Below, one piece after another: positions 1 to 64,000 of a stretch of DNA of 64,000 nt (position 1 is its first letter; each line of letters starts with the position of its first letter). A program made the position numbers and the translations under genes. The stretch is from the NCBI RefSeq assembly GCF_020687785.1, contig NZ_JAJEWI010000010.1, positions 372,001 through 436,000 of the forward strand, written 5' to 3'. The DNA comes from Sphingopyxis yananensis (GTDB taxonomy: Bacteria > Pseudomonadota > Alphaproteobacteria > Sphingomonadales > Sphingomonadaceae). The notes under the pieces are model-generated. The model was given only the letters and a program-made list of their open reading frames with translations, was not told where the DNA came from and did no database searches.

Positions 1-400
1 CAAGCGCCGTATCATGATCGGCACCTATGTGTTGTCGGCCGGTTTCTATGACGCATATTACACGCAGGCCCAAAAGGTTCGCACCTTGATTTCGCAAGAT
101 TTCATGAAAGCCTTTGAGCAATGCGACGTGATTTTGACGCCAACCGCCCCGTCGGCGGCCTTTGGCTTGGGTGAGAAAAATACCGATCCGTTGGAAATGT
201 ATTTGAACGATGTGTTCTCGGTGCCCGCCAGCCTTGCTGGTTTGCCCGCCATGTCGGTTCCCGCCGCCATCACCAAAGAAGGCCTGCCATTGGGTCTGCA
301 TATCATCGGCAAGCCTTTTGATGAGCAAGGCGTGTTAAATGCGGGTCTGGCTATTGAACAGCGCGCTGGCTTTACCGCCAAGCCTGCGAAATGGTGGTAA
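1..400 (+). CDS. gatA: Glutamyl-tRNA(Gln) amidotransferase subunit A, C-terminal part
   Basis: This is the 3' end of gatA, cut by the window edge; the reading frame is open from base 2 to the TAA at 398-400. The last ~130 residues match the C-terminal end of the amidase-signature subunit: [24 protein letters not shown] and the [17 protein letters not shown] stretch. The Ser-Ser-Lys catalytic residues lie upstream of the window. GatA releases ammonia from glutamine, and GatB uses it to convert Glu-tRNA(Gln) or Asp-tRNA(Asn) to the amide in the cytoplasm. gatB follows 101 bases downstream on the same strand, so the usual gatCAB operon is likely. The identification is secure; only the 5' part is missing. 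Confidence 0.95.
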
Positions 401-401
401 G

Positions 402-500
402 ATGGGGATGATCGCAGCAGCGATGAGCAACCCAATGGCATATATTGTTGCGGTTATGGGCGTCGCCCATATGGACCGCATGACATGGCAGAAGCACTGA
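402..500 (+). CDS. Possible 32-residue small ORF between gatA and gatB
   Basis: An ATG ORF of 32 codons plus TGA begins one base after the gatA stop and ends one base before the gatB ATG, so it fills the gap exactly. The peptide is hydrophobic and Met-rich in its first two thirds ([20 protein letters not shown]) and ends with a charged tail ([10 protein letters not shown]). It would suit a single short membrane segment, or a leader peptide that couples gatB translation to gatA. A ribosome-binding site is not obvious, because the gatA end offers only a weak purine run. I do not recognise it, and it may be chance. Conservation of frame in relatives would decide. Confidence 0.3.
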
Positions 501-501
501 T

Positions 502-1968
502 ATGAGCGATTATCGGATCAAGGGTGAAACGGGTGAGTGGGAGGTCGTGATCGGCCTGGAAGTCCACGCACAGGTCACATCAAACGCCAAGCTTTTTTCG
601 GGCGCGGCGACCGCCTTTGGCGCAGAGCCTAACACGCAAGTGAGCCTTGTGGATGCGGCGATGCCGGGCATGTTGCCCACGCCGAACATGGAATGCATCC
701 GCCAAGCGGTGCGGACCGGCATGGCGATTAACGCGCAGATTAACAAATATTCGCGTTTCGATCGCAAGAATTATTTCTATGCCGATTTGCCGCAGGGTTA
801 TCAGATTTCCCAGCTTTATCATCCGATTGTGGGTGAAGGTACGCTGGAGATCGAGGCCGATGAAAAGGCTGGTATTGCCGCCAATAAGGTGATCGGCGTT
901 GAACGCATCCACGTCGAACAAGATGCGGGCAAGTTGATGCACGATCAGCACCCAACCATGAGCTATGTCGACCTGAACCGGTCGGGCGTGGCCTTGATGG
1001 AAATTGTGTCGCGTCCGGACATGGCTTCGCCTGCCGAGGCTGGGGCCTATTTGCGCAAGCTGCGGGCGATCCTGCGCTATGTCGGGTCGTGCGATGGCAA
1101 TATGGAAGAAGGGTCGATGCGTGCCGACGTGAACGTGTCGGTTCGCAAGGCCGGTGACCCGCTAGGCACCCGCACCGAAACCAAAAATGTGAACTCGGTT
1201 CGCTTTGTGATGCAGGCCATTGAACATGAGGCGCATCGTCAGGTGGAAGTGTTGGAAGCGGGCGGCAAGGTCGATCAGGAAACGCGCCTGTTCAACCCCG
1301 ATACGGGCACCACACGGACCATGCGCAGCAAAGAAGATGCGCATGATTACCGTTACTTCCCCGACCCCGATTTGCTGCCATTGAACCTGAGCGACGAATT
1401 TGTTGCGGCGTGCCGTGACAGCTTGCCAGAATTGCCGGACGCCAAGCGTGACCGCTATTTGGGCTTGGGCATTTCGGCCTATAATGCCGCTGTGTTGACC
1501 GCCGAAGTGGAAAGTGCCCGCTGGTTTGACGCCTTGCTGGATGCAGGCGCAAAACCTGTGGCAGCGGCCAATTGGGTGGCCAGCGAATTGTTCGGCGCGC
1601 TCAATCGCTTGGGCCGCGACATCAGCGACAGCCCCGTTAGCCCCGCCGAAGCAGCGGAGTTGCTGGGTCTGGTGGCGGATGGCACAATTTCGGGCAGCAT
1701 CGCCAAGCAGGTCTTTGAGATCATGCTGGAAACCGGCGACGGTGCGGCCAAGATCGTCGATGAAAAGGGCCTGAAGCAGAATAGCGACACAGGCGCGATT
1801 GAGGCCGAAATTGCCAAGGTCTTGGCGGCCAATGCCGACAAGGTGGAACAATATAAGGGCGGCAAAGAAGCCTTGTTTGGCTTCTTTGTTGGCCAAACCA
1901 TGAAGGCGATGCAGGGCAAGGCCAACCCACAGGTGGTCAATGAACTGTTGAAAAAGGCGCTTGGTTAA
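502..1968 (+). CDS. gatB: Aspartyl/glutamyl-tRNA amidotransferase subunit B
   Basis: A 488-residue protein of the usual GatB length. The N-terminal kinase-like cradle is clear: [10 protein letters not shown] near residue 17, the KLFSGA segment, [19 protein letters not shown] and [24 protein letters not shown] and the [10 protein letters not shown] segment follow in the middle. The last ~140 residues form the helical GatB/YqeY tRNA-binding tail, ending in [14 protein letters not shown]. GatB phosphorylates mischarged Glu-tRNA(Gln) and transamidates it with ammonia from GatA. The ATG at 502 begins [22 protein letters not shown], as expected for this family. It sits downstream of gatA on the same strand and is followed by an inverted repeat at 1980-2054. 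Confidence 0.98.
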
Positions 1969-1979
1969 GAAGTGTCTTG

Positions 1980-2054
1980 ATTAAGTTTATGCAATAAAAC
2001 CGATATAGTCTTGCTGAGTAAATATGCTTGGCAAGACTATATTGTTAACTTAAT
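1980..2054 (+). terminator. Nested inverted repeat after gatB (terminator or operator)
   Basis: An inner perfect 12-base inverted repeat (ATATAGTCTTGC at 2003-2014, GCAAGACTATAT at 2031-2042, 16-base loop) lies inside an outer 8-base repeat (ATTAAGTT at 1980-1987, AACTTAAT at 2047-2054). The arms are AT-rich and no clean U-run follows. It could end gatB transcription or act as a protein-binding site for the next gene, which starts 33 bases later. Confidence 0.5.
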
Positions 2055-2086
2055 ATTTCCCTGTGTAATACACGGGGGGATGGACT

Positions 2087-2674
2087 TTGAAATATATATT
2101 GCTTGCGGGGGCGCTGTGTGCGTTTCCGATGTCTGCGGGGGCGCAGGCGATTAAGGCGCCGGAACCAGCGCGCCAATTTACCGAAGCAGAAGTGGCGGCG
2201 TTGGAACGGCCCGATACGCGTTTTGATGAAACGCCCGAAATCGCCTTGGGATATGATAAATATTTCTATTTCCACCGCGCTGACACTGATTTTTCCACTG
2301 CATTTCATGACATCAGCGAATGTGACGCGCTGTCGAGCGGAAGCAATTTTTATGGCGGTGGGGATGCTGGTATGACCAGCTATTATGCGATGCAATATGG
2401 CGTTGCTGGCGCGGCTGGCGGTGCTTTGGGGTCTTTGTTTGCGGATGCCGTATTCGGTTCTGCGGAGCGGCGAAAAATACGCCGAAACAATGTCCGCCAA
2501 TGCATGGAGTATAAAGGATATTCGCGTTACGGCATGGAACGCGAGCGGTGGCAGGCCTTTCATTTTGAAGAAGGCCTTGGCCGTGTGAAGGATGAAAAGC
2601 GCACGGGCTTTTTGATGAAGCAGGCGCTGGTGGCATCTGGCCCCAAACCCGAAACTAAGGAGTTGCTGCCATGA
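2087..2674 (+). CDS. Exported protein of unknown function with a glycine-zipper-like segment
   Basis: A 195-residue protein with an N-terminal signal peptide (MKYILLAGALCAFPMSAGAQ, cleavage after AQA likely). The mature part has a charged N-terminal region, then a small-residue segment near residues 107-122 (VAGAAGGALGSLFADA) that resembles glycine-zipper membrane segments. A basic region with Cys and aromatic residues follows (RQCMEYKGYSRYGMERERW). The start is probably TTG at 2087, preceded by a GGGGGGA ribosome-binding site; no in-frame ATG is nearby. The stop overlaps the next gene by 4 bases, so the two are probably cotranslated. I do not recognise a named family, and the location would be periplasm or outer membrane. 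Confidence 0.75.
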   Translation: MKYILLAGALCAFPMSAGAQAIKAPEPARQFTEAEVAALERPDTRFDETPEIALGYDKYFYFHRADTDFSTAFHDISECDALSSGSNFYGGGDAGMTSYYAMQYGVAGAAGGALGSLFADAVFGSAERRKIRRNNVRQCMEYKGYSRYGMERERWQAFHFEEGLGRVKDEKRTGFLMKQALVASGPKPETKELLP

Positions 2675-3600
2675 CCCGCCTATTTTGGCGCGCTGCTGCG
2701 CTGGCCTGCGTGGCCATACCGACCATGGCATTTGCCCAGCCGATTGGAGAGGCCAAAATCCTATCGGGACAGGCCGTGATCGAGACGGATAGCGGATATG
2801 TTTTCGTGACCGGACCGGAGCGACAAATGGGCACTTTGCTGCGTATGCCCGAGGCCGATGATGTCGTGCAATATGAAGAGGAATGGGCGAAGCAATTGGC
2901 CCGTGTCCAAAAAAAATATCCTAGCAAATTGGCGAGTTGGGAAAGTAAAAAGGCGGCGGCGGAGCAGACCAAAGCGAAAGTACCGGACAGGCCGATTGAG
3001 CCGACGGCCGAGAATTTCTCGATCGAACCCATTGAAGCGCGGAATGCGGTGACCTTTGGTTATACGTCAATTTATAACAAAAGCGCCACACCGCGAAGCT
3101 TTAGCTATTTGACCAAGATGAAGCCGGGTCGTTATGTCTATCACGGGCCGCTGTGGACAGGGCCAGAGGGGAGCATGGGCACCTGCTATTGCATGGGGTC
3201 TGTGGCGTTTGACGTGAAGCCGGGCGTTATTACCAACATTGGGAATTTCTTTGCTGTTGCCGCATCGGCAGGGCAATCGGCGGCGGCCGCTGTGGATATG
3301 GCGGCGGTGAATTATGATTTGCCCGCGTCGTTGCAGGCTTTGCCACATGTTCAGGCGGAATTTCACGCAAGCGGGAAATTTGATAATTTCTTTCGCGGAA
3401 CCGTTGGCCGGATGCCCGCCGTTGCGGGGGTGTTGGCCTATGATCGCGACAAGGTCATCGATGCGAAAACCGGCCAGATGGCAGCAGGGATGATGGCGGC
3501 GAATGCGCCGCCGCGCACCGCCGCTGACGCTGTGACCACCACCGACGCAGGGAAGGCGGGCGAAGAGGAAGTGACAGAGCAGGTTTCGACGCAGCCCTAA
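2671..3600 (+). CDS. Exported protein of unknown function
   Basis: A 309-residue protein beginning with a clear signal peptide (MTRLFWRAAALACVAIPTMAFAQ). It overlaps the upstream exported-protein gene by ATGA, so the pair forms a two-gene operon closed by a strong terminator at 3623. Residues ~72-112 are Lys/Glu-rich and helical, with coiled-coil-like spacing. A central region (about 130-200) has a TCYCMGSVAFDV motif with two close cysteines, and the context (YLTKMKPGRYVYHG before, DVKPGVITNIGNF after) reads like a beta-sandwich. The C-terminal ~40 residues are low-complexity Ala/Thr/Glu. I do not recognise the function. The operon suggests it works with the 2087-2674 product at the cell envelope. 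Confidence 0.75.
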   Translation: MTRLFWRAAALACVAIPTMAFAQPIGEAKILSGQAVIETDSGYVFVTGPERQMGTLLRMPEADDVVQYEEEWAKQLARVQKKYPSKLASWESKKAAAEQTKAKVPDRPIEPTAENFSIEPIEARNAVTFGYTSIYNKSATPRSFSYLTKMKPGRYVYHGPLWTGPEGSMGTCYCMGSVAFDVKPGVITNIGNFFAVAASAGQSAAAAVDMAAVNYDLPASLQALPHVQAEFHASGKFDNFFRGTVGRMPAVAGVLAYDRDKVIDAKTGQMAAGMMAANAPPRTAADAVTTTDAGKAGEEEVTEQVSTQP

Positions 3601-3622
3601 CCAAGTAAGAAACAAGTTTGGG

Positions 3623-3661
3623 AAAACCGGCGGTGGATTTCGTCCACCGCCGGTTTTTTTA
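3623..3661 (+). terminator. Rho-independent terminator
   Basis: A 15-base stem (3623-3637 with 3643-3657, GC core CCGGCGGTGGA) with a 5-base loop is followed by a run of T. It ends the two-gene operon of exported proteins. Confidence 0.92.
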
Positions 3662-3789
3662 TATGCATGGATACGTTCCGCGCTTTCGTTCGCCTGTTGA
3701 GATGTGTTGTTTATCACAGCCTTGGTTGGCTATGCTGGGGCAATGGCTGGGCGGTGCTATGATGAAGGGGAATGAGGTTGAATATCCAT

Positions 3790-4263
3790 ATGCGTCACAT
3801 GATGATGATCTTCGTCACAGGCATTTCGATGACCGGCGCATCGGCCATGGCATCCCATGCCCAAGGGTTTGACTGGGCTTTGCGCGTCAATGAAGGGCGC
3901 GTGTCGGACGCGATTTTGGCTTATGAAGTGCCGGAAACGGACAGTCAGCTTTTGTCGATGGTGTGCGAAGAGGGCGGGCAGCGCATTTTTGTGAATGTAA
4001 ACGGTGGACCCAAGGATTTGCGATCCATTGGCTTGAAGGCTGGCGCGGCCAGCAAGCAATTGGCCGGACAAAGCGAATATTATGCGGAAATCGACGAAGC
4101 GCAGTTTACATCAACCGAAATATCCTCTGGCGATCCGTTGATTGCGGCCTTTGCACAAGCTGGCCGGTTGACCGTCCAGACGACCAGCGGCGAGCATGTG
4201 CTGGATGGCAGTCCGCAAGGGCGCGGTGCGGTGCAACGCTTTGTGCGCTTTTGCCACGGTTAA
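3790..4263 (+). CDS. Small exported protein of unknown function
   Basis: A 157-residue secreted protein starting MRHMMMIFVTGISMTGASA, with a likely signal peptide cut after ASHAQ. An in-frame ATG at 3772 would extend it by six residues, but its purine-rich site (AAGGGG) sits only one base away. The ATG at 3790 has GAGG about 12 bases upstream and gives a better signal peptide. The mature part contains two cysteines (MVCEEGG and RFCHG at the very end) that could form a disulphide, and a DEAQFTSTEISSGDPLI segment. There is no recognised domain. It is a single gene between a strong terminator and a hairpin shared with the convergent amidohydrolase gene. Confidence 0.7.
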   Translation: MRHMMMIFVTGISMTGASAMASHAQGFDWALRVNEGRVSDAILAYEVPETDSQLLSMVCEEGGQRIFVNVNGGPKDLRSIGLKAGAASKQLAGQSEYYAEIDEAQFTSTEISSGDPLIAAFAQAGRLTVQTTSGEHVLDGSPQGRGAVQRFVRFCHG

Positions 4264-4286
4264 GACAGTCCCCAAGATGCGATAGG

Positions 4287-4321
4287 ACAAAGGGCGCGCT
4301 GTGATGAGCGGCGCCCTTTGT
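4287..4321. terminator. Bidirectional hairpin between convergent genes
   Basis: An 11-base perfect stem (ACAAAGGGCGC at 4287-4297, GCGCCCTTTGT at 4311-4321) with a 13-base loop lies between two convergent genes. A weak T-run follows on the plus strand only. Confidence 0.7.
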
Positions 4322-4339
4322 CATAATGTTTTTCGTCGT

Positions 4340-6112
4340 TTATAGGCCTTGATCCGATGCTGTGTCGGCGGGGGCGGACCACATGCTGCGCCCTTCTTTG
4401 ATGGTTTCCAGCACTTTGATCGATTTGATATCCTCGGTCGGCGTGTCGAGGGGGTTGCGGTCGAGGATAACGAAATCGGCCAAGAGGCCGGCTTTGATGC
4501 GGCCTTTGCGATTTTCTTCGAATATTTGCCATGCGGGGCCGGTGGTGAGGGCTTGTAAGGCTTGGTAGGCGGTCAACCGTTCGTCAGCGCCGCTGACAAC
4601 GCCGCTGATCGAGCGGCGGGCCATGCTGGACCATAGCATGAAGCGCGTGTCGAGCGGGGTGACGCTATAATCGCTGTGATTGGAGGTGTGGAGGCCAAGC
4701 GCCGCCGCCGATTTTAGCGGGCTGATGAAGTCGACGGTTTCGGCTGGGAAGTTGCTGCGGTGAATATCGGCCCAATAATAAGTATGGTTGGAAAAATAGG
4801 ACGGGCCAACGCCAAGGCGGACATAGGCGGGAAGCTGGTCTTTGCGTTGAAATTGCGAGTGGATAATGATGGGCCGGCGATTATCGGCGGCGCGCAGGCC
4901 CAATTGGTCAAATCCGCTGATCGCCATATCAATGGCGGCATCGCCATTGGCGTGAACGAACAATTGCCAGCCGCGATCCATGACTTTTTTGGCGGCTGCG
5001 GTGAAATCCGCGGCAGAGGTGACGGGCGCGCCATGCCATGGGTGATGGCCTTCGGGGCTGCCGCGCGCATAATCTTGGGTGAAAAAAGCGGTACGGGCTT
5101 GCGGTGACCCGTCGAGGACGAATTTAATCCCCTGAAGTTTGATATGCCCCTGATATTCGCCAAATTTCAGATCGTCACGCACCAGCAAATTGCTCAATTG
5201 CGATGCAAAAGGCAGTAGGGCCAAGTCGATTTTGATGCGCTGGCGGGCGGCATCGCTGGTCAAAAAGGCCAGATCAGGCGGCTGGGTCGCGCCGTCTTGG
5301 GCGTGGGTATAGCCTTCGGCGAAATAGCGTTGTTGGGCCGCCTCCAGCCCATTCAGATTATCTTGGTCACTGGCTTTGGGGGATTTGGCGATCAAGGCGA
5401 ACATTGCTGTTTCCAGCAATAGACCGTTTAATTTGCCATCGGCATCACGGCCCATAATTCCGCCTGCTGGGGCGGTGCTGGCGTCTGTGATGCCTGCAGC
5501 GGCCAAGGCGGCGCTGTTGGCGACCGCGCCGTGCAGAGAGACATGCATCACCACCAAGGGATGGTTGGGAGACAAAGCGTCCAATTCTGCGCGAGTGATA
5601 TGGCGTTTTTCGGTCAAAATTTCGGGGTCATATTGCCAGACCATCACCCATTCGCTGGTTGCTGGGCTATTGGCTGGGGAGGCTAGGTAGGTGCGGATAG
5701 CATCTTGTAGGGCCGCCATATTATGGACGGGCGGCAGATTTTTATTCCACAGGTCCAATCCTCGGCTGGTGTGGATGGCTGCCGAAAAATGAGAATGGGC
5801 GTCGATAAAGCCCGGCAGCATGGTTTTGCCAGCCAAATCATAGACGCGCTGGTCTTTGTCCTTGATCTTTGGGGCCTTCGCCTTGGGTCCGGCATAGATG
5901 ATCTGGCCATCGCGCACGATCACCGTTTCGACCAATTGCGGTTGATCGCTATCCATGGTGATGATGGGGCCGCCGCGATAGGTGGTGGTTTCGGCCAGTG
6001 CATAGGCTGGGATGCATAAGATGCTGGCCGCCGAGCATAGCCCAAAAAGGCGCGCATATTTTGCGCGATTTGGGCTGATTGCGGCATATTTGCTATGGCT
6101 AGCCTGTGTCAT
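4340..6112 (-). CDS. Periplasmic amidohydrolase, YtcJ-like family
   Basis: A 590-residue metal-dependent hydrolase of the amidohydrolase superfamily. The ATG at 6112 is preceded by GGGAGA and gives a long signal sequence ending at ALAE near residue 41. The metal motif GFIDAHSHF (H106, H108) follows the small beta-sandwich. Later motifs typical of the YtcJ group are present: KFVLDGSPQARTAFF, QLFVHANGDAAIDM, IIHSQFQRKDQLP and SNHSDYSVTPLDTRFMLW, then the C-terminal AGLLADFVILDRNPL return to the sandwich. Members hydrolyse cyclic amides, imides or carbamates, and the substrate here cannot be read from sequence. An upstream in-frame start at 6259 would add 49 residues ahead of the signal peptide and is less likely. 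The gene stands alone. Confidence 0.9.
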   Translation of the reverse strand: MTQASHSKYAAISPNRAKYARLFGLCSAASILCIPAYALAETTTYRGGPIITMDSDQPQLVETVIVRDGQIIYAGPKAKAPKIKDKDQRVYDLAGKTMLPGFIDAHSHFSAAIHTSRGLDLWNKNLPPVHNMAALQDAIRTYLASPANSPATSEWVMVWQYDPEILTEKRHITRAELDALSPNHPLVVMHVSLHGAVANSAALAAAGITDASTAPAGGIMGRDADGKLNGLLLETAMFALIAKSPKASDQDNLNGLEAAQQRYFAEGYTHAQDGATQPPDLAFLTSDAARQRIKIDLALLPFASQLSNLLVRDDLKFGEYQGHIKLQGIKFVLDGSPQARTAFFTQDYARGSPEGHHPWHGAPVTSAADFTAAAKKVMDRGWQLFVHANGDAAIDMAISGFDQLGLRAADNRRPIIIHSQFQRKDQLPAYVRLGVGPSYFSNHTYYWADIHRSNFPAETVDFISPLKSAAALGLHTSNHSDYSVTPLDTRFMLWSSMARRSISGVVSGADERLTAYQALQALTTGPAWQIFEENRKGRIKAGLLADFVILDRNPLDTPTEDIKSIKVLETIKEGRSMWSAPADTASDQGL

Positions 6113-6276
6113 CCGGTCATTCTCCCGCCTTATATTTATATCGGGGGAAGGGTGGCGGATCGGGTGAAGGGGGTCAAGCTTGGCCGTGGTTGGGCCATCG
6201 GGGGCGCGGGTGATTAGGCCATGACAACAAGCGCTGTCGTTACATGCTGGCCGACCCAAGCATAGGGGAGGGAGCG

Positions 6277-6495
6277 TTAAAGCTGATGCGGCAGTTCGTG
6301 CGGGGCCTTGCCGGGTTCGTCCATGTCGTTGCCGCCCGGTTTGCCAGGAAGTTCCACGGGGCGGTGCGCGGGATGTTCGGCAGGGGATGGTCTCGGCGGG
6401 GTTTCGGGCGGCGACTGGGGTGTGATGATGTCCGGTTTTACGGCCGGATCGGGGGATCGGACAGGCTGTGTGGCGGCGGTTATAATCTGGTTCAT
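6277..6495 (-). CDS. Possible small proline-rich protein
   Basis: A 72-residue ORF from ATG at 6495, very rich in Pro, His and Glu (TPQSPPETPPRPSPAEHP in the middle, EPGKAPHELPHQL at the end). Short Pro-rich hypothetical proteins of this kind are common in sphingomonads, which supports the minus frame over the Gly/Arg-rich frame opposite. A longer frame reaches 6663, but the added part has no protein-like character. Only a weak AAAGG lies about 12 bases upstream. It has no signal peptide and no recognised domain, so it is probably disordered if made. Confidence 0.4.
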   Translation of the reverse strand: MNQIITAATQPVRSPDPAVKPDIITPQSPPETPPRPSPAEHPAHRPVELPGKPGGNDMDEPGKAPHELPHQL

Positions 6496-6684
6496 GACGA
6501 AATTTACGCCTTTCTTTGTGGGCACTTTGCAGGCTGATATTGGCGGGTGTGCCGTGTGCGATCGACCATGGAAGCGAAGGTCCACCGGCCCAGTTCCATA
6601 AAACGCTTGTCCTGAGTGCAATGTTCCGGATGATTTTGGCGATAGAAAAGCGCGCCTAGGCACAACGGACTTGTTTTTCCTGAC

Positions 6685-6712
6685 TTGCCCTCCTTACTAT
6701 GTCTGCTATAGC
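6685..6712 (+). promoter_or_regulatory. Candidate promoter of tRNA-Leu
   Basis: TTGCCC at 6685-6690, a 16-base spacer and TATAGC at 6707-6712 precede a GC-rich stretch. They lie about 70 bases upstream of the tRNA 5' end. Confidence 0.4.
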
Positions 6713-6779
6713 CCCGCGCGGCCCGCATGGGCATGTGCGGTATAGCGCATGGCTTCATGCACATTGGCTGTTGGCGCGC

Positions 6780-6864
6780 GCGGGCGTGGCGGAATTGGTA
6801 GACGCGCTGGTTTTAGGTACCAGTATCGTGAGATGTGGGGGTTCGAGTCCCTTCGCCCGCACCA
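6780..6864 (+). tRNA. tRNA-Leu (anticodon UAG)
   Basis: The gene has 85 bases with CCA encoded (6862-6864). The acceptor GCGGGCG pairs with CGCCCGC. The anticodon stem CTGGT/ACCAG encloses the loop TTTAGGT, giving anticodon TAG. The variable arm is long, as in class II tRNAs, and GGTTCGAGTCC forms the T arm. It reads CUA, and CUG by wobble. Confidence 0.97.
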
Positions 6865-6965
6865 ACAGGAATAGGCGCGCCTAGGCCGATGGATGGAAGG
6901 ATTTGAGCCGGAAGCGGCCAAGTCTTTTTAAGAAGAAGATTTTGAGCAAGGACATGACCAAGGCA

Positions 6966-8540
6966 ATGAAGACCGTCGAAACGCTGAACGAAGGCCTGAA
7001 GCGCGAATATAGCCTGACCATCACTGCGGCTGAAATCGAAGCACGCGTTGATGATGAAGTGAAGGCTGTTGCGCCGCAGGTGCGTATGCCGGGCTTCCGC
7101 CCTGGCAAGGTTCCCGCCAATCTGATCCGCAAAATGCATGGCGAAGCCATGTCGGCTGATGCGCTGAACAAAGCCATCGACCAAGGCGTGCGCGATGTGG
7201 TTGCAGAATATAAGCTGCGGCCCGCTGTACAGCCTGGTGTAACGCTGGCTGACGGTTATGAGCGTGGCAAAGATGCCGTGATCACCGTTGCGCTGGAAGT
7301 ATTGCCACAGATTGAAACGCCTTCGATTGAAGGTTTGAAGCTGGAACGCCTGACCATCGCCACCGACGATGCGGCTGTGATGGCCAAGATCGAAGAATTT
7401 GCTTCGCAAATGAAGCGTTTCGAAGATGCACCCAAGACCAAGAAAGCCGCAGCCGGTGATCAAGTGATCATCGACTTTGCTGGCAGCGTTGGCGGCGTGG
7501 CATTTGACGGCGGCACCGGCGAAGACATGGCTGTTGAAATCGGTTCGGGTCAATTGATCCCCGGTTTTGAAGATCAGTTGGTCGGCGTGAAGCTGGGCGA
7601 CGAAAAAGTTCTGAACGTGACCTTCCCCGACGATTATCCCGTCGAAGATCTGAAGGGCCAAGCCGCGGAATTTGCGATCACCGTCAAGGCGATCAAGGTT
7701 GCTGCCGAAACGGTTATTGATGATGAATTCGCAAAGTCGCTGGGCCTCGACAGCCTCGACAAGCTGAAGGAAATCATGAAGGACCAGATCGAGCAGGAAC
7801 ATAATGGCCTGACGCGCACTTTCATGAAGCGCAAGTTGCTGGATCAACTGGCCGACGCGCATGACTTTGACGTTCCGCCTTCGATGGTAGAAGCTGAGTT
7901 CAACCAGATTTGGGCCCAGTTGCAGCAAGAAGCGGCCCGTGAAGCCGATGTAGAGGCTGCTCAGGCTGATCTGGAAAAGGACCGCGAAGAATATCGTTCG
8001 ATCGCTGTTCGCCGCGTTCGCTTGGGTCTGTTGCTGTCGGAAATCGGCCAAGCCAACGACGTGCAGGTTAACCAGCAAGAAATGCAGCGTTTGGTGATGC
8101 AAGCCGCGCAGCAATATCGTCCGGAAGACCGTCAGCGTTTCGTGGAATATATCCAGCAAGACGCTTTGGCAGCGGCACAATTGCGTGCGCCTTTGTATGA
8201 AGACAAGGTCGTCGACTTCTTGTTCGAAAAAGCTGACATCACCGACCGCGAAGTAACGCGCGACGTGCTGGAAGCCGCCATCGAAGACGAAGACGGTCAT
8301 GTGCATGGCCCTGGTTGCGGTCATGACCATAGCCATGACGAAAAGCCTGCCAAAAAGGCTGCGGCGAAGAAGCCGGCTGCCAAGAAGGAAGCCAAGGCTG
8401 ACGACGCAGCAGAAGAAGCACCGGCCAAAAAGCCCGCTGCCAAAAAGGCTGCGGCAAAGAAGGACGAAGCTGAAGGCGATGTGGCGGAAAAGAAGCCCGC
8501 TAAGAAGTCTGCAGCCAAGAAAGCTGCTCCGAAGGAATAA
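6966..8540 (+). CDS. tig: Trigger factor with metal-binding and Lys/Ala-rich tail
   Basis: The ribosome-associated chaperone and prolyl isomerase. From ATG 6966 (MKTVETLNEGLKREYSLTI) it has 524 residues. The ribosome-binding signature GFRPGKVP is near residue 46, the FKBP domain (GDQVIIDFAGSVGGVAFDGG) covers about 145-240, and the helical substrate-binding domain ends near 440. An ATG at 6954 with AAGGA two bases away is the alternative start, but other sphingomonads start at the MxTVETLNEG methionine. E. coli trigger factor is ~430 residues. Here ~80 extra residues hold a His/Cys segment (GHVHGPGCGHDHSHDEK, 8295-8340) and a run of PAKKAAAKK-type repeats like histone H1 tails. A hairpin terminator follows at 8561. 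Confidence 0.96.
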   Translation: MKTVETLNEGLKREYSLTITAAEIEARVDDEVKAVAPQVRMPGFRPGKVPANLIRKMHGEAMSADALNKAIDQGVRDVVAEYKLRPAVQPGVTLADGYERGKDAVITVALEVLPQIETPSIEGLKLERLTIATDDAAVMAKIEEFASQMKRFEDAPKTKKAAAGDQVIIDFAGSVGGVAFDGGTGEDMAVEIGSGQLIPGFEDQLVGVKLGDEKVLNVTFPDDYPVEDLKGQAAEFAITVKAIKVAAETVIDDEFAKSLGLDSLDKLKEIMKDQIEQEHNGLTRTFMKRKLLDQLADAHDFDVPPSMVEAEFNQIWAQLQQEAAREADVEAAQADLEKDREEYRSIAVRRVRLGLLLSEIGQANDVQVNQQEMQRLVMQAAQQYRPEDRQRFVEYIQQDALAAAQLRAPLYEDKVVDFLFEKADITDREVTRDVLEAAIEDEDGHVHGPGCGHDHSHDEKPAKKAAAKKPAAKKEAKADDAAEEAPAKKPAAKKAAAKKDEAEGDVAEKKPAKKSAAKKAAPKE

Positions 8541-8560
8541 TCCTTTTGCGCTAAGCTGCT

Positions 8561-8600
8561 AAAAAAGGCTTGGGAAGCAAATGCTTCTCCGGCCTTTTTT
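8561..8600 (+). terminator. Rho-independent terminator after tig
   Basis: AAAAAAGGC (8561-8569) pairs with GCCTTTTTT (8592-8600), and an inner GAAGCA/TGCTTC stem (8574-8579 with 8582-8587) strengthens it. The T-run is part of the outer stem, so it can work in both directions. Confidence 0.85.
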
Positions 8601-8684
8601 GTGTTTGGCGCTGTTGGAGAGGGGGAGGCAACGGGGGTGCTGGAGCGTTGCGGCTGCGCCCTTCAGCACCCATCCCTATGGCCG

Positions 8685-9302
8685 CTATAGCGGGGTGACG
8701 TGGCGATAGTGCCAACAAAAGAGTGCGGCGCTGCTGCGATGAGGGCGCCATTGTTCGCCAAGGGATCGTGTGAGTTTTTCTTTGGGCCGTTCGGGCAGGG
8801 CGAAAATACGGCCCACCGATTCCTGAACGGCCAAATCGCCAGCAGGCCAAATATTGGGGCGTCCCTCGGCAAACATCAGATAAATCTCCGCGCTCCAGCG
8901 GCCAATGCCGCGAATTTGCGTGAGGAGGGCGATGGCTTCTTCGTCATCCGCAGGAAGATTCGCGAAATCGATGATGCCGTTGATCACCAGTTCGGCAAGG
9001 CTGTGCGCATAGCTTTGTTTTTGGGCACTGAGCCCGCAGGCGCGTAGCTGGGCCGCGTCGCTGGCCAAGATGACAGCGGGATCGCAATCTGGCCCCACAT
9101 GCGCCTCTAGCTTGTTCCAAATGCTGTTGGCGGCGGCAATGCTGACTTGTTGCCCGACAATCGTCTTCATCATCGTGCGATAGCCCGGTTTTTGGATGCG
9201 CGGTTCGGGGTAACCTGCGCTGGCTAGGGCCGTGGCCAGCCGTTCATCATGTTCAGACAGGCTGTTGAGCGCTTGTGTGATATCGTCCGAGGTGAGGGAC
9301 AT
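8685..9302 (-). CDS. DNA-3-methyladenine glycosylase II (AlkA-type)
   Basis: A 205-residue HhH-GPD DNA glycosylase. ATG 9302 is preceded by AAGGGGAA at good spacing. The helix-hairpin-helix reads LTQIRGIGRWSAEIYLMF (about residues 127-144), followed by the Gly/Pro loop and the catalytic Asp in WPAGDLAVQ. KTIVGQQVSIAAANSIWNKL is the usual N-terminal core helix. It lacks the four-Cys [4Fe-4S] loop of endonuclease III, and its size and motifs fit the short AlkA group that removes alkylated purines. It cuts the N-glycosidic bond of damaged bases as the first step of base excision repair. It is transcribed toward tig, with hairpins between them. Exact substrate is inferred. Confidence 0.9.
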   Translation of the reverse strand: MSLTSDDITQALNSLSEHDERLATALASAGYPEPRIQKPGYRTMMKTIVGQQVSIAAANSIWNKLEAHVGPDCDPAVILASDAAQLRACGLSAQKQSYAHSLAELVINGIIDFANLPADDEEAIALLTQIRGIGRWSAEIYLMFAEGRPNIWPAGDLAVQESVGRIFALPERPKEKLTRSLGEQWRPHRSSAALFCWHYRHVTPL

Positions 9303-9403
9303 TGTGATATTCCCCTTTTGTTCTGCGTTTCGGTGATAGCAATGCTTGATTTGATTTGCAACGCGGGACATAGGAGCGTCAGCTAAGATTTTTGGGGACT
9401 AAG

Positions 9404-9721
9404 ATGGCCAAGTTGATTGTCGTAACCCGTGATGGCGCGGAACATGAAATTGAAGGCGATACCAGCCTGACGGTGATGGAAAATATCCGCGATGCGGGTT
9501 TTGATGAATTGCTGGCGCTGTGCGGTGGTTGCTGTTCTTGCGCGACCTGCCATGTGCATGTGGACGCGCCTGAAGGTGCCGAGTTGGCAGCGATGAGCGA
9601 AGACGAAAATGATCTGCTCGATTCGACATCGACCCGCGATGAAACATCGCGCCTGTCGTGCCAGATTCAATTTTCGGACGCCTTGGACGGTCTTCGCGTG
9701 CGTATTGCCGAAGAAGATTGA
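9404..9721 (+). CDS. [2Fe-2S] ferredoxin, adrenodoxin type
   Basis: A 105-residue electron carrier starting MAKLIVVTRDGAEHEIEG at ATG 9404, with GGGGA six bases upstream. The cluster ligands are visible as C-x5-C-x2-C (LCGGCCSCATCHVHV, about residues 39-52) and a distal Cys in RLSCQIQ, the spacing of vertebrate-type ferredoxins. Extra cysteines adjoin the ligands. Such ferredoxins donate electrons to cytochromes P450 or take part in Fe-S assembly. No P450, reductase or isc gene adjoins, so the partner is unknown. A single gene: the shared terminator at 9765 separates it from convergent rlmB. Confidence 0.95.
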   Translation: MAKLIVVTRDGAEHEIEGDTSLTVMENIRDAGFDELLALCGGCCSCATCHVHVDAPEGAELAAMSEDENDLLDSTSTRDETSRLSCQIQFSDALDGLRVRIAEED

Positions 9722-9764
9722 TTGGCACATTCCCCGTGCCGGATTGGGCAGGGGGTGGTCGGTG

Positions 9765-9807
9765 AAAAAAAAGGCTCTGTCCCGCATATGGGAAAGAGCC
9801 TTTTTTG
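9765..9807. terminator. Bidirectional terminator between ferredoxin and rlmB
   Basis: AAAAAAGGCTCT (9767-9778) pairs with AGAGCCTTTTTT (9795-9806) around a loop that holds a CCC/GGG pair. Both strands get a U-run, which suits the two convergent genes. Confidence 0.92.
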
Positions 9808-9828
9808 TTGGGTGATTTCCAAGGATGA

Positions 9829-10593
9829 TTAAGAAGCGGTCGCCACGGCATAAAGGGCGATGGCAGCGGCGTTGGAAATGTTCAGGCTTTCCATACGGTC
9901 CGACATCGGCAATTTTGCCAAAACGTCGCAATGTTCGATGACATTATGGCGCAGGCCGTCGCCTTCGCTGCCCAGCACCAAGGCGACCTTGCTGCCGTCC
10001 AATGTTGCGCCCAGCGTTTGGGTGGCTTCGCCGTCCAGCGCGATGCGCCAATATTGGGCTTCGGCGATTTCCTCGAGCGCGCGGCTGAGGTTGACGACGC
10101 GCACCCAAGGCACGGTTTCCAATGCTCCGCAGGCGGCCCGCGCGATGACACCGCTTTCTGGCGGGCTGTGGCGGTCCTGTGTGATGACGGCGGCGGCGTC
10201 AAAGGCGGCCGCAGAACGCAGCACGGCGCCGATATTATGCGGGTCGGTGACTTGGTCCAAAATAACCAATGGGCGTTTGCTGTTGTCCAGCGCCTCTAGC
10301 TGTAAAATATCCCCCAGAAAATGATGGTCCAGCGGGTCTACCTCGATCACCACACCTTGGTGCGGCGAATCTTTGGCAACAAGGCGCGCTAGGTCCGTTA
10401 CTTCGGCAAAAGAGACGGGGATGCCCGCTGGCAGGTCAAACTGAGCCAGCGCGTCGCGCGTGCCCCAGATTCGCTTTACGCGGCGGTCAGGGTTGTCGAG
10501 AGCAGCCGAAACGGCGTGCCGACCCCAGAAACGAGTGGCTTGGCCCTTGGGATTTTTACCTTCGGGGCGGCTGTGTCTAGAATATTGTCGCAT
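9829..10593 (-). CDS. rlmB: 23S rRNA (guanosine-2'-O)-methyltransferase, RlmB type
   Basis: A 254-residue SpoU (TrmH/SPOUT) methyltransferase. The N-terminal substrate-binding domain includes FWGRHAVSAALDNP and the SPHQGVV element. The trefoil-knot SAM site shows the three SpoU motifs: LDQVTDPHNIGAVLRSA (about 113-129), ALVLGSEGDGLR and PMSDRMESLNISNAAAIALY. The protein methylates the ribose of a conserved guanosine (G2251 in E. coli) in the peptidyl-transferase region of 23S rRNA. The start ATG 10593 lies 80 bases from the divergent tRNA-Tyr gene. RlmB is favoured over other SpoU members by the SPHQGVV segment and length, but the target base is inferred. Confidence 0.92.
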   Translation of the reverse strand: MRQYSRHSRPEGKNPKGQATRFWGRHAVSAALDNPDRRVKRIWGTRDALAQFDLPAGIPVSFAEVTDLARLVAKDSPHQGVVIEVDPLDHHFLGDILQLEALDNSKRPLVILDQVTDPHNIGAVLRSAAAFDAAAVITQDRHSPPESGVIARAACGALETVPWVRVVNLSRALEEIAEAQYWRIALDGEATQTLGATLDGSKVALVLGSEGDGLRHNVIEHCDVLAKLPMSDRMESLNISNAAAIALYAVATAS

Positions 10594-10620
10594 ATCAATG
10601 CTTCTTTTCCATGATTGGCG

Positions 10621-10649
10621 TTGACAGGCAAGTCTTCCTAGGCCAATAG
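10621..10649 (+). promoter_or_regulatory. Candidate promoter of tRNA-Tyr
   Basis: A perfect TTGACA (10621-10626) is followed, after 17 bases, by CAATAG (10644-10649) and a C-rich discriminator, as is common for stable RNA genes. The -10 match is weak. Confidence 0.5.
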
Positions 10650-10656
10650 CGCCTCA

Positions 10657-10768
10657 CCCCGCGGGGCACCACGGACAGGTGGCCGAGTGGTTAAAGGCAG
10701 CAGACTGTAAATCTGCCCGGTTTTCCGTACGCTGGTTCGAATCCAGCCCTGTCCACCACCCCGCGGGG
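10657..10768. repeat. Identical 10-base palindromes flanking tRNA-Tyr
   Basis: CCCCGCGGGG occurs at 10657-10666 and again at 10759-10768, immediately after the encoded CCA. The two copies bracket the tRNA gene and could pair with each other in the primary transcript. The second copy merges into the terminator stem. Confidence 0.8.
10673..10758 (+). tRNA. tRNA-Tyr (anticodon GUA)
   Basis: The gene has 86 bases with CCA encoded (10756-10758). Acceptor GGACAGG pairs with CCTGTCC. The anticodon stem GCAGA/TCTGC holds the loop CTGTAAA, giving GTA. The long variable arm is normal for bacterial tRNA-Tyr. Confidence 0.97.
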
Positions 10769-10800
10769 CGTAACAACAAAGCTTGTTACGCCCCGTTTTC
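10764..10800 (+). terminator. Rho-independent terminator after tRNA-Tyr
   Basis: A perfect 13-base stem (CGGGGCGTAACAA at 10764-10776 with 10783-10795) has a 6-base loop and is followed by TTTTCTTTT. Confidence 0.93.
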
Positions 10801-11000
10801 TTTTGCCCCCTATTCCACATGATTTTGGCCTATTTGAGACCAAAAAGCGCGCTTTTGCGTTGAGCGAAATGCTTTTGTATCATTTCTGGGGCCTGTACCG
10901 GTCACTCGTTTGGTATTTATGGATTGTTGGCACAGCCTTGCTCGGCTGTTCCGGTATAGAGCCGCTGTATCAAGACATGGACCGGATCATCGCGACAATA

Positions 11001-11073
11001 GAATCACCACGAGCGGCATTCCGATTCGAGAATCACAACAACCATGTGATTCGTGAGGATGTTTTTGTGATTC
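11001..11073. promoter_or_regulatory. Cluster of GAATCAC / GTGATTC half-sites in a 490-base non-coding region
   Basis: No convincing gene lies in 10801-11291. Within it, GAATCAC occurs at 11001-11007 and 11030-11036, and its complement GTGATTC at 11046-11052 and 11067-11073. The inner pair forms a perfect 8-base inverted repeat (GAATCACA/TGTGATTC) with a 7-base gap, and the outer pair brackets it. This is the pattern of a tandem operator for a dimeric regulator. It lies about 220 bases before the TonB receptor start. The regulator is unknown. Confidence 0.5.
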
Positions 11074-11221
11074 TTTGTCGGCGCTTCACCGATGCATCGT
11101 CAAAAAATATTTTGTGGCATGTCCTGTCATGAAGCGAGCCGCGCGTGGGCTGACCCCATTTTCATGAATGATAATATGCGGAGATCGGAATCTGAAATCT
11201 TCCTGATATTCCTAATAGTAG

Positions 11222-11249
11222 TTGAAACATTCACATGTTTGCGTATCTA
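11222..11249 (+). promoter_or_regulatory. Candidate promoter of the TonB-dependent receptor gene
   Basis: TTGAAA (11222-11227), a 16-base spacer and TATCTA (11244-11249) lie about 43 bases upstream of the ATG at 11292. Confidence 0.4.
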
Positions 11250-11291
11250 TTGGGGAATAACAACGATGCATTCATAAAGGGAGAGAGATTT

Positions 11292-13631
11292 ATGAGGGGA
11301 TTATTGTCTGCGACGGCCATGGCGGCAGCGTTGATGGTGACCGCGCCTGCAATGGCTTTTCAGGAAAATGAAACGAGCAATTTTAGCGGCTTGGGCGATA
11401 TTGTTGTGACGGCGCAAAAGCGTTCGGAAAATATCCAACAAGTACCCATCGCGATTTCGGCTGTCGGGACCGAATATTTGGAATCGCGTGGCATTGATTC
11501 TATTGAACATATTGGAAATATCGCGCCGAACGTGAAGGTCGAGCGTGCGCCATCCAGCAAAACCATTTCGCAAATCGCCATTCGCGGTTCGGTGACCAAT
11601 AATCCGGCGATCACATGGGAACCGGCTGTCGGCATCTATATCGACGGTGTTTATATCGCCAAGGCGCAAGGCAGCTTCATGGACATTGCCGATTTGGAGC
11701 GTGTCGAGATTTTGCGTGGTCCGCAAGGCACACTTTATGGCCGTAACGCCCTTGCGGGGGCCTTGAGCTTGGTGACCAAAAAGCCCAGCGGCGAAGCGGG
11801 TGGACGCGCGGAAATCAGCTATGGTAATTTTAATGAACTGAAATTGCGTGGCGTTTTGGATTTGCCGCAAATGGGCATTTTTAGCGCCAAAATTTCAGGC
11901 CAATTCCACAAGCAAGATGGGTTTTATAAAGTGGTTCCCAATCCCATCGCTGGGGTTGCGGGTGCAGAGCCAGCCAAGGTGCGTGACGCCGACAATATCA
12001 AGAGTGGCAGTTTCATGGTGCAGGTCCGCGCGCAGTTGAGCGACGCGGTGACCGCAGATTATACCTTTGATTATAACAAGGCGAACCAGCGCCCACCCTC
12101 GCAACAACTATATGCCGTCAACCAAAATGGCTTGCCGGGTGATATCTTCGATCCCAATTCCGCAAATTATCTGAGCTTTTATCCTGCCGACAAATATATC
12201 AAGGACAAGCGTGAGCGCGAATTGAGCATTGATGGCGACATTTATGAACGCTCGCGCAGCTATGGCCATGCTTTGACCGTCACCGCCGAAATCGGTGATG
12301 CGACGCTGAAATCGATCACGGCTTATCGCGACCTGTCTTGGCAAGATGGTATTGATATTGACGGCACGCCATTGCCGTTGGTCTATACCAATCGCGACAC
12401 CGATTATCATGCATTTAGCCAAGAATTGCAGCTGACCGGCGCGGCGCTGAATGACCGTTTAAAATATGTGCTGGGTGCCTTTTATTTCAAGGAAAAGGGC
12501 GAAACGGACAACCCGCAAAGCTTCTTTGGCGGATCGACCCGCCTGTCGGGGAATATGGGGTCGCATACCGAGGCTTTCGCGCTTTATTCGCAGTTGGATT
12601 ATAATCTGACCGACGCGCTGAAGCTGTCGCTGGGTGCGCGCTATACGCGTGAAGTGAAGGATGTGAAGCGTTTCTTCCGGGTGGACTATAACGCGAACGA
12701 AGGTATTTTGTCGCCCGTTACGGTTATTGATGTCGGCTATGGCGATGTGCCGGATGCGAAATTCTCCAATTTCTCACCCGCGATCACCTTGGCTTATGAA
12801 GTGTCGTCGAACATTAATGTCTATGGCCGCTTTGCGCGTGGCTTTAAATCCGGCGGCTTTAACGGTGAAAGCACGGTTGCAAATGATCCGGCTGCACCCG
12901 CTGGCTGCCCATTTGGTGCAACGGAATTGTGCGATCCTTATGACGCAGAAACCGTGGATAGTTACGAATTGGGAATTAAGACCAAATTATTGGATAATCG
13001 CTTGATTTTCAATGTGGCGGCTTTCCATGACATTCACAAAGATATTCAGTTAAGCATTTTCCGCGCCCAGACTGGCACGGAATCCATCGTTCGCAACGCG
13101 GCAAAGGCGCGCGTGCAAGGTTTGGAATTTGAAGCCATGTTCCGCCCCGTGGATGCCTTGATGCTCAATGGGTCTTTGGCGCTGCTGAGCACCAAATATA
13201 AAAATTATATTGATGGCGGCGTGGATGTGAGCGACAATCGCGCATTCATGCATGCGCCAAAGGTGACAGCGGCTTTGGGCGCAGATTTGCAAGTGGCCGA
13301 AGGCAATTGGGGTAAATTCAATATCTATGCCGATCTAAACTATACGGCGGGTTATTTCACTTACCCCTTTGCGCTGCGCACACCTGGTCTGTCTGATCAA
13401 AACGCACATAATAGCAAAACAGAGGCGCGCACTTTGGTGAATATGCGGGCCAAGCTTTCCGATTTGCAATTGGCCAATCAGAAAGCGGAGATTAGCTTTT
13501 ACGTCCGCAATTTGTTCAAGGAAAACAAACCGAGCAACTTCATTGATTTCGGCAGCAACTTTGGCGGTTTGATTGTGGCGGATTATCTGCATCCGCGCAC
13601 CTATGGTGTCACTTTGGGTGTGAAATTCTAA
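11292..13631 (+). CDS. TonB-dependent outer-membrane receptor
   Basis: A 779-residue receptor. ATG 11292 follows GGGAGAGAG and opens a signal peptide (MRGLLSATAMAAALMVTAPAMA). The TonB box region reads GDIVVTAQKRSENIQQVPIA near residues 34-53. The plug domain carries RVEILRGPQGTLYGRNALAG (about 136-155), and the 22-strand barrel ends at TYGVTLGVKF with terminal Phe. It lacks an STN domain, so it is a transport receptor without a transenvelope sigma switch. This group, with VVTAQKR and many Tyr-rich strands, takes up varied substrates in sphingomonads, so the ligand cannot be named. A longer in-frame start at 11235 lacks a signal peptide at its beginning. The gene is monocistronic, with a long upstream region and a terminator at 13658. 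Confidence 0.95.
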   Translation: MRGLLSATAMAAALMVTAPAMAFQENETSNFSGLGDIVVTAQKRSENIQQVPIAISAVGTEYLESRGIDSIEHIGNIAPNVKVERAPSSKTISQIAIRGSVTNNPAITWEPAVGIYIDGVYIAKAQGSFMDIADLERVEILRGPQGTLYGRNALAGALSLVTKKPSGEAGGRAEISYGNFNELKLRGVLDLPQMGIFSAKISGQFHKQDGFYKVVPNPIAGVAGAEPAKVRDADNIKSGSFMVQVRAQLSDAVTADYTFDYNKANQRPPSQQLYAVNQNGLPGDIFDPNSANYLSFYPADKYIKDKRERELSIDGDIYERSRSYGHALTVTAEIGDATLKSITAYRDLSWQDGIDIDGTPLPLVYTNRDTDYHAFSQELQLTGAALNDRLKYVLGAFYFKEKGETDNPQSFFGGSTRLSGNMGSHTEAFALYSQLDYNLTDALKLSLGARYTREVKDVKRFFRVDYNANEGILSPVTVIDVGYGDVPDAKFSNFSPAITLAYEVSSNINVYGRFARGFKSGGFNGESTVANDPAAPAGCPFGATELCDPYDAETVDSYELGIKTKLLDNRLIFNVAAFHDIHKDIQLSIFRAQTGTESIVRNAAKARVQGLEFEAMFRPVDALMLNGSLALLSTKYKNYIDGGVDVSDNRAFMHAPKVTAALGADLQVAEGNWGKFNIYADLNYTAGYFTYPFALRTPGLSDQNAHNSKTEARTLVNMRAKLSDLQLANQKAEISFYVRNLFKENKPSNFIDFGSNFGGLIVADYLHPRTYGVTLGVKF

Positions 13632-13657
13632 AGATGTAAACCGGTAACGGTTCGATC

Positions 13658-13698
13658 AAAAAAGGTCCGTATCATGAATATGATACGGACCCTTTTTT
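13658..13698 (+). terminator. Rho-independent terminator after the TonB receptor
   Basis: A perfect 12-base stem (GGTCCGTATCAT at 13664-13675 with 13680-13691) and 4-base loop are flanked by A6 and T6, so it could also serve the convergent lipoprotein gene. Confidence 0.93.
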
Positions 13699-13761
13699 AT
13701 GGCTGTTGCCATGGATGGATTATGTTGTGATCCATCGTCGCGGACGGACGGTCAGGGGCGG

Positions 13762-14232
13762 TTAGACGCCGCTGAAGGACATGGAAATGACGGTCTTGCC
13801 TTCCTCGGTGCCTGCCATGACATTGACCTTTGCGGTGTCTTTGTCGGCATTTATCATGACCGCTTCGGGCGTGACCATATTCATACCGATGTTGAGGCCG
13901 TGGGTTTTGAAAACGCCGCGATAATATTCGCCGACTTTTTCAACACTGTCGGTGGTGCTTAGGTTGACCATGGTTTTGACGCGTTTGTCTTGGCCCGCAG
14001 ATTCGATGGATCCAGTGATGGTGGAGCCGGGATATTGGGGAGCAATATCCGGGAATGTGACATTGGCGGCACCTTCGGTGGCGGTCAGATAACCGTCAGC
14101 ATTTTTGATGGTCGAACTGCCTTGGGCTTCGTTATTGGTGAGGGTGGTGTCGCCAATTTGGGTCGTTTCGCTGGTGTCGGCTGAACCGCAAGCGGTCAGC
14201 GCCAAGAGCGCAAGGCCGATAAATTTACGCAT
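13762..14232 (-). CDS. Putative lipoprotein of unknown function
   Basis: A 156-residue lipoprotein with a short signal and lipobox (MRKFIGLALLALTACGS, Cys15). ATG 14232 is preceded by GGAGTAACCC. A Ser/Thr/Asn-rich linker runs to about residue 55, followed by a compact domain with PDIAPQYPGSTITGS, DSVEKVGEYYRGVFKTHGL and a C-terminal KTVISMSFSGV strand. The YPGS...SxxEVxxYYxxxxxxxG pattern resembles small envelope lipoproteins in which a periodic helix packs on a sheet, but I do not recognise a named family. It converges with the TonB receptor and is downstream of the nuclease gene on the same strand. Confidence 0.75.
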   Translation of the reverse strand: MRKFIGLALLALTACGSADTSETTQIGDTTLTNNEAQGSSTIKNADGYLTATEGAANVTFPDIAPQYPGSTITGSIESAGQDKRVKTMVNLSTTDSVEKVGEYYRGVFKTHGLNIGMNMVTPEAVMINADKDTAKVNVMAGTEEGKTVISMSFSGV

Positions 14233-14316
14233 GGGTTACTCCATCTCTGTGCGGGCATAATCATGATCTTATTTGGTGATGCTAGCATGAGTGGATGTGA
14301 TTTTTGTCACAAAACA

Positions 14317-14339
14317 CGATATTTTATCTTTAAATATCG
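14317..14339. terminator. Small AT-rich hairpin
   Basis: CGATATTT (14317-14324) pairs with AAATATCG (14332-14339) in the short gap downstream of the minus-strand nuclease gene. It may be its terminator; the U-run is modest. Confidence 0.4.
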
Positions 14340-14357
14340 GTGAAGTGTCGCAGCAGT

Positions 14358-14984
14358 TTAACAGTCAATACGTGCATAGCGTGGAACGGCATGACCTGTG
14401 CGTATCTGTTCACAACTTAGGTCCACTTTGGCGACCACGCAGCGCGCCACCATACGGCCATAGCGATCGGTATCGCTTTTTGTGCATTCCAATGGCCCGC
14501 GAGAGACAAGGCGTCGCAGATTTTCTTTGGCGGCGATGGGGTCGCCGTCGACACATTCGCGGCCCGGGCGGCATTTGCCACCCATTTCAGGACTGTCGAT
14601 GCCCTGAAGGCGAATGCGGATGTCGCCGCAGCGCAGCGTGTCGCCGTCGGTCACGCGGGGAGTGCGGCACACCACATCGGGCATGCCGTTCAGGCGCGCC
14701 GTCGGAATGGACGCCGCATCTTGTGAGATGCTTTGCGAGCTATTGATCGCATTTTTGCGGCGCAAATCGTCGATGATATCAGAGATATTATATTGCGGAG
14801 ACAAAGCGAGTCCAACAAATGTGCCGAGTAAGGCGGCGGGGAGGATTATTTTTTTCAAGGAGGGCAAAAGGCTGGTCTTTTCGGTCGGGCGGGGTTTGCC
14901 GCGTGGCCGTTGGTGGCGGCGCTGGGGGGATTGGAATGGGGTGATGTTGGACCGTTTCGATCCTTTCTTGTGGCGATTGTTCAT
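14358..14984 (-). CDS. Membrane-anchored SNase-type thermonuclease
   Basis: A 208-residue protein. ATG 14984 has GGGGGAAG upstream. The first ~45 residues are strongly basic, then one membrane segment (about 50-66, LPAALLGTFVGLALS) places the rest outside the cytoplasm. The C-terminal staphylococcal nuclease fold has TDGDTLRCGDIRIRLQGIDSPE (metal-binding Asp and catalytic Arg), ENLRRLVSRG and DRYGRMVARC, the standard motif order. Seven cysteines in the domain suggest disulphides. Family members cut single- or double-stranded DNA and RNA with Ca2+. Why it has a basic cytoplasmic tail is unclear. A longer start at 15044 adds 20 residues without a better ribosome site. Confidence 0.88.
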   Translation of the reverse strand: MNNRHKKGSKRSNITPFQSPQRRHQRPRGKPRPTEKTSLLPSLKKIILPAALLGTFVGLALSPQYNISDIIDDLRRKNAINSSQSISQDAASIPTARLNGMPDVVCRTPRVTDGDTLRCGDIRIRLQGIDSPEMGGKCRPGRECVDGDPIAAKENLRRLVSRGPLECTKSDTDRYGRMVARCVVAKVDLSCEQIRTGHAVPRYARIDC

Positions 14985-15053
14985 AGCGCGTCTTCCCCCA
15001 AAGCCGTCGCCTTTTCCGTAACGCGATTTGCGGGACGGAAGCAAGAGGGCGGG

Positions 15054-15085
15054 GGGAAGGGAGCGGGAAGGGAGCGGGAAGGGGG
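15054..15085. repeat. Short tandem repeat, 11-base unit
   Basis: About 2.7 copies of GGGAAGGGAGC run upstream of the nuclease gene. It is a G-rich, purine-only run on the plus strand and possibly prone to slippage. Confidence 0.7.
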
Positions 15086-15149
15086 CGTATATCGTCCCGC
15101 CCCCATCGGCCGCGTGGCGGCGCTGGGGGCGGGGGATGCAAGGCTGCGT

Positions 15150-17264
15150 TTATTTTTTGTCGGTCAATTCCCGTTGCAAGAAACCGTGCAGCATGGCGGC
15201 GCGAATAGCATCTTCGGCATTATCGCTGCCGACGCTGTGTCCGCCCTCGAGGAATTCATGATAATAAACGTGGTTGCCATATTCCTGAAGCCGCGCCGCA
15301 AATTTACGGGCGTGCCCAGGGTGGACGCGGTCGTCCTTGGTGGACAGATAGAGGAAGATTGGCGGATAGGTCACGCCTTGGCGGATGTTCTGATAGGGCG
15401 AATATTTGGACATAAAGGCCCAATCGGATGGCACATCAGGGTTGCCATATTCCGCCATCCACGACGCACCCGCCAGCAATTTATGATAGCGCTGCATATC
15501 CTTGAGCGGCGAACCGGAGATGACGGCGCCATAAAGGTCGGGGCGCTGGGTCATGGCCGCGCCAACCAAAACGCCGCCGTTGGAGCGGCCCGAAATGGCG
15601 ATTTTGCCCTTGCTGGTCACACCGGTGCGGATCAGATCTTCGGAAATGGCGTGCAGATCGTCAAAGCTGCGTTGGCGGTTTTCGCGCAGCGCGGCTTCGT
15701 GCCATTTGGGGCCATATTCGCCGCCGCCGCGCAAATTGGCGAGGACATAGGCATTGCCATCCTCCACCCAGAACAGCCCCAGCGGGCCAGCGCGATAGGG
15801 TTGGCCCGTCAAATATCCTGGCGTTTGGGCGGCGCGAAAGCCGCCATAGCCGTGGACCAAGGTCGGCACAGGGCCGGTGCTGCACGCTTTGCGCACCAGA
15901 AAATAAGGGATTTTCGTGCCGTCGCTGGACACCGCAAAACGTTTGTCCACGGTCATTTGGCTGGCGTCAAAGGTGGCGGGCAGGCTTTGGACCAGTTTCG
16001 GCGCGTCGATCAGCGACACCGCATAAAGGCTGGGCGGGGTGAGCATGGTTTCGCTGGTGGCGAAAATGCGGTCGTCTTTGGCGATGCCGCCCGCGATTTG
16101 CACGGTGGCATTGTTGGCCAAGGGGACAGGGCGGCTGTGCCATTCGCCTGTTTTCGCATCATGATTGATGGCGAATAGCTTGCCTTCGACATCGTCCAGC
16201 GCCTTGACCCATAAAATATTGTCGCTGGTATAAACTTGTTCAATGGCTTGAGCGGCGCTGGGCTGCATGACCAATTGCAATTTGGCAGGGCGGCCAGCGG
16301 CCAAATCGGCCAGCGAAATGCTGGCGAGCGCGCCTTGGGGCAAATCGCCGTCGACTTGGTTCAGCAGGACAATCGCTTGGCCGTTCAGCACGCCCTGAAT
16401 TTCCGCCGTTTCTGGCAGGTTCATGGGCAGATAGCGGCGGCCATCGGCAGACAAGATGCGATAGTCATTGCTATAGAAGCTGGGCGCGCGGCCAATCAGC
16501 GACCAGCGTTTGGACTTGTCTTCGAGGGCGATGGGATAGACGCGGACATCGTCGGCCTGACCCTCTGCCACCAATTTGGCGGCGGACAGCGGCGTGCCGC
16601 GGTTCCATTGTTTGACGATGCGGGCATAGCCGCTGCTGGTCATGCTGTTCGCGCCATAATCGGTGGCGACCAGCAGCGTATTGGCGTCTTTCCATGCCAC
16701 GCTGCTTTTGGCTTGGGGCACGACAAAGCCGTCGGTGACAAAGGATTTGGTGCTGCGGTCCCATTCGCGCACGACATCGCTGTCGGTGCCGCCGGGGCTG
16801 AGCGAGACAAGGCAGCGGCGATAGTCGGGGGCGAGGCAGTCGGCCCCATGCCAGACCCAGCTTTGCCCCTCGCTCTTGCCCAGCGCGTCGACGTCGATCA
16901 ACGGGGTCCATTTGGGGTTGCCGGCCAGATAATCGGCCAAGGGGCTTTGCCGCCAAATGCCGCGTGGGTTTTTCGCGTCGCGCCAGAAATTGGTGATTTG
17001 GTCGCCCATCACCTGATCGGGCATGGCGATTTGCCGGTCGTCGTCCAAAATCGCTTGGGCGCGTTGGCGGTCACTTTCAAAATTGGGGCGATTGAGCAGC
17101 AAAGCGTCGGTGGCGGCATTTTCCTTGGCCACCCATTCCAAGGCTTTGCTGCCTTCGATATCCTCTAGCCATAGCCAATTGTCGGCGCTGGGCTGGGTGG
17201 CAAGTGCCACGCTGAACGCAGAGGTACATAGAGCAAGCGCAGTGACGGCAGCGGCGCGGAACAT
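15150..17264 (-). CDS. Exported prolyl oligopeptidase-type serine peptidase (S9)
   Basis: A 704-residue peptidase with a signal peptide (MFRAAAVTALALCTSAFSVALA), so it acts in the periplasm. The N-terminal WLEDIEGSKALEWVAKEN segment is the S9A entry motif. A beta-propeller covers about 75-420 and the alpha/beta-hydrolase domain follows. The C-terminal catalytic domain shows VHGYGGF, ANLRGGGEYG, the nucleophile Ser561 in SGRSNGG, Asp644 in KDDRVHPGH and His676 in EGGHS. Such enzymes cut short peptides after proline or similar residues. The next minus-strand genes upstream are DUF4112 and the peptide-family binding lipoprotein, so a link to peptide use is possible but unproved. It is not close to the lasso-peptide isopeptidases in motif pattern. 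Confidence 0.93.
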   Translation of the reverse strand: MFRAAAVTALALCTSAFSVALATQPSADNWLWLEDIEGSKALEWVAKENAATDALLLNRPNFESDRQRAQAILDDDRQIAMPDQVMGDQITNFWRDAKNPRGIWRQSPLADYLAGNPKWTPLIDVDALGKSEGQSWVWHGADCLAPDYRRCLVSLSPGGTDSDVVREWDRSTKSFVTDGFVVPQAKSSVAWKDANTLLVATDYGANSMTSSGYARIVKQWNRGTPLSAAKLVAEGQADDVRVYPIALEDKSKRWSLIGRAPSFYSNDYRILSADGRRYLPMNLPETAEIQGVLNGQAIVLLNQVDGDLPQGALASISLADLAAGRPAKLQLVMQPSAAQAIEQVYTSDNILWVKALDDVEGKLFAINHDAKTGEWHSRPVPLANNATVQIAGGIAKDDRIFATSETMLTPPSLYAVSLIDAPKLVQSLPATFDASQMTVDKRFAVSSDGTKIPYFLVRKACSTGPVPTLVHGYGGFRAAQTPGYLTGQPYRAGPLGLFWVEDGNAYVLANLRGGGEYGPKWHEAALRENRQRSFDDLHAISEDLIRTGVTSKGKIAISGRSNGGVLVGAAMTQRPDLYGAVISGSPLKDMQRYHKLLAGASWMAEYGNPDVPSDWAFMSKYSPYQNIRQGVTYPPIFLYLSTKDDRVHPGHARKFAARLQEYGNHVYYHEFLEGGHSVGSDNAEDAIRAAMLHGFLQRELTDKK

Positions 17265-17358
17265 TCACATCTCCATAAAAAAATTTGATGAAGCGGTAAC
17301 ATATGAAATGATCTGCCGCCTAGAGGCTTTTGCCCTAGCTTGGCGAATTGGCGCTGCG

Positions 17359-17781
17359 TTATTGATCGATGATCACCGTCGATGGGTGGTGCTTGTGCAA
17401 ATGGCTTTTGATGATCTTGAGATTGCGGCTGTTGGAGCGATAGATGACGTCAAAGGCATCGCCGATGAAGGGCACCGCGCCCAGCGCCGTATCAATGCCG
17501 ATATGGGCCATCATGCGGGCGATTTTCCATTTGGGCAGGCCCAAATTGCGGGCTTCCCATACCAAATAGCTGCCAATGGCGGCCGAGATAAAATCGCCGA
17601 TCACAGGGACTAGGCCGATGATGGCGTCTAAGCCCACTGCGCGATTGACGCCGGGCAGGGTGAAGCTGCGTTCCAAAATAAATTCCAGCGATTCCAGCCG
17701 TTTCAAAATGACGGCGGGGTCTTTGCTGTTGGCCATCATGGCGTCGAACATCATGTCTGCATGGGGCGGAATTTGCGCCAT
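17359..17781 (-). CDS. DUF4112 family membrane protein
   Basis: A 140-residue protein. The region ERSFTLPGVNRAVGLDAIIG followed by LVPVIGDFISAAIGSYLVWEA and, later, GIDTALGAVPFIGDAFDVIYRSN is the conserved DUF4112 pattern: two similar hydrophobic GxxPxIGD hairpins about 48 residues apart, each long enough to enter the membrane. There is no signal peptide. ATG 17781 has AGGAT about 9 bases upstream. The C-terminus is His/Lys-rich (KSHLHKHHPS). Function of the family is unknown. It sits 39 bases after the solute-binding lipoprotein gene and may share its transcript. Confidence 0.88.
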   Translation of the reverse strand: MAQIPPHADMMFDAMMANSKDPAVILKRLESLEFILERSFTLPGVNRAVGLDAIIGLVPVIGDFISAAIGSYLVWEARNLGLPKWKIARMMAHIGIDTALGAVPFIGDAFDVIYRSNSRNLKIIKSHLHKHHPSTVIIDQ

Positions 17782-17820
17782 CTTTGTTTATCCTAGGACT
17801 ACCGCTGGGTGCGGAACCCC

Positions 17821-19350
17821 TTATTTGGGCTCGCCGATCATCCGATTCAATGGGTGATGCGCGCGCGCATTGGGCCGGATACCGGTAAAGCGCAAATTTG
17901 CCACCGACCAACGCAGCGGCGACGCCAGCGGGATGAAAGAGGCTTCGCGCAGCAAATCCGCCTCGGCATCCGCGATCAGGGTGAGGCGTTGCAGATTATC
18001 GGTTTCATTGTTGGCCAAGGCGATATGATCGTGAATGGCGGTGTTGCACAAAGTGTCGCGGCGGCATGACAGGCGGCGGAGCGGCCAGATGATGTCGTCA
18101 TTGGGGGCGACTTCGTCGATCAACGTCAGGTCGGGCGCGGCGTTGGCGGCCACGCGCTGAAGCGAAATGCCCGCGCGGGCCAGATCGGCGGCGATATAGC
18201 CGAATAAGATCGTCGCCCCTGGGCTGTCGGGCAGGGCGATGCGCAAGGGGGCGATGTCGCGTTCCAGACCGGTCCACGCTGCGATCAGGCGCTGCATATG
18301 ACCAAGGCGGACGCTGTCATCTTCGCTCGCCCAAGTGGGCAGCGCGGGTGGCGGCAGGCCGCTGCGTTCCGCCACAGCGGGGCGCAGGCTGATTTGGCTG
18401 GTCCAATCGGTGATGCCAAAAGCCTCGATCAGGCGGTCGCGGCGGATGATGGATGACAGCGCCATGCGATGTTCGGCGATGGACCAAAAGCCATTGGCTT
18501 GTTGAAAGTTCAGGCCAAAGAGGCCGGAGGTCGGGTCCACCAGCAAGCGCGAACGGGCAATGCCGCTGCTGTGGAAATAGGGGAGCGACGAGAAGCGCCC
18601 GCCGATGACACCTTCTGCATAGCCGTTTTTGAAGCGCGCCAAGGCGCGGGGCGCGGTGACGCCGACCATTTCGACTGTGCGGGCGCTATCATTGTCCGCG
18701 CTATGGTGATTGGGTGCATCGGCATCTTCGCCCAGCGGGTCGGGCGCGGGGTAAAAAATCAACGCCTTGCCATGCGGTTTGACCCGCATCGGGCCCCAAC
18801 CGCGATCCCAGCCGGTGCTGCGTCCGATCATCACCATGCTGGGCTGGGCCAATAATTCCAACAATAAGGGTTGGGGCAGGCGCAGGCGGATTTCCAAGAC
18901 CGTGTCGGTCATGGCATGGATGTCCTCGACCTCGGAAAAATCATCTTTTAAGGGGTGGCGGCTGGATGGGCGCAGATAGGCTTGTAAAATCGTTGCGACA
19001 TGCTGGGCCGTCACTTTACGCCCGTCGGGCCATTTGGCCTCGCGGATGCGGAAAATATAGCTGCGTCCATCGGTGGTGACAGTCCAGCGTTCCGCAAGGC
19101 CTGGTTCAATCTGGCCATCGGCGTCAAAGCTGATCAAGCCTTGCGCCGTGGCATCCAAATAAGCGGCGGAGGCAAAGGACAAAGGCCCCTTGGTGGGCGT
19201 GGCATCCATTTGCAGCGACCCGATGGCGGCAATGCGGACGGGACCGTCTGCTTCGAATACCGAACAAGCGCCAATTGACAGCAAGATCGCCGCCGCTGCG
19301 CCAACAAGACGCAGGGGGGATTGCAGACTTGCTGTGCTGATGATGGTCAA
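17821..19350 (-). CDS. Extracellular solute-binding lipoprotein, family 5
   Basis: A 509-residue protein of the SBP_bac_5 family (DppA/OppA/NikA type). The start is TTG at 19350 with GGAGG five bases upstream. The signal ends in the lipobox LLSIGACS (Cys29), anchoring it to a membrane. Family features are the LDATAQGLISFDADGQIEPGLAERW opening, FRIREAKWPDGRKVTAQHV and the later SIAEHRMALSSIIRRDRLIEAF hinge. Members bind peptides, nickel, haem or siderophores for an ABC importer. No permease or ATPase gene is nearby. Instead it follows the TonB receptor of a FecI/FecR set by 78 bases, so it may receive the same ligand in the periplasm. Several internal segments are diverged from typical peptide binders. 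Confidence 0.88.
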   Translation of the reverse strand: MTIISTASLQSPLRLVGAAAAILLSIGACSVFEADGPVRIAAIGSLQMDATPTKGPLSFASAAYLDATAQGLISFDADGQIEPGLAERWTVTTDGRSYIFRIREAKWPDGRKVTAQHVATILQAYLRPSSRHPLKDDFSEVEDIHAMTDTVLEIRLRLPQPLLLELLAQPSMVMIGRSTGWDRGWGPMRVKPHGKALIFYPAPDPLGEDADAPNHHSADNDSARTVEMVGVTAPRALARFKNGYAEGVIGGRFSSLPYFHSSGIARSRLLVDPTSGLFGLNFQQANGFWSIAEHRMALSSIIRRDRLIEAFGITDWTSQISLRPAVAERSGLPPPALPTWASEDDSVRLGHMQRLIAAWTGLERDIAPLRIALPDSPGATILFGYIAADLARAGISLQRVAANAAPDLTLIDEVAPNDDIIWPLRRLSCRRDTLCNTAIHDHIALANNETDNLQRLTLIADAEADLLREASFIPLASPLRWSVANLRFTGIRPNARAHHPLNRMIGEPK

Positions 19351-19428
19351 AGTGGCCTCCTTATTACGGGCATATCATAGGGAGGCTGGGAAAAAAGCTC
19401 TAGTGATGATTGCGACAGGCACGTCAGA

Positions 19429-21930
19429 TTAATAGGCCATTTCAACAGATATCCGTAGCGTACGTGGGCGTAGCGGCGTGACAAATCCGCGATCGGTGTC
19501 GCGGAAGGGGGTGCCAAGGGCAAAACGATTGCCGCGTGCATCCAGCGGGTTGGTCAATGTGACGGTGAAAGCGCGCTTTTCATTGCCATAGCGCATGGCC
19601 ACGCCGCCATCGACATAATTGCCCTGTTTTTGCCCCAAGACAGGGCCGACGCCAAGATGGGACGGGCCGACATATTGCGCCCAGCCGTTGAAGCGCAAAT
19701 CTTGGTCGCCCATATTGGTGGCATAAGTGACGGCCGCGCGCAGGCTGTGGCTGGCGACATTGGGAATGCGCATGGTGTCGGTGGGTTGGCTATTGTCGGT
19801 GAAAATTGGCGGCGGGGTGGTTAGGGCCACGCCCAGCGGCAAAGATTGCGCATGACGCTCTGCCATTTGCACGAGCAAGCCATTGGCTTCGGGTGATAAT
19901 GTGTCGACGCGGCTGTGGTTATATATGCCGGACAATTCCATCGTCAGTTGGGGCGTCGCGCGCACCGCAAGTGAAGCGGATAGGCTGGTGATACGGCCAT
20001 TGCCAATATTTGCCGTGGTGGGAAATCCATTGCCGTCGATGAAGTCGGCCTGAATGTCGCGCCAGCGGTTGTGGGATATCGACAGGCTGGCATCAATGGG
20101 GCGCATGAGCAAATCCCCGAAACGCACGCCTGCTTCCCATGTTTCGACGCGGTCATGGCGGAACCGCCGCACAGAGCTACGGTCAATGGCAAGGCCGCCG
20201 GGCCGAAACCCCTGTGCGTAACTGATATACACGCGCAGGCCCGGCCCCATAATGTGGATCAGCGAGGCAGTGGGCAGCAAGTCTGTTTCGGTGCGGCTGG
20301 CAGTCATTGCGCGGGATGCCGTGGATTCCGGCTGGGTGATATCTTCGCCGCTGCCGTTTAATTTGCTGTGTGACAGCCGCAGCCCGCCGGATGCCACCAG
20401 ATCGGGCGTGATGGCATAGGTGACATTGCCAAAGGCCGTCCATTCGTTGACATCATTGCGAACGCCGGTGACGGGCACGCGCAACGACCTGCTTTCGGTT
20501 TCGCGCTGTTGGCGGGCTTGGTTATGAATGAAGCTGGCACCAATCACCCAGCCTAAATTGTCATAAAATGGGCGCGACAGGCGGGTTTCGCTGACCCACA
20601 TACGCGTGCGATTCCATTGGTTCAGAGCTTTTGGAGACTGGCTGTCCTCGCTGGCGTCAAAGCGTTCGTCCAAATCATGTTGGACATAGCCGTGGCTGCT
20701 GCGCAGTTCATAATCGCCCATTTCGCGGCTCAGCACCAAATTGGCCATGGCATAATGAGCGTTGGAGCCTTGGGTGATCGGGCTGCTGCGGCTTAGCAGG
20801 TTGGTGCCGCGATCGGCATATTGGGCGTCGTCGGCGCGGATATGCTGATAGATGCCGCCAATGTCGACGAGCAAACGGTCGCTGGGAACCAAGCGCAGCG
20901 TGGCGCGACCGCCGCGAATATGGGTCCGGTTGACGTCCCGTTGGCCGAGCAAGTCATTGTCAATATAGCCGCCCTCGGACATCATATATCCGACAGCGCG
21001 CAGCGCATGACCTTGACCCGTGTTGGGGTCAGACAGGGGGATATTGGTGATGGCGGCGATGTCCCCGCTGGGCTTGCCATGCTGTGTGATGCTGCCGCCA
21101 GCAATCGCGCGTATTTCCATGGCGTCGCCGTCAGGGGCGCGCGGAACCATGCGGATGATGCCGCCCATGGACCCTGCACCATAAAGCGTGCCTTGCGGTC
21201 CCTCGATCACTTCAACCCCATCAAGGTCATAGAGGCGCAGGTCGGGGTCAGGGGCATTATAGCTGAGGCGCAAATCGCCCAAATATTGGCCCACCGTGCT
21301 TTGCGTTGGGCCGGTAAAGCTGCTGTCTGCGATGCCGCGAATGAACAGCTTGTTTCGGCCAGACCCAAAATGGGTCGACGACAGGCTGGCCGTATGGCGC
21401 ATAATTGCGTCCATGCCCCGTTCTTGGCCAAATTCCATATCATCGGCATCGATCAGGGTCGCGGTTCCGGCGAAGTGGGAATAAGGAATTTGCGCCTTGG
21501 TTCCCGTTACCACAATATCCTCGACAGGTGGCGCAATCGCCGCGTCATGGCGGGGTGCATCGCTGGCGTTGGTCATGCGGCGGGGCGGGTGGGGACGCCG
21601 TGCCATGGTGGGGGCGGGGATAATCCGCCAGCTGGTGCTGGTGACACGAATGGCGCGGGCACCGCTGCCTTGCAGCCATTTGCGCAGCGCCTGTTCAACC
21701 GACATTTTTCCGGACACGGGGCGAACCGACAAGGACCAAAGCCGCGCATCGGTGACGCTGATGCTAATGGCGGCTTGGCGGGAAATGCTGGAAATCGAGG
21801 TGGATAATGGACCACCTTCGACCTGAAATTGCCTTGTTTCTTGGGCGAAGAGCGTCCCTGCCGCCAGAGGCGACATCAGCATGATTGTGGCAGCAAGGCG
21901 AAAGGTGATGGTCAGCGCGACAACATCCAT
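19429..21930 (-). CDS. TonB-dependent receptor with N-terminal STN signalling domain
   Basis: An 833-residue FecA-like transducer. A signal peptide (to about residue 29, LFAQ) is followed by the secretin/TonB N-terminal domain, residues ~33-105 (FQVEGGPLSTSISSISRQA to SWRIIP). A Pro-rich linker and the TonB box EDIVVTGTKAQ near 136 come next. The plug has VEVIEGPQGTLYGAGSMGG and the barrel ends LRISVEMAY with a terminal aromatic. The STN domain contacts the FecR protein encoded just upstream; the genes overlap by 19 bases. Ligand binding outside would therefore both start transport and signal through FecR to the sigma factor. The ligand is unknown. ATG 21930 has AAGGGCG upstream. Confidence 0.93.
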   Translation of the reverse strand: MDVVALTITFRLAATIMLMSPLAAGTLFAQETRQFQVEGGPLSTSISSISRQAAISISVTDARLWSLSVRPVSGKMSVEQALRKWLQGSGARAIRVTSTSWRIIPAPTMARRPHPPRRMTNASDAPRHDAAIAPPVEDIVVTGTKAQIPYSHFAGTATLIDADDMEFGQERGMDAIMRHTASLSSTHFGSGRNKLFIRGIADSSFTGPTQSTVGQYLGDLRLSYNAPDPDLRLYDLDGVEVIEGPQGTLYGAGSMGGIIRMVPRAPDGDAMEIRAIAGGSITQHGKPSGDIAAITNIPLSDPNTGQGHALRAVGYMMSEGGYIDNDLLGQRDVNRTHIRGGRATLRLVPSDRLLVDIGGIYQHIRADDAQYADRGTNLLSRSSPITQGSNAHYAMANLVLSREMGDYELRSSHGYVQHDLDERFDASEDSQSPKALNQWNRTRMWVSETRLSRPFYDNLGWVIGASFIHNQARQQRETESRSLRVPVTGVRNDVNEWTAFGNVTYAITPDLVASGGLRLSHSKLNGSGEDITQPESTASRAMTASRTETDLLPTASLIHIMGPGLRVYISYAQGFRPGGLAIDRSSVRRFRHDRVETWEAGVRFGDLLMRPIDASLSISHNRWRDIQADFIDGNGFPTTANIGNGRITSLSASLAVRATPQLTMELSGIYNHSRVDTLSPEANGLLVQMAERHAQSLPLGVALTTPPPIFTDNSQPTDTMRIPNVASHSLRAAVTYATNMGDQDLRFNGWAQYVGPSHLGVGPVLGQKQGNYVDGGVAMRYGNEKRAFTVTLTNPLDARGNRFALGTPFRDTDRGFVTPLRPRTLRISVEMAY

Positions 21931-22907
21931 CCACGCCCTTGTTTCAGCGCCCGTGTACCGGACAGCGCCGCCAGATCTTCAATGGTCCGCTGGCTGTCCG
22001 TAGAAATGCTGAGTGCGCCGCGAAAATCAATGTCGGCCGCGTCGACGGAAACACTGACGTCCATGCCCGTGGTGCGGTGCAAATCCGCCGCCACTTGGGA
22101 CAAAGGCGCGCCATTATAGACCAGCAAGCCATCCCGCCAACCACCCACAGCGGCGACGTCCACGGATTTCGCCCGCAGCCTGTTTTGGCGATTGTCGGCC
22201 GCCACCACGGCCTGACCGGCGCGCATTTTTACATTGTCGCTTTTGGGATTAAAGACGACCACACCTTCGGACACGGCCACCGTGGTTTCGCCATTTTGGC
22301 GTTTTACGTTAAAGGCTGTTCCCAAATCCACGATATGCGCGCCATGTGTTTCGACCAAAAAGGGATCATCGTCCCGATGCACGATATGGAACATCGCTTC
22401 ACCGCTGGTCAAGCGGGCATAGCGTGGGCGGTTTTCCACTAGTTCCAACACGCTGTCGCCATTGATGTCGATACGCGACCCATCCGCCAACATGATGCTT
22501 TCTTGCTGCCCTGCGGCGGTTTCAATGCGGCGCACGTCGCGGTCCAGCAAGGGCGAAACATTGGGAATGGCAATGGCCGCGATCAAGGCTGCCGCCATAG
22601 CGCCGCCAAACCAGCGCCGCGAGGCAGACCAGCGTGGGCGGCTGTCGTCATTGGCGGCGCCATATGGGTTGGCATCATTTGCCGATGCCATTTCTGAACC
22701 AAGCGGTGGGTCAAACGGGCAGCCATGGTTGGGCAGGTCGTCCAAGCGGCTGTCCAGCAAGGCCAATTCGTCATAAATTGCGTTATGGGCTGGGTCGGCC
22801 TCTAGCCATGCGATAAAGGCGTCCCAATCCGAAAATTCGGGGTCGCGCTGGCGGATGAGCCAATTGCTGGCCGTTGTGGTTCGGGCTGTGCTGTCATTGT
22901 GGGGCAT
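21912..22907 (-). CDS. FecR-family anti-sigma / signal transducer
   Basis: A 331-residue inner-membrane protein. ATG 22907 is preceded by a full AGGAGG. The N-terminal cytoplasmic part has the DUF4880-like motif ASNWLIRQRDPEFSDWDAFIAWLEADPAHNAIYDEL (residues ~14-48). One membrane segment follows near residues 100-118 (FGGAMAAALIAAIAI). The periplasmic FecR domain shows QQESIMLADGSRIDINGDS and VDLGTAFNVKRQNGETTVAVSEG, and a C-terminal STN-like region (SQVAADLHRTTGMDVSV) contacts the receptor. It overlaps the sigma gene by 14 bases and the receptor by 19, so the three are translationally coupled. Its likely role is to hold, then activate, the sigma factor when the receptor is occupied. Confidence 0.93.
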   Translation of the reverse strand: MPHNDSTARTTTASNWLIRQRDPEFSDWDAFIAWLEADPAHNAIYDELALLDSRLDDLPNHGCPFDPPLGSEMASANDANPYGAANDDSRPRWSASRRWFGGAMAAALIAAIAIPNVSPLLDRDVRRIETAAGQQESIMLADGSRIDINGDSVLELVENRPRYARLTSGEAMFHIVHRDDDPFLVETHGAHIVDLGTAFNVKRQNGETTVAVSEGVVVFNPKSDNVKMRAGQAVVAADNRQNRLRAKSVDVAAVGGWRDGLLVYNGAPLSQVAADLHRTTGMDVSVSVDAADIDFRGALSISTDSQRTIEDLAALSGTRALKQGRGWMLSR

Positions 22908-23418
22908 CAAACTGCCTCCTTGTCGCAGCAATGGCTGCATATATTTTGCGAAGATCCGCTTCGACCGTGCTGATGCTGATGCCCAGTTCGGCGGCGATAT
23001 CTTTTTGGTGAATGCCGTCCAATCGGAAGCGGCGGAAAATATGGGCGGGGCGGGAACCGACAGCCTGAATTGCGGCGTTCATGCGTTGCAATTGTTGGCG
23101 GGCAATGACGCGGTTTTCGGCGCTGGCTTCGGTGGTGGCGGACAGGTCGTGCCATGCGGCATCGCGCAATTCACGCTGGCGATTGGAACGGAAACGGTCC
23201 AGCATCAAATTATTGGCGGCGCGCATCACATAGGATGCGGGGTCGGCAATTTGGTCCATCGCGCGGTGGCTGAGACGCATCCACAGTTCCTGATAGACAT
23301 CCTCGGCGGCATCACCAGCGCCGCGCAGCCGAAGGAAATGTAAAATCCGGCTTCGCTGGCTGAGCAGAATATTGGTGATATTCGGCTGCGACGGATGATC
23401 AGAGGGCGCGTCAGTCAT
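22894..23418 (-). CDS. ECF RNA polymerase sigma factor, FecI type
   Basis: A 174-residue sigma factor. I chose ATG 23418 (MTDAPSDHPSQPN), with GAAGG 5 bases upstream. Longer in-frame starts up to 23682 add Pro/Arg-rich sequence with no ribosome site. Region 2 is ILHFLRLRGAGDAAEDVYQELWMRLSH to NLMLDRFRSNRQRE. Region 4 is AHIFRRFRLDGIHQKDIAAELGISISTVEADLRKIY, the -35 recognition helix. It directs RNA polymerase to its own operon and targets under control of the neighbouring FecR protein. The region just before it (23419-23688) is non-coding and should hold the promoter. Gene order sigma-FecR-receptor is the classic iron-citrate-type arrangement. Confidence 0.93.
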   Translation of the reverse strand: MTDAPSDHPSQPNITNILLSQRSRILHFLRLRGAGDAAEDVYQELWMRLSHRAMDQIADPASYVMRAANNLMLDRFRSNRQRELRDAAWHDLSATTEASAENRVIARQQLQRMNAAIQAVGSRPAHIFRRFRLDGIHQKDIAAELGISISTVEADLRKIYAAIAATRRQFDAPQ

Positions 23419-23620
23419 AAAGCCTTCGCTGGTTAATCCGATCTGGGTGATAAGATGGGCCATGAAGCCCATGGTGCGGCGATACAAGAACCGGAGCGCG
23501 AAACGCCCCGATGCTTTTTGAATATATAACGTGGCACCGTCACCACGCAACAGCCCAGACATGGCGCCAGTGCGTGGGGGGCGGCTGGGCATGGGGTGTA
23601 GCCATGCCGACAGCCTGCTT

Positions 23621-23681
23621 TGCAAGGCGCGCAGACGTAACGGAGGGGGGGGAACCGCTACAAGAACATGCGCGCCTTGCA
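23621..23681. repeat. 13-base perfect inverted repeat between autotransporter and sigma genes
   Basis: TGCAAGGCGCGCA (23621-23633) is the exact reverse complement of 23669-23681, with 35 bases between. It lies just after the minus-strand autotransporter stop and about 200 bases before the sigma ATG. No U-run follows, so it could be a Rho-type end, an operator, or part of a leader. Confidence 0.6.
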
Positions 23682-23688
23682 TATCGAC

Positions 23689-26600
23689 TTAGAGGCCCAT
23701 GCGAAGGCTGGCACGGAAACCCCATGCCATGCGACCTTGCTGTTCCTCTGCCGACAATTCGCCGCCGACTTGGAAGGCGCTGTTGCCAGCCAAGCCGCGC
23801 ACGCGGCCAATCCAACCCGAAGTGCGGTCAGCGGGCGTCAGCGTGAAGGGATTGCCATCCTTGAACGATGCTGTGGTTTGACCCAATTCACCGCCCACGA
23901 TTTGACGACGGCCACCTTCGACTTCGAAGCGGGTCCAGCCTTCATATTCGTCGCTGCCGCCAAAGTTCATGCCCAGCGTGACGGTGCCGTTGACGGCCAG
24001 TTCGTCGCTGTCGCGGCCCAGCACCTTGAGGTCCAAGGCATCGCCGCCGCCGCTTTCCTGATAATCATCTTCGGACAATTTATAATAATCGACTGACACG
24101 GCGGGACGCAAGGTCAAGCCGCCAAGCTTGGTGTCATAGGACACGCCGCCCGCGGCGGAATAAAGGGTGGCGTCCCATTTGCCCTTGATGGTTTTTTCCG
24201 TCGCCATACCGGCAGAGATGCCGTCAAAGATACGGGTGCCCTTCAGGCTGACGGGGGCGCCCGAAACGCGGGCAAAGGCTTGGAAGCCATTGCTGGCCAA
24301 GCGCCAGTGCAGCGCTCCTTCCCATTGGTTCGACGTCACTTCATTGGCGTTGGCACGATTGCCATCCTTGCCAGCGAGATAGGCGATCGAACCGCCGAAA
24401 TCGCCAAGGTCGGTGCGAATTTCGCCGCCGAGGCTAATGCCCCAGCCGCTGACCTTATAGCCAGCCGTATCGCCGACATTTTTGGAGGAACCCCAAACGA
24501 TCTGGCTGACATAATAACCCCATTTGCCCTCGTCCTTATAGGGGGCCTTGGGGTCTTGCAGGACGCGGGCCAAGGCACGCGAACCGGTGGTGACGGTTTC
24601 AAAGACGCCGCCTTCATGTTCGGGTAGCATTTGACCCAATTTTGCGCGGAAAGATGTGCCGTCACGCAGACCCAAGATGGTCGATTCTACCATGTCATCA
24701 TTCGCTGCGGCGTCGATGATCGCGTCAAAGGCGCTGCTTTCTGAACGGTTGAGGCCCAGTTCGCTGGTTTCCTTGCGTGCCACGTCGACGATCAATTGCG
24801 TGGCGTTGTGCGTCAATGTGCCCTTGTAAAGGAAAGGCAGCATATCCGCACTGGAGGTTAGCTTGTCGCCGCCGGTGATGCTGTCGGCAGTCAGGACGAT
24901 GTGCTGGCCTTCGCCTTCTTCGATGCTGGATAATTGCAGCAACAGCTTGCTGTTATCCGCAAAGCTGGCGTTGCCCGACACGATGATGTTGGTGTCCGAT
25001 GCGCCGCCCAAGGTGACGCCCAAGGTGCCCCCGCCGGTGACGTTTAGCGACGCGATGCTGGCATTGCCCTTGACGTTGAACGTGCCGCCAGCAACGCTGG
25101 CCGCCAGTCCTTCGGCGTTGGTCAGGCTGCCGGAAAAGAGGCCTGTTCCGGTGATGGACAGCGTGTCGTTGCCGCCGCCAAAGTCGATATTGCCGATTTG
25201 ACGCGCCGTGCCGCCGATGGTGACGGCGTCATTGCCTGCGCCAAAGCTACTGTTGCCAGTCATCACGGCATCGCCGCTCAGTTTCAAGGCATTGTCGCCA
25301 TCACCAAAGCTGGCGTTGCCCGTGACGCTGCCGTCCAAAATGTCGAAAATATCGTTGCCGGTGCCGAATTTGACATCGCCGGTGATCGAAGGCGCGGTCT
25401 TGTCGCTGGCAACGGCGGTTTGGCTGACGGTCGCGCCGCTGGTGTTGGCGCTGAGGTCGATGGCGATGTTGCGACCAGAGCTGCTGGGTGCGCCCGACGC
25501 GCTGATCAGCCCGCTGTTGCTGACCGAGGTGACTGTACCCGAACGGTCCACAATCGCTGCGGCGGTGCCAGCGTCGCCGCCTGTTTTGGCGGTGATGCTG
25601 CCGCTGTTGTTGATGGTGGAAAGATTGGCCCCTTCGTCCACCAAAATGCCCGTCGCAATCGAACTGGCGGTTTTTCCGCCAGTGACGCTTTCGATTTTTC
25701 CGCTGTTGCGGATTTCGGGCAAGCTGGCGTTGTCGCCAATCAAAATGGCGGTTGCTGCTGCATCCTTGGATTGGGCGCCCACGCCGCCGCTGATACCCAG
25801 ACCGCCTGCAATGGTGACATTGCCGTCCATGCCGCCGATTTGCAGACCGGTGGCATTTTTGCCCGCATAAACGCCAAGGCCCGCAACCGTGCCGTCGATG
25901 ACCACGCCAAGGCCGGTTCCCGTGCCCGCTACGGCGCCGATGGTGACGTCGCGGTCATCCGAACCAATGCGCATGGCCGGTGCTTCGCCATAAGAGCGCA
26001 CGCTGGCGCTGCCTTCCTTGCTGTCTTCGATGCCGTCAGCGTCTTTGTCGGTGCTGCTGCTGTCGCCCGTCTTGGGTGGGACCGCCAATATGATGCCGCC
26101 CGTTACATCGCCTTCGATCGACAAGGCTGGGCCACCAGCCAACAGATCGTCATTGTCCAGCTTGCTGGGGTCCGTCGGGGCGGTGGTGTAACGATAGCCG
26201 GTCGATGTCAGATTGCCTTGCACTTCCAATGCGCCCGTGATGTCGCCGGACAGGCGGGCCGCCGTTGCATTTTCGCCTGTGGCGGTGATCGTACCAGCCA
26301 GACGGACATTGCCCGTGACGTCATTCAGGCCAACGCCCAATGCATTGTCGCCCGTGACAGAGATGGTGCCTTCATTGACAAATTTTCCGGTCAACGCGCC
26401 GCCGACCAAAATGCCAGCGCTGTCATTGCCCTTGATCGTGATGCTGCCATTGTTGGTGATATTGCCGTTAAACGCGCCGACGGTTTCGATACCGACGCGG
26501 TTGCTGCCAACCGCAAAGGGACCATCCAGATCGCCATCATTGTCGGTGTCCGTTGGGGTATAGCTTTCGGTCAGGTTGATTTTGCCGGTCGTGCCATTGG

Positions 26601-26892
26601 TGATAGCACTGGTCACACCATCATTGGCGACAATAGCGCGTGAACCGTCGACATTGGTGGTTTCAATCGTGCCTTCATTGACGACTTTATGGTTGCTGTT
26701 GATGGTAAGAGCCGTGCCTGCTGTGGGCTTGATAGAACCGGCGCTGGTGATTTTCAGATCATCAGCCGCGCCAGCGTTAATGGTGGATGTGGTAACCGGC
26801 GCTGTCGTGGCGGTGCTGATGCTGGTTTCGGCGAAGGCCGGAGCGGACATCAGAGAGATAAGGCAGGTAGAAGCCAATAAAGTCGAACGCAT
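23689..26892 (-). CDS. Autotransporter outer-membrane beta-barrel protein
   Basis: A 1067-residue type V secretion protein. ATG 26892 has AAGGGG upstream and opens a signal peptide ending AFAE. The passenger (about 22-780) is a low-Cys beta-helix of short repeats such as NEGTI, NNGSI and NSGKI. It contains two Ca-binding-like loops DxDxDGxxD at residues 115-123 and 282-290, and a set of four FGxG[ND][DN] repeats at 509-575. The C-terminal ~280 residues form the barrel (GKWGYYVSQIVWGSS to WGFRASLRMGL). No peptidase or lipase motif is seen, so it is more likely an adhesin or surface structure. It ends 271 bases before the sigma gene, on the same strand. The final residue is Leu rather than the usual Phe. 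Confidence 0.92.
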   Translation of the reverse strand: MRSTLLASTCLISLMSAPAFAETSISTATTAPVTTSTINAGAADDLKITSAGSIKPTAGTALTINSNHKVVNEGTIETTNVDGSRAIVANDGVTSAITNGTTGKINLTESYTPTDTDNDGDLDGPFAVGSNRVGIETVGAFNGNITNNGSITIKGNDSAGILVGGALTGKFVNEGTISVTGDNALGVGLNDVTGNVRLAGTITATGENATAARLSGDITGALEVQGNLTSTGYRYTTAPTDPSKLDNDDLLAGGPALSIEGDVTGGIILAVPPKTGDSSSTDKDADGIEDSKEGSASVRSYGEAPAMRIGSDDRDVTIGAVAGTGTGLGVVIDGTVAGLGVYAGKNATGLQIGGMDGNVTIAGGLGISGGVGAQSKDAAATAILIGDNASLPEIRNSGKIESVTGGKTASSIATGILVDEGANLSTINNSGSITAKTGGDAGTAAAIVDRSGTVTSVSNSGLISASGAPSSSGRNIAIDLSANTSGATVSQTAVASDKTAPSITGDVKFGTGNDIFDILDGSVTGNASFGDGDNALKLSGDAVMTGNSSFGAGNDAVTIGGTARQIGNIDFGGGNDTLSITGTGLFSGSLTNAEGLAASVAGGTFNVKGNASIASLNVTGGGTLGVTLGGASDTNIIVSGNASFADNSKLLLQLSSIEEGEGQHIVLTADSITGGDKLTSSADMLPFLYKGTLTHNATQLIVDVARKETSELGLNRSESSAFDAIIDAAANDDMVESTILGLRDGTSFRAKLGQMLPEHEGGVFETVTTGSRALARVLQDPKAPYKDEGKWGYYVSQIVWGSSKNVGDTAGYKVSGWGISLGGEIRTDLGDFGGSIAYLAGKDGNRANANEVTSNQWEGALHWRLASNGFQAFARVSGAPVSLKGTRIFDGISAGMATEKTIKGKWDATLYSAAGGVSYDTKLGGLTLRPAVSVDYYKLSEDDYQESGGGDALDLKVLGRDSDELAVNGTVTLGMNFGGSDEYEGWTRFEVEGGRRQIVGGELGQTTASFKDGNPFTLTPADRTSGWIGRVRGLAGNSAFQVGGELSAEEQQGRMAWGFRASLRMGL

Positions 26893-27015
26893 CGATTACC
26901 CCTTGTGAACGAAATTGGGAAAATTCCAGTTTGCTCACAAGACGGGGGCACCCGCGTTCAACCTTGGTGAAAAATTTATTTCGCTAAAATAACGCCGAAG
27001 AACAGCGGGACAGGG

Positions 27016-27894
27016 CTAGATATTAGCGGATAATAGCCAGTCGTGAAACATTTTGACGGCGGGTTGGCGCAAGGCGCGGGGCCTGCACACAAACCAATAG
27101 CTATAGGGGCTGTCGACGTCATAATCGAACAGGCGGGTCAGGCGCGGGTCGTGGCTGTCGTCCAGATGTTGCCCCATCATAAAAGCGACGCCCAAGCCTT
27201 GGGCTGCGGCTTCCAAGATCAACGGGCCGCTGTCGAAATAATCGGTACCGGCAGGTTCCAGATAGGGCATGCCAATGGCCTTGCGCCATTCATTGAAGGT
27301 GTCCGGCATTTCGCGGTGCAGCAATATGTTCATCCGCTGCAATTGTTCGGGCACGGTGATGGGGCGTCCACCATCCATCAATTTGTTGGATGCGATGGGG
27401 AATACTTTGTCCTGATCAAGGCGCGCCGAATAAAGCGCGGGGTCGATATGACGGGCCAGCGCAATGGCAGCGTCAATGCCATCACCCAGCCGTGCTTCGG
27501 CGTGTGACATAGTGTCTATGTCGATATGCAGTTCGGGGTGCAGGGCGCGCAGTTCGGGCATACGCGGGAATAAGCGTTGTTGGGCAAAGAGCGGCAGCAG
27601 GTTCAGGCGCAGACGAACCTGTGCATTGGGGCTGGCCACTTTTTTGATGACCGAGCGCAGTTCATCCAACAGCGGAGCGAGATTTTCTTGCAGGCTGCGG
27701 CCGGATTCTGTCAACGTCAGGCCATGGTGGTGACGGTTGAACAAGGGGCGGCCCACCGCATGTTCCAGCGTTTGAATGCGGCGCGACAAGGCCGGCATGG
27801 ACAGGCCCAATTCCGTCGCGGCGGCCTTGACCGTGCCGTGGCGGGCCACTTCCAAAAATGCTTCCATGCTGCTGATCGGGGGTAATCTTGCCAT
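27016..27894 (-). CDS. LysR-family transcriptional regulator, GcvA-like
   Basis: A 292-residue regulator. The winged helix-turn-helix is in the first 65 residues (MEAFLEVARHGTVKAAATEL, LSMPALSRRIQTLEHAVGRPLF), followed by the effector-binding domain. SMEAFLEVARHGTVKAAATELGLSMPALSRRI is close to the GcvA/AmpR subgroup, as is the late segment ILEAAAQGLGVAFMMGQHL. The effector is unknown. It is divergent from the CDC48-type ATPase gene, with 185 bases between, so either that gene or its own promoter could be the target. It is not followed closely by the autotransporter gene in an operon sense: 123 non-coding bases lie between, holding the autotransporter promoter. Confidence 0.92.
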   Translation of the reverse strand: MARLPPISSMEAFLEVARHGTVKAAATELGLSMPALSRRIQTLEHAVGRPLFNRHHHGLTLTESGRSLQENLAPLLDELRSVIKKVASPNAQVRLRLNLLPLFAQQRLFPRMPELRALHPELHIDIDTMSHAEARLGDGIDAAIALARHIDPALYSARLDQDKVFPIASNKLMDGGRPITVPEQLQRMNILLHREMPDTFNEWRKAIGMPYLEPAGTDYFDSGPLILEAAAQGLGVAFMMGQHLDDSHDPRLTRLFDYDVDSPYSYWFVCRPRALRQPAVKMFHDWLLSANI

Positions 27895-28079
27895 AAGGGT
27901 TCCCGCTTATGCTGGCTTTGTCGCAAAGAACAAGCCTGTAGTTTTTGCGTAACGAATATGGGACCGCTGCGTTGTAGACAATTAGCATGACGGGGAAGGG
28001 GTCGCAAAATGCTGGGGCGCTTCCTATCTGTTTTGTTAACAAGTGATTGGCACTTCAGTTTTTTGGTGGGAGGCAGATT

Positions 28080-30398
28080 TTGGCCGACGACAATAATAAT
28101 GAACGTCAAGTGAAATTACAGGTTGCCAGTGCGCGGGCAGAAGAAAGTGGCGGTGGCATCGCCCGCATTCCGCGCGATGTGATGGCTGAATTGGGCGTGA
28201 CCGAAGGCGATGTGATTCAGATTAGCGGCAAGAAACTGACGGTTTCCCGCGTCATGGCCCCTTATGCCGAGGATGAAGGCTTGGCGGTTATTCGCCTTGA
28301 TGGCCTTCAGCGCGCCAATGCGGGGGCCGGTGCAGGCGATCATGTGGTGTTGGAACGGGTGGAAGCACGGCCCGCTGCGCGCGTTACCTTTGCGCCAGCT
28401 CAAGAAAATTTACGTCTGCAAGGATCGGCCTTGGCCCTGAAACGCAGCTTTTTTGGCCGACCTTTTGTGGCGGGCGATGCGGTGGCGACCACGGGGCAAC
28501 AGCAGCTGGCGTCGGGTGATTTGCCGCCGCAATTGCGCCAAATGCTGAATGCGCCCGCTTATGCCTTGGCCGAAGTGCGCTTGATGGTGGTGGCCGCCAG
28601 CCCCAAGGGCGTGGTTTATATTGACGAAAATACCGAGGTGGAGTTGCTGCCCGAATATGTAGAGCCGCAGGACAGCCGCCGCACCGATGTGACCTATGAT
28701 GATTTGGGCGGATTGGGTGAGACGATCAACCAATTGCGCGAAATGGTCGAACTACCATTGCGCTACCCTGAATTGTTTCAGCGGTTGGGCGTCGATCCGC
28801 CGCGCGGCGTGTTGCTGCATGGGCCTCCGGGAACGGGGAAAACCCGCTTGGCCCGTGCGGTGGCCAATGAAAGCGATGCGCAATTTTTCCTGATCAACGG
28901 GCCGGAAATCATGGGCAGTGCCTATGGCGAGAGCGAAGGCCGACTGCGGGAAATCTTTGAGCAAGCGGCCAAATCGGCCCCGTCCATTTTGTTCATCGAC
29001 GAAATCGATAGCATCGCGCCCAAGCGCGGACAGGTGCAGGGCGAGGCGGAAAAGCGCATCGTCGCGCAATTGCTGACGTTAATGGACGGGTTGGAGCCTC
29101 GCACCAATTTGGTGGTGATTGCCGCCACCAATCGGCCAGATGCATTGGACGAGGCGCTGCGCCGTCCGGGCCGCTTTGACCGCGAAATTGTGATCGGGGT
29201 GCCGGATGAAAGCGGACGGCGCGAGATTTTGGGTATTCACACACGCGGTATGCCCTTGGCACCCGATGTCGACTTGGCCGAATTGGCGCGCACAACCTTT
29301 GGTTTTGTGGGCGCGGATATGGCGGCGTTGACCCGCGAAGCCGCGATTGATGCCGTGCGCCGTATCATGCCCAAGCTGAATTTGGAGGAAGGGACCATTC
29401 CGCCAGAGGTGCTGGACGAGTTGCGCGTGACCCGCGACGATTTTCTGAACGCCTTGAAAAGGGTGCAACCCTCCGCCATGCGCGAAGTGATGGTGCAAGC
29501 ACCCAATACGCGGTGGAGCGATATTGGTGGCTTGGACGCGGCACGCGACAAGATGATCGAGGGAATTGAATTGCCCTTGAAACACCCCGAAGCGTTTCGC
29601 CGTTTGGGTATCCGTCCGGCCAAGGGGTTTTTGTTATATGGCCCGCCGGGCACCGGCAAAACCTTGTTAGCCAAGGCGGCGGCCCGCGAAGCCGATGCCA
29701 ATTTTATCGCTATCAAATCATCCGATTTGCTGTCGAAATGGTATGGTGAAAGCGAGCAGCAAATTGCGCGTCTATTTGCGCGGGCGCGGGCCGTGGCCCC
29801 GACGATTATCTTTATCGACGAGTTAGACAGTCTGGTGCCAGCGCGCGGTTCAGGGGCGTCGGGCGAGCCGCAAGTCACCGAACGCGTGGTCAACACCATA
29901 TTGGCGGAGATGGACGGCATTGAAGAAATGCAGTCGGTTGTCGTCATTGGCGCGACCAATCGGCCCAATTTGATTGACCCAGCCTTGCTGCGTCCGGGGC
30001 GATTGGATGAGTTGATTTATGTTTCGGTCCCCACTGCCGATGGGCGCAAGCGCATTTTGGAAATTCACACCAAAAACATGCCCTTGGGCGCGGATGTGAA
30101 TTTGGATGATCTGGCGGCAAGGGCCGATCGTTTTACCGGCGCGGATTTGGAAGATTTGGTGCGACGCGCCGGATTAGCGGCGCTGAAGCGGTCAATGGAC
30201 AGCGATGTCGTGACCGCAGCGGATTTTGAAGCGGCGTTGGTGGATACACGGGCATCTGTCACGGAAGCGATGGAGCGGGATTATGAGAAAATCCAAGGCG
30301 AAATTAAGCAAAATGCGATGAGCGTTGACCCCATTGGTTTCTTTGCGCCTGGCATGTTGAAGCCGGTGCGGGAACGCAAGCATGATGAACCACATTAA
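28080..30398 (+). CDS. CDC48/p97-type double AAA+ ATPase
   Basis: A 772-residue N-D1-D2 ATPase like archaeal and eukaryotic Cdc48/VCP. The start is TTG at 28080 with GGGAGG six bases upstream. The N domain has the double-psi barrel opening ([39 protein letters not shown]) and a second sub-domain to about 190. D1 has Walker A GPPGTGKT at 248-255 and Walker B FIDE near 307; D2 has Walker A at 521-528 and Walker B FIDE near 580. Both sensor ATNRP motifs and arginine-finger RPGR sites are present, so both rings should be active. It probably unfolds or extracts protein substrates in the cytoplasm. The C-terminus lacks the HbYX proteasome tail. A single gene, followed by a terminator. Confidence 0.95.
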
Positions 30399-30436
30399 GC
30401 TGGCTGTGCATTGCAAAGAATGGATCGCTAGATAGG

Positions 30437-30467
30437 AAAAGGGCCGCTGACGATGCGGCCCTTTTTT
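30437..30467 (+). terminator. Rho-independent terminator after the CDC48-type gene
   Basis: AAAAGGGCCGC (30437-30447) pairs with GCGGCCCTTTT around a 7-base loop, with T6 following. It also faces the convergent MFS gene. Confidence 0.92.
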
Positions 30468-30496
30468 ATGAGATCAGCAGTCGGGGCGGCGGACAG

Positions 30497-31825
30497 TCAG
30501 CTTGTTTTGCTGGTGTCCGCTATTTTCAGGGCGGATGCCCCCCAAATGACGAGGGCAAAGCAAAATAGCGCCATCAACCCAAATGCCACTGCCTCATTCC
30601 AATTATAGAGCAACACGCCCATGGCGGGTGAAATAATATAGGCAGATCCATTGATCGACGCGGTCATGCCCGCAACGGGGCCTTGTTCGCTGCGCGGGAC
30701 AGCCAAGGATATGCCAGCGGTAAATCCGGGACGAAACAGGCCAAAGCCCAGCGAAGTAAACGCAAAAATCATCACGATAGCATGGAGATCATTTGCGAAA
30801 GCCAAGGCCGATGCGCCAACACCGCCCAGCAATGCACCAGACAATACCGCTGCTCGGGCGGACATTTGTAGCAGGGGGATCAGCCCCCATTGCGCCAGCA
30901 AGGTTGCGAAGGCCCCAGCCATCAGAACAATGCCGGTCAAGGCGGCCCCTTCGTCGGGGTTGGCGCGCAAATGCAATCGGTCAAGAATCACAAAACCGAT
31001 CATACCCAGCAGCATAGCCTGTGCTTGACCGCCAAGCAGGCCAGCGACCAGCCAAGGCGCAATGCGTTTGTCCCGCCACCGCAATTTGGATGAGCGCGGG
31101 GCATTTGGTCCGACGTCGTCGATATCCAGACGGTCGTCCAGATCATCTTGCGTGGGGTCCGGCGGACCCGCGGATAGGGGATAGGAAACAACCTTGCCGC
31201 GCGCCGCAAAGCGCGGCGTGTCATTGGGCAAGCGCCAGTGAAGCAAAATGAGGACGATGACGCCGAGCAGCGCGAATATCAGCATCGGGCCAGCCAGACC
31301 GAAAATTGGCAGTATGAAAAAGGGAGCCACCGCGGGACCAATGACGGTGCCCAAGCCAAAGGAGGAAGATACCAGTGACAGCGCCCGTGTTCGTTCGCTG
31401 GGGTCCGTGCGGGCGGCGACATAGGCTTGCACCGCCGGCGGCGCGGCGGAACCAAGGCCGCCATATAGACTGCGCGATAAAGCGAAGAAAATAAAGGTCA
31501 GGCTGGCCACCAGCCAGCCGGACAAGCCAACCCACAAAATGAGGCCGCACAGCAACATGGAACTGACGAAGCCAAAGATACCAAGGGACATCAACGCCTT
31601 GCGGCCCCGCCGGTCCGACATGCGCGCCCAATAAGGGGCCGTGAAGACCCACAAAAGCGCCGACCAGCTAAAGGCCAAGCTGACCCACACATCGGGGATT
31701 TTCAGTTTGGTTCCAATGGCTGGCAGGATAGACTGCATGGCGGTGTTACCCGCTGCGGCGACCAACATAACCAAAAATAAAACGGCCATGCGGTCCTTGG
31801 GAAGGCTGCTGCTACTCTCCGTCAT
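30497..31825 (-). CDS. Major facilitator superfamily transporter
   Basis: A 442-residue membrane protein with 12 predicted helices in two bundles. Loop 2-3 motif A reads WARMSDRRGRKALM (about residues 66-79), and the helix 5 region SSFGLGTVIGPAVAPFF matches the antiporter motif C of drug exporters. The central cytoplasmic loop (about 200-250) is long and acidic (DPTQDDLDDRLDIDDVG). These features suggest an H+-coupled drug or metabolite exporter of the DHA1 type, with unknown substrate. The first residues, MTESSSSLPKDRM, are cytoplasmic. It converges on the CDC48-type gene and is divergent from the methyltransferase gene. Confidence 0.9.
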   Translation of the reverse strand: MTESSSSLPKDRMAVLFLVMLVAAAGNTAMQSILPAIGTKLKIPDVWVSLAFSWSALLWVFTAPYWARMSDRRGRKALMSLGIFGFVSSMLLCGLILWVGLSGWLVASLTFIFFALSRSLYGGLGSAAPPAVQAYVAARTDPSERTRALSLVSSSFGLGTVIGPAVAPFFILPIFGLAGPMLIFALLGVIVLILLHWRLPNDTPRFAARGKVVSYPLSAGPPDPTQDDLDDRLDIDDVGPNAPRSSKLRWRDKRIAPWLVAGLLGGQAQAMLLGMIGFVILDRLHLRANPDEGAALTGIVLMAGAFATLLAQWGLIPLLQMSARAAVLSGALLGGVGASALAFANDLHAIVMIFAFTSLGFGLFRPGFTAGISLAVPRSEQGPVAGMTASINGSAYIISPAMGVLLYNWNEAVAFGLMALFCFALVIWGASALKIADTSKTS

Positions 31826-31972
31826 TCCCCATATTTTCTTTCGTTTTTGTTAGGGCATGGAACCACGATAGCGGGTCGGGGTGTTGTGTCTAGTATCTGT
31901 GAACACTCTTTTGTTGCGCGCTGGGCGGGATTTTGCCACGCTTGGGGTAACGGAAGCAAAGCGAAAGCGACT

Positions 31973-32611
31973 ATGACAAATCCGCATGCGCATACTCAAC
32001 CATCACGTTCTGATTTCTTGAAGAGAGTAACCGCACGGACCAAGCGGATTTTGGGCCCATGGGGCATGTTCATTCGCGGATTTGTGAAACATCCGGTCAT
32101 GGTCGGCAGCGTGGTGCCGTCGTCGCCCGCGCTCATTCGGCGGATGTTGGCTCCGGTCGATTGGCAAAACACCAAATTATTCGTGGAATATGGGCCGGGG
32201 GTGGGCACATTTTGCCGCCCTGTGTTGGAGCATTTATCAGGCGATGCAAAGCTGATTGCCATTGATACCAACGCCGATTTCATCGAATATTTGAACCAAG
32301 AAATTTCCGACAGCCGCTTTACGGCGGTGCATGGATCGGCGGCGGATGTCGAAGCGATTATCGCGGAACATGGCCATGAGCAGGCGGACTATATCCTATC
32401 TGGCTTGCCATTTTCGACCCTGCCGGACGGGGTAGGGCCAGCGATTGCGGCGGCCACGCATCGGGCGCTGCGACCGGGCGGTGCCTTTTTGGTTTATCAA
32501 TTTCGGGCCAAGGCGCGGGATTATTTGGCCGCCCATTTTCGCCGCATCGATAAGGATTTTGAATGGTGGAATGTCCCGCCATGCTTTTTGTTCTGGGGCT
32601 GGAAAGATTGA
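31973..32611 (+). CDS. SAM-dependent methyltransferase, PmtA-like (phospholipid N-methyltransferase)
   Basis: A 212-residue class I methyltransferase starting MTNPHAHTQPSRSDFLKRV at 31973. The SAM motif is FVEYGPGVGTFCRPVLEHL (about residues 66-84), then LIAIDTNADFIEYL, VHGSAADVEAI and DYILSGLPFSTLP. The GxxFxxxP version of motif IV and the N-terminal KHPVMVGSVVPSSPALIRRML are typical of bacterial Pmt enzymes that methylate phosphatidylethanolamine toward phosphatidylcholine, and of close rRNA-dimethylase-like relatives. The next gene, convergent, is a phospholipase D-type enzyme such as cardiolipin synthase, which fits a lipid role. The ribosome site is weak (GAAAGCGA). Substrate is inferred. 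Confidence 0.82.
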   Translation: MTNPHAHTQPSRSDFLKRVTARTKRILGPWGMFIRGFVKHPVMVGSVVPSSPALIRRMLAPVDWQNTKLFVEYGPGVGTFCRPVLEHLSGDAKLIAIDTNADFIEYLNQEISDSRFTAVHGSAADVEAIIAEHGHEQADYILSGLPFSTLPDGVGPAIAAATHRALRPGGAFLVYQFRAKARDYLAAHFRRIDKDFEWWNVPPCFLFWGWKD

Positions 32612-32632
32612 ATAGGTCCAATTGAGAGCGGC

Positions 32633-33889
32633 TCAGTCGGCGATATGACGCTCTGTGCGATAGCTTTCTTGGACCTCGGTTAAGGCGGGGTCGTCGCGCA
32701 GGCCAAAATTCAGGCGGCGCGACACGGTATAATCCACCACGCCGACGACCAGCCACGCCAAGGCCCAGCGCATTCGGGTGAAGATATTCGCCCGTTTGAC
32801 ATGCTCGGCCAAGGTGATGGGGGCGGAAGCTTGGTCAACCTCGCGGATCAGGCGGCGCATATCGGCGGCAAAACCCGCGTCGGCCACCCGCAGCATCATT
32901 TCGACGTTCAAAAATAGGCTGCGCACGTCGAAATTGGCTGTGCCAATATAGGTGATGTCGTCGATGACGATCAATTTCATATGAAAGCGACACGCGCCAA
33001 ATTCGGATATTCTCGCTCCGCGTTTCAGCAAATGGCTATAGGCCAAGCGCGATGCGCCAATGGTCGCGCCATTGTCGCTTTTGCCGGACATAATGAAGCG
33101 CGCTTTGCCAAATTTTGCGATGCGGCCCAAGCGGCGTAACATGCCATGCCCGGGCGAAAAATAGGCCATCGCCATGTCGATGCGGCGCGCACGGCCCATG
33201 TCGCGTTTCAACGTGCGCGCCCATGGGGACAGGCGCTGGGTTGGTCCGCCAACCAGCCAAGCGACAGGGGCGCGGCTGATCGGCCATTGTTTGATCATTT
33301 TTCGTAATATCAAAATCTTGCCGTCATGGTCGCGGCTGTAAATGAACAATAAGCGGCACCATCGGCGAATACGAATGATCGACGGTCCGCGGACAATCAG
33401 GCCAAGATCCAGCCAATCATTGCTATGACCGTCCTGTAAATAGCTGTCGGCGATGTTGAAGCCGCCAGAGACGCAAATTTTTCCATCGATCAGGATCAGT
33501 TTTTGGTGATTGCGGATCAGATAGGATGACGACCAGCGCCGAGAGAAAAAGCAAATCTCGCCGCCTGCATCCCGTAGCGGGGCATAAAAAGCATCGTTTA
33601 AATTAGACGATCCGAACCGGTCGATTACGGCGCGTACCCGCACGCCGCGTTGCGCGGCCGCGACCATGGCGGCACCAATTTGGCGACCAGCGACATCGTC
33701 GGCATAGATATACATGATTAAATATAGGCTTTGCTCGGCTTGGTTGATCAGGGTCAGCAAGCGCGACAGACGTTCGCTGCCACGGGTGATGACCTCGATT
33801 TGATGACCAGCGATATCCGTCGCCAAAATGGGCGCAGGGCGAAAAGAGGAGGCCGAAGCAGCAAAGGAAGCGGACATGGGTTTGATCAT
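32633..33889 (-). CDS. Phospholipase D-type protein, cardiolipin synthase-like
   Basis: About 418 residues with two HKD motifs: HQKLILIDGKICVSGGFN (near residue 125) and HMKLIVIDDITYIGTANFD (near 305). This is the two-half structure of PLD-family cardiolipin synthases, which join phosphatidylglycerol molecules in the inner membrane. There is no long N-terminal membrane hairpin, as in the ClsB/ClsC type. A late hydrophobic stretch (MRWALAWLVVGVVDY) may touch the membrane. The start is uncertain: ATG 33889 and 33877 and a TTG at 33928 are all in frame and none has a clear ribosome-binding site. It converges with the PmtA-like gene by 21 bases. Confidence 0.87.
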   Translation of the reverse strand: MIKPMSASFAASASSFRPAPILATDIAGHQIEVITRGSERLSRLLTLINQAEQSLYLIMYIYADDVAGRQIGAAMVAAAQRGVRVRAVIDRFGSSNLNDAFYAPLRDAGGEICFFSRRWSSSYLIRNHQKLILIDGKICVSGGFNIADSYLQDGHSNDWLDLGLIVRGPSIIRIRRWCRLLFIYSRDHDGKILILRKMIKQWPISRAPVAWLVGGPTQRLSPWARTLKRDMGRARRIDMAMAYFSPGHGMLRRLGRIAKFGKARFIMSGKSDNGATIGASRLAYSHLLKRGARISEFGACRFHMKLIVIDDITYIGTANFDVRSLFLNVEMMLRVADAGFAADMRRLIREVDQASAPITLAEHVKRANIFTRMRWALAWLVVGVVDYTVSRRLNFGLRDDPALTEVQESYRTERHIAD

Positions 33890-34067
33890 AGGCGAGCGGG
33901 GGATGGTCGCAACAAATTTGCTTCCCAAATATGACCAGAATAGATTATGCTATATGTTCGATCGGATGTCGCTTTTCTTGACATTTGGGCGACGGGATGG
34001 TAGCGCGCAGCGCTTGCCGCCGTGCCCTTTTTTCGGGGATGGCATATCCCGCGCATAAGGAATTCAT

Positions 34068-34412
34068 ATGGCCCGCGTTACTGTCGAGGATTGCGTCGAC
34101 AAAGTTTCCAACCGTTTCGACTTGGTCCTGCTGTCTGCGCACCGCGCTCGTGAAATTTCGGGTGGTTCGGAACTGACCGTAGATCGCGACCGCGATAAAA
34201 ACCCTGTCGTGGCTTTGCGTGAAATTGCGGAACAGACAGTGTCGCCGGACGACTTGCAAGACAGCATGGTCGGTTCGATGCAAAAAGTTGTTCTGGACGA
34301 TGATGATACGCCAGATGAAATCAGCTCGATTGCGCGTTCGGCTGAAGCCTTGCGCTTGACGGCAGCGGCCCCGCCGCGCAGCCCCGCAGGCAGCGGCGCG
34401 GATTTCGAATAA
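34068..34412 (+). CDS. rpoZ: RNA polymerase omega subunit
   Basis: A 114-residue omega subunit, typical for Alphaproteobacteria. [30 protein letters not shown] is the conserved N-terminal half with the RAREIS motif. [15 protein letters not shown] gives the second conserved block that wraps the beta' subunit. The C-terminal ~50 residues are variable and acidic. It helps assemble RNA polymerase and forms part of the ppGpp site. AAGGA lies 7 bases before ATG 34068. A perfect TTGACA at 33978 with a poor -10 may be the promoter. Strong terminator at 34432. Confidence 0.97.
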
Positions 34413-34431
34413 GCTGCATTGAATATTCAAC

Positions 34432-34466
34432 AAAAAGGGCCGTGGTGAAAATCACGGCCCTTTTTA
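34432..34466 (+). terminator. Rho-independent terminator after rpoZ
   Basis: AAAAAGGGCCGTG pairs with CACGGCCCTTTTT around an 8-base loop. Usable in both directions for the convergent DUF3800 gene. Confidence 0.92.
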
Positions 34467-34510
34467 TTGTGCCCGCAAAAGGCGCGCTGGTGCTGATTAA
34501 AAGCTGGCGG

Positions 34511-35146
34511 TTAAAAATCCGCTGGCGTTAAAGGCGCGATGCGTATGGCGCGGCTGTTGAGCATGGGGTCCAAGATGCGCTGAATGCGCGGCGCACGTTC
34601 GGAACCAGCGGTCATATTATATAGGCTGTTGGCGATCACATCGGCGATTTGTACGCCGTCGCTGCGCTTGCTGTCCGCCAAGCTGGCACGGCCCCATTGG
34701 CCGAGGCCCGCTTGAATTTCGGCCTGAACATTGGCGAGGATGATCGGATCATATCGCCCTTCGTCGATCACCACATCGGTGCAAACACCGCCAGTTTCCG
34801 GAAGCCAGCGGCCAATCGCGACATTGAGCAGAGCCGTATAAAGGTCCAGATCGCTGCGGGGCTTTTTGACGGTGTCTTGGCCACGGTCCGATGATTGGCT
34901 GATGTGATGAAGCATGGTTTTGTCTGCCGTGGCGACCCATGCACGGCCACCGGCACGGTCGAATAATTCCAGCAGATAGGCGCGCTCTACCAAACCGATG
35001 CGGCTGCCTTTTAATTCGCCGCGAAGGCCGGTCACGCCGCGAAATCTTTCGTGGATAGCGGCTGCGCTTTCGGGGGGCAGCATGACAGCGGCAAAGGTCA
35101 TGGCACCAGCGTTTAAGCCGCCGGATTCGTCACAATAAATGGTCAT
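34511..35146 (-). CDS. DUF3800 family protein
   Basis: A 211-residue protein starting MTIYCDESGGLNAGAMTF at 35146. The YxDESG opening, the ELKGSRI element and the late SKRSDGVQIADVIANSLYN motif are diagnostic of DUF3800 (an RNase H-like fold, with Asp residues in the positions of a metal site). Members occur alone, in mobile and defence contexts, and are thought to be nucleases, but none of this is proved here. It is 14 bases downstream of a small exported-protein gene on the same strand. There is no defence or mobile gene nearby. An alternative start at 35176 (TTG) overlaps that gene. Confidence 0.85.
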   Translation of the reverse strand: MTIYCDESGGLNAGAMTFAAVMLPPESAAAIHERFRGVTGLRGELKGSRIGLVERAYLLELFDRAGGRAWVATADKTMLHHISQSSDRGQDTVKKPRSDLDLYTALLNVAIGRWLPETGGVCTDVVIDEGRYDPIILANVQAEIQAGLGQWGRASLADSKRSDGVQIADVIANSLYNMTAGSERAPRIQRILDPMLNSRAIRIAPLTPADF

Positions 35147-35160
35147 GCCGCCAAGCTGCC

Positions 35161-35616
35161 CTAGGCAGGCGGACAAGGGAAATGTTTTTCCATCAATTGT
35201 TCAAAGGCTGTCGATAGGCGGATGTGTGGGCGCATTTGGACGGGATAGCTGCGCAGATGGTCCAGCCACTGATCCGGTTCCATATCTCCGCTGGCGGGCG
35301 GACAGCTTTTGCGCGGTTCGCCGCTGCGCCGCATCGCATCATTGCGGCTTTTGTACAGGCGGGCGACGTGGATTACCTCGGCCTTGAGGTGGCTGGCTTC
35401 GGGGCTGGCCAGCGCTAAGGGGCCAAGGCGCATGAGCGGTTCAGCGCGGGCGAGGAAATGGGCGACACTACCGCTGGGCGCAGCGGATGCATGGGCGGGC
35501 AGCATGGCACCAGCGATGATCGTCAGCAATGCGACGGGCGTGGACCGGACAAGGCGCGAAAAAAGGGGCGCGAACCATTTGGCCGCGCCCCTTGATAGCT
35601 GAGTTGGATTTACCAA
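35161..35616 (-). CDS. Small exported protein, Rap1a/Tai-like
   Basis: A 151-codon frame with a secretion signal (TPVALLTIIAGAMLPAHASAA). The C-terminal half, SCPPASGDMEPDQWLDHLRSYP then FEQLMEKHFPCPP, matches in pattern the Rap1a/Tai immunity-like domain (CPP, then a helix with YxxxHP-like spacing, then FPCP). Two Cys pairs would be joined. Many sphingomonads carry such proteins without type VI effectors, and no effector is seen here. The start is doubtful: the frame opens with TTG 35616, three bases after the ftsH stop, yet the ftsH terminator hairpin lies within codons 8-18. A TTG at codon 30 giving a shorter signal peptide is possible. Confidence 0.6.
   Translation of the reverse strand: MVNPTQLSRGAAKWFAPLFSRLVRSTPVALLTIIAGAMLPAHASAAPSGSVAHFLARAEPLMRLGPLALASPEASHLKAEVIHVARLYKSRNDAMRRSGEPRKSCPPASGDMEPDQWLDHLRSYPVQMRPHIRLSTAFEQLMEKHFPCPPA
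35560..35593 (-). terminator. Terminator hairpin of ftsH inside the next ORF's 5' end
   Basis: On the minus strand AAGGGGCGCG pairs with CGCGCCCCTT (35584-35593 with 35563-35572), loop 11, followed by TTTT. It is a good intrinsic terminator for ftsH. Confidence 0.8.
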
Positions 35617-35619
35617 GCC

Positions 35620-37566
35620 TTAGGCACCTTGCGGGGTAGTGCCACCAAAAGGACGCGGTTTGCGCTTGATTTGGGGCAGGGAGCCTGCATGGCCTTGGAG
35701 CGGCTGGACAGGCTTGCCGCCGTCTCCGTCACGGTCGATGGTTTCGCCCGCAATGACGCGGCGGCTTTCTTCGCCCGACAGGGTTTCATACTCCAGCAGA
35801 GCGCCAGCCAGCAGATGAAGCTGGTCCAGATGGTCGGTCAGCACTTGGCGAGCGCGGTTTTCGCCTTCCTCGACGATACGGCGAACCTCATCATCGATCA
35901 GACGCGCTGTTTCTTCGGACATATTTTGGGCGCGTGATACGCTGTGGCCCAAAAATACTTCGTCTTGATTGTCGCGGTAGCGCAGCCAGCCGAGCTTTTC
36001 CGACATGCCATATTCCATAACCATCGAACGGGCCATATCCGTGGCTTGCTGAATGTCGTTCGACGCGCCGGTGTTCAGTTCGTCTTCCCCATAGATCAGC
36101 TGTTCGGCGATACGGCCACCGAAGCAGAGGGCCAGACGGGCCTTCATTTGCTTCATGCTCATGGAGTAACGATCGCGTTCGGGCAGGTTCCATGTGACGC
36201 CCAAAGCGCGGCCACGCGGAATGATCGTGACCTTGTGCAGCGGGTCATTATGTTCGACATGAATGGACACGAGAGCATGGCCAGCTTCGTGATAAGCGGT
36301 GGCCTTTTTCTCATCCTCGGTCATCGCCATAGAGCGGCGTTCCGCGCCCATCATGACCTTGTCCTTGGCTTCTTCAAATTCATTGGAAGCGATCAGGCGC
36401 TTGCCCTTGCGGGCGGCCAGCAAGGCAGCTTCGTTGGCGAGGTTCGCCAAATCCGCGCCCGAAAAGCCGGGGGTTCCGCGTGCAACGCGGCGCAGGTCGA
36501 CGTCGGGCGCCAGCGGCTTTTTCTTGGTGTGAACTTCCAAGATTTTCAGGCGGCCTTCAATGTCGGGGCGGGGCACGACGACCTGACGGTCGAAACGGCC
36601 CGGACGCAGCAAAGCAGGGTCTAGCACGTCGGGGCGGTTGGTTGCCGCGACAATGATAATGCCTTCATTGGCTTCGAACCCGTCCATTTCCACCAGCAAT
36701 TGGTTGAGCGTCTGTTCGCGTTCGTCATTGCCATTGCCAAGGCCGGCACCGCGATGGCGGCCCACCGCGTCGATTTCGTCGATGAAGACGATGCACGGCG
36801 CGTTGCGCTTGGCTTGTTCAAACATGTCGCGCACGCGGCTGGCGCCAACGCCAACGAACATTTCGACAAAGTCGGACCCGGAAATGGTGAAGAATGGCAC
36901 GCCAGCTTCGCCCGCAATGGCGCGGGCCAACAAGGTTTTACCGGTGCCGGGCGAACCGACCAGCAAAGCGCCCTTGGGAATTTGACCGCCAAGGCGCGAA
37001 AATTTCGTTGGATCCTTGAGGAATTCGACGATTTCCTCAAGTTCTTCGCGGGCTTCGTCGATGCCAGCGACATCATCAAAGGTAATGCGGCCTTCTTTTT
37101 GGGTCAGCATTTTGGCGCGTGATTTGCCAAAGCCCATCGCGCCGCCGCCGCCGCTGTTCTTTTGAACTTGACGGAAAACGAAGAAACCAACGGCCATGAT
37201 CAGCAGGAAAGGCAGCGATTGTACCAACAGATACATCCAGAAATTGGGCTGTTCTTCCGGCTTGCCGTCATATTTCACGCCATGTTCATTGAGCAGGCTG
37301 AGCAATTGCGGGTCGTTGACCACATTGGCGGTAAAGCGATCGCCGTTGGACAAGGTGCCAGTGACGCGATTTTCCGACAGCATGGCTTCCTTGACCGAAC
37401 CTTCTTCGACCTTGGCGCGGAATTCGGAATAGGCCAGCGTGGTGCCCGCGCTTTGCGGGTTTCCGCCGAAAAGCGACGCGACGAGGAACATGGCCAGCAA
37501 AATGCCGCTCCATACCATCACGCTTTTCATCCAGGGGTTGGCCTGAGGTTCCTTGTCATCCTGCAT
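35620..37566 (-). CDS. ftsH: ATP-dependent zinc metalloprotease FtsH
   Basis: A 648-residue membrane protease. ATG 37566 has GGAAAG upstream. Two membrane segments (about 16-33 and 110-131) flank a periplasmic domain. The AAA+ module has Walker A GSPGTGKT (204-211) and Walker B FIDE (near 264), [22 protein letters not shown] and pore motif FVGVG. The peptidase has HEAGH (426-430) and the third zinc ligand Asp504. The first Pro of the usual GPPGTGKT is Ser here; the GxxxxGKT core is kept. FtsH degrades misassembled membrane proteins and regulators such as RpoH and LpxC. It follows tilS and cpoB on the same strand, the common alphaproteobacterial order. Confidence 0.98.
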
Positions 37567-37667
37567 GCAGAATCTTTCCAAAATATCGTCACGGGCGATG
37601 AAAAAATCACGCCTAAATTAGTCTTGCTTACAAGATAGGGGGGCGTGGTTAAATAACAATGCGCCCA

Positions 37668-38660
37668 TTAGGCGTTTTTATGAGCATTTCGACGTGGGGC
37701 GGCGGAAATAAGCCAGATTGCGTCTGAACGGGGTTGGCGGTCGATCAATAAGTCGCCCACCATCGCGCGGCGACCCGCTCTCATGGCCGAAATCAGCGAA
37801 TCAAGCGTCGCCGCACGTACCGTTAAGTCGGGGCGGTGGTGCCGCAGGCGGCGCAAGATGATGCGGCGAAACAGTTCGTCCGGATAATTTTGATCGCGAA
37901 TAATATTGGGGCCATCGCTGGTCGGCCAGGCGGCCAATGCTTGTTCGACCGCCCATTCCACCGCGTCCTCGGCATCCGCCAAATAGCCAGCGGAGCGTGC
38001 GGCGGCTTCGGCATCGATGAGATGCTGCCCTGCCAAGGCATGGCGCAGGCGGGCACGGTCAAAGCGTTGGTCGCTGTTCGACGGATCTTCGATGAATGGA
38101 ATATCTTCCTCGAGTACGACGGCGAGCAATTCCGCGCGCCGCCATTGCAGCAAGGGCCTTACAACACGGCCATTTTTGCGCCGGACACCCGCGAGGCCCG
38201 CAACCCCGCTGGACCGATTGAGGCGCATAAACAGCGTTTCTAGCTGATCATCTGCATGATGGGCCGTCAAAATATAGTCCAGCCCATGATCACGCCGCCA
38301 TTGGTCGAGCAAGCGATAGCGCTCGGCGCGGGCGGCGGCCTGAAGCGAGCCGGTGATGGGCATAGCTGGGCAGAGGATTTGGTGATTAATATGTTCGTGC
38401 GCGCAATAGCCCGCGACCATGCGCGCTTCCTCTGCCGATGCGCTGCGAAAACCATGGTCGACGGTCGCCGCCGCCATATTTTCAGGCAGCAAATTGGCCA
38501 TCAGCCATGTCAGTGCCATGGAATCCGGCCCGCCCGACACGGCCACGCCATAGCGTTTGTTTTGCCAGCCAGAACCAACCGCCAGTTTCAAACCGGCGGC
38601 CAGTCGTTCTAGGCGGTGGCTGTCAACAGCCTGCTTTTGATTTGGCGGCGTTTGCATCAT
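37668..38660 (-). CDS. tilS: tRNA(Ile)-lysidine synthase
   Basis: A 330-residue enzyme that joins lysine to C34 of the tRNA-Ile CAU anticodon, so that it reads AUA. The PP-loop SGGPDS is at residues 42-47. AAATVDHGFRSASAEEA, AAARAERYRLL, LTAHHADDQLETLFMRL and EDPSNSDQRFDRARLRH are the standard TilS motifs in order. The C-terminal substrate-binding domain appears short compared with E. coli (432 residues), as is usual in alphas. I chose ATG 38660, with AGGA just upstream. Upstream in-frame codons to 38726 overlap cpoB more. With this start it overlaps cpoB by 38 bases. Confidence 0.94.
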   Translation of the reverse strand: MMQTPPNQKQAVDSHRLERLAAGLKLAVGSGWQNKRYGVAVSGGPDSMALTWLMANLLPENMAAATVDHGFRSASAEEARMVAGYCAHEHINHQILCPAMPITGSLQAAARAERYRLLDQWRRDHGLDYILTAHHADDQLETLFMRLNRSSGVAGLAGVRRKNGRVVRPLLQWRRAELLAVVLEEDIPFIEDPSNSDQRFDRARLRHALAGQHLIDAEAAARSAGYLADAEDAVEWAVEQALAAWPTSDGPNIIRDQNYPDELFRRIILRRLRHHRPDLTVRAATLDSLISAMRAGRRAMVGDLLIDRQPRSDAIWLISAAPRRNAHKNA

Positions 38661-39564
38661 TGCGAACATCCTGTGGCATTCTGCTGCCATATACATCCTG
38701 CAATTCCGCAAAGGCTTTGCAAGCATCGGCCTTGCGGCCCAAATTGGTCAGGGACACGCCCATATACATCAGGCTGTGCGGCGCGCGCGCGCCATCGGGC
38801 CGGTCCTTGTAATTATTATAGAAAGCGACCGCAGCAAGGCTGGGTTTGCCTTCGTCCAAATAGGCGCGGCCCAGCAAATTTTGGGCAAAGCTGGCGAGGC
38901 GGTGGTTGGGCCATTTGGTTACCACTTCCTTGAGCTGGCTTTGCGCTTCGGGATATAATTTGGCCTCCCACAAACGGTAGCCATAATTATATCCATCCTC
39001 GACATCATTGCCTGTGGCTGGGACGTCAATTTGACGAACGCGGGCCAAGCGAGCGGCATCCGCGCCGCCGCTGGTCGTGGCTGTGCTTGGCTTGGTGGGC
39101 GATGTGGCGGGCGTGGTTTGCGTGCGGGTTACCGGCGGCGGGACTAGGCCGCTGACTTCGCTTGATACGCTGGGTGCGGCGGCGGCGCGCGCCTCTGCTT
39201 GGGCCTTATACGCGTTAAAGGCTGCCTCTAATTCGCGTATTTTAAAAGCATTTTGCTCACTTTGGCCGGTCAGGGCCTGAAGCTGTGCTTCAAGGGCGTC
39301 AACGCGGCTGGTCAACTGAATGACCGGTGTGTCTGCACCCGTGGTGGCACGGGGCGGAACGGCGTTGTTGCTGGGGCTGATCTCGCCTTCAAAAAAAGTG
39401 GGGCTGCCACCAGGGAAAACGGTGCGCTGAACCGCGCGCATTTCTCTTTCCAATTTTTCGACGCGCTTTTCGACCGTGTTGGATTGGGCAAGGACGGTCG
39501 GTGCCGAAACGACCGACAGAGCCACCATAGCGGTGCCAAGGAAAAGAACAGCTTGCTTCATCAT
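38623..39564 (-). CDS. cpoB: Cell division coordinator CpoB (YbgF)
   Basis: A 313-residue periplasmic protein. The signal peptide is MMKQAVLFLGTAMVALSVVSAP...LAQ. The coiled-coil trimer region follows (VEKRVEKLEREMRAVQRTVF, about 30-50; a second coil near 85-125), then an Ala/Thr/Pro linker, then TPR repeats from ~180 (YNYGYRLWEAKLYPEAQSQL, FAQNLLGRAYLDEGKPSLAA, LMYMGVSLTNLGRKADACKAF). It binds TolA and PBP1B to link outer membrane constriction with septal wall synthesis. The tol-pal genes are not in this window, because the upstream neighbour is a RodZ-like gene. The stop overlaps tilS. Longer in-frame codons upstream to 39657 are not signal-like. Confidence 0.94.
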   Translation of the reverse strand: MMKQAVLFLGTAMVALSVVSAPTVLAQSNTVEKRVEKLEREMRAVQRTVFPGGSPTFFEGEISPSNNAVPPRATTGADTPVIQLTSRVDALEAQLQALTGQSEQNAFKIRELEAAFNAYKAQAEARAAAAPSVSSEVSGLVPPPVTRTQTTPATSPTKPSTATTSGGADAARLARVRQIDVPATGNDVEDGYNYGYRLWEAKLYPEAQSQLKEVVTKWPNHRLASFAQNLLGRAYLDEGKPSLAAVAFYNNYKDRPDGARAPHSLMYMGVSLTNLGRKADACKAFAELQDVYGSRMPQDVRNDANAAKSKAGC

Positions 39565-39732
39565 GTGCCGTGAGGCCCCCAATATGGTAAAGTGATATGG
39601 ACAGATCATAGGACCGCAGGGCGCAAGAGTGCAAATCCAATTCGGCCTGTCCGGCAAACGGACCAGCGGTTTTTAATGGGGTGAGGCGCGCAGGGCGCCA
39701 GCATCCTTGCCGCTGGTCATTTTGGGTGGAGC

Positions 39733-39757
39733 GGGCCGCCGGTAAAGGTCGCGGCCC
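39733..39757 (-). terminator. Hairpin after the RodZ-like gene
   Basis: GGGCCGC (39733-39739) pairs with GCGGCCC (39751-39757) 10 bases past the minus-strand stop. A further 9-base inverted repeat, GACCAGCGG / CCGCTGGTC, at 39661-39669 and 39710-39718 fills the rest of the gap to cpoB. Confidence 0.55.
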
Positions 39758-39766
39758 ACCGGAAAT

Positions 39767-40687
39767 TTAGCGCGCGGGCGTTGGCGCGATTGGTGCAGCT
39801 GCGACGGGTGCCGTCACTGCCGGTGTTGTTGCAGGCACAGGAACAGGCGCGGTTGATGTGCCATTGCTGTCGGCGCGGGCAATCAGATCTGCAACCTTGA
39901 GGGAGACATTTTTTACCAACAGATCGGCGGATCCCAAGGAGCCGACATCCCGTCCGCCGACAGTGATTTGCAGGGCCTGAGGGCGGCTGGTGCGCAGCGT
40001 ATAATTGGCGACATAATCGGCGGGCAATTGGAAATGCTCACCCGCTTTCAAGGTGCGGGAATCGCGGGCTTTGCCTTGGGCATCGTCAAAGCCGATCCAA
40101 ACCTCGGCCGCGTTGCCGACGGCCGTGAGGATGACGGGGGCGTCGGCGGCTATGGCCTGACCAGCGGGCGTTTGGCCAGCCGGTGCGGCGGTTCCGGGCG
40201 CCGCAACCGTTGGCGATGCATTTTCGTCTGCGGCCCGCATTTGGGCGGCGCGCAACGCTTCGTCCGGTTCCACCGACACAAAACGCCATACACCATAGGC
40301 CGACGCCAATAAGGCCGTGATGATGACAAAGGTGATGGCCAGACGTTTGGTCGGTAAACGCGCTGGGTCGGTCGGTTCATAGGCTTCGTAGATGGGACGG
40401 GCGGTGTAATGCTCATCCTCTAACTCGCGGCGGACAGCGGCAGCAATTTCTGTCTCCGGTAAATTAATGGCGCGGGCGTAAGCGCGCGCAAAACCCGTAA
40501 CATAGGTGCGGCCAGGCAGTTCGGAAAATTGCGATTCTTCGACCGCACGCAAATGTCGCTGGGTGATGCGGGTTCGTTGGGCCACATCGGCCAGCGTTAA
40601 ACCCAAGGCTTCGCGCGCTTCGCGCAGCCGGTCGCCCGTTAATTTGATCGCTTCTTGGCCTTCTAAAGCGATCTGTTCATCTGCCAT
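39767..40687 (-). CDS. RodZ-like cytoskeletal / helix-turn-helix protein
   Basis: A 306-residue membrane protein. ATG 40687 has GGAGA upstream. Residues ~17-90 form a Cro/CI-type helix-turn-helix (GDRLREAREALGLTLADVAQRTRITQRHLRAVEE, then ELPGRTYVTGFARAYA), which in RodZ binds MreB. One membrane segment (about 122-140, LAITFVIITALLASAYGVW) follows, then an Ala/Pro linker and a DUF4115 periplasmic domain (EVWIGFDDAQGKARDSRTLKAG, ITVGGRDVGSLGSADLLVKN). RodZ anchors the MreB elongation machinery to control rod shape. No mre gene is near. The C-terminal 30 residues are low-complexity Ala/Pro/Val. It reads toward cpoB with ~200 bases between. Confidence 0.88.
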   Translation of the reverse strand: MADEQIALEGQEAIKLTGDRLREAREALGLTLADVAQRTRITQRHLRAVEESQFSELPGRTYVTGFARAYARAINLPETEIAAAVRRELEDEHYTARPIYEAYEPTDPARLPTKRLAITFVIITALLASAYGVWRFVSVEPDEALRAAQMRAADENASPTVAAPGTAAPAGQTPAGQAIAADAPVILTAVGNAAEVWIGFDDAQGKARDSRTLKAGEHFQLPADYVANYTLRTSRPQALQITVGGRDVGSLGSADLLVKNVSLKVADLIARADSNGTSTAPVPVPATTPAVTAPVAAAPIAPTPAR

Positions 40688-40793
40688 TTTTGTCTCCGAC
40701 GCTGCCCAATTTCTCGTTGGGGTCCATAGCTGTTCATCGCATTGCGGCGTTGGAAAAGTCAAATGATCATCACGCAAAAAAGGCGCAATTTGA

Positions 40794-40815
40794 ACAATAT
40801 TGTGAAGAATATTCT
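40794..40815. promoter_or_regulatory. Two adjacent palindromes in the RodZ-like/hslU intergenic region
   Basis: ACAATATTGT (40794-40803) and AGAATATTCT (40806-40815) are perfect 10-base palindromes separated by 2 bases, about 110-130 bases before the RodZ-like ATG. They could be an operator or AT-rich promoter region. Confidence 0.4.
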
Positions 40816-40914
40816 GCGGCCCATATGCCGAAGAGCGGCGGGTGGCGGCATCAAGACAGGATGATGTCCCAATGATGATCGTCACACAATCGCGAGCATT
40901 GGTCAGAAATGGCA

Positions 40915-40947
40915 ATGCGGGGCGGTGATGATGTCACCGCCCCGCAT
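40915..40947 (-). terminator. Strong hairpin after hslVU
   Basis: A perfect 14-base stem (ATGCGGGGCGGTGA at 40915-40928 with 40934-40947) and 5-base loop lie 27 bases past the hslU stop. The U-run is weak. Confidence 0.7.
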
Positions 40948-40973
40948 ATGGAATTTATCGCAAAATACCGAAT

Positions 40974-42275
40974 TTACAGGACATATTTGCTAAGGTCGGT
41001 GTCCTGAACAACGTCGGCCAATTGGCTGCGGACATAGGCGGCATCGACATCGACGGTGACACCGTGCATGTCTTCGGCATTGAAGCTGACTTCTTCGACC
41101 AAGCGTTCCATGATGGTTTGCAGGCGGCGCGCGCCAATATTTTCGACCCGTTCGTTCACATCAGCCGCCATTTTCGCGATTTCGGCAATGGCGTCAGGCA
41201 TGAAGTTCAAGCGCACACCTTCGGTGGCGATCAGCGCCATATATTGTTCGGGCAAACCAGCCTTGGTGTCGGTCAGGATGCTGACGAAATCGGTCTCGGT
41301 CAGCGCGTTCAATTCGACCCTTATGGGCAGGCGGCCCTGCAATTCTGGCAACAGGTCGCTGGGTTTGGCGACATGGAAAGCACCAGAGGCGATGAACAGC
41401 ACATGGTCGGTTTTCATCGGGCCATATTTGGTGGCAACCGTTGTGCCCTCGATCAAGGGCAGCAGATCGCGCTGCACGCCTTCGCGGCTGACCGATGCGC
41501 CGCGCGTGTCGCTGACGGCGATTTTGTCGATTTCGTCCAGAAAGACAATGCCATTGGCTTCGGCATCGGCGATGGCGACGCGGGCGACGTCATCTTGGTC
41601 CAAACGCTTGTCCTGCTCTTCCTCGATCAGGCGCTTCCATGCATCCGTCACCTTGAGCTTGCGTTTCTTCTTGGGCGCACCGCCCATGGCTTTGCCCAGC
41701 ATGTCGCCCAAGTTAATCATGCCAATGCCGCCAGGTTGACCCGGTATGTCCATCGGCATGGATGGGGCATCCACCACTTCGATTTCAATTTCGCTGTCGT
41801 TCAAATGGCCGTCTTGGAAACGTTGGCGGAAGCTGGCGCGGGTGGCTTCGCTTGCGCCCTTGCCCGTAAGCGCGTCGAGCAGGCGTTCCAGCGCTGCTTC
41901 TTCGGCCGCGCCGCGCACCGCTTCGCGGCGGCGTTCTTTTTCCAGACGCACGGATTCTTCGACCAAATCACGAGCGATTTGTTCCACATCGCGGCCAACA
42001 TAGCCGACTTCGGTGAATTTGGTGGCTTCGATCTTGATGAAGGGGGCGTCAGCCAATTTGGCCAAGCGGCGCGAAATTTCGGTTTTGCCGCAGCCCGTGG
42101 GGCCGATCATCAGAATATTTTTGGGCGTCACTTCATCGCGCAAATCGGCGTCCAATTGTTGACGACGCCAGCGGTTGCGCAGGGCCACTGCCACGGCGCG
42201 CTTGGCGGCTTTTTGGCCAATAATATGGCTGTCCAGCGCCGCAACGATGGCCTTGGGGGTCAGGTCCTTGTTCAT
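40974..42275 (-). CDS. hslU: ATP-dependent protease ATPase subunit HslU (ClpY)
   Basis: A 433-residue AAA+ unfoldase. Features in order: [28 protein letters not shown], Walker A GPTGCGKT near 54-61, the pore motif [13 protein letters not shown], Walker B FLDEIDK near 250, the family-typical inserted I-domain (about 110-235) and the C-terminal [16 protein letters not shown] followed by DLSKYVL, which enters HslV pockets. It drives substrate into HslV for degradation of misfolded proteins and cell-division regulators. It starts two bases after the hslV stop, so the genes are coupled. Length is typical of alphas (E. coli 443). Confidence 0.98.
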
Positions 42276-42277
42276 GA

Positions 42278-42844
42278 TTATGCCTTAATCTCGATAATTT
42301 CCTGCGTGAACTGGTCGTTGGTATAGACACAGATATCCGCGGCAACTTGCATGGCTTTGCGGCCCAAAATTTCGGGGTCTTTTTCATAATCTACCAAGGC
42401 GCGGGCTGCCGACAATGCGAAATTGCCGCCCGAACCAATGGCTGCGATGCCGCCCGTGGGTTCGAGCACATCGCCATTGCCCGTGATGACCAGCGTGATC
42501 TCCTTGTCCGCAACGATCATCATCGCTTCCAGATTGCGTAAATATTTGTCGGTGCGCCAATCTTTGGCCAATTCAACCGCCGCGCGCAGCAATTGACCAT
42601 TGTGGCGTTCCAGCTTGGCCTCCAGCCGTTCAAATAAAGTGAAAGCGTCGGCGGTGGCCCCCGCGAACCCGCCGATCACGCTGCCATCATGCAGACGGCG
42701 CACTTTGCGGGCGTTGGGTTTCATAACAGTTTGGCCCATCGACACCTGACCATCACCGATAATGATGACTTTATTGTCGCTGCGGGCAGAGAGGATAGTG
42801 GTTCCGTGCCAAGGAGAGGCACTCTGTGCATGAGGATCGGTCAT
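42278..42844 (-). CDS. hslV: ATP-dependent protease subunit HslV (ClpQ)
   Basis: A 188-residue peptidase that forms a double hexamer. After a 14-residue propeptide ([14 protein letters not shown]), maturation exposes the nucleophile Thr15 in [68 protein letters not shown] and [19 protein letters not shown] are conserved. It degrades proteins fed by HslU. The start is clear from the homology of the Thr region, yet there is no Shine-Dalgarno sequence, and a heat-shock-like promoter ends just before the ATG. A longer frame upstream to 43192 is open only by chance. Confidence 0.97.
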
Positions 42845-42851
42845 AACGCGC

Positions 42852-42881
42852 GATATGGGAAATAAGATGGGTCGCTGCAAG
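42852..42881 (-). promoter_or_regulatory. Heat-shock (RpoH-type) promoter candidate for hslVU
   Basis: On the minus strand CTTG (42881-42878) is followed after 18 bases by CCCATATC (42859-42852), matching the sigma-32 pattern CTTG-N-CCCATnT. The -10 ends 7 bases before the hslV ATG, which implies a leader of only 1-3 bases. Confidence 0.5.
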
Positions 42882-43154
42882 AGATGGCGGGGATGGGAAT
42901 AGGCCTTTTTATCATGCTTCATTCTTGGCCACCCGCAGAACCGGCACGCAATGGGGACGGACTGGCCGTATCGACATCGATTATTCGGGCTTGCTGCCAT
43001 GGGGCGGATCGGGCAAAGCATTGGAAAATATGCCGTTGACGCGGGCAGCCGATTGGTCGGCGGGCACGATATAATGCGGGCTATTCCGACCGATAGGGCA
43101 TCGGGCGGCACGCCGAATATTTGGGAAAACCGACGGACAGGGAGGCTGGCGTCC

Positions 43155-44201
43155 ATGACAGGCCATGCGGCTGAAAAGCAGCGTGTATTCATTACCGGTA
43201 CAGCGGGCTTTATTGGTTTTCACCTAGCGCGATTATTGTTGGCCGAGGGTTATGTGGTTGCCGGATATGACGGCATGACCGAATATTATGACGTGGCGCT
43301 GAAACGTCGCCGTCATCAGATCTTGTTCCAACATCCGCATTTCAGCGCAACAGAGGCGATGTTGGAAGATGGTGAAGCCCTGCATAGTGCCATGTCAGAA
43401 TTTGCGCCGGATATCGTCATTCATCTGGCGGCGCAGGCGGGTGTACGGCATAGCGTGGAGCAACCGCAGGCCTTTGTGGATGCCAATATTATTGGGACAT
43501 TCCATATGTTGGAAGCGGTAAAGGTCGTGCGTCCCCAGCATGTGTTAATGGCATCAACATCGTCTGTTTACGGCGCGAATGATGATATGCCCTTTACCGA
43601 AAGTCAGGCGGTGGCCAACCCGCTGAGCATATATTCCGCCACAAAGGTGGCGGGTGAAGCCATGGCCCATAGCTATGCCCATCTATATCATATTCCCATG
43701 ACGATGTTTCGGTTTTTCACCGTTTATGGGCCGTGGGGGCGGCCCGATTTGGCGTTGTTTAAATTTGTGGCGGCGATGCTGGATGGCAAGGCTATTGATG
43801 TTTACAACAATGGGCAAATGGCGCGGGATTTTACCTATATTGCGGATTTGGTGCGCGCCGTTCATCTGCTGATGGATGTTGTTCCGGCCCAACTGGCGTC
43901 CCGTGATCGCGGCGATTATGTCCGTTACGAAGGGGATAGCCTGTCGCCTGTCGCGCCTTGGCGGGTGGTGAATATTGGGAATGGCGACAAAATCGCGTTG
44001 ATGGATTTTATTCAGGCCATTGAACAGGCGTTGGGGATAAGCGCCGATTGCCATTATATGGATATGCAATTGGGCGACATTCCAGAAACATGGGCGGACT
44101 GCGGCTTGTTGGACCAGTTGATCGGTTATCGGCCCCAGACCAAAATTGTTGACGGGGTCAAAATATTTGTGGAATGGTATCGTGACTATTACGAAAAATA
44201 G
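43155..44201 (+). CDS. NAD-dependent nucleotide-sugar epimerase, UDP-glucuronate 4-epimerase-like
   Basis: A 348-residue short-chain (extended) epimerase starting at ATG 43155 with GGGAGG upstream. The Rossmann motif is [19 protein letters not shown] (about 14-32). [22 protein letters not shown] and the catalytic Ser and Tyr-x3-Lys in ASTSSVYG and [10 protein letters not shown] follow. Later [20 protein letters not shown] is typical of the GalE/UGE group with RPD instead of other specificities. [22 protein letters not shown] is near the end. The likely reaction is UDP-glucuronate to UDP-galacturonate for surface polysaccharide. Next gene in the same direction is a UDP-GlcNAc 2-epimerase, so both may serve capsule or LPS. 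Confidence 0.9.
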
Positions 44202-44290
44202 GACGTCAGGACGGCCATGAACCACGGCATCTGCGAATATTGGGTTGCCGTATAACAAGGTAACAGGCTGTCAAAGGATTGGGGGATCCG

Positions 44291-45496
44291 ATGACACAAC
44301 AGGGGGAGGGGGCAACCGACCGCGTACAGCCGGTGGTGTTGCTGATATTCGGAACGCGGCCAGAGGCGATTAAAATGGCGCCCTTGGTGCTGTGGCTGCA
44401 AAAATACACAGACATGGACATTAAAGTGTGCGTGACGGCGCAGCACCGACAGATGTTGGATCAGGTTTTGGACCTGTTTGACATAACACCCGATTATGAT
44501 CTGAATATCATGCAATCGGGGCAGGATTTAACCGACATTAGCTGTGCCATTTTGCAAGGCTTGCGCCCTGCTTTGCGGGATTGTGCGCCCGATTTGGTGC
44601 TGGTGCATGGCGATACCAGCACCACGCTGGGCGCATCTTTGGCGGCTTATTATCAGCAAATCCCTGTGGGCCACGTCGAGGCGGGTCTGCGGACAGGAAA
44701 TATCTTGTCGCCATGGCCCGAGGAAGGCAACCGGCGGCTGACTGGCGGCGTTGCCGCCTTGCACTTTGCGCCGACGCTGCGCAGCAAGGCCAATTTACTG
44801 GCTGAAAATATTGCAGAAGATCAGATTTTTGTAACCGGCAATACCGTCATTGACGCGTTGATGAGCGTGGCATCGCGCATGACCAGCGGCAGCGCGATGG
44901 AGGCAGAGATGGCGGCTGCATTTGGGCTGAACCCTGACAAGCGGATGATTTTGGTCACAGGCCATCGGCGGGAGAGCTTCGGCGATGGTTTCGCCCAAAT
45001 TTGCCAAGCTTTGCGGCACTTGGCGGCCCGCGAGGATGTGGAAATTGTCTATCCCGTTCATCTGAACCCGCAAGTGAAAGGGCCTGTTGAGGCAGCGCTG
45101 GGGGATTTGCCCAATGTGCATTTATTGCCGCCCCAAGACTATCTGCCGTTCATCTATTTGATGCAGCGCAGCCATTTCATCTTAACCGACAGCGGCGGGG
45201 TGCAAGAAGAAGCACCGTCGCTGGGCAAGCCCGTGTTGGTGATGCGCGATGTGACCGAGCGGCCCGAAGCCGTGGCGGCCGGCACCGTCCAATTGGTGGG
45301 GACCAATGCAGAGGCGATTGTGGCGGCGGCGCGACAATTGTTGGACGATGACGCGGCTTATCGGGCGATGCAATTTGCGCATAACCCCTATGGTGATGGA
45401 CAGGCCAGTCAGCATATCGGTGAAGCCATCGCCGCGTGGTGGCGGGGCCAGCGGCCCGCACGGGCGCAGGATTTGTCCGAAAAGGTCGATGCTTAG
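44291..45496 (+). CDS. wecB: UDP-N-acetylglucosamine 2-epimerase, non-hydrolysing
   Basis: A 401-residue enzyme that interconverts UDP-GlcNAc and UDP-ManNAc. ATG 44291 has GGGGGA upstream. The GT-B fold motifs are [14 protein letters not shown] (about 20-33), [78 protein letters not shown] and [31 protein letters not shown], all as in WecB. The C-terminal 40 residues are a little longer. It is 89 bases after the epimerase gene on the same strand; together they make two UDP-sugar precursors for surface glycans. No glycosyltransferase is adjacent. Confidence 0.96.
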
Positions 45497-45530
45497 GCGC
45501 AAGGGGGTGCCACACCACTGGACTTTTTAA

Positions 45531-45558
45531 CCTTTGCCCTTTCATAGATAGGGCAAGG
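45531..45558 (+). promoter_or_regulatory. Hairpin that may cover the selO ribosome-binding site
   Basis: CCTTTGCCCT (45531-45540) can pair with AGGGCAAGG (45550-45558) with one bulged base. The AAGGAG site of selO starts inside the right arm. This suggests translation control or a wecB terminator. Confidence 0.45.
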
Positions 45559-45567
45559 AGACAGTCC

Positions 45568-47037
45568 ATGCGATTCCCATTCGACAACAGTTTTTTCAAA
45601 GAGATGCAGGGCTTTTATGCGCCCGCTGTTGCCGAAATTGCACCAAACCCGCAAATCTTGGCGTTTAACGACGCTTTAGCCCAGCAATTGGGTTTGGAAG
45701 GACCGCATGATGATGCCAGCGCAGCGCAATGGGCGCGTTGGCTGTCGGGCGCGGAGGCTGTGGAGGGGAGCGACCCTCTGGCCTTTGCTTATGCGGGGCA
45801 TCAATTTGGGCATTTCTCCCCGCAATTGGGGGATGGACGCGCCATTTTGCTGGGGGAGGTTTTGGCCCCCAATGGGTCGCGCTGGGATGTTCAATTAAAA
45901 GGGGCAGGGCGCACCGAATTTTCGCGCAGCGGCGATGGCAAGGCCGCCATTGGGCCAGTGCTGCGGGAATATCTGGTGTCCGAAGCCATGGCCGCGATGG
46001 GGATAGCGACGACGCGAGCTTTGGCCGTAGTGGCCACGGGCGGACGGGTGCAGCGGGAAAAGGCGCATCCTGGCGCTGTGTTGACGCGGGTTGCCGCCAG
46101 TCATATTCGGATTGGGACATTTCAATATTTTGCGGCCCATCATGGCGAGCCTTATGTCAGCCAATTGGCGCATTATAGCATAAAACGCCATTATCCGGAC
46201 CTTGCGACAACCGCCAATCCGCCGCTGGCGTTGCTGGAACGGGTGATCGAGCGGCAGGCACAATTGGTCGCCGATTGGATGGCGGTGGGTTTTGTGCATG
46301 GCGTCATGAACACCGACAATGTCGCCATCAGCGGGGAAACCATCGATTATGGACCGTGCGCCTTTGTCGATCATTTTAAGGCGGGCGCGGTGTTCAGTTC
46401 CATCGACCGACATGGCCGCTATGCTTATGGTCGCCAGCCGCAGATTTTGCATTGGAATATGGCGCGTTTGGCCGAAGCTTTGTTGCCTGCCATCCACAGC
46501 GTGAATCCCGATGATGTTGAAACGACCAAGGCCTTGGTCGATACGGTGCCCAGCCGCTTCCGTGCCAAATGGGAAGCCAATTTGCGGGCCAAATTGGGCC
46601 TGAGTGAAGCGCAGGACCACGACCGCGAATTGTTCGATGGATTATTTGAGGTGATGGAAGCGCAGGGCGCAGATTTCACCGGACTGTTTCGCGCTTTGGC
46701 CCAGCTACTGCGCGGGGATGTGGATGCGCTGGTGCCCTTTGGTGGGGATGCTTGGGACATTTGGCGCTATCAATGGAGCGCGCGTCTGCAAAGCGAGTGC
46801 GGCGCGGTCGATTTGGCGGTGCGGGCCGATGCGATGGATAGGGTGAACCCGCTATATATTCCGCGCAATCATTTGGTTGAGGGTGCTTTGGAACAGGCCG
46901 AAGCAGGGGATTTGCACCAATGGCAAAAATTGCTGGCCATCGTGCAAAATCCGTATCGCCTACAGGCGGATGCCGAAGGCTATGACCAGCCTGCACCAGC
47001 GGAAAATCCGCCCTATCGCACCTTTTGCGGTACATGA
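45568..47037 (+). CDS. selO: Protein adenylyltransferase SelO (YdiU)
   Basis: A 489-residue pseudokinase-fold enzyme that moves AMP from ATP to Ser, Thr or Tyr of target proteins. ATG 45568 has AAGGAG 6 bases upstream. YAGHQFGHFSPQLGDGRAILLGE and LKGAGRTEFSRSGDGKAAIGPVLREYLVSEAM give the ATP-binding loop, and GFVHGVMNTDNVAISGETIDYGP the active site with Asp250 and Asn251. The C-terminus ends YRTFCGT, with the penultimate-type Cys at the position where animal SelO has selenocysteine. It is used in redox stress responses. The gene follows wecB by 71 bases and may be cotranscribed, but function is unrelated. Confidence 0.96.
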   Translation: MRFPFDNSFFKEMQGFYAPAVAEIAPNPQILAFNDALAQQLGLEGPHDDASAAQWARWLSGAEAVEGSDPLAFAYAGHQFGHFSPQLGDGRAILLGEVLAPNGSRWDVQLKGAGRTEFSRSGDGKAAIGPVLREYLVSEAMAAMGIATTRALAVVATGGRVQREKAHPGAVLTRVAASHIRIGTFQYFAAHHGEPYVSQLAHYSIKRHYPDLATTANPPLALLERVIERQAQLVADWMAVGFVHGVMNTDNVAISGETIDYGPCAFVDHFKAGAVFSSIDRHGRYAYGRQPQILHWNMARLAEALLPAIHSVNPDDVETTKALVDTVPSRFRAKWEANLRAKLGLSEAQDHDRELFDGLFEVMEAQGADFTGLFRALAQLLRGDVDALVPFGGDAWDIWRYQWSARLQSECGAVDLAVRADAMDRVNPLYIPRNHLVEGALEQAEAGDLHQWQKLLAIVQNPYRLQADAEGYDQPAPAENPPYRTFCGT

Positions 47038-47200
47038 GAGGGGGAACCAAGTCACGCGGTTGGTTGTTCCGTGTGAAACGAGGTGGTTTTTGGCATGGCC
47101 AGAAAGCCTGTGGCACAGATCGCAGATTGGTTGACCGGTGCAGCATAATGCATCAGCGTGACCCAATAAGGGTAAGACGGGCGGAATGAAAAAGGGCGAT

Positions 47201-49690
47201 ATGATTTTGATCGGGCGCGATATTGCCATGACAAGCAAGCGATGGTCGGGTCATGCGCGGGGGGCTTTGTCCCTTTCCGTCTCTGTGGCTGCCCTGTTGT
47301 TGGGCGCACAGGCGCAGGCACAAGTTTCGTCGGCGTCGGAAGGGGAGCGCAAATCTGGAATGGCTGTGGGGGAGCAAAGCCAAGGTAATGCGGCAAGCGA
47401 GGCGAGGGCTGAGCCCGCCGCTTCGGCTGATAGTCGTGATGCCGATGGCCGCGATATTGCCGCCCCATCACCGCCCCCGCCCAATGTGCTGTTTCCCGTG
47501 GTGGAACCGATCATCGAGGATGAGGAATTTCGCAAAGCCATTCCGCCTATTTCGGCGGAGGATGACCCCGAACTGAGCCGCCCCTTGGAAACGATCGCGG
47601 AATTTGAGCAACGTCAGGCGGATGAAGCGGCGGAGCGTTTGGCCCGCCGCAATGGCAATGGCGGCGATACCGCGACTTTGGCTTCGCAAAATGACGCAGG
47701 CGATAGCGATACAGATGGCGGCAGTGATGCGGATGGTCTCGTTCGGCAACCGGCGGTCATTACATCGGCGAATGCTATGCCCGATGCACAGGGGACGGAG
47801 CGACAGGTGCATGTCCCCTTGATGGTTCCCGTGATCGGCAGTTCGCCGATCCGCGATACCGAATTATCCGCCCCGCTGCCGCCGCTGGACAGTTTTGATG
47901 TGACGCCGGTGGAATTCGCCGAAGCAGCGGATGATAGCCGCAATAGAGAGGTGCGGTATTCCATTAAAATCAATGGAATGAGTGAAGCGGAGAGCAGCAG
48001 CGAAATCTCTATGGCGCGTTTGTTCCGGTCTTTGTCGGTTTTACATGATGGCGATGGTAAGGCGGATAATATTGCCATGCTAAGGGCACGGCTGACCGCA
48101 GATGGTGAATTGGTTCAGCGGATCATGGCGTCCGAGGGATATTATGACGCGGCCGTGAAGACGCAAATTATACGATCGGACGCCAAGGAGCCTCTGGCCG
48201 CGACGCTGAATATTACCGCTGGTACGCGTTATAATTTTTCGGAAATTCGCGTGGATGCTGGGCCAACGATTCCGGATGATTTAATCGCCGCCAATTTCCC
48301 ATTGCGCGTCGGCGAACCCATTGTCGCAGAGCGGGTTTTGGCCGCCGAGGCCGCGATTGCCCTGCGTTTGCCAGAACATGGCTATCCGTTCACCAAAGTG
48401 GGGCAACGGGACATATTACTGGATGGTGCGGCCGGAACCGGCGCTTACACCTTGCCGGTCGAGGTGGGCAATCGGGCGCGCTTTGGTGGGATTTCGACCA
48501 CGGGCGATTTGGCCTTTGATGCTGAACATGTGGAGTTGTTGGCGCGTTTCAAACATGGCGATCTTTATGACAGCCGCAAAGTGGATGATTTGCGGCAAGC
48601 GTTGGTTGCCACCGGATTGCTGTCCACGGTCGCGGCGGAAACGCAACCGACCGGCACCTATGCCGAGGATGGCAGCGAATTTGTGACGATGATGGTCACC
48701 CAGCAGGCTGGGCCGCCGCGCACTCTGGCTGGAAGCATCGGTTATGGAACGGGGCAGGGGCTTCGCGCCGAGGGCAGTTGGCAACACCGCAATTTATTCC
48801 CACCCGAAGGCGCATTGATTGTGCGCGGGTTGGCGGGGACACAGGAACAAAGTCTGGGTGTTACCATGCGCCGCAGCAATGCAGGGCGGCGAGACCGCAG
48901 CTTTGAAATGGTGGCAGAGGCACTACGCAGCAATTATGACGCCTTTGAAGCGATTACGGGGCGTGTTGGTTTCCGTATCAGCCGCGAAAGCACCCCCTTG
49001 TGGCAGAAAAAGCTGACCTATAGTTTTGGTGCCGATCTGATCGCGACGCGCGAAGATGATTATGATTTTACCACCCAGTCGCGCCGCAAAGATTTTTACA
49101 CCATTTTGGGTCTGGCGGGCCAGTTGGGCATTGATCGCTCCAATTCCATGCTGGACCCAACAAAGGGCTTTCGTATCACCGGTTTGGTGCAGCCGGAAGG
49201 GTCGCTGTCGGGCAGCTTTACCCCCTATGCGCGAACGCAGATTGATGGCAGCGCTTATTATCCTGTGATGGATAATTTGGTGATTGCCGGACGCATCAGG
49301 GTGGCCAGCATCCTTGGGGCGGATCGCGAACGCTTGGCCCCGTCGCGGCGCTTTTATGGTGGTGGCGGCGGCTCTGTGCGTGGATTTGGCTATCAGCAAT
49401 TGGGGCCCAAAGACCCAAATAATGACCCGATTGGTGGCCGCAGCTTGAACGAAGTGGGGCTGGAGGCGCGCTATCGCTTTGGTAGCTATGGCGTGGTGGG
49501 CTTTGTCGATGCGGGCCAAGTCTATACGGGTAGCACCCCTGATTTCAGCAATATGCGCGTTGGCATGGGGCTGGGTGGGCGTTTTTATACCAATTTCGGC
49601 CCGATGCGACTGGATGTCGCGACACCCATTGGCCGAAAACCGGGTGAAAGCCGCGTGAGCGTTTATGTTTCCATTGGGCAGGCGTTTTGA
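47201..49690 (+). CDS. tamA: Translocation and assembly module outer-membrane protein TamA
   Basis: An 829-residue BamA/TamA-family protein. I chose ATG 47201 (MILIGRDIAM), with AAGGG five bases upstream; in-frame ATGs at 47186 and 47228 are alternatives. A signal peptide ends near AQAQ. About 200 residues of acidic, Asp/Ala/Ser-rich sequence follow (for example DSDTDGGSDADG), then POTRA domains (about 250-450) and the 16-strand barrel with YGGGGGSVRGFGYQQLGP and terminal Phe (VSIGQAF). E. coli TamA is 577 residues; the extra part is the acidic linker. It works with TamB to insert outer-membrane proteins or move lipids. The stop overlaps tamB by one base. Confidence 0.92.
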   Translation: MILIGRDIAMTSKRWSGHARGALSLSVSVAALLLGAQAQAQVSSASEGERKSGMAVGEQSQGNAASEARAEPAASADSRDADGRDIAAPSPPPPNVLFPVVEPIIEDEEFRKAIPPISAEDDPELSRPLETIAEFEQRQADEAAERLARRNGNGGDTATLASQNDAGDSDTDGGSDADGLVRQPAVITSANAMPDAQGTERQVHVPLMVPVIGSSPIRDTELSAPLPPLDSFDVTPVEFAEAADDSRNREVRYSIKINGMSEAESSSEISMARLFRSLSVLHDGDGKADNIAMLRARLTADGELVQRIMASEGYYDAAVKTQIIRSDAKEPLAATLNITAGTRYNFSEIRVDAGPTIPDDLIAANFPLRVGEPIVAERVLAAEAAIALRLPEHGYPFTKVGQRDILLDGAAGTGAYTLPVEVGNRARFGGISTTGDLAFDAEHVELLARFKHGDLYDSRKVDDLRQALVATGLLSTVAAETQPTGTYAEDGSEFVTMMVTQQAGPPRTLAGSIGYGTGQGLRAEGSWQHRNLFPPEGALIVRGLAGTQEQSLGVTMRRSNAGRRDRSFEMVAEALRSNYDAFEAITGRVGFRISRESTPLWQKKLTYSFGADLIATREDDYDFTTQSRRKDFYTILGLAGQLGIDRSNSMLDPTKGFRITGLVQPEGSLSGSFTPYARTQIDGSAYYPVMDNLVIAGRIRVASILGADRERLAPSRRFYGGGGGSVRGFGYQQLGPKDPNNDPIGGRSLNEVGLEARYRFGSYGVVGFVDAGQVYTGSTPDFSNMRVGMGLGGRFYTNFGPMRLDVATPIGRKPGESRVSVYVSIGQAF

Positions 49691-52600
49691 TGAGCAAGGA
49701 TGTGGAACAGGGCGCTGCCGGCGGCGAGGCCAATTTAGGGGCACAAACTGTGGGTGCGGCTGTAGAGGCGGATGGACGGACCGCCAAGTCAGAACGGCGT
49801 AGCATTGGCCGATCCATCTTGCGCTGGGTCGGCATTATATTGGGCGGATTGGTGGCTTTAGCGGCGCTGTTCCTGATCGGCCTGAATAGCGATGCGGGCC
49901 GCCGATTTGTGGTGACGCAGATCGAAAAGATGGAATTTGAAAATGGCATGAAAATCGACATAGGGCGGCTGGACGGGTCGCTTTATGGCGAAATGCGCCT
50001 GCGGGAATTTAAGTTGTTGGACCCCAAGGGCGTGTTTTTAACATCGCCTGAAATTCGGGTGGATTGGCGCCCATTTTCATTTTTATCCAAACATTTGAAT
50101 ATCAAATCAGCAACGTCGCAGACGATCAATCTAACCCGCCTGCCGGAATTTAAGGTGACGCCGCCCAGCGATACGCCGCTGTTGCCGGATTTGGACATTG
50201 ATATTGGCACGCTGCGCGTCGACCGTTTTGTGGTTGGCGAAGCGGTGGCTGGCCAGCGTCATGACCTACGATTGGTCGGAAATGTCGCGATTGCGGATGG
50301 ACGCGCCAAGATTAACGCCGATGCCGACACCATTGGTGCGCTGAAAGGGGACAAGTTGAAACTGGTGCTGGACGCGGTTCCAGAAGCCAATAAACTGCTG
50401 ATGAAGGCGGATATTAGCGCACCGCAGGGGGGCGTGATTGCCGCCTTGGCTGGTTTGGACAAGCCGTTGACCGCCAAGCTGGACGGGGCGGGCGATTGGA
50501 AGGCATGGGATGGCCGCTTGACCGCGCGGTTGGCGGATGCCGAATTGGCCAATATTGCCCTTGGCGCGCGGGATGGTCTGTTCAGCCTGAAGGGCGATGC
50601 CAAAGCAGCGCAATTGGCAGGCGATGCCTTGCAGGGCATGTTAAACCCCACCGTTGCCATTGATTTGCAAGCGAAACTGACCGAACGTAAAGCCGAACTG
50701 AGCGGCAATCTGGCGTCGGATGCCATGCGTTTGGACGTGGCGGGCGGCGTGGATTTGGGTGAAAATCGCTATGACGCTTTGGCGCTGGACCTGAAAATAT
50801 TGCGTCCATCGGCGGTGTTGCCGCAAATTCAGGCGCAGAATATGCAGGTTTATGCGGTGCTGGACGGCGAATTTGCCAAGCCATTGGTGGATTATCGCGC
50901 GCAGGCTGCACGTGTGGCGGTGAATGATATTGTCGTTGAGCGCTTGAACTTGTCCGGTAAGGCGCGGGTCAATGCCGACCAGATTATCGTTCCGCTATCA
51001 GGCCGTGCGGCGGCCATTCGCGGTCTGGATACCGCAGCAGGCGGGACATTGGTGGATGTGCGTTTGGACGGCGACTTTGCCTATAAAGATGGACGATTGC
51101 TGAGCGATAATTTGCGCCTGCGTTCGCCGCGCATCGATGCCAAGGCGATCATTATCGGGGATTTTAATCGGGCCTTTTATACGGGCGCGATCAATGGCCG
51201 TATCAATGATTATCGCATTGATAGTGTCGGTGTGTTTAACATCAGCACCGACATGGATTTGGAAACCACAAAGGGCGGTTTTGCCTTGGCTGGTACGGTG
51301 CGGGCGCGATCGACCAGATTGTTCAACAGCGGAGTTCAGGATTTGACTGGCGGCAATGTCATCGCCAGCAGCGCGGTACGCTATGGCAGTGATGGGGTCG
51401 TGCGCTTTTCCAACCTGCGGATGACATCGCCGAAATTACAGGTGGTTAGCGGGCAGGGAAGCTATGCGACCAATGGACAACTGACACTGAATGCGCGGGC
51501 GAATAGCGCCGATTACGGCCCCTTGGATGTGGCGGTGACTGGCACGATCACCAACCCACAAGCAACGTTGCGGGCGGAGCGACCCGGACTTGGTATTGGC
51601 CTGACGAATTTGCTGGCCAAGGTGACGGGCGCGGATGGCGGATATCGCCTGAATGCGGTCGGTGATACGGATTATGGGCCCTTGGCGGCGGATGTCGTCT
51701 TGTTGATGCAAAAAGGCCCGATGACCATTGACATAGAACGGGCCAATTTGGCCGGTATTGGGTTTAAGGGACGCTTGGTGCAGGCGGCCTCCGGTCCGTT
51801 TGTCGGTCAATTGGACGCCAGCGGAAATGGCATGGGCGGCGTCGTGCGATTGGGTGCGGATGGCAAATATCAAACCGCCAAAGCCAATATTCGTGCCAAT
51901 GATCTCGTCATGCCTGGGGCGGCGGGGCTGTCCATTGGGTCGGCGATTGTCGATGCCGATGTGACCTTGTTTGACACGCCGCATGTGGTCGCGGATGTGC
52001 AGATCGCGGATACGCGCTATCAAAGCTATCATATTGCGGTGGGGCGCGCGAAGGTGGATTATCGCGGCGGATCGGGCAAAGTTCAGGCTTTGTTGGAAGG
52101 CACCAGCGGGGTTCCATTCCGTGTCGCGCTCAATGGTGACTTGGCGCCTGCACTGTGGCGGGTGGCCGTGGATGGACGCGCTAGCGGCGTGAATTTCCGC
52201 ACCGAAAATCCCGCCCGTATTGCCGTTTTGTCGGATGGTTATGAGTTGTTGCCCACCACCTTGAATTTGGGTCGTGGCAGCCGTGCCCGTGTGGCTGGGC
52301 GATATGGGCAAGACGGTATGATGCTGCAAAGCCGTCTGGACCGCGTAAATATGGCCTTGTTGAACAACCTATACCCCGACATGGGGCTGGGTGGCCGCGC
52401 GAGCGGAAGCATCGATTTCGTTCAGGCGGGGGCGAATGCCATGCCGACCGCCGATATCCGATTGTCGGTCAATGAATTCACCCGCACCACGGCGGTGGCC
52501 GTTAGCCAGCCGGTCGATATGAATTTGATCGCATTGTTACACGCGGATGGCGGGGATATACGCGCGGTGATGCGGCAGCGCGGAACGGTGATTGGCCGTT

Positions 52601-53970
52601 TGCAAGCGGCGCTGAAGCCTTTTGGCGCGGGAACGGATTGGTCCACGCGGTTGATGGCATCGCCTTTGGCAGGCGGCTTTCGTTATAATGGGCCGTCGGA
52701 AACGCTGTACAGCTTCTTTGGTCCGGCTCAGCAGGCGGTGAGCGGGCCCATTGCGGTTGCGGCTGATTTTAGCTGCGCGGTGAACAGCCCCTGTTTGGAA
52801 GGGGTTATTCACGGCAAGGATATGGTTTATGAAAATCAATTGTTCGGCACGCGCCTGACCGGAATGAACCTGACGGGCCGGTTTAATGGCGACCGCTTGC
52901 TGGTTGAAAAGATGACCGCCAAGGCAGGCGACGGCAGCATTGAAGCGTCCGGTTTCATCAGTCTGGCGGCGGCGCAGGGTTATCCGATGAATATCAACGC
53001 CAAGCTGAATAATGCGCGCTTGGCGCGTAGCGACAATTTGGGCGCGGAGGCGACGGGTGATTTGCAATTGGTCAAGACGGCTGGTCAAACGGCGATCCTG
53101 TCTGGCGATTTGCGGATACCGGAGGCGCGCTATAAATATGTCCGTGAAGGGGCGGCGTCCGTGCCCAGCTTGACGGGTGTTCGCCGCAAGCCCGCCTTGG
53201 GACGGGCCCGTGTGACGGGCGATCGTTTGCAAGATGTTGGTGGCGGCCTGTTTGACCTGATCCGGCTGGATATTCGTTTGCGTGCAAATGAGCAAATTTA
53301 TGTCAGCGGCATGGGATTGGAATCCGAATGGCAGGCCGATGTTCGTTTGCAGGGCACAACCGAAACGCCGCGCGTTGCGGGTGAGGTGGAGTTGGTACGC
53401 GGGACATTGGGCTTTGCGGGGCGCAGCTTTACGCTGGAAACTGGGCGGATCAGCTTCCCCGACGGCAATGCTTATGACCCCGCCATTCAGTTGGTGGCGA
53501 CCGAAACCATTGAAAATGTCGAAGTCAGCGTGAATGTCAGTGGGCGCGCACAAAATCCGGTGATTAGTTTCAGCAGCGTTCCCGGATTGCCGCAGGACGA
53601 AATTGTTTCGCGCATCCTATTCGGTGAAAGCATCACCAACTTGTCGCCAGTGCAAGCGGTGCAATTGGCAACATCGCTGAACAGTTTGCGTGGCGGCGGC
53701 GGCGGATTGAACCCATTAGGGGCCTTGCAATCCATCGCTGGTATTGATCGTCTGCGTGTGCTGGGCGCGGATGAAACCGAAGGGCGCGGCACCGCGATTG
53801 CGGCGGGCCAATATATTTCCAAGGATATTTACCTAGAGGTGATTACCGACGGGCGCGGATATACGGCGACCCAGTTGGAAATCAGCCTGACGCGCGCCTT
53901 GTCTATCCTGAGCCAAGCGGGTGGGTCGGGTCAGAACAATATGAGCGTCCGATACCGGAAGGATTATTGA
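49690..53970 (+). CDS. tamB: Translocation and assembly module inner-membrane protein TamB
   Basis: A 1426-residue protein. ATG 49690 overlaps the tamA stop (TGATG). One N-terminal membrane anchor (about 40-60, WVGIILGGLVALAALFLIGL) is followed by a very long beta-taco periplasmic region rich in repeated short strands. The C-terminal DUF490/TamB domain is clear: GEVELVRGTLGFAGRSFTL, ETGRISFPDGNAYDPAI, VSGRAQNPVISFSSVPGLPQDEIVSRILFG and QYISKDIYLEVITDGRG. It forms a hydrophobic groove from inner to outer membrane for phospholipid or protein transfer and pairs with TamA. Length is a little above E. coli (1259). A small lipoprotein gene follows by 2 bases. Confidence 0.96.
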   Translation: MSKDVEQGAAGGEANLGAQTVGAAVEADGRTAKSERRSIGRSILRWVGIILGGLVALAALFLIGLNSDAGRRFVVTQIEKMEFENGMKIDIGRLDGSLYGEMRLREFKLLDPKGVFLTSPEIRVDWRPFSFLSKHLNIKSATSQTINLTRLPEFKVTPPSDTPLLPDLDIDIGTLRVDRFVVGEAVAGQRHDLRLVGNVAIADGRAKINADADTIGALKGDKLKLVLDAVPEANKLLMKADISAPQGGVIAALAGLDKPLTAKLDGAGDWKAWDGRLTARLADAELANIALGARDGLFSLKGDAKAAQLAGDALQGMLNPTVAIDLQAKLTERKAELSGNLASDAMRLDVAGGVDLGENRYDALALDLKILRPSAVLPQIQAQNMQVYAVLDGEFAKPLVDYRAQAARVAVNDIVVERLNLSGKARVNADQIIVPLSGRAAAIRGLDTAAGGTLVDVRLDGDFAYKDGRLLSDNLRLRSPRIDAKAIIIGDFNRAFYTGAINGRINDYRIDSVGVFNISTDMDLETTKGGFALAGTVRARSTRLFNSGVQDLTGGNVIASSAVRYGSDGVVRFSNLRMTSPKLQVVSGQGSYATNGQLTLNARANSADYGPLDVAVTGTITNPQATLRAERPGLGIGLTNLLAKVTGADGGYRLNAVGDTDYGPLAADVVLLMQKGPMTIDIERANLAGIGFKGRLVQAASGPFVGQLDASGNGMGGVVRLGADGKYQTAKANIRANDLVMPGAAGLSIGSAIVDADVTLFDTPHVVADVQIADTRYQSYHIAVGRAKVDYRGGSGKVQALLEGTSGVPFRVALNGDLAPALWRVAVDGRASGVNFRTENPARIAVLSDGYELLPTTLNLGRGSRARVAGRYGQDGMMLQSRLDRVNMALLNNLYPDMGLGGRASGSIDFVQAGANAMPTADIRLSVNEFTRTTAVAVSQPVDMNLIALLHADGGDIRAVMRQRGTVIGRLQAALKPFGAGTDWSTRLMASPLAGGFRYNGPSETLYSFFGPAQQAVSGPIAVAADFSCAVNSPCLEGVIHGKDMVYENQLFGTRLTGMNLTGRFNGDRLLVEKMTAKAGDGSIEASGFISLAAAQGYPMNINAKLNNARLARSDNLGAEATGDLQLVKTAGQTAILSGDLRIPEARYKYVREGAASVPSLTGVRRKPALGRARVTGDRLQDVGGGLFDLIRLDIRLRANEQIYVSGMGLESEWQADVRLQGTTETPRVAGEVELVRGTLGFAGRSFTLETGRISFPDGNAYDPAIQLVATETIENVEVSVNVSGRAQNPVISFSSVPGLPQDEIVSRILFGESITNLSPVQAVQLATSLNSLRGGGGGLNPLGALQSIAGIDRLRVLGADETEGRGTAIAAGQYISKDIYLEVITDGRGYTATQLEISLTRALSILSQAGGSGQNNMSVRYRKDY

Positions 53971-53972
53971 CG

Positions 53973-54200
53973 ATGCGGCTGGGTTTGATCGGCATTGTCG
54001 GTGCGATATTCTGTTTGATGACAGCATGTTCCGATGAGCCAGATTTTGATGCGCGCTATGAGAAAGCGGCCCAAGAAATATCCGAGCGCGCGCGCGAATT
54101 GCATGCAGAGGATGCGCGTGTGCGGGTTGAAATGGGCCTGCCTGTTGCAACCGAGAGCGTGACGGCTGCGGAGACGGTCACGGCACAAAAGGCGCGATAA
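53973..54200 (+). CDS. Small lipoprotein downstream of tamB
   Basis: A 75-residue protein starting MRLGLIGIVGAIFCLMTACSDE at ATG 53973, with GGAAGGA upstream. Lipobox LMTAC puts the lipid Cys at residue 19. The rest is one amphipathic helix (RYEKAAQEISERARELHAED) with coiled-coil spacing and a Thr/Ala/Val tail. It begins two bases after tamB, so it is probably made with TamAB and may assist it, but I do not recognise it. No ribosome site conflict. It ends before the manganese riboswitch region. Confidence 0.75.
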   Translation: MRLGLIGIVGAIFCLMTACSDEPDFDARYEKAAQEISERARELHAEDARVRVEMGLPVATESVTAAETVTAQKAR

Positions 54201-54262
54201 GCATCGATGCCAGCCCCAGCTTTTTGCTTGCCTGTCGCGAACAGCATGGCTAGGGAAGATGC

Positions 54263-54380
54263 GTCATCTGGGGAGTAGCCAGCCGTTCGTTTGACCGAAC
54301 GGGCCACTGTGTCAACATACTCGGTCGAGAGGCCGTGGTGCAGTGGAAACGGATTTTTCCGTTTGGGCGAGACCAATGAC
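54263..54380 (+). ncRNA. yybP-ykoY manganese riboswitch aptamer
   Basis: All conserved elements of the yybP-ykoY class are visible: GGGGAGTAGCC (54270-54280), GTCAACATACTC (54311-54322) and GGCGAGACC (54366-54374). P1 can form between GTCAT (54263-54267) and ATGAC (54376-54380). An extra helix with CAGTGGAAACGG lies between. This RNA binds Mn2+ and controls Mn2+ efflux genes. It lies 79 bases before the ATG of a GDT1/UPF0016 exporter, the usual target. Confidence 0.95.
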
Positions 54381-54394
54381 ACCGATCTTTCTGT

Positions 54395-54449
54395 CCGGGC
54401 TGGGCGGCGAGAGAAGGTGTCTATTGGTTTTATTTGCCGCCCGGCCCGG
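54395..54449 (+). promoter_or_regulatory. Expression platform hairpin of the Mn riboswitch
   Basis: CCGGGCTGGGCGGC (54395-54408) pairs with 54436-54449 in a 14-base stem with one G-U pair. The right arm runs into the GGGGA ribosome site (54447-54452) of the next gene, so folding would hide it. This fits translational control that opens when Mn2+ is bound. Confidence 0.7.
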
Positions 54450-54458
54450 GGACTGTTC

Positions 54459-55031
54459 ATGGACGCATTTACCACATCAACCGCTGTCGTGGCGCTGGCG
54501 GAAATTGGCGACAAAACGCAATTATTGGCAATATTGCTGGCAACACGGTTTCGCAAGCCTGTGCCGATCATTTTGGGTATTTTATTTGCCACCATCGCCA
54601 ATCATGCGCTGGCGGCTTTGGTCGGGGTAAAGGCGGCGTCGCTGCTGGACAGCGAATATTTTCGCTATGCCGTTGGCATTGCCTTTGTCGTGATGGCCGC
54701 ATGGACCCTGATACCCGATAAATTTGAGGATGATGATGCGCCGAAAAATCGCTCCGGTGCGTTTTTGACCACGTTGGTGGCGTTTTTTTTGGTGGAAATG
54801 GGTGACAAGACACAGGTCGCAACCATTGCACTGGGCGCACAATATCAGGATCTATTGTGGGTCACGGCAGGAACAACATTGGGGATGATGTTGGCGAATG
54901 TGCCCGCTATTTTTCTGGGTCAGGCTTTGTTGCAGCGCGTGGATTTGGCCAAAGTGCGGTTTGTTGCGGCGGCCTTGTTTTTGATCATCGGCCTGTGGGT
55001 GATCGCGCAAACGGCAGGACTGATATCCTAA
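54459..55031 (+). CDS. GDT1/UPF0016 (TMEM165) family Mn2+ exporter
   Basis: A 190-residue membrane protein starting MDAFTTSTAVVALAEIGDKT at ATG 54459, with GGGGA upstream. Six membrane helices in two related halves each carry the family motif E-x-G-D-K-T: residues 15-20 (EIGDKT) and 113-118 (EMGDKT). These bind divalent cations. Bacterial members such as MneA export Mn2+. The riboswitch just upstream senses Mn2+ and supports that role. The central cytoplasmic loop is acidic (DKFEDDDAPKN). The gene is closed by a hairpin at 55060. Confidence 0.95.
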   Translation: MDAFTTSTAVVALAEIGDKTQLLAILLATRFRKPVPIILGILFATIANHALAALVGVKAASLLDSEYFRYAVGIAFVVMAAWTLIPDKFEDDDAPKNRSGAFLTTLVAFFLVEMGDKTQVATIALGAQYQDLLWVTAGTTLGMMLANVPAIFLGQALLQRVDLAKVRFVAAALFLIIGLWVIAQTAGLIS

Positions 55032-55059
55032 GCGCAAATATCTAAGGATGGAATAGCAA

Positions 55060-55084
55060 AGAGGGCACCCTGTGGGTGCCCTCT
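55060..55084. terminator. Bidirectional hairpin after the Mn2+ exporter gene
   Basis: AGAGGGCACCC (55060-55070) and GGGTGCCCTCT (55074-55084) form a perfect 11-base stem with a 3-base loop between convergent genes. A further ATCGCTT/AAGCGAT hairpin lies at 55120-55139. Confidence 0.8.
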
Positions 55085-55140
55085 CCGGCAAGGAGCCTTT
55101 CGGCTGTCTGATCGCTACGATCGCTTGTTAAGAAGCGATA

Positions 55141-55713
55141 TTAGAAGCGGTAAGAAATACCAACGCTCAGCTTGCTGTTGCTGACGCTGCTGTCATAATC
55201 TTCTACGCTATATTCTGCGCGCAGGCTGGTCTTGGCGCCAAGACCGGTTTCCAAGCCAGCACCATAAACCAGAGCTTCTTCATTGCCACTTTCGGTGTCA
55301 CCGAAGAAGTTCGTCTTGAACTTGGTGTTTTGATAGCCAACACGTGCGTAAACACCCGTTGTGTCCGTTACCTTATAACCCAGACGGCTGCTGAAGCCGA
55401 AGCTTTCGCGGGCTTTGATCTGGGCTTTGCCATCTTCGTCCGAGATGGTGAGGGCAGCGCCGGTCAAGGACGCATTGGCTTCGAGGCCAACGAAAATATT
55501 GGCGGTCAAAGGCAGATCATAACCAGCGTAAAGCGCGGCGCCATAGCCATTGGCGCTCAGGCCGTCCAAATAGACGTCGCCCAACAGATCACCCTTGATT
55601 TCATAGGCGTCGCGAACAGCGGCCACGCCAACATAAGGGCCTTCGAAGATTTCAGCATGAGCGGTGCCAGTGAATGCAACCGAGGCGAGGAGAGCCAGAG
55701 CCATTTTTTTCAT
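55141..55713 (-). CDS. Outer-membrane beta-barrel protein
   Basis: A 190-residue protein with signal peptide MKKMALALLASVAFTGTAHA (ATG 55713, GGGGGAAA upstream) and an 8-strand barrel ending in Phe (LSVGISYRF). EGPYVGVAAVRDAYEIKG, YGAALYAGYDLPL, FVGLEANASL, SFGFSSRLGYKVTDTTGVYARVGYQ and VYGAGLETGLGAKTSLRAEYSVEDYDSS are alternating strands typical of the Omp25/OprF-like small barrels of alphas. It is probably a structural outer-membrane protein. No enzymatic motif is seen. The gene is single, and its 5' region is AT-rich with an inverted repeat at 55914. Confidence 0.9.
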   Translation of the reverse strand: MKKMALALLASVAFTGTAHAEIFEGPYVGVAAVRDAYEIKGDLLGDVYLDGLSANGYGAALYAGYDLPLTANIFVGLEANASLTGAALTISDEDGKAQIKARESFGFSSRLGYKVTDTTGVYARVGYQNTKFKTNFFGDTESGNEEALVYGAGLETGLGAKTSLRAEYSVEDYDSSVSNSKLSVGISYRF

Positions 55714-55913
55714 AATATTTTCCCCCTAAATTTAGGTAATTTCGGCCAAAGCCAGCTGTCGACTAGATACGACAACTGCTTGGCTTGGGTGCCTGTAGGG
55801 GGTGCAGGGAAAGAAGGTCAATGAAGCGATGCAAATTTACACCAGTGTCGTTATGAACCTGCGTCTTTTTTGCAACATTTAAATATATATAATAATATCT
55901 TCGCAAAGATATG

Positions 55914-55958
55914 CCGCAACATCTGGGCCATACTTATTGTCTAGACAAGATGTTGCGG
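55914..55958. repeat. Nested inverted repeat in an AT-rich intergenic region
   Basis: CCGCAACATCT (55914-55924) and AGATGTTGCGG (55948-55958) are a perfect 11-base inverted repeat. Inside it is the palindrome TTGTCTAGACAA (55937-55948). It lies between the CopC-like stop and the outer-membrane protein start, which are on the same strand, so it may be a terminator for the first or an operator for the second. The rest of 55714-56001 is AT-rich with no gene visible. Confidence 0.6.
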
Positions 55959-56001
55959 TAAGAAATTTTCATATTTCTAAATGGTTTAGCGTGGCCATAA
56001 A

Positions 56002-56394
56002 TTATCGTACCGAAAAGCTATATTGGCCGGAGCTTGGCTGCGCCCCTGTTGCGGTGGCGGTCCATGAAACGCGATAGGTGCCGGGCACCAGCGGGCGCTT
56101 CAATGTCATGGTGACAGATTTGCTGTCGCGGCCAATGGCCGATGTGGCCCGCATCTTCATAGGCGGGTGGTCGGTCATGCCGGGCATCGCCGTCATGATC
56201 AACTCTGTCCGCAGCGATGAAGGAGTGATCGTTTCGTTAAATTGGAGCGACAAAGACGTCACCTTGGACGCCGTGCTGTTGGCGGCGGGTCTAGCGCTGC
56301 TGACCGCGAGCCGTGCATCAGCGGCGGATGTTACGCCCAGCAGAAGGAGGGAGGCGGTGATGGCGGCAAATGTGCGTGACAATATTTTTTCCAT
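56002..56394 (-). CDS. CopC-like periplasmic copper-binding protein
   Basis: A 130-residue protein with a signal peptide (MEKILSRTFAAITASLLLLGVTSAADA). The mature domain is the CopC fold: RLAVSSARPAANSTASKVTSLSLQFNETITPSS and PLVPGTYRVSWTATATG. CopC and PcoC begin the mature chain with His (HxxLxxSxPxxx), used for Cu(II). Here Arg replaces that His. The middle is Met-rich (M67, M70, M73, H76, M79, M81), which would favour Cu(I). It is divergent from the CnrY-like gene, with 144 bases between. Its place beside the copper oxidase operon supports a copper role. No CopD partner is adjacent. Confidence 0.88.
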   Translation of the reverse strand: MEKILSRTFAAITASLLLLGVTSAADARLAVSSARPAANSTASKVTSLSLQFNETITPSSLRTELIMTAMPGMTDHPPMKMRATSAIGRDSKSVTMTLKRPLVPGTYRVSWTATATGAQPSSGQYSFSVR

Positions 56395-56538
56395 TCTTTG
56401 AATTTTGCTCGGCGTTTTTGCGCTGTGCTGATAATACGCGAAAGGGGGAAAATACCCTCAATGTCTCAATTCATCATGTTTTCATGAGGGGCGGGGGTGA
56501 TGGCTGCGTAAAAGGCCATGGGGGAAAGTGAGAAATTT
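56395..56538. promoter_or_regulatory. Divergent control region between CopC-like gene and metal-response operon
   Basis: This 144-base region should hold both promoters. A short TCATG/CATGA inverted repeat at 56474-56487 and a GGGGGAAA purine run near 56444-56451 are visible. I do not see a clear ECF promoter. Confidence 0.4.
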
Positions 56539-56805
56539 ATGGACCATGATTTGAAAATTTTGCGTGTGACCGATTTGCCCAAAGCGTTGGCAGATCTGGA
56601 TGATCATATATTGGCGGACGCTGTCATCCGGCGAAATGAGGCCAAAGCCATGCGCCGAATGATGGTTCTTGCGGCGTTTATTTCCATGGGTGGCGGTGTG
56701 GTCGCGGGCGCGGCATTGCCGGCACCAGCCGAAGCGGCCAGTCCGCTGACTTTATTGGTTCCGCACAGCCCATTGACGCAAGTAGGCATGGCGGACCGTA
56801 GCTAA
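56539..56805 (+). CDS. CnrY-like membrane anti-sigma factor
   Basis: An 88-residue protein, MDHDLKILRVTDLPKALADL at ATG 56539, with GGGGGAAAGTGAG upstream. The cytoplasmic N-terminal ~45 residues are helical with charges, then one membrane segment (about 46-66, RMMVLAAFISMGGGVVAGAA) and a short periplasmic tail ASPLTLLVPHSP. In CnrY of Cupriavidus the order is the same and the end reads ASPFGLLIG, which I recall and which matches. The anti-sigma N-terminus wraps the sigma factor, and release follows when CnrX senses metal. It overlaps the next gene by one base. No other domain is seen, so the call rests on gene order and this tail. Confidence 0.85.
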   Translation: MDHDLKILRVTDLPKALADLDDHILADAVIRRNEAKAMRRMMVLAAFISMGGGVVAGAALPAPAEAASPLTLLVPHSPLTQVGMADRS

Positions 56806-57254
56806 TGGCACCCCAAAGACAGGTTTTTCTGGTCGCGTTGATTGCCATCGTGGCCTTTGTTGCGGCGGCATCTGGTGTTTGGGTGGGAAGGGCGCTGACC
56901 GATAAACCGGATAGCAGCCACTTTGAATTGCACGCCAAATTATATGATGAATTGCAATTAAAGCCGGACCAGCGTGCCCAGTTGGCGAATGTCGAGGCGG
57001 CGTTTAATGTACGGCGCAAATTGCTGGAAAAGCAAATGCGCGAAGCGAATGAGCGTTTGGCGATCGGTATTCAATTGGAACATGGATACGGCCCGCAAGT
57101 GACGGATGCCATTGATGAAACCCATCGATTGATGGGGGATTTGCAGAAAGAAACCCTGCAATATCTGTTTGCCATGCGCGATGTGTTGGATGAGCAGCAG
57201 GCCGGCAAATTTGACAAAATTGTGGTCGATGCTTTGACCACTGATATGCAGTGA
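56805..57254 (+). CDS. CnrX-like periplasmic metal sensor
   Basis: A 149-residue protein with an N-terminal membrane anchor (about 7-29) and a periplasmic helical domain. HFELHAKLYDELQLKPDQRAQL, VEAAFNVRRKLLEKQMREANERLA and ETLQYLFAMRDVLDEQQAGKFDKIVVDAL match the CnrX/ZraP fold. Aligned from memory to CnrX of Cupriavidus metallidurans (Ni/Co ligands His42, His46, Glu63, His119, Met123), the equivalents here are His43, Tyr47, Glu64, Tyr120 and Met124. Two His ligands are thus Tyr, while His39 is nearby. This predicts a metal other than Ni or Co, with copper likely from the neighbours. The stop overlaps the sigma gene by 4 bases (GTGA). Confidence 0.88.
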   Translation: MAPQRQVFLVALIAIVAFVAAASGVWVGRALTDKPDSSHFELHAKLYDELQLKPDQRAQLANVEAAFNVRRKLLEKQMREANERLAIGIQLEHGYGPQVTDAIDETHRLMGDLQKETLQYLFAMRDVLDEQQAGKFDKIVVDALTTDMQ

Positions 57255-57820
57255 CGGTTGATTTTTCTCAATTAACAGATGCACAACTGGCCAGCCATGC
57301 ACGGATGGGCAGTCAATTGGCTTATCGGGAATTTTTAACCCGTTACAAAGCCCCGATTTATCGTTTAATTTGCAACTATATTGGCGATCCAGACGAGGCG
57401 CTGGATTTGGTGCAAGAGGCGTTTGTGTCGGCCTTTGCCGCCATTGATCGTTATGACGACAGCCGCGCCTTTCGCGTGTGGATGAGCCGAATTGCGGTGA
57501 ACAAGTGCCGCGATTGGGCGCGGCGGCGCAAGGTTCGGGCCTTTTTTTCGGCCGCGTTACCCCTTGAAAAAGCATATGATGTGGCCAGCGCTGACCCTTT
57601 GCCGGACGAGGAGTTGAGCGGGCGCGGGCAAGTCCAAATCGTGCGCCGCGCCATGGATGGCTTGCCAGCGAAGCTGCGCGAAGTGCTGATTTTGCGCGCG
57701 ATTGATGAGATGTCGCAGGCGGAGGCGGCAAAAATTTTGGGCGTCAGCGAAAAGACGGTGGAAACCCGCCTGTATCGCGCCCGATTGCGGATGCGCGAAC
57801 AGTTGGGCGATTTGTCTTAG
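57251..57820 (+). CDS. ECF sigma factor, CnrH-like
   Basis: A 189-residue sigma factor starting with GTG 57251 (MTVDFSQLTDAQLASHARMG), which overlaps the sensor stop as GTGA. Region 2 is REFLTRYKAPIYRLICNYIGDPDEALDLVQEAFVSAFAAIDRYDD to RIAVNKCRDWARRRKVRAFF. Region 4 is LPAKLREVLILRAIDEMSQAEAAKILGVSEKTVETRLYRARLRMREQL. It would be held by the CnrY-like protein and released when the sensor binds metal, then transcribe its own operon and the copper genes beyond. The multicopper oxidase ATG is 93 bases further on. Confidence 0.93.
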   Translation: MTVDFSQLTDAQLASHARMGSQLAYREFLTRYKAPIYRLICNYIGDPDEALDLVQEAFVSAFAAIDRYDDSRAFRVWMSRIAVNKCRDWARRRKVRAFFSAALPLEKAYDVASADPLPDEELSGRGQVQIVRRAMDGLPAKLREVLILRAIDEMSQAEAAKILGVSEKTVETRLYRARLRMREQLGDLS

Positions 57821-57913
57821 CGCGCCTTTCGGCTGTTTTGACCTGTTTTGCATGAGGGGTCGCGGCGCGGCCTGCGTATCTTTGCACAGATTATCAGGAG
57901 AGTTTCCATTTCT

Positions 57914-59662
57914 ATGCAGTTGGACCGGCGTCGTTTTGCAAGTGCTGCCTTTGGCGGAGGCGCGATGGCCGCGCTCGCGGCGCACATACCAGCATGGGCG
58001 CAGCCCGTGTCTCAGGGACTTGTGTCGACCCTGCCGACCGTCAGCGGTGAGGATATCACGCTGCGCATCGCCAAGCAGAAAATCCGTATTGATGGCATGG
58101 TGGCCAAGGCCATTGGCGTGAATGGTACCATTCCCGCCCCATTGGTGCGCCTGAAAGAGGGCCAAAATATTCGCCTGACGGTGCATAATGATTTGGATGA
58201 GGATAGCTCAATCCATTGGCACGGCCTGATTTTGCCATTTCATATGGACGGCGTGCCCGGTGTCAGCTTCCCCGGTATCAAGCCCAAATCATCCTTTACC
58301 TATGAATTTCCGATCGTTCAAAGTGGTACCTATTGGTATCACAGCCACAGCGGTTTGCAGGAAGCTTTGGGTCTTTATGGGCCGATAGTGATTGATCCGG
58401 CGGGCGCGGACCCTGTGGGCTATGACCGCGAGCATGTGATTGTCTTGTCCGACCACAGCCACCTGTCGCCTTATGAAATCTTTCGCAAGATGAAGGTTAG
58501 CCACGGTCATTGGAACATGCAGCGCGAGACGTTCATGGACCTGATTAAAGGCAAGGGTCTGTCTTTGTCCGAACGCATTGCGTGGGGCAAAATGCGCATG
58601 GACCCGACCGACGTGGCCGATGTGAACGGGTCGATTTTGGAATTTTTGGTCAATGGCCATGGTCCCAAGGACAATTGGACTGGCCTGTTCCGTCCCGGTG
58701 AACGGGTTCGTTTGCGGATTATCAACGCATCGTCGATGTCGATTTTTAATGTGCGTATCCCCGGATTGCGGATGACCGTGGTTCAGGCCGATGGTTTGCA
58801 TATTCGCCCCGTAGAAATTGATGAATTTCAAATCGGTGTGGCGGAAACTTACGATGTGATCGTCACGCCAACCGAAGACCAAGCCTATACATTTGTGGCG
58901 GAAGTGAACGACCGCAGTGGCATGGCACGCGCGACCTTGGCCCCGCGTGCGGGCATGGTGGCCCCTGTTCCGGCGCTGCGTGAACGGCCGCTGGCGACCA
59001 TGAAAGATATGGGTATGGGCGATATGTCGGGCGGTGACTGCACCCCCGAACATGAAGCCATGGGCCATTGTTCGGTGGATGGCGATAGTGGCGGCGGCGG
59101 CATGGACCATGGGATGCGCGATTTCAGTCTGGCGCCGCAAGTCAAGCGCGACCCCAGTGTGCAGGCCATTTCGCCGATGCCCGTCGACCGCATGAACGAA
59201 CCGGGCCAAGGCTTGGATAATGTGGGCCATCAAGTGCTGACCTATCATGACTTGCTGTCATTGGAGCCGAACCCTGATGTGCGCGCACCCAGCCGTTCGC
59301 TGGACATTCACCTGACCGGCAACATGGAGCGGTTTATGTGGTCGTTCGACGGGGTGAAAATGTCGGATCATCATGAACCCATTCCTTTCATCGAGGGCGA
59401 GCGGGTGCGGGTGAATTTGATCAACCAATCGATGATGAGCCACCCCATTCACTTGCACGGCCATTTCTTTGAACTGGTGACGGGCAAGGGCGATCATTCG
59501 CCGCGCAAACATACGGTCATTGTTCAGCCGGGCGGAACAGCCAGCTTTGACTTTACCGCCGACGCGCTGGGGGATTGGGCGTTCCACTGTCACTTGCTGT
59601 ACCATATGCACGCCGGAATGATGCGCGTTGTCAGCGTTCGTCCGAAGGGAGAAGAGGCATGA
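57914..59662 (+). CDS. copA: Multicopper oxidase, CopA/PcoA copper-resistance type
   Basis: A 582-residue exported oxidase. The twin-arginine signal is DRRRFASAAFGGGAMAAL (residues 4-21). Copper sites appear as HWH (101-103), HSH (143-145), HPIHLHG (510-516) and HCHLLYHMHAGM (558-569), giving the T1 and trinuclear centre. It oxidises Cu(I) to less toxic Cu(II) in the periplasm. Residues ~370-420 form a Met/His/Asp insert with the motif CTPEHEAMGHC, shared with the next protein. AGGAG lies 13 bases before ATG 57914. The stop overlaps copB as ATGA. It follows the CnrYXH-like genes and is probably under their control. Confidence 0.95.
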   Translation: MQLDRRRFASAAFGGGAMAALAAHIPAWAQPVSQGLVSTLPTVSGEDITLRIAKQKIRIDGMVAKAIGVNGTIPAPLVRLKEGQNIRLTVHNDLDEDSSIHWHGLILPFHMDGVPGVSFPGIKPKSSFTYEFPIVQSGTYWYHSHSGLQEALGLYGPIVIDPAGADPVGYDREHVIVLSDHSHLSPYEIFRKMKVSHGHWNMQRETFMDLIKGKGLSLSERIAWGKMRMDPTDVADVNGSILEFLVNGHGPKDNWTGLFRPGERVRLRIINASSMSIFNVRIPGLRMTVVQADGLHIRPVEIDEFQIGVAETYDVIVTPTEDQAYTFVAEVNDRSGMARATLAPRAGMVAPVPALRERPLATMKDMGMGDMSGGDCTPEHEAMGHCSVDGDSGGGGMDHGMRDFSLAPQVKRDPSVQAISPMPVDRMNEPGQGLDNVGHQVLTYHDLLSLEPNPDVRAPSRSLDIHLTGNMERFMWSFDGVKMSDHHEPIPFIEGERVRVNLINQSMMSHPIHLHGHFFELVTGKGDHSPRKHTVIVQPGGTASFDFTADALGDWAFHCHLLYHMHAGMMRVVSVRPKGEEA

Positions 59663-60993
59663 AAAATCTGTCTTTGACCCTGATGGGCGGAATTTCGATG
59701 CTGGCCTTCGCGGCGCCTGCTGCGGCGCAGAGCGAGCATACGGGTCATGCTGGCCATGATGCAAAGCCAGCGGTCAGCACACCGACCTGCACGCCGGACC
59801 ATGCCGCGATGGGCCATTGTACCCTAAGCGTGACGGCGGACGATCATACGGCCGACCATCAGGGGGCCGCAAACCATGATGCCCAGCAGGGGCATGGTGA
59901 GCAAGATCATGCCGCGCATCAGGCGCAAGGGGCGCATGCTAGCCATGACATGCATGGCGCAGAGGGTGCAGGGACAGCCACAGCCGTGGTGACGGAAGCG
60001 ACCTGCACACCGGAGCATGCGGCCATGGGCCACTGCACTTTGCCGGCCAAGGCGCAGGATCATAGCGCGCATCAAACGTCCGCCAATCCCGAGGCAGGGC
60101 ATAGCGATCACGCAGCGACGCCTGGTGCCAAGGCCGACGATCATGCGGCAGTGCAGGCTGGCACAGCCACATGCACGGCAGAACATGCGGCCATGGGGCA
60201 TTGCACATTGGAGGCGACCAACTCCAATTTGCCGCAAATTGGCACCAACCTACCCTCCGGTGACGCACCCGCGCCGCCGCCGCCCAGCGATTGGATGGCC
60301 GATGGCGTGTGGGGCGAGGGGGCGATGGCCCATAGCCGCCATATGATGATGGTCGAAAATGGTGGTCAGACCTTTAGCTATTTGCGCTTGAACGGCGAAT
60401 ATAGCGCCCGAAAAGGCCGTGATGCTTATTCGGTCGACGGCAAATTCTGGTATGGCGGCGATATCAACCGTCTGCATATACGCGGCGGATTTTCTGGCGA
60501 TGTTGGTAAGGGCGTCGACGATGGCGATATCGCGGTGCTTTATAGCCGCGCCATTGATGCCTATTTCAATATCGAAGGCGGTATCAAACAGGAATTGGGT
60601 GAGGGACCGAAGCGGACCTATGCCAGCATTGGCTTTTCCGGACTTGCCCCTTATTGGTTTGAGCTGGAAAGCGCGCTGATGGTTTCCGACAAAGGTGATT
60701 TTACGGCCCATATCGAAGCCGAATATGACCAATTGATCACCCAGAAACTGGTGCTGCAACCGGCGTTTGAGCTGGGCCTTTCGGCGCAAAATGTGGCAGA
60801 GAAGGGCTTGGGTAGCGGTATCACCGAAGTGGGCGCGTCGCTGCGCCTGCGCTATGAATTTGTGCGGGCCTTTGCTCCTTATGTCGGGGTGTCGTGGAGC
60901 CAAAAAATTGGCGGAACCGCTGATTTCGCCCGCGCGGCGGGGGAGAAGGCGTCGTCGACCAAATTTGTTTTTGGCCTGCGGACCTGGTTTTAA
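59659..60993 (+). CDS. copB: Copper-resistance outer-membrane protein CopB with metal-binding repeats
   Basis: A 444-residue protein. ATG 59659 overlaps the oxidase stop. A signal peptide ends AAAQ (about residue 24). Residues 27-190 are extremely His/Ala-rich and carry three copies of an 11-residue motif: CTPDHAAMGHC (44-54), CTPEHAAMGHC (116-126) and CTAEHAAMGHC (172-182). The C-terminal ~240 residues are the CopB barrel (WMADGVWGEGAMAHSRHMMMVENG, SYLRLNGEYS, IRGGFSGDV, ending FVFGLRTWF with Phe). CopB proteins bind copper and help resist it at the outer membrane. Pseudomonas CopB has shorter Met/His repeats, and this version with paired Cys looks different. Confidence 0.93.
   Translation: MKNLSLTLMGGISMLAFAAPAAAQSEHTGHAGHDAKPAVSTPTCTPDHAAMGHCTLSVTADDHTADHQGAANHDAQQGHGEQDHAAHQAQGAHASHDMHGAEGAGTATAVVTEATCTPEHAAMGHCTLPAKAQDHSAHQTSANPEAGHSDHAATPGAKADDHAAVQAGTATCTAEHAAMGHCTLEATNSNLPQIGTNLPSGDAPAPPPPSDWMADGVWGEGAMAHSRHMMMVENGGQTFSYLRLNGEYSARKGRDAYSVDGKFWYGGDINRLHIRGGFSGDVGKGVDDGDIAVLYSRAIDAYFNIEGGIKQELGEGPKRTYASIGFSGLAPYWFELESALMVSDKGDFTAHIEAEYDQLITQKLVLQPAFELGLSAQNVAEKGLGSGITEVGASLRLRYEFVRAFAPYVGVSWSQKIGGTADFARAAGEKASSTKFVFGLRTWF
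59788..60204 (+). repeat. Three coding copies of the C-T-x-[ED]-H-A-A-M-G-H-C motif
   Basis: The 33-base units lie at 59788-59820, 60004-60036 and 60172-60204 in copB, with a fourth, related unit at 59039-59071 in the oxidase gene. Cys, His, Met, His, Cys are at fixed spacing in all four copies. Confidence 0.92.
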
Positions 60994-60997
60994 ATAT

Positions 60998-61031
60998 AAG
61001 GGGTAGGCCGTTAATGGTCTGCCCCCTTTTG
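60998..61031 (+). terminator. Imperfect hairpin after copB
   Basis: AAGGGGTAGGCC (60998-61009) pairs with GGTCTGCCCCCTT (61016-61028), with two G-U pairs and one bulged base, then TTTG. It may be a partial terminator before the DUF411 gene. Confidence 0.6.
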
Positions 61032-61067
61032 TTGTGGCCGCTGGGCCATGGGATGAAGGAAAATCTG

Positions 61068-61580
61068 ATGGGTGCCTTGTGTTGCCGCCGAAATGCCCTG
61101 ACCCTGTTATTGGGTGCGTCCACCGCTTTGCTGGTGGGGTGCGGCAAGACTGATAGCGCCAGCTTGGCATCGGCCAATGCGGCCGAAGGCGATACGGCTG
61201 CCGCAAAGCCTACGATGATCGTGTATCGTGATCCCAATTGCGGTTGCTGCGGGGCGTGGGCGGACCAAGCCATGGCGGCTGGTTATCCGGTGAAAATTGA
61301 AATCCGCGAGGATATGGGCACGGTGAAAACGGGCCTGAATGTGCGCGCGGATTTGGCAAGCTGTCATACTGTGACGGTGGCCGGATATGTGCTGGAGGGC
61401 CATGTGCCATTTGACCATATCGCCAAGCTGCTAGCTGAAAAGCCCAAAGATATTATTGGATTGGCTGTTCCGGGGATGCCGCGTGGGTCCCCAGGCATGG
61501 AAATGCCAGATGGCAGCAAAGACGAATTTGACGTGATTGGGTTCGACAAAAATGGCCCTGTGCGGGTGTTTACCGCCTGA
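61068..61580 (+). CDS. DUF411 metal-binding lipoprotein
   Basis: A 170-residue protein from ATG 61068 with AAGGA 8 bases upstream. Earlier in-frame ATGs (61014, 61053) lack such a site. A basic start and lipobox LLVGCG suggest a lipoprotein with lipid Cys near residue 25. The DUF411 domain follows with DPNCGCCGAWADQ, DLASCHTVTVAGYVLEGHVP, LLAEKPKDIIGLAVPGMP and SPGMEMPDG. The Cys, His and Met positions are thought to bind copper, and DUF411 genes are often next to copper-resistance genes, as here. It is last in the plus-strand copper run. Function is inferred from company. Confidence 0.88.
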   Translation: MGALCCRRNALTLLLGASTALLVGCGKTDSASLASANAAEGDTAAAKPTMIVYRDPNCGCCGAWADQAMAAGYPVKIEIREDMGTVKTGLNVRADLASCHTVTVAGYVLEGHVPFDHIAKLLAEKPKDIIGLAVPGMPRGSPGMEMPDGSKDEFDVIGFDKNGPVRVFTA

Positions 61581-61606
61581 GCTTGGCGGTCAATCTAAAG
61601 GGAAAG

Positions 61607-62170
61607 CTATAGCAGCGTGATTTGCGCTGTAATTAAAGCGCCGCTTGGCTGGATAAGTTGGGCGGCGTTTGGCGTTTCAACAAAGATCGCGTCCTCGCTC
61701 GCCAGACGGTGGCGGTGGCCGGACATGGTGAGGGTGCAAGGCTGCGGCGCGACCATCAGCAAATGATCGGCAAGGGCGGTAAAGGATGTGCTTTGTCGCC
61801 GCAAAGTCAGTTCGGCGCGGCCATGGCGGGCCATCAGGTTAAGCACGCGGCAGGGACGCAGCGGTTCGGCGTAAACGGGCGTGTCGCCCGCAAAAATATA
61901 TTCCGGCATATCGTCGGTGATGACGCGCGTTTCGCCGTGAATGGTCAGCCGCATTTCACCCGACAGCAAGATTAAGTGACGCGTGACATTGGGCCAGCGT
62001 GAAAAATCGCTTGGCTGGCTGACCTGCGCGATGCTGGCGCGCCAAAAAAAATCGTCATCGCCCAAAGTTGGGATGGACGGAAAAAGGGCGACATCTTGGG
62101 TGATGCCGCCGCCGCTGCGCCAGCGCCGCGAGGGGCGCTGGCTGGCGGGTAATAGACGTGCCGTCGTCAT
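61607..62170 (-). CDS. hutD: HutD family protein
   Basis: A 187-residue cupin-like protein. FFWRASIAQVSQPSDFSRWPNVTRHLILLSGEMRLTI, FAGDTPVYAEPL and CRVLNLMARHGRAEL are HutD motifs. In histidine-utilisation operons HutD is thought to limit pathway activity, perhaps by binding a product such as N-formimino-glutamate; the mechanism is unsettled. Start ATG 62170 lies 10 bases after the hutU stop, so it is in the hut operon. Its own 3' side meets the DUF411 gene convergently across 26 bases. Confidence 0.87.
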   Translation of the reverse strand: MTTARLLPASQRPSRRWRSGGGITQDVALFPSIPTLGDDDFFWRASIAQVSQPSDFSRWPNVTRHLILLSGEMRLTIHGETRVITDDMPEYIFAGDTPVYAEPLRPCRVLNLMARHGRAELTLRRQSTSFTALADHLLMVAPQPCTLTMSGHRHRLASEDAIFVETPNAAQLIQPSGALITAQITLL

Positions 62171-62180
62171 ATGGGCTGCA

Positions 62181-63848
62181 TCAACCCAGAATAGCGGGCA
62201 GGTTCAGGCCTTGCTCGCGCGCGCAATCCAGTGCGATGTCATAGCCGGCGTCGGCGTGGCGCATGACACCGGTGGCGGGGTCGTTCCACAACACACGTTC
62301 CAAACGGCGAGCGGCGTCGTCGCTGCCATCCGCAACAATCACCATGCCGCTGTGCTGCGAATAGCCCATGCCGACGCCGCCCCCATGATGCAGCGATACC
62401 CATGTTGCGCCCGATGCGGTGTTGAGCAAGGCGTTGAGCAATGGCCAGTCGGACACGGCGTCGCTGCCGTCCTTCATGGCCTCGGTTTCGCGGTTGGGCG
62501 ATGCGACCGATCCGCTGTCCAAATGGTCGCGGCCAATGACCACGGGGGCCTTGAGTTCGCCATTTTTGACCATTTCGTTGAACGCCAGCCCCAAACGGTG
62601 GCGGTCGCCAAGGCCGACCCAGCAGATGCGCGCCGGAAGCCCTTGGAAGTGGATTTTCTCGCGGGCCATATCCAACCAGCGATGCAGTTCCTTATGATCG
62701 GGCAGCAATTCCTTAACCTTGGCATCCGTTTTAAAGATGTCTTCGGGGTCGCCCGACAGGGCGGCCCAGCGGAATGGGCCGATGCCACGACAGAAGAGCG
62801 GGCGGATATAGGCGGGGACAAAACCCGGGAAGTCAAAGGCATTGGCGACGCCTTCGTCCTTGGCGACTTGGCGGATATTGTTGCCATAATCGGTGGTGGG
62901 AACACCGGCGGCTTGGAAATCCAGCATCGCACGGACATGTTGGGCCATCGACGCTTTGGCCGCTTTGGCGACGGCTGCGGGGTCGCTTTCGCGCTTTTCC
63001 AGCCATTCGGCGACGGTCCAGCCAGCGGGAAAATAGCCGTTAACGGGGTCGTGTGCGCTGGTTTGGTCGGTCAAAAGGTCGGGACGAATGCCGCGTGCGA
63101 ACATTTCGGGCAGCAATTCCGCCGCATTGCCGAGCAATCCGACCGAGACGGTTTTGCCATCAGCCTTGGCTTGTTCGATGATGGCCATGGCTTCGTCGAT
63201 GGTGGCGGCTGATGTGTCGAGATAGCCGGTGCGCAGGCGCATGTCGATGCGGCTGGGCTGGCATTCAATGGCGATGCAAGATGCGCCCGCCATGACCGCA
63301 GCAAGGGGCTGTGCGCCGCCCATGCCGCCAAGGCCCGCCGTCAGCAACCATTTGCCGGACAAATCGCCGCCATGATGTTGGCGGCCCATTTCGACGAATG
63401 TTTCATAGGTTCCCTGCACAATACCTTGGGTTCCAATGTAAATCCACGAACCAGCGGTCATTTGGCCATACATAGCGAGGCCGCGTTTATCGAGTTCGTT
63501 GAAATGGTCCCAATTGGCCCATTGAGGGACCAGATTGCTGTTGGCGATCAGCACGCGCGGCGCGTCTTTGTGGGTTTGGAACACGCCAACTGGCTTGCCG
63601 GATTGCACCAGCAAGGTTTGATCGTCGTTCAGTGTTTTCAGCGTTTCAACGATTTTGTCATAGCTGGGCCAATCGCGCGCGGCGCGGCCAATGCCGCCAT
63701 AGACTACCAATTCTTCGGGGCGTTCGGCCACGTCGGGATGCAGATTGTTCATCAACATTCGCAGCGGCGCTTCGGTCAGCCAGCTTTTGGCGTTTAATTC
63801 GGTGCCGACAGGGGATTTGATGACGCGGCTGTTGTCGAGGCGGTTCAT
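62181..63848 (-). CDS. hutU: Urocanate hydratase
   Basis: A 555-residue urocanase (second step of histidine breakdown: urocanate to imidazolonepropionate, NAD+-dependent). ATG 63848 has AGGA 6 bases upstream. [89 protein letters not shown] (NAD site), [30 protein letters not shown] and [19 protein letters not shown] (active-site Cys region) are all present. Length is normal (E. coli-type ~557). It overlaps the upstream hutG stop as ATGA. Confidence 0.98.
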
Positions 63849-64000
63849 GCGTGTCCTTTCGCAAAATCGAGGACGGCCGTGATAATGCGTTGTAAAACTG
63901 GTAAAATCACGGGCGTTGAGTGGAGCGGCGTCGGCCATTGGCCGGGCGCATAATCTGTTGGTTCGTCCATATAACCGCGCTGGGCGAGTTCCATTTGGAT
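63845..64000 (-). CDS. hutG: N-formylglutamate deformylase, C-terminal end
   Basis: The minus strand is open from the window edge (64000) to TGA at 63847-63845, overlapping the hutU ATG. The 51 residues include [14 protein letters not shown] and end in [12 protein letters not shown], which match the C-terminal end of N-formylglutamate amidohydrolase. That enzyme makes glutamate and formate in the last step of the long hut pathway. The 5' part is outside the window. Next to hutU and hutD, this gives at least a three-gene hut operon. Confidence 0.88.

Follow-up and report, generated by a model that had tools for sequence, protein, structure and literature searches.

Is a sigma-factor switch of the type known from nickel and cobalt resistance in Cupriavidus in command of copper-resistance genes in Sphingopyxis yananensis? 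The window, the whole stretch of 64,000 nucleotides analysed here, carries a group of genes for which a sequence-only reading had proposed this, namely an anti-sigma gene, a periplasmic sensor gene and an ECF sigma gene resembling CnrYXH and wired to the copper genes around them. In CnrYXH, the sigma factor is kept at the membrane by the sensor and the anti-sigma protein until periplasmic metal sets it free, as described in the portions of PMC7689651 and PMC4598750 available to us. Among ECF factors, CorE (PMC10141476) and SigF of Caulobacter (PMC8224329) are tied to copper in the portions of these papers that we used.

Genes of the locus

Seven genes, all with intact open reading frames, occupy positions 56002-61580 of the window. 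The copC-like gene (56002..56394) is on the minus strand, divergent from the other six, and its product, a periplasmic copper protein, matches Pfam PF04234 with 46.2 bits (cut-off 23.3, E 1e-11); the NCBIfam model copper_CopC gives 70.9 bits, below its cut-off of 95. On the plus strand are genes for an anti-sigma candidate (56539..56805, 88 amino acids, one hydrophobic segment), a periplasmic metal sensor of the CnrX/NccX type (56805..57254, 149 amino acids) and an ECF sigma factor (57251..57820, 189 amino acids, GTG start). The sensor matches Metal_resist PF13801 (E 2e-13) and the sigma factor matches Sigma70_r2 (E 1e-16) and r4_2 (E 5e-18), all above the curated cut-offs. These genes are followed on the same strand by copA (57914..59662), which encodes a copper-resistance multicopper oxidase (TIGR01480, 792.1 bits against a cut-off of 478.95, E 3e-238), by copB (59659..60993, ATG start), which encodes an outer-membrane copper resistance protein with a long front part rich in His and Met (PF05275, 241 bits, E 1e-71), and by the gene for a DUF411 protein (61014..61580; PF04214, 87.6 bits, E 4e-25), the last two again above the curated cut-offs. 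No NCBIfam model scored above its cut-off for the sensor, the anti-sigma candidate or the DUF411 protein.

The layout proposed from the letters of the DNA is borne out, with open frames at or very near the expected positions and family matches above cut-off. The anti-sigma and sensor genes do overlap by 1 base and the sensor and sigma genes by 4 bases, and copB overlaps copA by 4 bases. The remark that RND efflux genes are missing from the locus also holds, as a tblastn search with the four RND pumps of the same genome found none within 8 kb of the sensor gene; the four pumps are located elsewhere in the genome. No member of the CopD family was found in the genome, though copC is present, and the Sphingopyxis indica plasmid pMC4 has copCD. 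Histidine-utilisation genes (HutD and urocanase by Pfam, others by eye) occupy 61607-63998 and continue at L260:5846-11622, a further stretch of the genome. They separate the copper genes from the TonB-dependent receptor gene discussed below, and in pMC4 the two are adjacent.

Relationship of the switch proteins to CnrYXH

In a PDB sequence search, the best solved matches of the sensor were NccX (E 3.9e-17) and CnrX. The predicted structure of the sensor has a mean pLDDT of 72.5, with residues 1-41 poorly predicted, and a structure search with this model returned 15 matches at E ≤ 0.001, all of them CnrX or NccX; the solved CnrX-type structures among them include E63Q and M123A/C mutants. The nearest solved relative of the sigma factor is CnrH, which was the best of 29 PDB sequences (E 3e-28). 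In a phylogenetic tree of the sigma factors, the copper-linked sequences (68 rows) and the RND-linked ones (4 rows) lie on the two sides of one branch with an SH-aLRT value of 99. This tree was thinned at 78% sensor identity and does not include L124, L078, L217 and one locus whose sigma factor was not found.

No Pfam or NCBIfam family reaches its cut-off with the anti-sigma candidate, and the PDB search found nothing related to it. A profile of the anti-sigma proteins matched CnrY with 76% probability when the divergent row L206 was included and with 10% probability when it was removed, which is a weak likeness. The Pfam family zf-HC2 has no match in the genome. A C-terminal P..LL motif is present in 97 of 109 copper-linked and all four RND-linked anti-sigma proteins; in the window protein, P..LL is further from the C-terminus and the common ending LAPSTLL is absent. 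An anti-sigma frame was picked in 114 of 114 loci, a yield that is not a test because the script favours frames of about 90 amino acids with a hydrophobic stretch. In these loci the anti-sigma and sensor genes overlap by 4 bases in 67 cases and by 1 base in 19, and the sensor and sigma genes overlap by 4 bases in 77 of 113. The naming of this gene as an anti-sigma gene in the sequence-only reading is consistent with its size, hydrophobic segment, position and tail motif, and finds no counterpart above cut-off in the two family databases.

A shared promoter sequence

A bipartite motif, TGAGGG-N16-CGTA, is prominent in 97 thinned upstream regions, and the last base of the spacer is G in 70 of the 75 sites that have the main spacing. 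In its strict form the motif points toward the anti-sigma gene in 63 of the 97 regions and the opposite way in 47; across 100 shuffles the mean count was 0.04 and the highest was 1. The window has it three times in 1.5 kb, at 56460-56435 on the minus strand (predicted promoter of copC), at 56485-56510 on the plus strand (predicted promoter of the anti-sigma, sensor and sigma genes) and at 57853-57878 on the plus strand (predicted promoter of copA). Their positions ahead of copC, the anti-sigma gene and copA back the proposed wiring of the switch to the copper genes. The locus, spoken of as an operon in the sequence-only reading, is not one simple operon, because copA has a predicted site of its own and copC has a divergent one.

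In 92 thinned copper-linked loci we looked for GAGGG-N15-18-CGTA, a looser form of the motif. Ahead of the anti-sigma gene it is present in 78 loci and absent in 14. The divergent copC has it in 50 of 55 cases, copA in 67 of 78 and the gene for a TonB-dependent receptor in nine of nine; none of the 84 copB and none of the 42 DUF411 genes in these loci has it. The RND-linked locus L206 has no strict match. In 14 genomes the right spacing gave 49 sites (backwards control 10), and a spacing one base longer gave 2 sites in the same genomes (backwards control 12).

Transcription start sites of cnrY and cnrC on pMOL28 are given as 53286 and 54660 in the section of PMC9045368 that we used. Relative to these positions, both cnrYp and cnrCp carry CGTAT between -12 and -8 and an A/G-AGGGG box that begins at -34. 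By its sequence, the sphingomonad motif is of the same promoter class, the Cupriavidus spacer being one base longer. The geometry of the cnr promoters predicts a transcription start near 56519 in the window, a position that would favour the start codon at 56539 over an in-frame ATG at 56518.

Distribution in related bacteria

The sensor was found in 152 of 396 genomes sampled from the order, in 65 of 80 genomes of the genus, in 17 of 398 genomes of a phylum sample and in 9 of 385 genomes of a class sample, where four of the nine matches are weak. We read 94 neighbourhoods, comprising 80 places spread over the identity range of the order matches and 14 further loci. Each of the 94 contains the sigma gene together with one or more of copA, copB and copC. 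A divergent copC is present in 63, a downstream DUF411 gene in 33 and an RND gene within 6 kb in four. The gene order is more than chance, since copA and copB are downstream on the same strand in 80 neighbourhoods and the full order copC, sensor, sigma, copA, copB, DUF411 occurs in 30. Of 19 wider stretches, 12 have copA nearby, two are RND-linked (L206, L208), one has no cop gene (L205) and four have no usable sensor. The arrangement is lineage-wide, often on plasmids and not special to this strain, as judged from the neighbourhood counts, the same gene order in pMC4 and the 79 plasmid records with a relative of the sensor, of which six are from Cupriavidus.

Genome-wide sites and a probable wider regulon

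The motif and the sensor are associated across genomes. In 152 sensor-bearing genomes there are 492 exact sites (3.24 each) against 103 (0.68 each) for the backwards control, and in 244 genomes without the sensor there are 125 (0.51 each) against 126 (0.52 each); neither comparison is corrected for shared ancestry. Two or more exact sites occur in 121 of the 152 genomes with the sensor and in 20 of the 244 without a sensor match. Eight genomes (G236, G053, G196, G209, G252, G320, G049 and G113) have three or more exact copies and no sensor match at the cut-off; these may harbour the switch in a diverged or split form.

The S. yananensis genome has five sites with the exact spacing against none in the control, and eight against eight when the spacing is loosened to N14-18. 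One exact site, at C2:441752, is followed after 126 bases by a gene 5.75 kb past the window, whose product is a TonB-dependent receptor (Pfam Plug and barrel). The receptor gene and two PepSY-TM-like genes behind it, one scoring just under the cut-off and one over it, occupy C2:441904-446075 (L260:11905-16076), outside the window. A similar receptor gene lies 84-128 bases behind a site in L236, L237, L239, L243 and L248, where the receptor of L239 is the same as that of L048, and similar receptors (62-68% identity) also stand behind a site in the nine loci counted above. The receptor and PepSY-TM-like genes are a likely further target of the switch, and we infer a copper role for the receptor. 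The fifth exact copy in the genome (L221, C1:913585-913610, minus strand) is 141 bases before a gene for a 148-amino-acid protein that by eye resembles a glycine zipper. In G441 (L253, L240), exact copies precede genes for a heavy-metal P-type ATPase (by eye) and a small Cys/His-rich protein.

Copper-linked and RND-linked sensors

We take the metal ligands of CnrX to be His42, His46, Glu63, His119 and Met123. For Met123 this is stated in the part of PMC7689651 available to us. The corresponding positions are almost fully kept in the copper-linked sensors, with His42 in 107 of 109, His46 in 108, Glu63 in all 109, His119 in 108 and Met123 in 107. This set of 109 is not thinned and comprises all sensors that are not RND-linked, that is the window, L031-L124 and 14 further loci; it therefore holds near-copies (L050-L054) as well as L205, a short stretch with no cop gene visible, and L203, where RND genes also occur at a distance of 6 kb. 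The weak matches L211-L214 (E 5e-10 to 4e-7) were left out of the counts, two of them having no sensor match and two falling below the score limit. Two class-level, copper-linked sensors, L209 and L210, have Asp at the position of His42, and L209 also has Ile at that of Met123.

Other positions differ between the two groups. His107 and Met110 are present in 109 of 109 copper-linked sensors, whereas all six RND-linked sensors have Glu and Ala there, about five of these six being independent because L169 and L217 carry the same CnrX. The groups are also completely separated at positions 56 and 132, with Gln and Gln in the copper-linked sensors against Glu and His in the RND-linked ones. Since His and Met are usual copper ligands, His107 and Met110 are natural suspects for metal choice. 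In the predicted model they are on the same helix as the His119 and Met123 positions, 10-17 residues ahead of them; at this distance they probably belong, as ligands or as support, to a site distinct from that of the CnrX ligands.

Proposed mechanism and alternatives

The likeness to CnrYXH rests on the gene order with its overlaps, the fold of the sensor, the relatedness of the sigma factor and the promoter sequence. The anti-sigma candidate resembles CnrY weakly, and two of the five CnrX ligands are lost in the window. We consider it likely that the locus is a copper-linked branch of the CnrYXH switch, in which release by sensor and anti-sigma protein leads to sigma-dependent transcription at TGAGGG-N15-GCGTA. 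The sensor and the anti-sigma protein would be located in the inner membrane and would restrain the ECF sigma factor. Metal in the periplasm, most probably copper, would bind the sensor, and the anti-sigma protein would then let the sigma factor go. The freed sigma factor would transcribe copC, copA-copB-DUF411 and the TonB-dependent receptor gene from promoters of this form, and the switch genes, being among their own targets, would be under positive feedback. The output would be CopC and the DUF411 protein, together with a copper oxidase in the periplasm and a copper protein in the outer membrane. We infer copper as the signal because the targets are copper genes. Several observations weigh against this reading: the two lost ligands, the weak resemblance to CnrY and the absent tail ending in the window, the 14 anti-sigma genes and the locus L206 that lack the motif, the loose-spacing count in the S. 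yananensis genome, which equals its control, and the 20 genomes that have two or more sites but no sensor match.

The copy in the window has peculiarities of its own. Its sensor keeps His42, Glu63 and Met123 and has Tyr at positions 46 and 119 (Tyr47 and Tyr120 in its own numbering). It is alone in having Tyr at both, as 134 of 134 other copper-linked sensors read have His; 26 further sensors of the genus, read from the roughly 100 tblastn matches listed, all have normal ligands. Both Tyr codons are TAT, each one base away from a His codon. An extra His39 is otherwise found only in RND-linked rows. The sensor also departs from 3 of 24 near-invariant columns, compared with a mean of 0.22 (L209 departs from 4 and L210 from 3). 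These departures, together with the loss of the LAPSTLL ending from the anti-sigma candidate, could mean that the family works as proposed while this one copy no longer senses normally and is stuck on, stuck off or drifting, a reading compatible with the explanation at the family level. We regard this as possible, though less likely than not. Of 16 near-invariant columns in the sigma factor, only 1 is changed, and the usual anti-sigma tail is also missing in two close relatives within the genus (L046 and L058) that have normal sensors. The sensor may be retuned or failing; the intact frames and the three exact promoters argue for a working system. A more speculative thought, to which we give rather little weight, is that the copper branch senses copper away from the Ni/Co site of CnrX, around His107 and Met110 on the long helix. 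The window sensor would then be a natural experiment, having lost two His of the old site and kept the new pair while still commanding three exact promoters and the TonB-dependent receptor.

The near-complete retention of the CnrX ligands among the relatives could instead point to a switch that senses nickel, cobalt or several metals, the copper genes being a by-product or part of a broad response, and some alphaproteobacterial relatives of the switch do drive RND genes (L206). We think this improbable, given that the targets are copper genes and that copper-linked and RND-linked sensors differ at fixed positions including His107 and Met110. It is more improbable still, to the point that we give it hardly any credence, that the switch merely stands next to the copper genes, with no regulatory link, and spread jointly with them on mobile DNA. 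The plasmid records would suit such a history, but copC, copA and the switch genes have promoter boxes in common, and in genomes without the sensor the boxes are at background level.

If a copper-linked CnrYXH switch does operate here, a large part of one bacterial family runs its copper defence through it, and the predicted promoter and short list of targets could be tested at once. The residue differences open metal choice in CnrX-type sensors to directed mutagenesis, and the promoter makes the regulon readable from genome sequence.

Comparison with known systems

The open-licence literature that we searched yielded no description of a CnrYXH-type switch on copper genes. Newly described here are CnrH-like promoters at copper genes and a lineage-wide variant of a known switch. 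The closest known system is cnrYXHCBAT of Cupriavidus metallidurans CH34 pMOL28, together with NccX. The window shares with it the Y-X-H order with overlapping genes, the sensor fold, the relatedness of the sigma factor, the promoter class and a second promoter ahead of the first output gene. The output differs, being copCAB-DUF411 in the window and the RND genes cnrCBA in Cnr. The overlaps are 1 and 4 bases in the window and 4 and 4 in pMOL28, where the cnrY overlap comes to 4 bases because the listed end of cnrY omits the stop codon (285 bases give 95 residues). The promoter spacer of the window is one base shorter, fixed residues of the sensor differ, and two CnrX ligands are Tyr in the window.

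The locus of Sphingopyxis indica plasmid pMC4 (L219) has the same gene order as the window, and its genes are already annotated singly as periplasmic heavy metal sensor, sigma factor, multicopper oxidase, CopB, DUF411 and CopC. It differs from the window in having copD behind copC, a TonB receptor gene directly behind the DUF411 gene and normal sensor ligands.

Myxococcus xanthus has an ECF sigma factor, CorE, for copper genes, among them that of a multicopper oxidase. The Cys-rich C-terminal part of CorE itself senses the copper, and an anti-sigma protein was not found for it, as far as the portions of PMC3107203 and PMC10141476 at hand go. The window sigma factor, in contrast, has two Cys, neither near the C-terminus, has no Cys-rich C-terminal part and is accompanied by an anti-sigma candidate. 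SigF of Caulobacter crescentus is a copper-induced ECF sigma factor whose targets are other genes (PMC8224329, in part), and NrsF belongs to DUF1109 and has six membrane segments (PMC3511200, in part). Unlike NrsF, the anti-sigma candidate of the window has 88 amino acids, one hydrophobic segment and no Pfam family above cut-off. Finally, copAB genes are found with copRS two-component control (PMC12428095, in part); the CopA and CopB families are common to that system and the window, where control would be by a sigma switch instead.
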